Part shown: positions 1-20,804 of the stretch, one piece after another | Numbering within the stretch: the first letter of the stretch is position 1 | Layout of the letters: every line of letters begins with the position of its first letter | IMG/VR virus record: IMGVR_UViG_3300030116_001630 | Span: 1 to 20,804 of that record | Length of the DNA stretch: 20,804 nucleotides | Origin: a virus | Strand: one strand, 5' to 3' | Notes under the pieces: model-generated | The model's input: only the letters and a program-made list of their open reading frames with translations | Database searches by the model: none | What the model was told of the DNA's origin: nothing | Translations under genes and position numbers: made by a program

Positions 1-656
1 TTTGTTGTGCTACCTGTCGCGTTAACTATAAATTGATGGTTAGAGCCACCTGTATGATATGAATTATGGCGAGAGTATCCTTGACCTGTATCAACTAAAA
101 AGTCTGTGTTGAATCCTTGAACAGAACTTGCACCGAACGCAGAGCTGTTGCTATTAATCAATACTGGGCCGGAGGTAATATTGTCTGCTGTCACTCCGCT
201 CGCGAAAGTGGCGCTTTTGTCCGATAGATTGAGGGACAGGATGTCGTTTGAGGAAGTGGGTGAATTAGTTTTACCAAAGAACAGACCATTCGCGTTATTG
301 ACTATGTACGCATCTAAGTCTGTGCCTGCTGTGTCGACGAAATACAATCGCGGGAAATCACCGCTTATTGTCACTGTGCCTGTCAAACTAGGGCTTGCAA
401 GCGGGGCTTTAGTGGCAATGGAGTTTGTTATAGTAGTAGAAAAGTTAGCGTCGTCCCCGATTGCTGCGGCTAGTTCATTAAGGGTGTCCAACGCTCCAGG
501 GGCGGAGTCGATCGTAGCGTCAATGGCTGCTTTTACAAAGGCAGTAGTAGCGATCCTTGTGGTGTTATTACCTGCAGATTGCGTAGTCGTAGTCGGATTA
601 CCACCTAGATTGATGTCATCCGCTATTACGTTACTGGTTACCTTAGTATTTGCCAC
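1..656 (-). CDS. Second tail fibre protein, N-terminal part (runs off the left edge)
   Basis: This is a tail-fibre-type protein of which 218 full codons are visible. It starts with GTG at 656-654, whose first base is the last base of the upstream gene's TAG stop. A strong GGAGGAGG ribosome site (668-661) lies 4 bases before the GTG, inside the upstream gene. The N-terminus (about residues 1-95) closely matches the neighbouring 727-aa fibre: a conserved GNPTTTTQSAGNN block, an IATTAFV segment, an SAPGALDTLNELAAAIGDD helix, then PSLTGTVTISG, which looks like the start of a beta-rich shaft. Blocks of this kind are widespread in phage fibres and probably attach the fibre to the tail or start trimerisation. 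The receptor-binding end is outside the window, so its tip and any S74 chaperone domain cannot be judged. A fibre role is well supported by the shared N-terminus; the partner it docks to is unknown. Confidence 0.85.
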   Translation of the reverse strand, partial: MANTKVTSNVIADDINLGGNPTTTTQSAGNNTTRIATTAFVKAAIDATIDSAPGALDTLNELAAAIGDDANFSTTITNSIATKAPLASPSLTGTVTISGDFPRLYFVDTAGTDLDAYIVNNANGLFFGKTNSPTSSNDILSLNLSDKSATFASGVTADNITSGPVLINSNSSAFGASSVQGFNTDFLVDTGQGYSRHNSYHTGGSNHQFIVNATGSTT

Positions 657-2839
657 TATGCCTCCTCCAACGCTTCTATCCTAGTTTTAAGCGCATCGTT
701 TTCTTCTTTTAGTTCTTTTATTGCGCCTACTAATCTAGTTATCATTTCGTTGGCAGTATAAGAAACGGTCTGATACTTAGGATCACCTACTTTAACGTAG
801 CTAGCTCCATCATCTATATCTTGTTGTGTATACAACGCATCTTTTTCTACATCGACTAGATTAGGCATTTTTTCTTGTATTTCATGGGCTATAAACCCTA
901 CAAAATCTCGCGTTGGTTTACCGAAACCCGCTTTGTATTTATACAGCCTGGGTCGCAACGAAGTGATAACGTCTAACGAGCCTGTCAAATCACGTATTTG
1001 TTTTTTCTTTCTATAGTCTGAGTTGTTATGAAAACTTAAACCTGACGAATCTCCTTTTACTGTTCCTTCTGCAGTTGAATTTGTTCTGTATTGCAATAAT
1101 GCTACTGTGCCGCTGGCAGTTTTATTATTAACAAGAATAATTTCTGCACCAAAACTGTTATAGTTTGTATCAATAAAAAGACGACCAGTGCCGCCATAAA
1201 ATTGTAATCCATCAGTGCTATTATAACTGTGGTCACCTACTTTAAGATTATTATCATAAAGAGCCATACCATAAGTTCTAGAGCTAGAACTAGTAATAAC
1301 GTTTGTATACCATGTGTATGATCCATACTCATAGAATTCCATATAGTTTGTATTACCAGTTACAGTACCATTTGCACTTTGAGAGCCTCTCATGATAATT
1401 CTATGATTAGCATCAGCGCCTTCTAGTATCAAAGTACCTGCTGCCCTAACAGTTGCAGCTGCGCTATTGGTTGCAGACTGGCCAACTCTTAATACATTGT
1501 TAGCATCTATTTGTAGTCTTGCTGTTCCATTTAACTCCCATATATGTACTCCAGGAGTGTTGTACATGAGATTAGAGCCAGCGGCTCTTATCCAATTAGA
1601 TGTATTATTGGTGGGTGTTCCGGTGCTACCAAATACCATTCGTACATCTGATGCACCTCTTAATTCTGCATACCCATTAGAGCGATTTATTTTAAAAGTT
1701 TCTGAATAAGAAATTGTGTCGCCAGCAGAAGATCCAGTAGTAGCTTGTCTTAGTGTAAAGTCTCCAGAAGCTGCAAAACTCAATATAGCAGATCCAGCTC
1801 CTCCTTCTTGATACTTCCAGTTGCCCGAATTGTAGTACATATTGTACCCAACATATGCACCACTTGTACCAACGCCAATAAGATTGCCACCATTTACACT
1901 TAACATCTCTCCTAGACCGCTATGTGCGGGGGGAACAACCCCTATACCAACCCCGTCATTTTGTATTACCAAATCATCGCTCATTGTGGAACCACCCGAT
2001 ATGAGTATTCCTTGAGCGTCATTAGCTCTAATTCTTCCTATAGTGCTTCCATTACCTTTGAATAATATTGCTGGTACTTGACTTCCTGATGAAGTATCTA
2101 AATCTTCAATAACAAGCTCACAATCTGCATCGCCGTTATCAGAATTTCCCTCAATGTGTAATTTGGCATCTACATTCGCGGTGCCAATGCCAATCTTGCC
2201 ATTCGTGTCAATATGAAAGCGGTTTGCGTTAGATGCGTCTTTATCTATGATTGAAAAAGCACTTGCATTTGTTGACTGTAATCTAAAGTTCTTGCCGTTG
2301 CTGCAAACAAAATCGAGTTCAGCAGATGAAGCATTAACTAGTCTTAAATTATTTGCAGAAGTACTGGTATCTCCTATTGAAACTCTTCCGTTAGAAGAGA
2401 TGGCTAGATGAGTATTTTGACCTCCCCCTCCTAAAAGTAGTGATTGTCCAGAGTTTGAATAAACTCTTCCACCTGATCCCGTTCCCTGTACAGTTACTCC
2501 TCCAGCTCCTGTTTCAAGAACTGTAATTGTTGGATTAGCGGCTGTTTGTAGTGTTAGATTACCAGTCATAGTGCCACCAGAAAGGTTTAACTTAGTGGCT
2601 ATCGCGTTGTTAACAGTGGTTGTAAACGACGGGTCATCATTAAGAGCAGCTGCGATCTCATCAAGAGTATCTAATGTGCCTGGGGCAGAGTTTATAAGAT
2701 TATTTATTGCAGTCGTAACAAAAGCCGTGGTCGCAATACGTGTAGTATTGTTACCTGCGGACTGAGTTGTAGTGGTTGGGTTACCCGCTAGGGCTACGTC
2801 ATCTACTATTAACTCACTTTGTACTTTTGTTGTTGCCAT
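656..2839 (-). CDS. Tail fibre with C-terminal S74 intramolecular chaperone (727 aa)
   Basis: This is a receptor-binding fibre that probably trimerises and then matures by self-cleavage. Residues about 1-95 are the N-terminal block shared with the next fibre gene. The middle is a Gly/Ser/Asn-rich beta shaft with a GIGTANVDAKLHIEG motif near residues 215-230, of the sort common in S74 fibres. The C-terminus is a peptidase_S74/endosialidase chaperone domain: NSDYRKKKQIRDL, then LRPRLYKYK, then GFIAHEIQEKMPNLV, ending in a predicted coiled coil (KELKEENDALKTRIEALEEA). By family knowledge, cleavage occurs just before the catalytic Ser, here Ser607 (codon 1021-1019) followed by Asp608, which would release about 121 residues. 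The ATG overlaps the stop of the upstream 118-aa gene (TAATG), with a GGAG site at 2854-2851. The receptor is unknown. Confidence 0.92.
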   Translation of the reverse strand: MATTKVQSELIVDDVALAGNPTTTTQSAGNNTTRIATTAFVTTAINNLINSAPGTLDTLDEIAAALNDDPSFTTTVNNAIATKLNLSGGTMTGNLTLQTAANPTITVLETGAGGVTVQGTGSGGRVYSNSGQSLLLGGGGQNTHLAISSNGRVSIGDTSTSANNLRLVNASSAELDFVCSNGKNFRLQSTNASAFSIIDKDASNANRFHIDTNGKIGIGTANVDAKLHIEGNSDNGDADCELVIEDLDTSSGSQVPAILFKGNGSTIGRIRANDAQGILISGGSTMSDDLVIQNDGVGIGVVPPAHSGLGEMLSVNGGNLIGVGTSGAYVGYNMYYNSGNWKYQEGGAGSAILSFAASGDFTLRQATTGSSAGDTISYSETFKINRSNGYAELRGASDVRMVFGSTGTPTNNTSNWIRAAGSNLMYNTPGVHIWELNGTARLQIDANNVLRVGQSATNSAAATVRAAGTLILEGADANHRIIMRGSQSANGTVTGNTNYMEFYEYGSYTWYTNVITSSSSRTYGMALYDNNLKVGDHSYNSTDGLQFYGGTGRLFIDTNYNSFGAEIILVNNKTASGTVALLQYRTNSTAEGTVKGDSSGLSFHNNSDYRKKKQIRDLTGSLDVITSLRPRLYKYKAGFGKPTRDFVGFIAHEIQEKMPNLVDVEKDALYTQQDIDDGASYVKVGDPKYQTVSYTANEMITRLVGAIKELKEENDALKTRIEALEEA
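661..670 (-). promoter_or_regulatory. Strong ribosome site encoded in the 727-aa fibre's last codons
   Basis: TTGGAGGAGG, read in frame as Leu-Glu-Glu of ALEEA, lies 4 bases before the GTG start of the second fibre, which shares one base with the TAG stop. The strong site probably compensates for the GTG start. Confidence 0.8.
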
Positions 2840-3195
2840 TATTCAATTTTCTCCAACGAGCCATCCCACGGATCTGGCATCGGGTCTTGATTTGACCACG
2901 CACGCACTGCGTCAATAAATGTAGTCATAGTTGTAAGAGCAGAGCCACCCTCCCTTGTTATGTTACTTTGTTTCCAAAGCGGATAACTTTTGAGGATATG
3001 CTGCTCTGCAAACCAGTTTATATCCACTTGTTCCCAAGTGACTGTAATCGTGTCTTTAACAAGTATTGGTTCGCCTGTAGGAAATCCGTTCTCATCAAAC
3101 TCATACACATTTTTAAGCTCTTCAAATTCTTGTCGTGTTGGGTACCTACCAACCGCTGGGCGCTGTAAAATCATTTCATCATCTTTTATCCACAT
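2839..3195 (-). CDS. Small protein between fibre genes, possible fibre-assembly chaperone (118 aa)
   Basis: This is an acidic, Trp-rich 118-aa protein with no signal peptide or membrane segment. It begins MWIKDDEMILQRPAVGRYPT and ends in WDGSLEKIE. A middle segment reads ITVTWEQVDINWFAEQ, followed by YPLWKQSNI and a helix with MTTFIDAVRAW. I do not recognise a named domain with certainty. Its size, acidic character and position directly before a large fibre gene resemble small tail-fibre assembly proteins of other phages, which chaperone fibre folding and are sometimes virion components. That role is inferred from context. The ATG follows a GGGGGG run just after the upstream stop; another ATG four bases earlier is in a different frame. 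Its last codons TTG GAG AAA carry the ribosome site for the 727-aa fibre. Confidence 0.8.
   Translation of the reverse strand: MWIKDDEMILQRPAVGRYPTRQEFEELKNVYEFDENGFPTGEPILVKDTITVTWEQVDINWFAEQHILKSYPLWKQSNITREGGSALTTMTTFIDAVRAWSNQDPMPDPWDGSLEKIE
2851..2856 (-). promoter_or_regulatory. Ribosome site encoded in the 118-aa gene's last codons
   Basis: TTGGAG, read in frame as Leu-Glu of SLEKIE, lies 11 bases before the overlapping ATG of the 727-aa fibre (TAATG). Confidence 0.7.
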
Positions 3196-3205
3196 ACATG
3201 CCCCC

Positions 3206-3949
3206 CTAACGATCAGTCGCGGAACTGGTACCAGTTCTACCGTGTATAATTAACTGACCACCAGTAACCGTAAGTCTGCTTTTACTAGATGCTCCACCGC
3301 CATGATTTATTAATCGTAAAAATCTACCCCCTGAATAGCTATTTCCTTGAAAATTGCCCAGACAAAAAATCTGACTGTAAAGCCTACCGCCGTAATTTTG
3401 CCCAGATATTTTTATATTTTGATTTGCACTACTATGCTCGAAAATAGTTCTAGCTTGAGTGTAATTAACAGTCGCGCCTGAGTATTGATACTGGTGGTGT
3501 GCTCCATATTGTTGTGTCAACAATGCGATATGCGCATAATTTGTTCCAACTCCTGGGTGCGGCCCATCGCCAACGTGAATATCCATATAAAGAGACATCA
3601 TAGTACCGTAGTCATTTAGAGGCGTGCCATTGCTTGGGCTAGCACCAGTCCCTCTTCTACCGCTATTTGTATCATAAGTATAATTATACCAAGCGCCTGG
3701 AGTCGGTGGCATTTCTATCATTTCAAAGTCATAGCTCCATCCAGAACCACCAACGTTATTATGGTATGACGAATCTGCATAATCTGCAGCTGCACTAAAT
3801 GTTTTACTAGAAGCAGTAGAGTCGTCGGTATATCTTGGCGCAATTTCAACTATATTATCCCACGACACGGGGTTACCGCTGGTGTCACACAGCTGAGACA
3901 CTAAATTAAAATCTCTAAATTCTTTATTAGTGCTTGATTTAATCGCCAT
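3206..3949 (-). CDS. Uncharacterised adsorption-module protein (247 aa)
   Basis: I recognise no named domain here. The protein is rich in Gly, Ser, Tyr and His, and its C-terminal third looks like beta strands and loops (SGQNYGGRLYSQIF, GGRFLRLINHGGG, SRLTVTGGQLIIHG). The middle is aromatic (PGAWYNYTYDTN, YGAHHQYQYSG). It has no signal peptide, transmembrane segment or coiled coil. It lies between a 698-aa fibre and a probable fibre chaperone, and its ATG overlaps the fibre's stop (TAATG). A secondary fibre, a fibre-tip or receptor-binding subunit, or a small structural protein are all plausible. A carbohydrate-binding role would suit the aromatic, His-rich composition but cannot be shown from the sequence. 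The gene is certain; its function is not. Confidence 0.78.
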   Translation of the reverse strand: MAIKSSTNKEFRDFNLVSQLCDTSGNPVSWDNIVEIAPRYTDDSTASSKTFSAAADYADSSYHNNVGGSGWSYDFEMIEMPPTPGAWYNYTYDTNSGRRGTGASPSNGTPLNDYGTMMSLYMDIHVGDGPHPGVGTNYAHIALLTQQYGAHHQYQYSGATVNYTQARTIFEHSSANQNIKISGQNYGGRLYSQIFCLGNFQGNSYSGGRFLRLINHGGGASSKSRLTVTGGQLIIHGRTGTSSATDR

Positions 3950-6045
3950 TAGTCTATTTCCTCCAAGGCAAACTTATACTTTTTGCCTGACTTATTGTTT
4001 ATTATATATAAATTTTCGTCTCCTTCCTGAATTGTCCAGTTACCACTAGTGCCATCCACGTCATTCTTAGAGCCTTCGTTACTTAAATGTAAGTCCGTGG
4101 TGTATAAGTTGCGCCATCTACTAGAGCTAGTACCGAGATCGTAAGTGTTATCAGCTCCAGGATTTACATTAGCTGATACACTTAGCTGTGTTGTGCTTAA
4201 AAATGCTTTCTGTAGACCGCCTGCTACAAATCCAAGATTATCTGAGGCTGGTCGATACACTCCGGTATTTGGATCATTAACAAATGCAAATGTGGGTAGG
4301 GCTGCCGTTCCGTTCGCGCCTTTAAGTTGACCTCCAGAAGTAATAGCAAGCACAGTGGTATCCATAGAACTGGAGATTCCTGTTCTGAATATGAAGCCCT
4401 GACCTACTGTATTATGGTCAATGTAAGCATCACCACTAGATTTGAATCTTATGTTGTTTTCTGAAAAGTGACTATTATTGTTGCCGACATTTACTTGCGT
4501 ACTAAAGTCACCTGTGCCGGCAACATTTAAATTTCCAGTAACATCTAATGGACTAGTTAGAATCATTTTTGATCCATCGTAGTCAAATCGCGCACCATAG
4601 TCGCTAGTATCACCATCAGTGGCATGGAAATCTAGATAACGGCCTATTTCTAAAACGCCATTTGAAGCCACCTCTGGAAGAACACCCCACCGGTTGCCAC
4701 TTACGCTCTGAGTTGTAGTAATACCGTTTAAAGTGCCTATATTCGTAAGATTTCTTGAGGAATCAATTACCACAGTGCCATTCATACTTAGACTAGCACT
4801 AGCACCAACTATAAGATTCATCCCTGTAGAGGTTGAAAGGCCTCCTGCCGCAGTTTCGGCAACTGGTGAGTCATCATAATAAAGGACCACCGCTCCATCA
4901 TCATTACATATAATTGAATGCTCACCACTCTTAGCTTGTATTATGATGTTGTTGTTATCGTCATCATCTACATTATTTCTTATAAATAGAGCACCTTTAT
5001 TATTATCTATATAAGAGTGGGTGCCATTATGATAAACCTCTAAATCCCCGCCTGTACCAACTTTAAGTTTAGCGTTATCTGGTAAACTGAGATGACTAGA
5101 TACCTTGGCTTCACCAACAATATCTACAGGTACGCTAGGAGTTGCAGTACCCAGACCCACTCGAGAATTTGCGTGATCGACTACAAAAGTAGGCGAGTCA
5201 AAAGCTACGTTGTTAGAACCTACAGTTAGAGACCCAGGGAGTGTAATGTTGCCCGTAAGTTTGGCACTGGTAACTGTGCCATCGCTTGGTGTGCCTATGT
5301 TTACAGGGTTTATGGTGTATACCGTTACAGTACGCCCTACAACTACGCCGGTATCGAACGTAAGTATGTTTGAACTTAGACTGTAAGAACTTTGGTTTTG
5401 AAACACCCCGTCTATGAAAGCGAGTACGTTAGTCTCTCCGCCAGGAGAGTCAGAAAGGGTGAACGCAGTTTGGTTGCTGGTGGCTGTAAATGTATCGACA
5501 GTAAGATTAGAGCTTTGGAGGTTTATTAAGTTGTCAACTATGACCTCTATCTTAGTGCCGTTTGTTGGGGCTGCGTCAAAAGTAAGAGTGGATCCACTAA
5601 AACTAAACGTGTCATGGTGCTGCATGACACCATCTAAGAACACCATAGCGTTAGCTTCTACACCAGGATCTACACCAATATCGTAGTCGGTTGCACTAGA
5701 TGCTGCAGTAGCGTTATAAACAGTTTGATTAGCAGACTTAGCTGCAATGTTTTCTTGTATAGAAGTAACAAAACCCGCGGTAACACGGCCCTCGGCTGCG
5801 TCACCCGAACTAAAAGCACGAGCTGTAGTGCTTTCTTGTGCTCTAACAACAGTTAAAGTGTTGCTACTTCTAGCAGTACACTTTACTATCTCATTGTTAC
5901 TGCCATCATCAAGAGTAACGAGAAAGAACTCTCCCGCACCGGGATCAGGGAATACGGAGCCATCCACCACGCTGAGTGATGTAGCGCTGTTGCTGACACT
6001 AGAGGACAGCGTAGTCTTGGCATTGTTCTTATAAACAATTCCCAT
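3949..6045 (-). CDS. Tail fibre protein with marine-phage-type C-terminus (698 aa)
   Basis: This is a large fibre-type virion protein. Residues about 1-95 form a beta-rich N-terminal unit (SSSVSNSATSLSVVDGS, FFLVTLDDGSNNEIVKCT, RAFSSGDAAEGRVTAGF). Two related 55-65 residue modules follow at about 106-170 and 191-245, each carrying an FxDGVxQ core (MVFLDGVMQHHDTFSFSG and LAFIDGVFQNQSSYSLSS). The shaft has a SRVGLGTATPSVPVDIVGEA motif and mixed beta repeats. The last 72 residues hold NPGADNTYDLGTSSSRWRNL, DLHLSNEG, NWTIQEGDENLYIINN and KKYKFALEEID, a C-terminal arrangement I associate with cyanophage and other marine-phage fibres. No S74 domain is present. The ATG has an AAGGAG site 9 bases upstream in the short gap after the 141-aa gene. 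The LEE codons at the C-terminus form the ribosome site of the next gene. Confidence 0.88.
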   Translation of the reverse strand: MGIVYKNNAKTTLSSSVSNSATSLSVVDGSVFPDPGAGEFFLVTLDDGSNNEIVKCTARSSNTLTVVRAQESTTARAFSSGDAAEGRVTAGFVTSIQENIAAKSANQTVYNATAASSATDYDIGVDPGVEANAMVFLDGVMQHHDTFSFSGSTLTFDAAPTNGTKIEVIVDNLINLQSSNLTVDTFTATSNQTAFTLSDSPGGETNVLAFIDGVFQNQSSYSLSSNILTFDTGVVVGRTVTVYTINPVNIGTPSDGTVTSAKLTGNITLPGSLTVGSNNVAFDSPTFVVDHANSRVGLGTATPSVPVDIVGEAKVSSHLSLPDNAKLKVGTGGDLEVYHNGTHSYIDNNKGALFIRNNVDDDDNNNIIIQAKSGEHSIICNDDGAVVLYYDDSPVAETAAGGLSTSTGMNLIVGASASLSMNGTVVIDSSRNLTNIGTLNGITTTQSVSGNRWGVLPEVASNGVLEIGRYLDFHATDGDTSDYGARFDYDGSKMILTSPLDVTGNLNVAGTGDFSTQVNVGNNNSHFSENNIRFKSSGDAYIDHNTVGQGFIFRTGISSSMDTTVLAITSGGQLKGANGTAALPTFAFVNDPNTGVYRPASDNLGFVAGGLQKAFLSTTQLSVSANVNPGADNTYDLGTSSSRWRNLYTTDLHLSNEGSKNDVDGTSGNWTIQEGDENLYIINNKSGKKYKFALEEID
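3960..3966 (-). promoter_or_regulatory. Ribosome site encoded in the 698-aa fibre's last codons
   Basis: TTGGAGG, read in frame as Leu-Glu-Glu of the fibre's C-terminal ALEEID, lies 10 bases before the overlapping ATG of the 247-aa gene (TAATG at 3951-3947). Confidence 0.75.
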
Positions 6046-6068
6046 AGCTCAGTCTCCTTAAAAAAACT

Positions 6069-6494
6069 TTATGAAACTGTAACTGTCCAGGTAATTGTCA
6101 TTGAATCCGCACTCCCTTTGTTTACTACAGAAAATACTGTTCTACATAGCATAGTTCCGCCAGAAGAAGCATTTAACAAAGCTGCTTCTGTGACTGCGCC
6201 TGTACCAGTTCCTGCAGCAAAAGTTGCGACATAAGTAACTACCGCTCCAGATACGTTAGTACTAGTAAGAGAAACTCTACCTAGTTCTGTACCTAATGCG
6301 GTTTGCGAAGCTGCAGCTGCTGTAGTACCACTACCGATAGCCATGTGCGACATAGCTGTGGCTGTAGCATCTTTCATTCTAGAAGCTACGTAACCTTTAC
6401 CTGCCGTTACGACTAAGTTATCTACCTCTTGAACTGTTTTTCCATTTAGGGCAATTGCTAATTTACCCTTTAATTTCAAATCATCGTTTATCAT
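6069..6494 (-). CDS. Small beta-rich virion/fibre-associated protein (141 aa)
   Basis: This is a Thr/Ala/Ser-rich protein without charge-rich or membrane segments. It begins with MINDDLKLKGKLAIALNGKT and continues with VVTAGKGYVASRMKD, SHMAIGSGTTAAAASQTALG, then a beta-rich half (VTYVATFAAGTGTGAVTEAA, GGTMLCRTVFSV, ADSMTITWTVTVS). The order IGSGTTA..TALGTE..R..LT, AGTGTGA(V/I)TEA, GGTML.RTVF..V matches a family of short phage proteins that I have seen among tail and fibre genes, usually left unnamed or called tail fibre proteins. A perfect AGGAGG ribosome site sits 5 bases before the ATG, the strongest in this module, which suggests high expression, for example of a multi-copy virion component. 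Its structural role is inferred from family and position. Confidence 0.8.
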   Translation of the reverse strand: MINDDLKLKGKLAIALNGKTVQEVDNLVVTAGKGYVASRMKDATATAMSHMAIGSGTTAAAASQTALGTELGRVSLTSTNVSGAVVTYVATFAAGTGTGAVTEAALLNASSGGTMLCRTVFSVVNKGSADSMTITWTVTVS

Positions 6495-6502
6495 TGGACC
6501 TC

Positions 6503-8209
6503 CTAATTTAAAACGCTTTCATTTAACACCATCGAATTCAACAGACTTGCACCACCCGGCAAGAATTGAATACTGATCGACTCAATAATTGTAGCACTAT
6601 CTGATAGAATTTTGGTAAAACTATCCGTTAATACTTCCGTTACACTAAAGGTATCCGATTTAGTAGGCGCTATCAAACTGCTAAGTTGCTCTGATATAGA
6701 CGTAGTATCCTGTTGTAGGTCAGCAGCAGCTAGATTGTTAAGTTCTTGCATAAGTATCTGATCTGACAACACATTTTGCCCTGCAATAGCAAGGCTTTCG
6801 GTTACAGTTAGTGAATCTGCTGGGGCCAACGAAGTGCTTAAAACAGGGGAATCAGTAGCCCCAAAGCTGTCAGCCTGTGGTATGGACATGCCTAAAGCAG
6901 CTGCTTCTTGGAGTCCATAAGAATCTGCTAGTCCAGGCAAAATAAAGTCAAAAGTAGGTGTATCTGATACCGATACAATATTGCTTTTGTTTAATCCTGA
7001 CTCAGTAGCTAGGTTGTCTGATGCGCTTGCTAAGTCGTCTAACGCGTACGCATCAGTAAAAGTTCGTAAGTAAGTTACAGTTCTATCTAAAGATTCTGTT
7101 ATAGACATGGCTGCGATAGCGCCAGAGCCTGCAGTTATGCCGGCTTGGCCCCCCATGCCGGAGTGAATACTACAGTAGTAATGCAGCGTACTAGGCGTAG
7201 ATCCTGTTACTTGTATTTCAGTGTACGCACCTGACGTACCTGGGGTGCCGTTTGTAGTGACGTTGGTTGTATATTCACTACCGCTGTTATGAGTACCATT
7301 AGAAGTAGTAGAAAACCTAAACGGGTGACCAGAATTAGAAGAATCTGACTGATCAAAGGTATAAGTAATACCTGTTTCTAAAGCTAAAGTAGGGCTTACA
7401 ACCCCGTCTATGTAGTATTTATTACCAGAACCAAAACTATTAGAGCCAGATGCAACCGTCACCGTAAAGGTTTTGCTTGTTACAGTACCCTCTGCAAGTG
7501 CTTTGCCTACTAGCTTTGCGTCAGTTTCGGAGATACTAGTAGTATCTGTTTTTGCTAAAGAACTTAGTAGAGCTACCGCTTCAGATATACTAGGGGTATC
7601 TGTTTTGCCTAACTCAGTGTCTACGGATGCAACTGCATCAGACACGATTGGAGTATCTGTTTTGGCTAAGCTAGATAAAAATGCAGTAGTCTCAGAGATT
7701 GTAGTGCTGTCAGTTTTAGCTAGATCAGTCAACAACGCCGCTGCCTCTGACACAACAGGTGTATCCGCTAGGGGTTTGCTTACATCTAACGCGGGGGAAT
7801 CTATGAATGCGTATGAATCTGTAAACCCACGAACATAAGACACAACTCTACTGAATTGTTCTGTTACTGTTGCTGTATCAGAGGCTGCTTTGTCTAGAGC
7901 TTTAGCGGCTAACTCTTCAATGCTAGTAGAGTCAGCAAGTACTTTAGCAACTTCTTTTGAGGATATTACCGCCTGAACACCGAAACTAAGGGCGTTAGGA
8001 CTATCAAATTGGGCTGTGAAATAAAGGTTTTTAGTGTCAGGGTCTAAAAATACGTCTGCGAAAGACATAAGTGTGTACGCGGACACAGCTTCTGCATGTT
8101 GGAATGTAACGGTAGACTGGGCATGAACAAAGGTCGTAGTTGGTTCGGTAGCATCTGTTTGTACTACTAACGCTAACTTATTAAAGTCTACGGTTAACTT
8201 AAATGCCAT
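6503..8209 (-). CDS. Repeat-containing virion protein with embedded cupredoxin-like domain (568 aa)
   Basis: This is a probable tail or fibre-associated structural protein. After a roughly 90-residue N-terminal unit come degenerate Ser/Thr/Asp repeats, including four clear 18-19 residue copies (residues about 148-220, pattern TDTPSISEAVALLSSLAK). Residues about 240-365 form a separate beta domain whose potential ligands match a type-1 copper site: His295 in GHPFRF, then Cys346, His349 and Met352 in YYCSIHSGMGG. The last 200 residues return to related degenerate repeats (ADSFGATDSPVLS, ADSLTVTESLAIAG). Copper binding is inferred from the motif, not proven; the C-x2-H-x2-M spacing is tighter at Met than in plastocyanin (C-x2-H-x4-M). 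The ATG overlaps the upstream stop (TAATG) with no Shine-Dalgarno sequence nearby, so translation probably depends on reinitiation after the 124-aa gene. Confidence 0.85.
   Translation of the reverse strand: MAFKLTVDFNKLALVVQTDATEPTTTFVHAQSTVTFQHAEAVSAYTLMSFADVFLDPDTKNLYFTAQFDSPNALSFGVQAVISSKEVAKVLADSTSIEELAAKALDKAASDTATVTEQFSRVVSYVRGFTDSYAFIDSPALDVSKPLADTPVVSEAAALLTDLAKTDSTTISETTAFLSSLAKTDTPIVSDAVASVDTELGKTDTPSISEAVALLSSLAKTDTTSISETDAKLVGKALAEGTVTSKTFTVTVASGSNSFGSGNKYYIDGVVSPTLALETGITYTFDQSDSSNSGHPFRFSTTSNGTHNSGSEYTTNVTTNGTPGTSGAYTEIQVTGSTPSTLHYYCSIHSGMGGQAGITAGSGAIAAMSITESLDRTVTYLRTFTDAYALDDLASASDNLATESGLNKSNIVSVSDTPTFDFILPGLADSYGLQEAAALGMSIPQADSFGATDSPVLSTSLAPADSLTVTESLAIAGQNVLSDQILMQELNNLAAADLQQDTTSISEQLSSLIAPTKSDTFSVTEVLTDSFTKILSDSATIIESISIQFLPGGASLLNSMVLNESVLN
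7550..7768 (-). repeat. Four tandem 18-19-residue protein repeats in the 568-aa virion protein
   Basis: Four consecutive repeats encode ADTPVVSEAAALLTDLAK, TDSTTISETTAFLSSLAK, TDTPIVSDAVASVDTELGK and TDTPSISEAVALLSSLAK (18, 18, 19 and 18 residues, 73 in total). A degraded fifth unit (TDTTSISETDAKLVGKAL) follows, and weaker relatives occur toward the C-terminus of the same protein. The pattern (T/A)DT..(I/V)S(E/D)..A..... suggests a repetitive stalk or spacer. Synonymous codons differ between copies, so the array is not a recent DNA expansion. Confidence 0.8.
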
Positions 8210-8583
8210 TAGTCGAAATCGTCACGCACTACAAACTTCACTAAATCGTGTACAGTTTGTATGCCTCCATTAGACTTGGTGAACTCAACTTCCCCCTCGA
8301 ATGTACCGGATTTAGTCCAGGTACCACTTGGGAAGATAGTCTTACACTCTCCTGAAGAAGGAGTAGTAAGCGTCATGGTTATAGTTGAGAGCACTGTAGT
8401 TTCTCCGACTTCTCGGATTCTAAGTTTTACAGTACCACCGGTTACGTCTATGGGTGCCCACGTGTTCGAATCCTCTGGATCTAATGTCTGTCCAGAAGCA
8501 GCGGTGTTGCTGTCTTTTAGCGTAAAGTTAAGCTCAGGGAGCGTATCTCCTACTACTAATTTTATTGTTGATGCATAAGCCAT
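8209..8583 (-). CDS. BppU N-terminal-domain-like structural protein (124 aa)
   Basis: This is a small all-beta protein, probably part of the distal tail or baseplate-like adsorption apparatus. The sequence follows the pattern of the BppU_N family (formerly DUF2479): an opening strand (STIKLVVGDTLPELNFTLKD), a middle pair (IDVTGGTVKLRIREVG and TTVLSTITMTLT), and a closing part with WTKSGTFEGEVEFT followed by VKFVVRDDFD. In lactococcal phages this domain anchors receptor-binding complexes, and stand-alone versions occur in many tailed phages. Family assignment is from pattern recognition. The ATG has a GAGGT site about 8 bases upstream in a 25-base gap after the giant 1917-aa gene, marking the start of the adsorption module. 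The stop overlaps the start of the 568-aa gene. Confidence 0.78.
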   Translation of the reverse strand: MAYASTIKLVVGDTLPELNFTLKDSNTAASGQTLDPEDSNTWAPIDVTGGTVKLRIREVGETTVLSTITMTLTTPSSGECKTIFPSGTWTKSGTFEGEVEFTKSNGGIQTVHDLVKFVVRDDFD

Positions 8584-8608
8584 AATTATTACCTCAAAAT
8601 ATTATATC

Positions 8609-11600
8609 CTAAAAAGAAGCATAGAACGGTATATACTTCTTCGCTCGGAAGTCTCCTTTAAATATATCTTCTAGTCTCTCAGCAGTGGGTCCTAGAGGAG
8701 ACACCCAGAACTCATCACCATAGTTACCTGCTTCAATCATGGGTAATAACAAACCATACGGCCCTAAAACACCCGATCTATCAATTATTTCGTAGCTGTA
8801 CTCCCCATAATCCATTGTATTAGTACGTAGTTTCTTCTCATCAAACCCGGAGAATAAGTACTTCAACAGTTCTCTAAGCTCTAAACCAAGCATAGCAGCA
8901 GGCAGTAAAGTTATTGCACCTATAACTAAAGGTACAGAAGCAGCACTCAAGTCACCTGTTTCAGCGTACTTATTGTTAACTTCACGCATTGCACCTCCGA
9001 TGATATTCTTACCGTATGCGTAGAAGAATGACTTAAGCTGCCATATCAGAGCAGTATAGGGGTTAGAAGCCCAAACAGGTCTTTCTGCAGCATTAGGTCT
9101 AATAATAGACTCATCTACAAATCGACCTAACGCATCTTGTACTTTCTTACCTTGTGGAGTGTTGAAGTTACGTCTTGTGCCTTGCTTACCTGTCTTACGT
9201 TCTTTTGTAGCCCAAGTAAGTACGTCGTCTGCTTCTACATTCAACTCATTCAAATATCGTATAGATGTAGCATCTCCATTCTTTGCACGCCCTGCATGAT
9301 GTAACAAGAACTGCTCACCCATACCCAGTGCAAAAGTACGCGTAAACTTAGTGAACATTTCGGTACCTGTAACTTTAAAAAACCCATCAGTTAAAAACTT
9401 AGAGGTTTCTGTCATAAAGTTAAGTTCGTTAGCGTTAATGTACATAGTCGCCAGGGAGTCAAATGTAGTGACACCCACATCTCTAGCAAACTGTTGCATC
9501 TCAGCTTTGTTGTTAAAGTAGTGTTGAAGCTGGTTAAAACCTACACCAAGAGAGCTAAACTCTTTAGACCTTAGTATTGGCCCTGCTAAATCAGGTAACG
9601 ATGCTAGTACGGCAAAAGTAAGATAGGTTGTTACGTTTAAGAACAAGCCCCAGCTGTTAAGGTTTCTTTGCCACGGCTTCATGCCCAGACCTGTTTTACC
9701 CAGCATAGCTTTTACTGCATCTCTAGCACCTTGCTGGTCGGTAGGATCATCTATACGCTGCAATAAGGTTTCTACAGCTCGCCACCCGGTTACTTCGTCG
9801 CCTGCTTTGATACCCTCAAAACCTTTTATATTTTTAAGCTTTGCAAGATCAGCGTTACGTACAGTGGTTCGGGCTTTATTATTGTAGTCAGTACGCTTAA
9901 CCATGTCCTCTACGTACTTACGTATAGCCTGATCTGGGGATATTAAGACGCCTACATCGCCCTCTGGGTTAATGTTTCCTTGAGCATCTACCCCCCTACG
10001 TAAAGCTTCGTTAGGTATTGCAGTGAAAAGTTCTGCCCTTTCTACGCCCATTCCTATAGCTAAATCTGAACCAGACTCATCGACGTTAAGATCACTACTC
10101 TCTTCGCCTCTAATAATCTCTTCAATAACTTTGTTTATTAAGTCGTCAGATATTTGTGGGTTGTATGCTTTAAGTACCTTAGCTAACTCCCCCCGAGCAT
10201 TCGGGTTGTTTTCAATCGAAGATAGATCTAACTGTCTACTAAAGAAGTTTTTACGTTTTTTAATCTTAGGGTTATTAGGAGATACATAAGTTTCGTAGAA
10301 GTTGTCTAGCCATTTTCTGATCTCTTGTGCTTTAGGTGGCAAGTCTTCGGTGTTTATACTTTCTTGCTCTGCTTGCAACAGTAACTCATTGAATTGCTGT
10401 ATCTCTGCTTTTGAAGGTTCTCCTGCTTTTTGTGGGTCAATCAGGTCGTACAAACTATTTAAGTACTGGTTAATCACCAGAATTCTGTAATTAAGGTGTC
10501 CGGTCTTATCTGTTGACTGCGACCTAGAGTAAAAGATATTAGCTAGCTCTTCGCCCCCTACTTTGGTCAAGTAGTTGTGGGCAGGAGCTATTAACCACTT
10601 GACCCCCCAGTGCTTCATGTTTTGGGGTACGTTGTTATCTATACCTGCCAGTATCTTCTTAGCTTCTGTATTAATACGCCTGGCGTTCTTTTCACCAATA
10701 GTTTGTTTAGCGAAATTAGTAACAGAGTCCGTCATATCTCTGATACGTACTTTGGTAGTTGTTTGTAGCGGCTGTTCTTCAGGAGTTCTACCTTCTTTAT
10801 AGGACTGAACTACCTGCTGAGCATAGTTATTAAACTCGGGGTTAATCCCTTTGCCAAACCTTTCTTGGATAGTTTTATGTAAGTCATTGAAGAACTTACG
10901 TATCTTATTAGCTAGTCTCTTAAAGTATGCCTCAGACCCGTTGCCTGGCTTTTTGCCCTCATTGATAAGAAACAACGCCATCTGATCGGCATACCACTCC
11001 TCGAAACCATAATCACCTGTATAGGGTTCACCTATTCTGTCTTGAGCCTTTTCAAACTCTTTGTTAAGGACTTTCCACAGATTAGGGCTATTTACGAGTT
11101 TGTTAATTTCTTGCACAAACAACGAATGCCCTAGCTCATGTCCTACGGCTAACACGCCAGTGTAGAGGTCTTGTGGGGTTGCTCTACCTCTAGTAGTCGG
11201 TATGTTGAGAATAATTACATCAGTGTCACCAAAAGTAACAATCTTCCCACGCCTACCACTGTTCTTCATCTGCTGCTGTTTAGCACGGATAAAGTTGTTG
11301 GGGTTTATACGATTACCAGAGTCGTCTAGGTAGGTAGTGTCTTGATTAAAAGTAAAAGTAGCAGTGTCATCGGCTGTAATTATTTTTACTTTTCTATTGA
11401 AGCCAAAATTCTTTTCTACAATATTTTTTAGGTTACGTAGAAGATTATCTGTGCCATCACTAAACACATCAGCTGCGGCTTGTGAGTAGGATACTCCCTT
11501 GTTAATTGCAGTGGGGCCTCTAGCAGCTTGAGAATAGTTAGGGTCATTTAGCGACCTTCTACTATCATACCAACCCTCGCCCTCTTCTAGATCTAAACGG

Positions 11601-14362
11601 GTAGGAATTACTCGCTCTGTAGATGGGCCAGCAGTCTCTAAAGGCTGTTCCATCATAACCTGCTGTTCTCCACGGGGGTCAGCAGTTTCGGTATCTCGGT
11701 CTATAGCACCAGACCTAACAGCCTCAGTGTCAATACCTTCTTGAAACGCTATGTTTTCTACAGTATCTAAATACTCAGGTGACTGCTTAACAATTTCATC
11801 AGTTTGATTGTCGAGCCTGCTAAACCTGTCCTTAGCTTCACTTACTAAATCAGCCTCAGTAAAATTGCCTTGTTCTACTATTTTAGCTTCTATGTCCGCA
11901 GCAGATTCTTGTCTAGGAGCTGACCTAGGTAAATTATTTAGCTGACGTAAAGTTAGCTGTCTGCCTCCTTGTACAAATACAGGGGCTGTGGATAAGATTT
12001 GTTCGTTAACTGGCACACCTTGAAATAATAGCTGACTCCCCTCGTTGTTAAGGGCATCTAGCAAACCACCAAAGCCACTAGCTATCTGTTGCCCAAACGA
12101 CAAATCAGAGTCGGATTGCTCAGATAATGTTCTGCCTGCAACCATTAGATCTTGTATATTTACATCAGAAGTAGTGCCGTCTTGTTCTCGTAACTGCCAC
12201 CCATCGATCTTAAAACCCTTAAATGCGGTTTGCTTAGATTTAGTTTTTGCTTTCTGTAGTATGTCAGCAGCATCAAGCGGCCTGCCTTCTGCAGTTCCAG
12301 ACTTACCAATAGCATAAAACCCAGGCTGGACTGCATCAGATAAAAATACATCGCCTGGACCTTCTACCTCACGTAGGTACGCTTTTATAACTCCATCAGA
12401 AAGAGTATCAATTCTTCTAGAACCATCTGGCCCAGGAGTATTCCAGTATGTTTGTTCTTCGGTCGTTAACGTATCTAAGTAAGCTTGTTTGTTTTCTTCT
12501 GAAGCTTTACCTGTGGCTTTGTAAAGAACTACTTCGTTATCTTCGTTACGAACATAGTCAAACGCACCGCCCTCAGCTTCTTGTGTTTCTAACCCTTCTG
12601 TCTGCGTAACTTCAGCGTCATCAGCTTCTGCATCAAGCATTTCAGAGGTTTCATCCCCCATGTCCATGTTTCTCTCACGGACTGCTTGCTCGAGCATTTC
12701 TTTCTCGACTACATAACCAGCGTTCTTATCTAGTATCTTTCTATTGGCATTACGTACAGCTGCAGCCACACCTTCTTGGTTTGTACTTTGTTCGAATACA
12801 ATCTGGCCATCTTTATTACGTATGCGTACAACACGATCGTGTGTTTCATTCTTTACGGCAGTGTAGCCAAGAGCGTCACGTATCTGTTCTTCGGTAGGGC
12901 CACCCGTAGAAGCCCTATCAAATGCTTCGGCTTTTTCTCTATTAGTGGTATACAAAGTACCTGTGGGTGTAGATATAGCTATAATGTCGTCACGGCCTGC
13001 AAAATTAGGTACTAGGTCTGAGCCTTTAGGAACCCATACTGCATCTTTATCTATAGCGGGATCTAAAACACTAGCAGCCTGTGCATCTAACTGTTCTTGC
13101 GTTTCAGGTATAACATCTCTGCCATCCCCGTACTGTTCTTTCCTAGCATTCGCTCTATATGTTCTTTCAAACCCAGCTTCTATTTGATCTTTTGCGCCTT
13201 TGAATATTCCTGCAATCGCACTACCAGCGCCACCTCTAGCCCCACCAGCTACAGAACCAGCAAACGCAGCTTCACCGAGTCTAAGTTTTGCCATAGCCGC
13301 GGTATAGTCATCATCGATTGCAAACCTCTGTGCGATCTGCAGACCTTCTTGAGCTGTCTCTGTAGTGCCTTCTACTACAGAAGAACGACCAAAACCTTTT
13401 ACTATATCTTTAGCTAACTGCCCTACATACATGCCGTCACCAGAAGCTTTACGTAATGCAAGTAATTCAGCTTCTTTAAGTCTTGCGCCACTAGCGCGTT
13501 TTTCATACAAACGTAGGAGCTTTTGTTGTTCAACTGTAAGTTTTTGTCCTTTACGTACTTTATTTAACGTTTGCCCCATTGGAGTACGCGTGAGAGCTTG
13601 TTTGAATAGGGTTTTAGCAAAAAAGACTTCGCCCATTGTGTCCAGGGCGGCTTGAGGTATACCTAAGATTGCAGACATAGCTGCTTCATCTTTGGTTATT
13701 TCTATACCAGCTTCTTGGTACTCGTTAAGAGACTGAGCACTACCTACTACGTAACTCTGCCCAAAAGCCCCACTTACAGCACCATATTTAGGTAGTTTGG
13801 CGGCTGCTATAGTGCTTTTAAGTAAAGCATCTTCCGCTTTATCTAAAGTAGCTCCTGCAGTTTTCTTACGTAGCAGCTCTTCTGTGATTTCTTTACTAGC
13901 AGCAATGCTTGTCTTACGCAGTCCATACTTAGCTAAAAGACCCCCTACAAACCCAGCGCCACCACTAGAAATAGAAGTAAGCGCCATAGGAGTAAACCTA
14001 CCAACATTAACAACCGCCTGGTCCCAAGTTTTTTCTAAGCTAGGGTCATTTACGTAGTCTTCCCAGGTTTCTACTCGTTGTGCTTCTGCTCCCGCCTCAA
14101 TATCGCTCATTTGTGCTCTATTGAAGTTAGCTTGGGCTGCTTCTCTATTACCAGCCAAAACTTGTGCCATAGCACTAAATCTATCTACGTCACCCTCGAA
14201 CTGAGCTACGCCTTGTCTAAAACCAGAATCAAATGTTTCTTTTGTGCCTAGGGGAGCTGCTACCGGATCAATATCCGACTCAGTAGCTACTTCATTAAGT
14301 ACGTTGGCGGCGTCTTGTTTGTTTTTGTAGAAAAGACCGAGGATTGTGTTTTCATCAGCCAC
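8609..14362 (-). CDS. Giant internal virion (ejection) protein with zinc-metallopeptidase motif (1917 aa)
   Basis: This is the largest gene here and the probable functional counterpart of the T7 gp16-type ejection protein, packaged in the head and delivered into the host envelope with the DNA. The N-terminal 400 residues contain Gly/Ala-rich helical stretches (GGAGFVGGLLAKYG near 130-145; AAFAGSVAGGARGGAGSAIA near 365-385). An acidic, Gln-rich middle follows. A metallopeptidase signature comes next: HELGH at 1075-1079, in GHELGHSLFVQEI, and EEWYADQ with Glu1122 and Asp1126, fitting the gluzincin pattern HExxH...ExxxD. The C-terminal third is helical with hydrophobic segments near 1571-1593 and 1810-1828, and carries a RPNAAERPVWASNPYTALIW motif seen in other large phage proteins. 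I found no lytic-transglycosylase motif. The start is GTG, 2 bases after the upstream stop and preceded by GAGGGGGG. Ejection role: by context and length; peptidase activity: inferred. Confidence 0.88.
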   Translation of the reverse strand: MADENTILGLFYKNKQDAANVLNEVATESDIDPVAAPLGTKETFDSGFRQGVAQFEGDVDRFSAMAQVLAGNREAAQANFNRAQMSDIEAGAEAQRVETWEDYVNDPSLEKTWDQAVVNVGRFTPMALTSISSGGAGFVGGLLAKYGLRKTSIAASKEITEELLRKKTAGATLDKAEDALLKSTIAAAKLPKYGAVSGAFGQSYVVGSAQSLNEYQEAGIEITKDEAAMSAILGIPQAALDTMGEVFFAKTLFKQALTRTPMGQTLNKVRKGQKLTVEQQKLLRLYEKRASGARLKEAELLALRKASGDGMYVGQLAKDIVKGFGRSSVVEGTTETAQEGLQIAQRFAIDDDYTAAMAKLRLGEAAFAGSVAGGARGGAGSAIAGIFKGAKDQIEAGFERTYRANARKEQYGDGRDVIPETQEQLDAQAASVLDPAIDKDAVWVPKGSDLVPNFAGRDDIIAISTPTGTLYTTNREKAEAFDRASTGGPTEEQIRDALGYTAVKNETHDRVVRIRNKDGQIVFEQSTNQEGVAAAVRNANRKILDKNAGYVVEKEMLEQAVRERNMDMGDETSEMLDAEADDAEVTQTEGLETQEAEGGAFDYVRNEDNEVVLYKATGKASEENKQAYLDTLTTEEQTYWNTPGPDGSRRIDTLSDGVIKAYLREVEGPGDVFLSDAVQPGFYAIGKSGTAEGRPLDAADILQKAKTKSKQTAFKGFKIDGWQLREQDGTTSDVNIQDLMVAGRTLSEQSDSDLSFGQQIASGFGGLLDALNNEGSQLLFQGVPVNEQILSTAPVFVQGGRQLTLRQLNNLPRSAPRQESAADIEAKIVEQGNFTEADLVSEAKDRFSRLDNQTDEIVKQSPEYLDTVENIAFQEGIDTEAVRSGAIDRDTETADPRGEQQVMMEQPLETAGPSTERVIPTRLDLEEGEGWYDSRRSLNDPNYSQAARGPTAINKGVSYSQAAADVFSDGTDNLLRNLKNIVEKNFGFNRKVKIITADDTATFTFNQDTTYLDDSGNRINPNNFIRAKQQQMKNSGRRGKIVTFGDTDVIILNIPTTRGRATPQDLYTGVLAVGHELGHSLFVQEINKLVNSPNLWKVLNKEFEKAQDRIGEPYTGDYGFEEWYADQMALFLINEGKKPGNGSEAYFKRLANKIRKFFNDLHKTIQERFGKGINPEFNNYAQQVVQSYKEGRTPEEQPLQTTTKVRIRDMTDSVTNFAKQTIGEKNARRINTEAKKILAGIDNNVPQNMKHWGVKWLIAPAHNYLTKVGGEELANIFYSRSQSTDKTGHLNYRILVINQYLNSLYDLIDPQKAGEPSKAEIQQFNELLLQAEQESINTEDLPPKAQEIRKWLDNFYETYVSPNNPKIKKRKNFFSRQLDLSSIENNPNARGELAKVLKAYNPQISDDLINKVIEEIIRGEESSDLNVDESGSDLAIGMGVERAELFTAIPNEALRRGVDAQGNINPEGDVGVLISPDQAIRKYVEDMVKRTDYNNKARTTVRNADLAKLKNIKGFEGIKAGDEVTGWRAVETLLQRIDDPTDQQGARDAVKAMLGKTGLGMKPWQRNLNSWGLFLNVTTYLTFAVLASLPDLAGPILRSKEFSSLGVGFNQLQHYFNNKAEMQQFARDVGVTTFDSLATMYINANELNFMTETSKFLTDGFFKVTGTEMFTKFTRTFALGMGEQFLLHHAGRAKNGDATSIRYLNELNVEADDVLTWATKERKTGKQGTRRNFNTPQGKKVQDALGRFVDESIIRPNAAERPVWASNPYTALIWQLKSFFYAYGKNIIGGAMREVNNKYAETGDLSAASVPLVIGAITLLPAAMLGLELRELLKYLFSGFDEKKLRTNTMDYGEYSYEIIDRSGVLGPYGLLLPMIEAGNYGDEFWVSPLGPTAERLEDIFKGDFRAKKYIPFYASF

Positions 14363-14364
14363 AC

Positions 14365-17058
14365 TTATCCCCCCTCGCCCGCACCAAACTTATTAGCGTT
14401 TTGTATAGCAGTAGAAAGTGCTAGTGCATACCAATCAGCGCCTAACAACTGGTTTAGTTGTGTCGGGCTTATATCAGTTCCTTTTTGTACTTTACCCTGA
14501 CTGTAATAACCAATTGCTGCCGGCAATTCGCCATTTGGATTAGTCCTTGGGTTATACACTTGCGTCATATCGTAAAAAGGCTGGCCATCTTTATTAAGGA
14601 ATATAACGTCTGTTGTAAGATCACCTGCCTCTGGTGGCGCTTCTCCTCTCCACCAATCAAAGAACCAGTGTGAAGACTGCCCTCGCATATATTGTTTTAA
14701 AGCATTATCCACAATCCCTTGGAGTTGAAGTCTAGCCTGTGGCGTAGGAGACTCATATATACGCTGAGCAAGTAGATTAACCGACTGTAAAAACTCTCCG
14801 CCCTTATCTTGTATCGCTCTCTTAACTTGCGCCGGTCTTTGCCCAGATAAAGCAGTAAATATATCTTTGCCTTTAGATACATTACCTAGAAGTCCGCCGG
14901 GTTCTCTAAGATTAATTAAAAGATCCCTGGTGTTGTCTACATAAGTAACCGCATCATTTATTGTGCTACGATTAAAATCTCGTGCATCTCTAATTCTAGC
15001 TTCTTCGTTGCTCTGTCTAGTCCTAGTTTCTTTTTCTCTATCAAAAGCCAATTGTTCTTGTGATTGGCCAAGTCTAGCTCTCTGTAGATCCATATTTTCA
15101 TTGTTCTGCTCAACAGCAAGTGTATTAAACAATTGATCTTGTGCATCTCTATTAACTGCTCTGTCTTGTGTAAATGCATTATTAACAGCAGTAATAATCT
15201 CACTAGTTTCAGGAGCCATGTCTCTACGAGTTTTAAGCACCCCAAACTCAATCATGTTGTACATGTTTTCTGACATTTCTTTACGTTCTTCGGGGGGTAA
15301 AGAACCTAAAGCTGTCATGCCTAAAATCATTCTCTGCTTACGCGAGTATTGTCTTAAATCAGCTTCACCTATATTGTCGTCTAACACATTGGTAAATACC
15401 AAAGCTGCAACATTATCTACAGCACTAGATGTTGGCGCTGGAAACTTTAAAGCGTCTTTAAACGTAGTACGTTTCGCTCCACCCTTACTTGGTATGGTTG
15501 CAGAGTTATTAGTTATAGTTACACCGGTCTCTTCTTTATAGCGTTTTTCTATTTGATTAATAGCTATTTTGTTTCTATTGACCTGCTGGGGGCTAGGAAT
15601 GTTTTTAGCAAACTCAGGATCTTCTTGATATCTAGCAGCAAACTCTACAGCACCTAGCTGCGTAAACTGATCAAAGTATGCTGGGTGATTCTGTAAGACA
15701 TCTAAAATATCATTACTATAAAAAGCAGCGAGCGCGTTGTTTGTTTGGAATCCTTTAAGCCTATCTACATTACGCTGAGCAGAGTCAATGTAAGACGTAC
15801 CGCCCCCTGTAGGCCCACGGTCCCCTTGCTCTTGTCTCATAGCAAGAGTGGCTTCTGCATCTTCTAGCATTGCAGGATTAACACGACCAGTACCACTTCG
15901 AATAGTTTCTAACTGAGCATTGTATGCAGCAGCTATATTTGCATCGCTTTTTGCTTTAGATGCTTTTATAAGTTCTTGTTGTACACTTTGAGGGTACGAA
16001 TTAAATTGCTGTGGACTCATACCTAAAGGTATTGCGTCGTTGTTATGTATGTAGTTGTTATCAGTAACCCTACCTACAAAACGGTTTACCCCGTCGGGTC
16101 CTTTAACATTACGAGCTAGTTCTTGTTCATTTAAAGGCTCTTGAGTTCTAGGATTTATAAGACCTAACTGTGTACCCGCTGCTACGGCTTCTGTATCAGA
16201 GGGTGTTGTAACTGGAGTTGGAGTTTGAGTTTGAGTTTGCGTGTCACCTTGTATTGGGGGTGTTCCTTGGCCCTGTCCTTGAGGAGAGCCGCCCATCATT
16301 GTGCCTTGCACTTCTTCTGCTAAGCCTCTTCGTAACTCAATATTTTGATTAGGGTCAAAAGATTCTACAGTGCCTAATTTTCCTATAGCAGAACGCGGGT
16401 CTCTGTCTCCTCCTGTACCAGCAAGAGCAGCCATTGTGCCAGTGGTATTTACATCAAAGCCTGCTTGCCTTTGGATGTTGTTCATATATGTACGTAACGC
16501 CTGGTCAAAAGCCGCTCCAGGTATAGTTACAGGCTCATCTCCTAACCTTTCTTCTTGGCCATTCATCGTAAAGTTTGCCTCGTAGGCTTGCCTACGTTCT
16601 GGCGAATAAGTTATGACCGTAGGGCTATAAGAATCAGTAGCAGCATCATACCCAAGCCTGCCTAATTTTTTGTTAGTGCCTACGGCAGCTGCGTCAAAGC
16701 CAGAACTGGAAGTAAAGTTTTTAATGTACGAGTCTTCATAGTCTTGTTGCGAACCCGCACGTTGTAGTCTCGGGTCTTTTTGATACTGAAGTGCTGCAAC
16801 TTTACGAAGTTCGGTAGGAGTAAAACTAAACTCGCCAGATCTAAAATACTCAAAATTATCTTTAAGTTGTTCTGAATCAAGCCCTAATCTCTGTATATCT
16901 TTTAAAGTGTTTTGAAAAGTTTGATTAGCTCTTTGCCCATAGAAATTAGCAGACTCTTGAGCCATTTTAAGATTAAACTCTCTACCAGCCATTTGATTAC
17001 GAGCTTGTTGACTTCTCGCATTGGCTAGTGTGTCTGATAAAGTTCCTAATATACTCAT
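14365..17058 (-). CDS. Large internal virion protein, gp15-like by position (897 aa)
   Basis: This is a long, mostly helical, Gln/Asn/Arg-rich protein immediately upstream of the giant gene, probably a second ejection protein that forms part of the trans-envelope conduit. The N-terminal part is helical (TLANARSQQARNQMAGREF). A low-complexity linker at about residues 250-290 (SPQGQGQGTPPIQGD, QTQTQTPTPVTTP) divides it from a larger C-terminal region. That region has a likely coiled-coil stretch (QNNENMDLQRARLGQSQEQL, followed by an Arg/Glu-rich helix) and ends in a compact segment with HWFFDWWRGEAPPEAGDL and a Gly-rich tail (FGAGEGG). No catalytic motif is evident. The order small, small, large, larger matches T7 gp13-gp16, where gp15 is 747 aa. 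The ATG lies 4 bases after the upstream stop, and its ribosome site is weak (AGGG, about 16 bases upstream). Confidence 0.82.
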   Translation of the reverse strand: MSILGTLSDTLANARSQQARNQMAGREFNLKMAQESANFYGQRANQTFQNTLKDIQRLGLDSEQLKDNFEYFRSGEFSFTPTELRKVAALQYQKDPRLQRAGSQQDYEDSYIKNFTSSSGFDAAAVGTNKKLGRLGYDAATDSYSPTVITYSPERRQAYEANFTMNGQEERLGDEPVTIPGAAFDQALRTYMNNIQRQAGFDVNTTGTMAALAGTGGDRDPRSAIGKLGTVESFDPNQNIELRRGLAEEVQGTMMGGSPQGQGQGTPPIQGDTQTQTQTPTPVTTPSDTEAVAAGTQLGLINPRTQEPLNEQELARNVKGPDGVNRFVGRVTDNNYIHNNDAIPLGMSPQQFNSYPQSVQQELIKASKAKSDANIAAAYNAQLETIRSGTGRVNPAMLEDAEATLAMRQEQGDRGPTGGGTSYIDSAQRNVDRLKGFQTNNALAAFYSNDILDVLQNHPAYFDQFTQLGAVEFAARYQEDPEFAKNIPSPQQVNRNKIAINQIEKRYKEETGVTITNNSATIPSKGGAKRTTFKDALKFPAPTSSAVDNVAALVFTNVLDDNIGEADLRQYSRKQRMILGMTALGSLPPEERKEMSENMYNMIEFGVLKTRRDMAPETSEIITAVNNAFTQDRAVNRDAQDQLFNTLAVEQNNENMDLQRARLGQSQEQLAFDREKETRTRQSNEEARIRDARDFNRSTINDAVTYVDNTRDLLINLREPGGLLGNVSKGKDIFTALSGQRPAQVKRAIQDKGGEFLQSVNLLAQRIYESPTPQARLQLQGIVDNALKQYMRGQSSHWFFDWWRGEAPPEAGDLTTDVIFLNKDGQPFYDMTQVYNPRTNPNGELPAAIGYYSQGKVQKGTDISPTQLNQLLGADWYALALSTAIQNANKFGAGEGG
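16217..16246 (-). repeat. Hexanucleotide repeat encoding the QT/PT linker
   Basis: Five to six imperfect 6-base units (plus-strand gtttga and gttgga types) encode the Gln-Thr/Pro-Thr stretch of the 897-aa protein linker. Because units are in frame, slippage would only lengthen or shorten the flexible linker. Confidence 0.65.
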
Positions 17059-17062
17059 AATT

Positions 17063-17815
17063 CTATAAAGACCCTAAAAATCCCCACCTCTGTGCTTTAG
17101 CTTGTGCTTTAGCCTGGGTAAACGCATTTCTACGATTTATTGCCATTTCAGCGGCGCTACCCATTTGACCAAGAGATCCTCTGTTTAAGCCTTGCCCTAT
17201 ATTAACTAGTTGCGCCAACAAATTTTGGTTTCTTTCTCTTTGCGCTAACCTAGCGTTATTTAATCCTCCAGCTAATCCAATAGCCTGTGTTCTTTGTGCT
17301 TCTCGCGCTACTTCCTGTTGTTCTGTAGCAGTTCTAGTATACCCGTATCTTGATCTATTACGTTCATCTATCTCCCTAGCAATACGCGATTGCTCTTCTA
17401 CGTCTTGTGGCACTGCATCTACTAAAGAAGTGTCATCTATACTTTCAATCAGGGCTTGCTCAAAAGGTCTAAATTCTCGTATTAAAAACTCCTGCTGGTC
17501 TCTAGCTACGTTTGCAAATGCTTGATCTGGATCAGATACTTGCGGTAGGTTCCTAGCAGAATAACCTCGGTTTGCATCAGCATCAAAATCCAAGGTTCCT
17601 ATGTTAGAAGGGGCATTACCACCAACGACACCTCTATCTTGAGCAGTTTGTACTTGCTCTGGTTCTCCTACAGGCTGTGTTACAGGCATAGGAGCTGGTG
17701 TCTGCATTTTCGTTTCTGGCAGCTCAAAAAAACCTTTGCCGAATCGAATGTCGCCCTCCATCTCTCTCATCAACTGAGGAGACATACGGGTCATTGATCC
17801 ACCTATTCTATACAT
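17063..17815 (-). CDS. Putative internal virion protein (250 aa)
   Basis: I recognise no named domain. The N-terminal 60 residues are Met/Pro-rich and probably disordered (MQTPAPMPVTQPVGEPEQVQ). A helical middle follows (QQEFLIREFRPFEQALIES, VEEQSRIAREIDERNRSR), then an Ala/Gln/Arg-rich C-terminus (ARLAQRERNQNLLAQLVNIG, QGLNRGSLGQMG, FTQAKAQAKAQRWGFLGSL). Similar Ala/Gln-rich tails end small internal virion proteins in other podoviruses, and its neighbours on both sides are of that class. The ATG at 17815 is 2 bases after the upstream stop. An in-frame ATG at 17794 (Met8) has a better ribosome site (AGGTGG, 5-6 bases upstream), so the true N-terminus may be seven residues shorter. Ejection or core function is inferred from position. 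Confidence 0.78.
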   Translation of the reverse strand: MYRIGGSMTRMSPQLMREMEGDIRFGKGFFELPETKMQTPAPMPVTQPVGEPEQVQTAQDRGVVGGNAPSNIGTLDFDADANRGYSARNLPQVSDPDQAFANVARDQQEFLIREFRPFEQALIESIDDTSLVDAVPQDVEEQSRIAREIDERNRSRYGYTRTATEQQEVAREAQRTQAIGLAGGLNNARLAQRERNQNLLAQLVNIGQGLNRGSLGQMGSAAEMAINRRNAFTQAKAQAKAQRWGFLGSL

Positions 17816-17817
17816 AG

Positions 17818-18456
17818 TTAACCTGTTGGATAAGGCGTAAACGCGCCTTTCTTCTTAAGACCAAAAAATCCGTACCCTTGAGTACCGGATACTCCATCTT
17901 GTACCTGTGACACATTTCGCGTAAAAGCACTTCCACTAGAACCAATGTTACCTGCGGCCATAGTCGCTAAATTTTTACCGATGTTAAACATAGCTTGGTT
18001 ACGAGCCAAACGTACTTGTTGTTTTGCTGCAGCTTTTGCTAACCCTTCTGACTGTCTTAATCTAGCAGCGTTCGCCAAAGCGTCCCCAGCAGTCATACGC
18101 TGCCCTGTAGCCGTACCTAATACATTTAGCTGGTTCTCTGCAGCTGCATTAGACGCTGCTGTATTAGCCAAATTTTGTTGTTCTATTGCACCTAAAGCTA
18201 TATTACCCGCTTGCCCTACACCTTGAGATAAACTCAAATTAGGGTTACCGGTTAACGCTTGCATGGTATCTGCTTGTGCTCTGCCTTTTAGCGTAGGTGC
18301 GAATTGTTCTTTAGCTGCTATGTCTCTTTGTCTTTCTAAAAGAGGCTGATACGTTTCTTTAAAATACCTCTGTTCTTCTTGAGCAATAGCTGCTTGTGCT
18401 TTCTCTAACTCACTAGGAGCGTAATCTTCAGCTTTGGGTTTACTTCTGCTGCCCAT
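17818..18456 (-). CDS. Putative small internal virion protein, gp14-like by position (212 aa)
   Basis: This is an Ala/Gln-rich helical protein with a basic start (MGSRSKPKAEDYAPSELEKA), a charged helix (QRYFKETYQPLLERQRDIAA), a long small-residue region (IALGAIEQQNLANTAASNAA) and a Gly-rich end (GYGFFGLKKKGAFTPYPTG). Length and composition resemble T7 gp14-type internal virion proteins (196 aa in T7), which insert in the outer membrane as part of the DNA ejection channel. I see no strong transmembrane segment; the Ala-rich region could be amphipathic. The ATG lies 17 bases inside the end of the GNAT-like gene, with GGGAG 7 bases upstream. Placement after a GNAT-like gene and before larger internal proteins supports the role. 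Assignment is by composition and order, not by a motif. Confidence 0.8.
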   Translation of the reverse strand: MGSRSKPKAEDYAPSELEKAQAAIAQEEQRYFKETYQPLLERQRDIAAKEQFAPTLKGRAQADTMQALTGNPNLSLSQGVGQAGNIALGAIEQQNLANTAASNAAAENQLNVLGTATGQRMTAGDALANAARLRQSEGLAKAAAKQQVRLARNQAMFNIGKNLATMAAGNIGSSGSAFTRNVSQVQDGVSGTQGYGFFGLKKKGAFTPYPTG

Positions 18457-18901
18457 TGTCTATCTCCCTAATAAATACTTTTGTTTCTAACTCCCAACCG
18501 GTACTAGTAAAGTAACGATCAAGTTGTGGTACGTCAGACCTAGCTTCTAGGTACTTACACCCACATTCCAAAGCTATGCTTTCGAACCAATCTATGTGGT
18601 CTAGCCAGTTGTTCTGTCCAGTTGTGTATACATAGCCAATCCACACAACTAATGTTTTGTCCCTAGTGAAAGGATCTGTCTCTACATGCATAACAACAAA
18701 GCCGAGAGACGAGGTGAACAACATGGCTCTGTTATTCACGCATTCGCTGTACACATCTTCTGGCAAGTACGTAAGTTTGGGACTGTTGTCTAGTATCTCT
18801 TGTATACCAGGCTTGATCTTATCCCAGCACGTACGTATGTCTGTAAGCACGGGAGTCTCAAACTCTTTGTTTCTGTTGATGTCTACAATAGTTCCTTCCA
18901 T
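18440..18901 (-). CDS. GNAT-fold-like protein in the virion operon, gp13-like by position (153 aa)
   Basis: This has the layout of a small GCN5-related N-acetyltransferase (GNAT) fold: a central strand pair (SSLGFVVMHVE and TLVVWIGYVYTT), a helix after it (WLDHIDWFESIALECGC), then the typical late strand and helix (KYLEARSDVPQLDRYFTSTGW) and final strand (ELETKVFIREID). The usual acetyl-CoA loop (Q/R-x-x-G-x-G/A) is not clearly present; TTGQNNW lies where it would be, so activity is doubtful. From memory, the T7 gp13 internal virion protein family has been linked to the acetyltransferase superfamily, and its length (138 aa) and position just before gp14 fit this gene. The ATG comes one base after the upstream stop with no good ribosome site, so translation is probably coupled. 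A virion role without catalysis is as likely as an enzyme. Confidence 0.75.
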   Translation of the reverse strand: MEGTIVDINRNKEFETPVLTDIRTCWDKIKPGIQEILDNSPKLTYLPEDVYSECVNNRAMLFTSSLGFVVMHVETDPFTRDKTLVVWIGYVYTTGQNNWLDHIDWFESIALECGCKYLEARSDVPQLDRYFTSTGWELETKVFIREIDNGQQK

Positions 18902-18902
18902 A

Positions 18903-19586
18903 TTAGTAATCTATTTCTTTGCCATATCGCTTATAACGATGACGCGAGTTCATACCAGCGCCTTTGTATTTTACCAGACGTTTTACACCTAAGTCGCCAC
19001 TACGCGCACGTAGTTCTGCTTCTCTGACTTGTTCATTAAATAAAGACAAGTAGTCTCTAGCAGCTATCGGATCAGTCCAGTCTTTTGCTGGAATACGCAA
19101 CAATCTGTACAAAGTCCCAAATATAATCCCGTCTCTGTAGTCATTAGAAAACGCTGTACTTATATTGTTGGTAGTACGCGTGGGCTTAAGAGCTACAGAC
19201 AGCTGTAAGCCATTGACTATTTTAGAGTTAGGTACAGGAACCACCCAGAATGTATCTGCTGATTTCTGTAAATAAACGTGGGGTTTTGTAGAGCGGTCGC
19301 GCCAATCTGGATAGTTTAGCTCAAGGCTTCGCGGACTTATGGGGTCTAAGTCATCTCCATCATGAGTCATCCATAAAATACTATGTACGGCTGTACCAGT
19401 AGGCTGGTCAAAATCGTACTCATACACCCCAGCTATTGTAGTTATGGGGTCTAGATCCTGCACAAATGCTTTTGTTTTTTCGCAGAACTCAATAGTAGCA
19501 GAACGTAAGTTGTTTTCTACTAATGTGTCTGGACAACCTGGCACATAAGGTAGTATCTCTTTGACTAATGACTCGTAACTAGCCAT
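18903..19586 (-). CDS. Phage adaptor/head-tail connector-type protein (227 aa)
   Basis: This is a probable ring protein linking portal and tail. The N-terminal helical region (ESLVKEILPYVPGCPDTLVE, followed by ATIEFCEKTKAFVQDLDP) resembles the start of phage adaptor proteins of the SU10-adaptor type. A beta region follows (AGVYEYDFDQ, AVHSILWMTH, LELNYPDWRD, DTFWVVPVPNS), then a helical C-terminus (DYRDGIIFGTLYRLLRIPAK, LFNEQVREAELRARSGDLG) with a basic tail (NSRHRYKRYGKEIDY). The PDxLVxxxLRxAxIEFCxxT pattern is the main recognition point. The preceding 237-aa gene has an analogous layout, so two adaptor-type proteins occur in tandem and may form successive rings. The ATG is 8 bases after the upstream stop, with a GGGTAG ribosome site in that gap. 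The fold assignment is moderately sure; the exact ring is unknown. Confidence 0.78.
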   Translation of the reverse strand: MASYESLVKEILPYVPGCPDTLVENNLRSATIEFCEKTKAFVQDLDPITTIAGVYEYDFDQPTGTAVHSILWMTHDGDDLDPISPRSLELNYPDWRDRSTKPHVYLQKSADTFWVVPVPNSKIVNGLQLSVALKPTRTTNNISTAFSNDYRDGIIFGTLYRLLRIPAKDWTDPIAARDYLSLFNEQVREAELRARSGDLGVKRLVKYKGAGMNSRHRYKRYGKEIDY

Positions 19587-19594
19587 ATACTACC

Positions 19595-20308
19595 CTATGC
19601 TGATGGCATAGCTGGTGGAACAGCTCCGACATCTTGGTTAGGACTTACTCCAAACTGTGCCTGGCCACCGCCGGTAAGACTTCCAACAAACAACTGATAA
19701 TGGTTACCTGCTCTCTGTTGGTTACCCGCATACTCTGCATCTTTTAGATAACACCTAAATAAAGCGTAATCGATAAGAGCATTAGCAAAGATATCATCTA
19801 CGCTTATAGTGGCGCTTGTGTTTGCTAAGTCTGTGGGTGAAGCTGAGAACACTATCTCTAGGAACATGTTTGTGTTGCTAGCGCCAGGATAAACGTAAAA
19901 ACTACGTGGATCATCCTCGTCAAATATATAGTGTTTAGCCACAGTACCATGCGCTGAATCGCCCGATGCTAAAGAAGCATCGTGCCAGTTCGGCTCTTGT
20001 GTATTTAGTATATCTGCATCCACTAGTCGTACTGCCCTTTTACCGGTAGCCCCACCAGAAGCATCAGACATATTTCTTGTAACTTTAATAAGCCTAAGAC
20101 CCGCTGCGGGTAGTGACTGTTTAGTCCCTACTACACACGCTATATTTTGCGTAGTTGCAGTCGACTCAGGACGAAGATTACAAACTTCTCTTTGTGCGTC
20201 ATTAATATATCGTAGCAACTCCGCTTCGGGCCAACGAATGCTCGTTGTATCCTGAAGGATGTCTTGTATACGAGATATTAAATTGGCACCTGTTAATGTA
20301 CCTGCCAT
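19595..20308 (-). CDS. Phage adaptor protein, DUF6682-like (237 aa)
   Basis: This is a probable head-to-tail adaptor. The N-terminal motif (LISRIQDILQDTTSIRWPEA, ELLRYINDAQREVCNLRP) and the following strands (LPAAGLRLIKVTRNMSD, GKRAVRLVDADILNTQEPNW) fit the DUF6682/phage adaptor pattern: W(P/T)xxELLRYINDAQ, LP.G...LI.V.RN, then GRAI..vd...LD...P.W. A C-terminal half follows with HYIFDEDDPRSFYVYPGA, an ISVDDIFANALIDYALFRCY helix and a flexible Pro/Gly-rich tail. Such proteins bind the portal and form the neck. It sits two genes after the presumed capsid gene, as connector proteins usually do. A GAGGT ribosome site lies about 6 bases before the ATG, in an 11-base gap. Its function is inferred from family pattern and position. 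Confidence 0.83.
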   Translation of the reverse strand: MAGTLTGANLISRIQDILQDTTSIRWPEAELLRYINDAQREVCNLRPESTATTQNIACVVGTKQSLPAAGLRLIKVTRNMSDASGGATGKRAVRLVDADILNTQEPNWHDASLASGDSAHGTVAKHYIFDEDDPRSFYVYPGASNTNMFLEIVFSASPTDLANTSATISVDDIFANALIDYALFRCYLKDAEYAGNQQRAGNHYQLFVGSLTGGGQAQFGVSPNQDVGAVPPAMPSA

Positions 20309-20319
20309 AATTTACCTCG

Positions 20320-20601
20320 TTATTCTTCTTCTGCTACTTCCTCTTGGACGTAAGCTTCATTCACATCTGGTGTGCTAGGATCGTCGGCTACAAAGTGGCC
20401 ATCTTCGTTCCTAGCTCTTTCCTTTTTTGCTGGTCTGCCTCGCTTTTTGGGTGCTGCCTCTGCCTTAACCTCTACTGCGCCTTGCTGTAGAGCTTGAAGA
20501 CCCATGTCGTCCCCTACTTCGCGTTCCTCGCCTGCCTTTAAGAAAATTGAAGCTCCCCAAGTTGTACTAACATGAAGATCTGTTTCTGATTTAATTTTCA
20601 C
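20320..20601 (-). CDS. Small head-associated protein with AT-hook-like patch (93 aa)
   Basis: This is a small protein directly downstream of the presumed capsid gene. The N-terminal 45 residues look like a compact beta fold (LHVSTTWGASIFLKAGEERE followed by LQALQQGAVEV), similar to short phage proteins with a FxAGExxxV..xxAxxALxxGAV pattern found next to capsid genes. The middle has a basic patch (APKKRGRPAKKERAR, residues 50-64) containing an AT-hook-type RGRP core. The C-terminus is strongly acidic (about residues 66-93, ending EEVAEEE). The start is GTG at 20601-20599, with AGGAG 8 bases upstream just beyond the terminator, so the gene has its own strong ribosome site. Possible roles are head completion, decoration or DNA contact inside the head; none can be chosen from the sequence. 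Confidence 0.8.
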   Translation of the reverse strand: MKIKSETDLHVSTTWGASIFLKAGEEREVGDDMGLQALQQGAVEVKAEAAPKKRGRPAKKERARNEDGHFVADDPSTPDVNEAYVQEEVAEEE

Positions 20602-20618
20602 TCTTTTTTCTCCTAAAA

Positions 20619-20666
20619 AAGGTTGTTAATAAAAGCGAGTAGCCCCGAAGGGCTACCCACAACCTT
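20619..20666 (-). promoter_or_regulatory. Outer inverted repeat around the terminator, ending in a T-run
   Basis: An 8-base perfect inverted repeat (AAGGTTGT at 20619-20626 on the plus strand, with its complement ACAACCTT at 20659-20666) encloses the UUCG hairpin. In the minus-strand transcript it could form an outer stem, followed at once by a T-run (ending at 20615) and then the AGGAG of the 93-aa gene. It may act as a second terminator or as a structure masking or spacing the ribosome site. The repeat is seen; its role is inferred. Confidence 0.55.
20639..20656 (-). terminator. Rho-independent terminator after the capsid gene, UUCG loop
   Basis: On the minus strand a perfect 7-bp stem (GTAGCCC / GGGCTAC) closes a UUCG tetraloop in the stable C(UUCG)G context. 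A moderately T-rich tail (TCGCTTTTATT) follows. It lies 14 bases after the stop of the presumed capsid gene and before the 93-aa gene, so it would end or reduce transcripts downstream of the most abundant virion gene. Confidence 0.85.
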
Positions 20667-20670
20667 GGTT

Positions 20671-20804
20671 TTATCCGTAGGCAACATCTAGTCTGATGAT
20701 ACCGAAGTCTTCAGACTGACCTGTTACGTCAGAATGATACTTAGGCTTCTTCATACCGAAGATTTTACCGATAGAAATACCATTTTGGTTTCCATAGTCG
20801 AAAG
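20671..20804 (-). CDS. Presumed major capsid protein, C-terminal end (runs off the right edge)
   Basis: Only the last 44 full codons are in the window; the gene starts beyond the right edge. The reading frame gives FDYGNQNGISIGKIFGMKKP, then KYHSDVTGQSEDFGIIRLDV, then AYG and a TAA stop at 20673-20671. The ending with GKIFGxKxP...FGxIRLD resembles C-termini of phage capsid proteins, although too little is present for a firm family call. Position supports it: a strong terminator follows at once, then a small head-associated gene and two adaptor genes, as is usual after capsid genes in short-tailed phages. Another head protein is possible. Confidence 0.6.
   Translation of the reverse strand, partial: FDYGNQNGISIGKIFGMKKPKYHSDVTGQSEDFGIIRLDVAYG

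Follow-up and report, generated by a model that had tools for sequence, protein, structure and literature searches.

The tail-fibre stalk protein of a podovirus-like, marine phage carries a domain that sequence profiles and structure models assign, with good support, to the cupredoxin superfamily, and in which a complete site of the type-1-copper kind is predicted. The predicted fold, the homology, the retention of the ligands, the modularity and the surface- and tail-protein context of the domain are all supported by computation. The reading that we favour, with a probability of roughly 0.6, is that of an exchangeable display or adhesion module with a type-1-like copper site, set in the fibre stalk. 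The DNA analysed (the window) comprises 20,804 nucleotides, positions 1 to 20,804 of the IMG/VR virus record IMGVR_UViG_3300030116_001630, and the following features are referred to below:

6503..8209, minus strand: open reading frame of the tail stalk/fibre protein, 568 aa
7130..7480, minus strand: cupredoxin-fold domain, residues 244–360 (AlphaFold2, Foldseek, profile-profile comparison, orthologues)
7109..7522, minus strand: optional insert, residues about 230–367, missing from orthologue L270 (orthologue alignment)
7518..7723, minus strand: stalk repeat of 18–19 residues, four copies visible in the DNA ahead of the module
7325..7327, minus strand: His295, first predicted metal ligand (GHPF)
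7172..7174, minus strand: Cys346, second predicted ligand, at the end of the penultimate strand
7163..7165, minus strand: His349, third predicted ligand
7154..7156, minus strand: Met352, predicted axial ligand, in a C-x2-H-x2-M loop as in amicyanin
8209..8583, minus strand: neighbouring gene, 124 aa, weak resemblance to BppU_N (receptor-binding baseplate adaptor), 99% identical in the related contig G001
6069..6494, minus strand: neighbouring gene, 141 aa, PHROG 5417 (function unknown), similar to tail fibre PHROG 4176

Stalk protein and fold of the domain

Comparison of the orthologues resolved the stalk protein into a conserved N-terminal region (residues 1–90), Ser/Thr/Asp repeats, the cupredoxin module, more repeats and a conserved C-terminal LNxxxLNxSxLN motif, in this order. 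The stalk on both sides of the domain is built of repeats of 18–19 residues (54–57 nt). In a full-length model made with five orthologues (mean pLDDT 37.5), confident folding was confined to residues about 244–360, which makes the beta-rich unit placed by an earlier note at residues about 240–365 the sole confidently folded part of the protein. The tail fibre families of PHROGs match the 568-aa protein over the cupredoxin domain only. A C-terminus of the LNxxxLNxxxLN type is common to the window protein and to L270, L271, L273, L275 and L278, with or without the module.

The structure prediction proposed in the earlier note as a check gave a confident model of the isolated domain (alignment A1; pLDDT 91.1, pTM 0.84) with nine strands, in keeping with the Greek-key beta-sandwich of some eight strands typical of the superfamily, the Cys being the last residue of strand 106–111 and the His and Met lying on the loop that precedes strand 119–124 (A1 numbering). 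The best 50 Foldseek matches in the PDB were all cupredoxins, among them the Hyphomicrobium nitrite reductase, rusticyanin, pseudoazurin, CueO and laccases, mostly with a probability of 0.95–1.00. TM-scores to these solved structures were moderate (mostly 0.43–0.51 among the best, rmsd 5–6 Å), which points to a distant branch of the cupredoxins.

A comparison independent of the AlphaFold2 model, in which a profile of 196 distinct copies was aligned by hhalign with 15 PF00127 domains from marine genomes, led to the same family. The match to these plastocyanin/azurin-type domains, in which the ligand loops are aligned with each other, reached a probability of 96.8% (E 2.6e-10). Much of this signal comes from a bridge subgroup that is mainly flavobacterial (98.6%, E 5.7e-16), the remaining classic PF00127 members giving 55.7% when taken alone. 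PKD and fn3 control domains from the same genomes gave 0.3%. In single-sequence searches, the window domain had no PF00127 match and thus did not reach the curated cut-off of that family; among its relatives, Copper-bind was the commonest sub-threshold Pfam match (8 of 32, best E 0.0037). HMMER searches of the PDB, with the single sequence and with the profile, gave nothing significant: the hits were mainly antibody chains, with plastocyanins and pseudoazurin only at E 0.6–1.2. The NCBIfam search returned nothing useful for the domain.

The closest cellular cupredoxins found were the flavobacterial PF00127 proteins L251, L252 and L256, together with the related L250 from a cyanobacterial assembly. 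They carry the motif HPFYIKT...YYYQCSxHNGMYG, the loop being nearly that of the phage domain, and are about 27% identical to it in the alignment shown; this subgroup exceeds the PF00127 cut-off, whereas the phage domain does not. The PF00127 cupredoxins (plastocyanin, azurin, pseudoazurin) are soluble redox carriers, in contrast to the phage domain, which is set in structural and surface proteins.

It is highly improbable that the domain is an ordinary Ig-like or carbohydrate-binding beta-sandwich in which the H, C, H and M residues are conserved for packing and no metal is held. The weak Pfam match to CBM_4_9 (E 0.0076–0.05) and the predominance of antibodies, at non-significant E-values, in the PDB sequence search can be cited in its favour. 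However, the best 50 structural matches are cupredoxins and not Ig domains, the PKD and fn3 controls stayed at 0.3% against 96.8% for PF00127, and the ligand columns stand out in conservation (see below). The CBM_4_9 identity itself was dropped as weak and inconsistent.

Conservation of the predicted metal ligands

His295, followed by Cys346, His349 and Met352 on the loop before the last strand, is the order of ligands that characterizes a cupredoxin. All four residues, named as potential type-1 ligands before any structure had been modelled, lie at the positions then given. Cys346 is the sole cysteine of the 568-aa protein, and its histidines are found at positions 29, 38, 295, 307, 343 and 349. 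The Met spacing had been thought unlike that of plastocyanin and the site therefore perhaps modified; this concern was misplaced, C-x2-H-x2-M being the spacing of amicyanin.

The amicyanin of Paracoccus denitrificans, whose ligands are His53, Cys92, His95 and Met98 (PMC12723479), has the ligand order, the C-x2-H-x2-M spacing and the cupredoxin fold in common with the phage domain, the distance from the first His to the Cys being 51 residues in the phage domain vs. 39 in amicyanin. Whereas amicyanin is a free protein that carries electrons for methylamine dehydrogenase, the phage domain is part of a tail fibre and has no such partner: the window and its nearest relative G001, a viral contig of 60 kb with the window's gene order, hold phage structural and replication genes, and no amicyanin-type link to methylamine dehydrogenase was found in either.

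Conservation of the ligands was assessed in two collections gathered with search patterns free of ligand residues, in order to escape circularity. The viral collection was obtained by scanning with the N-terminal 50 residues of the domain (41 distinct copies), the genome-assembly collection with the patterns G[TV][PA]G[SNQ][SA]GA[YT][TV] and [GS]xTY[TRK]FD[QV]S[DN] (67 distinct copies), and both were aligned to one profile built from alignment A1. Since A1 had been filtered on the ligand loop, its own invariant columns were excluded as evidence. The H, C and H were kept in all 41 viral copies and the Met in all 40 with a residue at that position. Among the 67 genome-scan copies, the first His was present in 65, the Cys and the second His in 64 each and the Met in 63. 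Overall, each ligand was present in about 95% or more of the 108 distinct copies, the exceptions being three copies in which no usable loop is present and two with Gln instead of Met. Outside the stretches used as search patterns, the four ligand columns were the most conserved. The residues are thus near-invariant in homologues and not frequently substituted, one of the two outcomes on which the earlier note had made its proposal depend.

Gln, the natural axial ligand of stellacyanin, occupies the axial Met position in L199 and in one copy of L217, and these copies represent natural variants of the predicted site. Several ligands were lost together in one copy each of the multi-copy proteins L210 and L217, and another copy in the same protein retains the complete site in both cases. 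L232 is a partial match from which the loop is missing, and one viral subgroup has the spacing C-x2-H-x3-M.

Ligand conservation by itself fits a purely structural metal equally well. In that case, Cu or Zn held by the H-C-H-M set would stiffen the small beta-sandwich as a disulphide otherwise might, and any recognition would be left to other loops. This explanation is possible but rather unlikely. The sole cysteine of the protein rules out an intrachain disulphide, and the fibre tip of T4 gp37, with structural iron bound via HxH motifs as reported in PMC11705849, offers a precedent. A simpler four-residue zinc site would serve the same end, however, whereas the residues retained here are a type-1 set including the weak axial Met, for which the clear replacement is Gln. 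Moreover, copies with damaged sites appear to retain the outline of the domain, which argues that the metal is not indispensable for folding. Copper is the probable metal.

Modularity and distribution of the domain

Orthologues of the whole stalk protein were found by using its flanks alone as the query. The domain is absent from L270, L271 and L272, present as one copy in L269 and L275–L278 and as two tandem copies in L273 and L274, and its position in the stalk protein is identical across the carriers. With a copy number that varies from zero to two at one fixed site, the domain is an optional module. The empty site is seen in L270, in which residues 1–228 correspond to residues 1–229 of the window protein and residues 241–441 to residues 368–568; the unit described earlier as "inserted" in the stalk is therefore literally so, as L270 aligns on both sides without the domain. 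Among the roles suggested for it previously, stabilization of the fibre is the weakest, because the stalk can do without the module.

Between the window and G001, the domain is 97.6% identical at the protein level (dS 0.28, dN/dS about 0.06), whereas the flanks are 60–76% identical with a dS of 0.7–2.1. The lower dS of the domain suggests that the module moved between the two phages more recently than the flanks diverged.

A viral scan returned at least 583 relatives of the domain, which places its occurrence far from chance. Matches were found in 58 GenBank phage records, comprising cyanophages, pelagiphages, Methylophilales phages and other marine viruses, in which the carrier proteins are labelled as tail fibre, virion structural protein or hypothetical. 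Cyanophage S-TIM5, pelagiphage Baldr and Melnitz phages are cultured carriers of the domain. None of the GenBank phage matches listed covered 80% of the 568-aa protein, and among them the cupredoxin domain was the sole part in common with it. The matches in BFVD were tail-fibre connectors and proximal tail fibres of cyanophages. Complete viral proteins contain one to three copies, and in 98 such proteins the domain lies at the C-terminal end in 44, at the N-terminal end in 23 and internally in 31. In cyanophage S-TIM5 (L162:5140-6597), the domain occurs in a structural protein that is encoded two genes after the portal gene and is not named a tail fibre; the virion may thus display the module elsewhere as well.

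The genome assemblies contain the domain in surface proteins of marine bacteria, with the reservation that short contigs among them may be viral carry-over. On the chromosome of Ca. Arcticimaribacter forsetii, the domain is part of a giant Flavobacteria protein (L182) that also has DUF7507, DUF11 and C-type lectin domains; other carriers are an RTX-type protein of SAR116 (L194) and a probable lipoprotein (L224). All of the carrier settings are outward-facing. The plasmids searched for the domain gave no match.

No description of a cupredoxin in phage tails was found in the open-access journal papers searched. Within that scope, what appears to be new here is the complete set of metal-site residues in phage fibres and bacterial surface proteins, the cupredoxin superfamily itself being known. 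A lead on encapsulins and cupredoxins proved to have no bearing on the domain, since it concerns nitrite reductases carried as encapsulin cargo. The distribution suggests that, throughout the ocean, a cupredoxin lineage with a full predicted metal site has become an interchangeable unit of phage fibres and of surface proteins in bacteria. The assignment would also give a name to a domain that hundreds of viral protein entries now list only as "tail fibre" or "hypothetical".

Possible role on the virion and genome setting

Known cupredoxins carry electrons, handle copper or form part of copper oxidases, and they fold without metal. The metal lies at one pole of the fold and the ends of the first and last strands at the other, a geometry well matched to a stalk insertion in which the site faces outwards. 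In the reading as an adhesion module, synthesis and assembly of the fibre would take place in the cytoplasm, which is reducing and poor in copper, and the domain would fold there without its metal. Since fibres assemble in the cytoplasm, the metal would be taken up after lysis, when the site would acquire copper. The displayed module might then act in adhesion or recognition and so strengthen the contact with the host surface; the metal would hold the ligand loop in the conformation needed for binding and might itself join the contact. If copper is bound, metal chemistry would be a general factor in the attachment of marine phages, and the virions would join the copper ligands of seawater.

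Tail-fibre metal at the host-contact end is known from T4 gp37 and from the HxH motifs of marine phages, on which the "Ferrojan horse" idea is based (PMC11705849). The latter concerns octahedral HxH iron sites of the fibre, whereas the window protein has a separate cupredoxin domain with a predicted Cys-His-His-Met site, and no HxH motif is present among the histidines of the 568 aa. A copper counterpart of that idea would be that marine phages with copper-loaded fibre cupredoxins attach via outer-membrane copper-uptake receptors or copper proteins of the host surface, their virions contributing to the organic matter that binds copper in seawater; we regard this extension as unlikely. A secreted cupredoxin, the azurin of Pseudomonas aeruginosa, docks on the outer-membrane copper receptor OprC (PMC6907878), but a second group, working with native OprC, failed to reproduce this docking (PMC8610252), and azurin, unlike the phage domain, is not part of a virion.

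Copper chemistry proper, in which the module would scavenge or buffer copper for the virion or carry out redox reactions at the surface, is consistent with the type-1-like ligand set and is nonetheless very unlikely. Neither a partner redox domain nor a copper gene was found in the window (open reading frames, Pfam, PHROGs), one site per chain would make a poor buffer, and the module is optional among the orthologues.

The late genes of the window encode tail-fibre proteins, virion-type proteins of 1917 and 897 aa and connector-type proteins (PHROGs 399 and 437). G001 additionally encodes a P22-type portal, a terminase, a major head protein and a family-A DNA polymerase. Two adjoining tail-fibre genes (3–656 and 656–2839, minus strand) have a common N-terminal part and are paralogues, the second of them (656–2839) ending in an intramolecular S74 chaperone domain. 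In the 1917-aa virion protein (8609–14362, minus strand), a zincin-like HELGHS...EEWYAD motif was recognized by eye, and the Pfam search of this protein gave no match; its counterpart in G001 (2389 aa) begins instead with a segment, EGFSNKVYSDASGYSVGHGH, that looks lysozyme-like by eye. G001 also has a run of bacterial-type genes, either phage cargo or a piece of host DNA, between its replication and tail genes (L233:16109-20940, minus strand), comprising a CHASE2-guanylate cyclase, FecR and a signal-peptide protein with repeats, the latter curlin-like by eye and matched in Pfam only weakly, by DUF3060.
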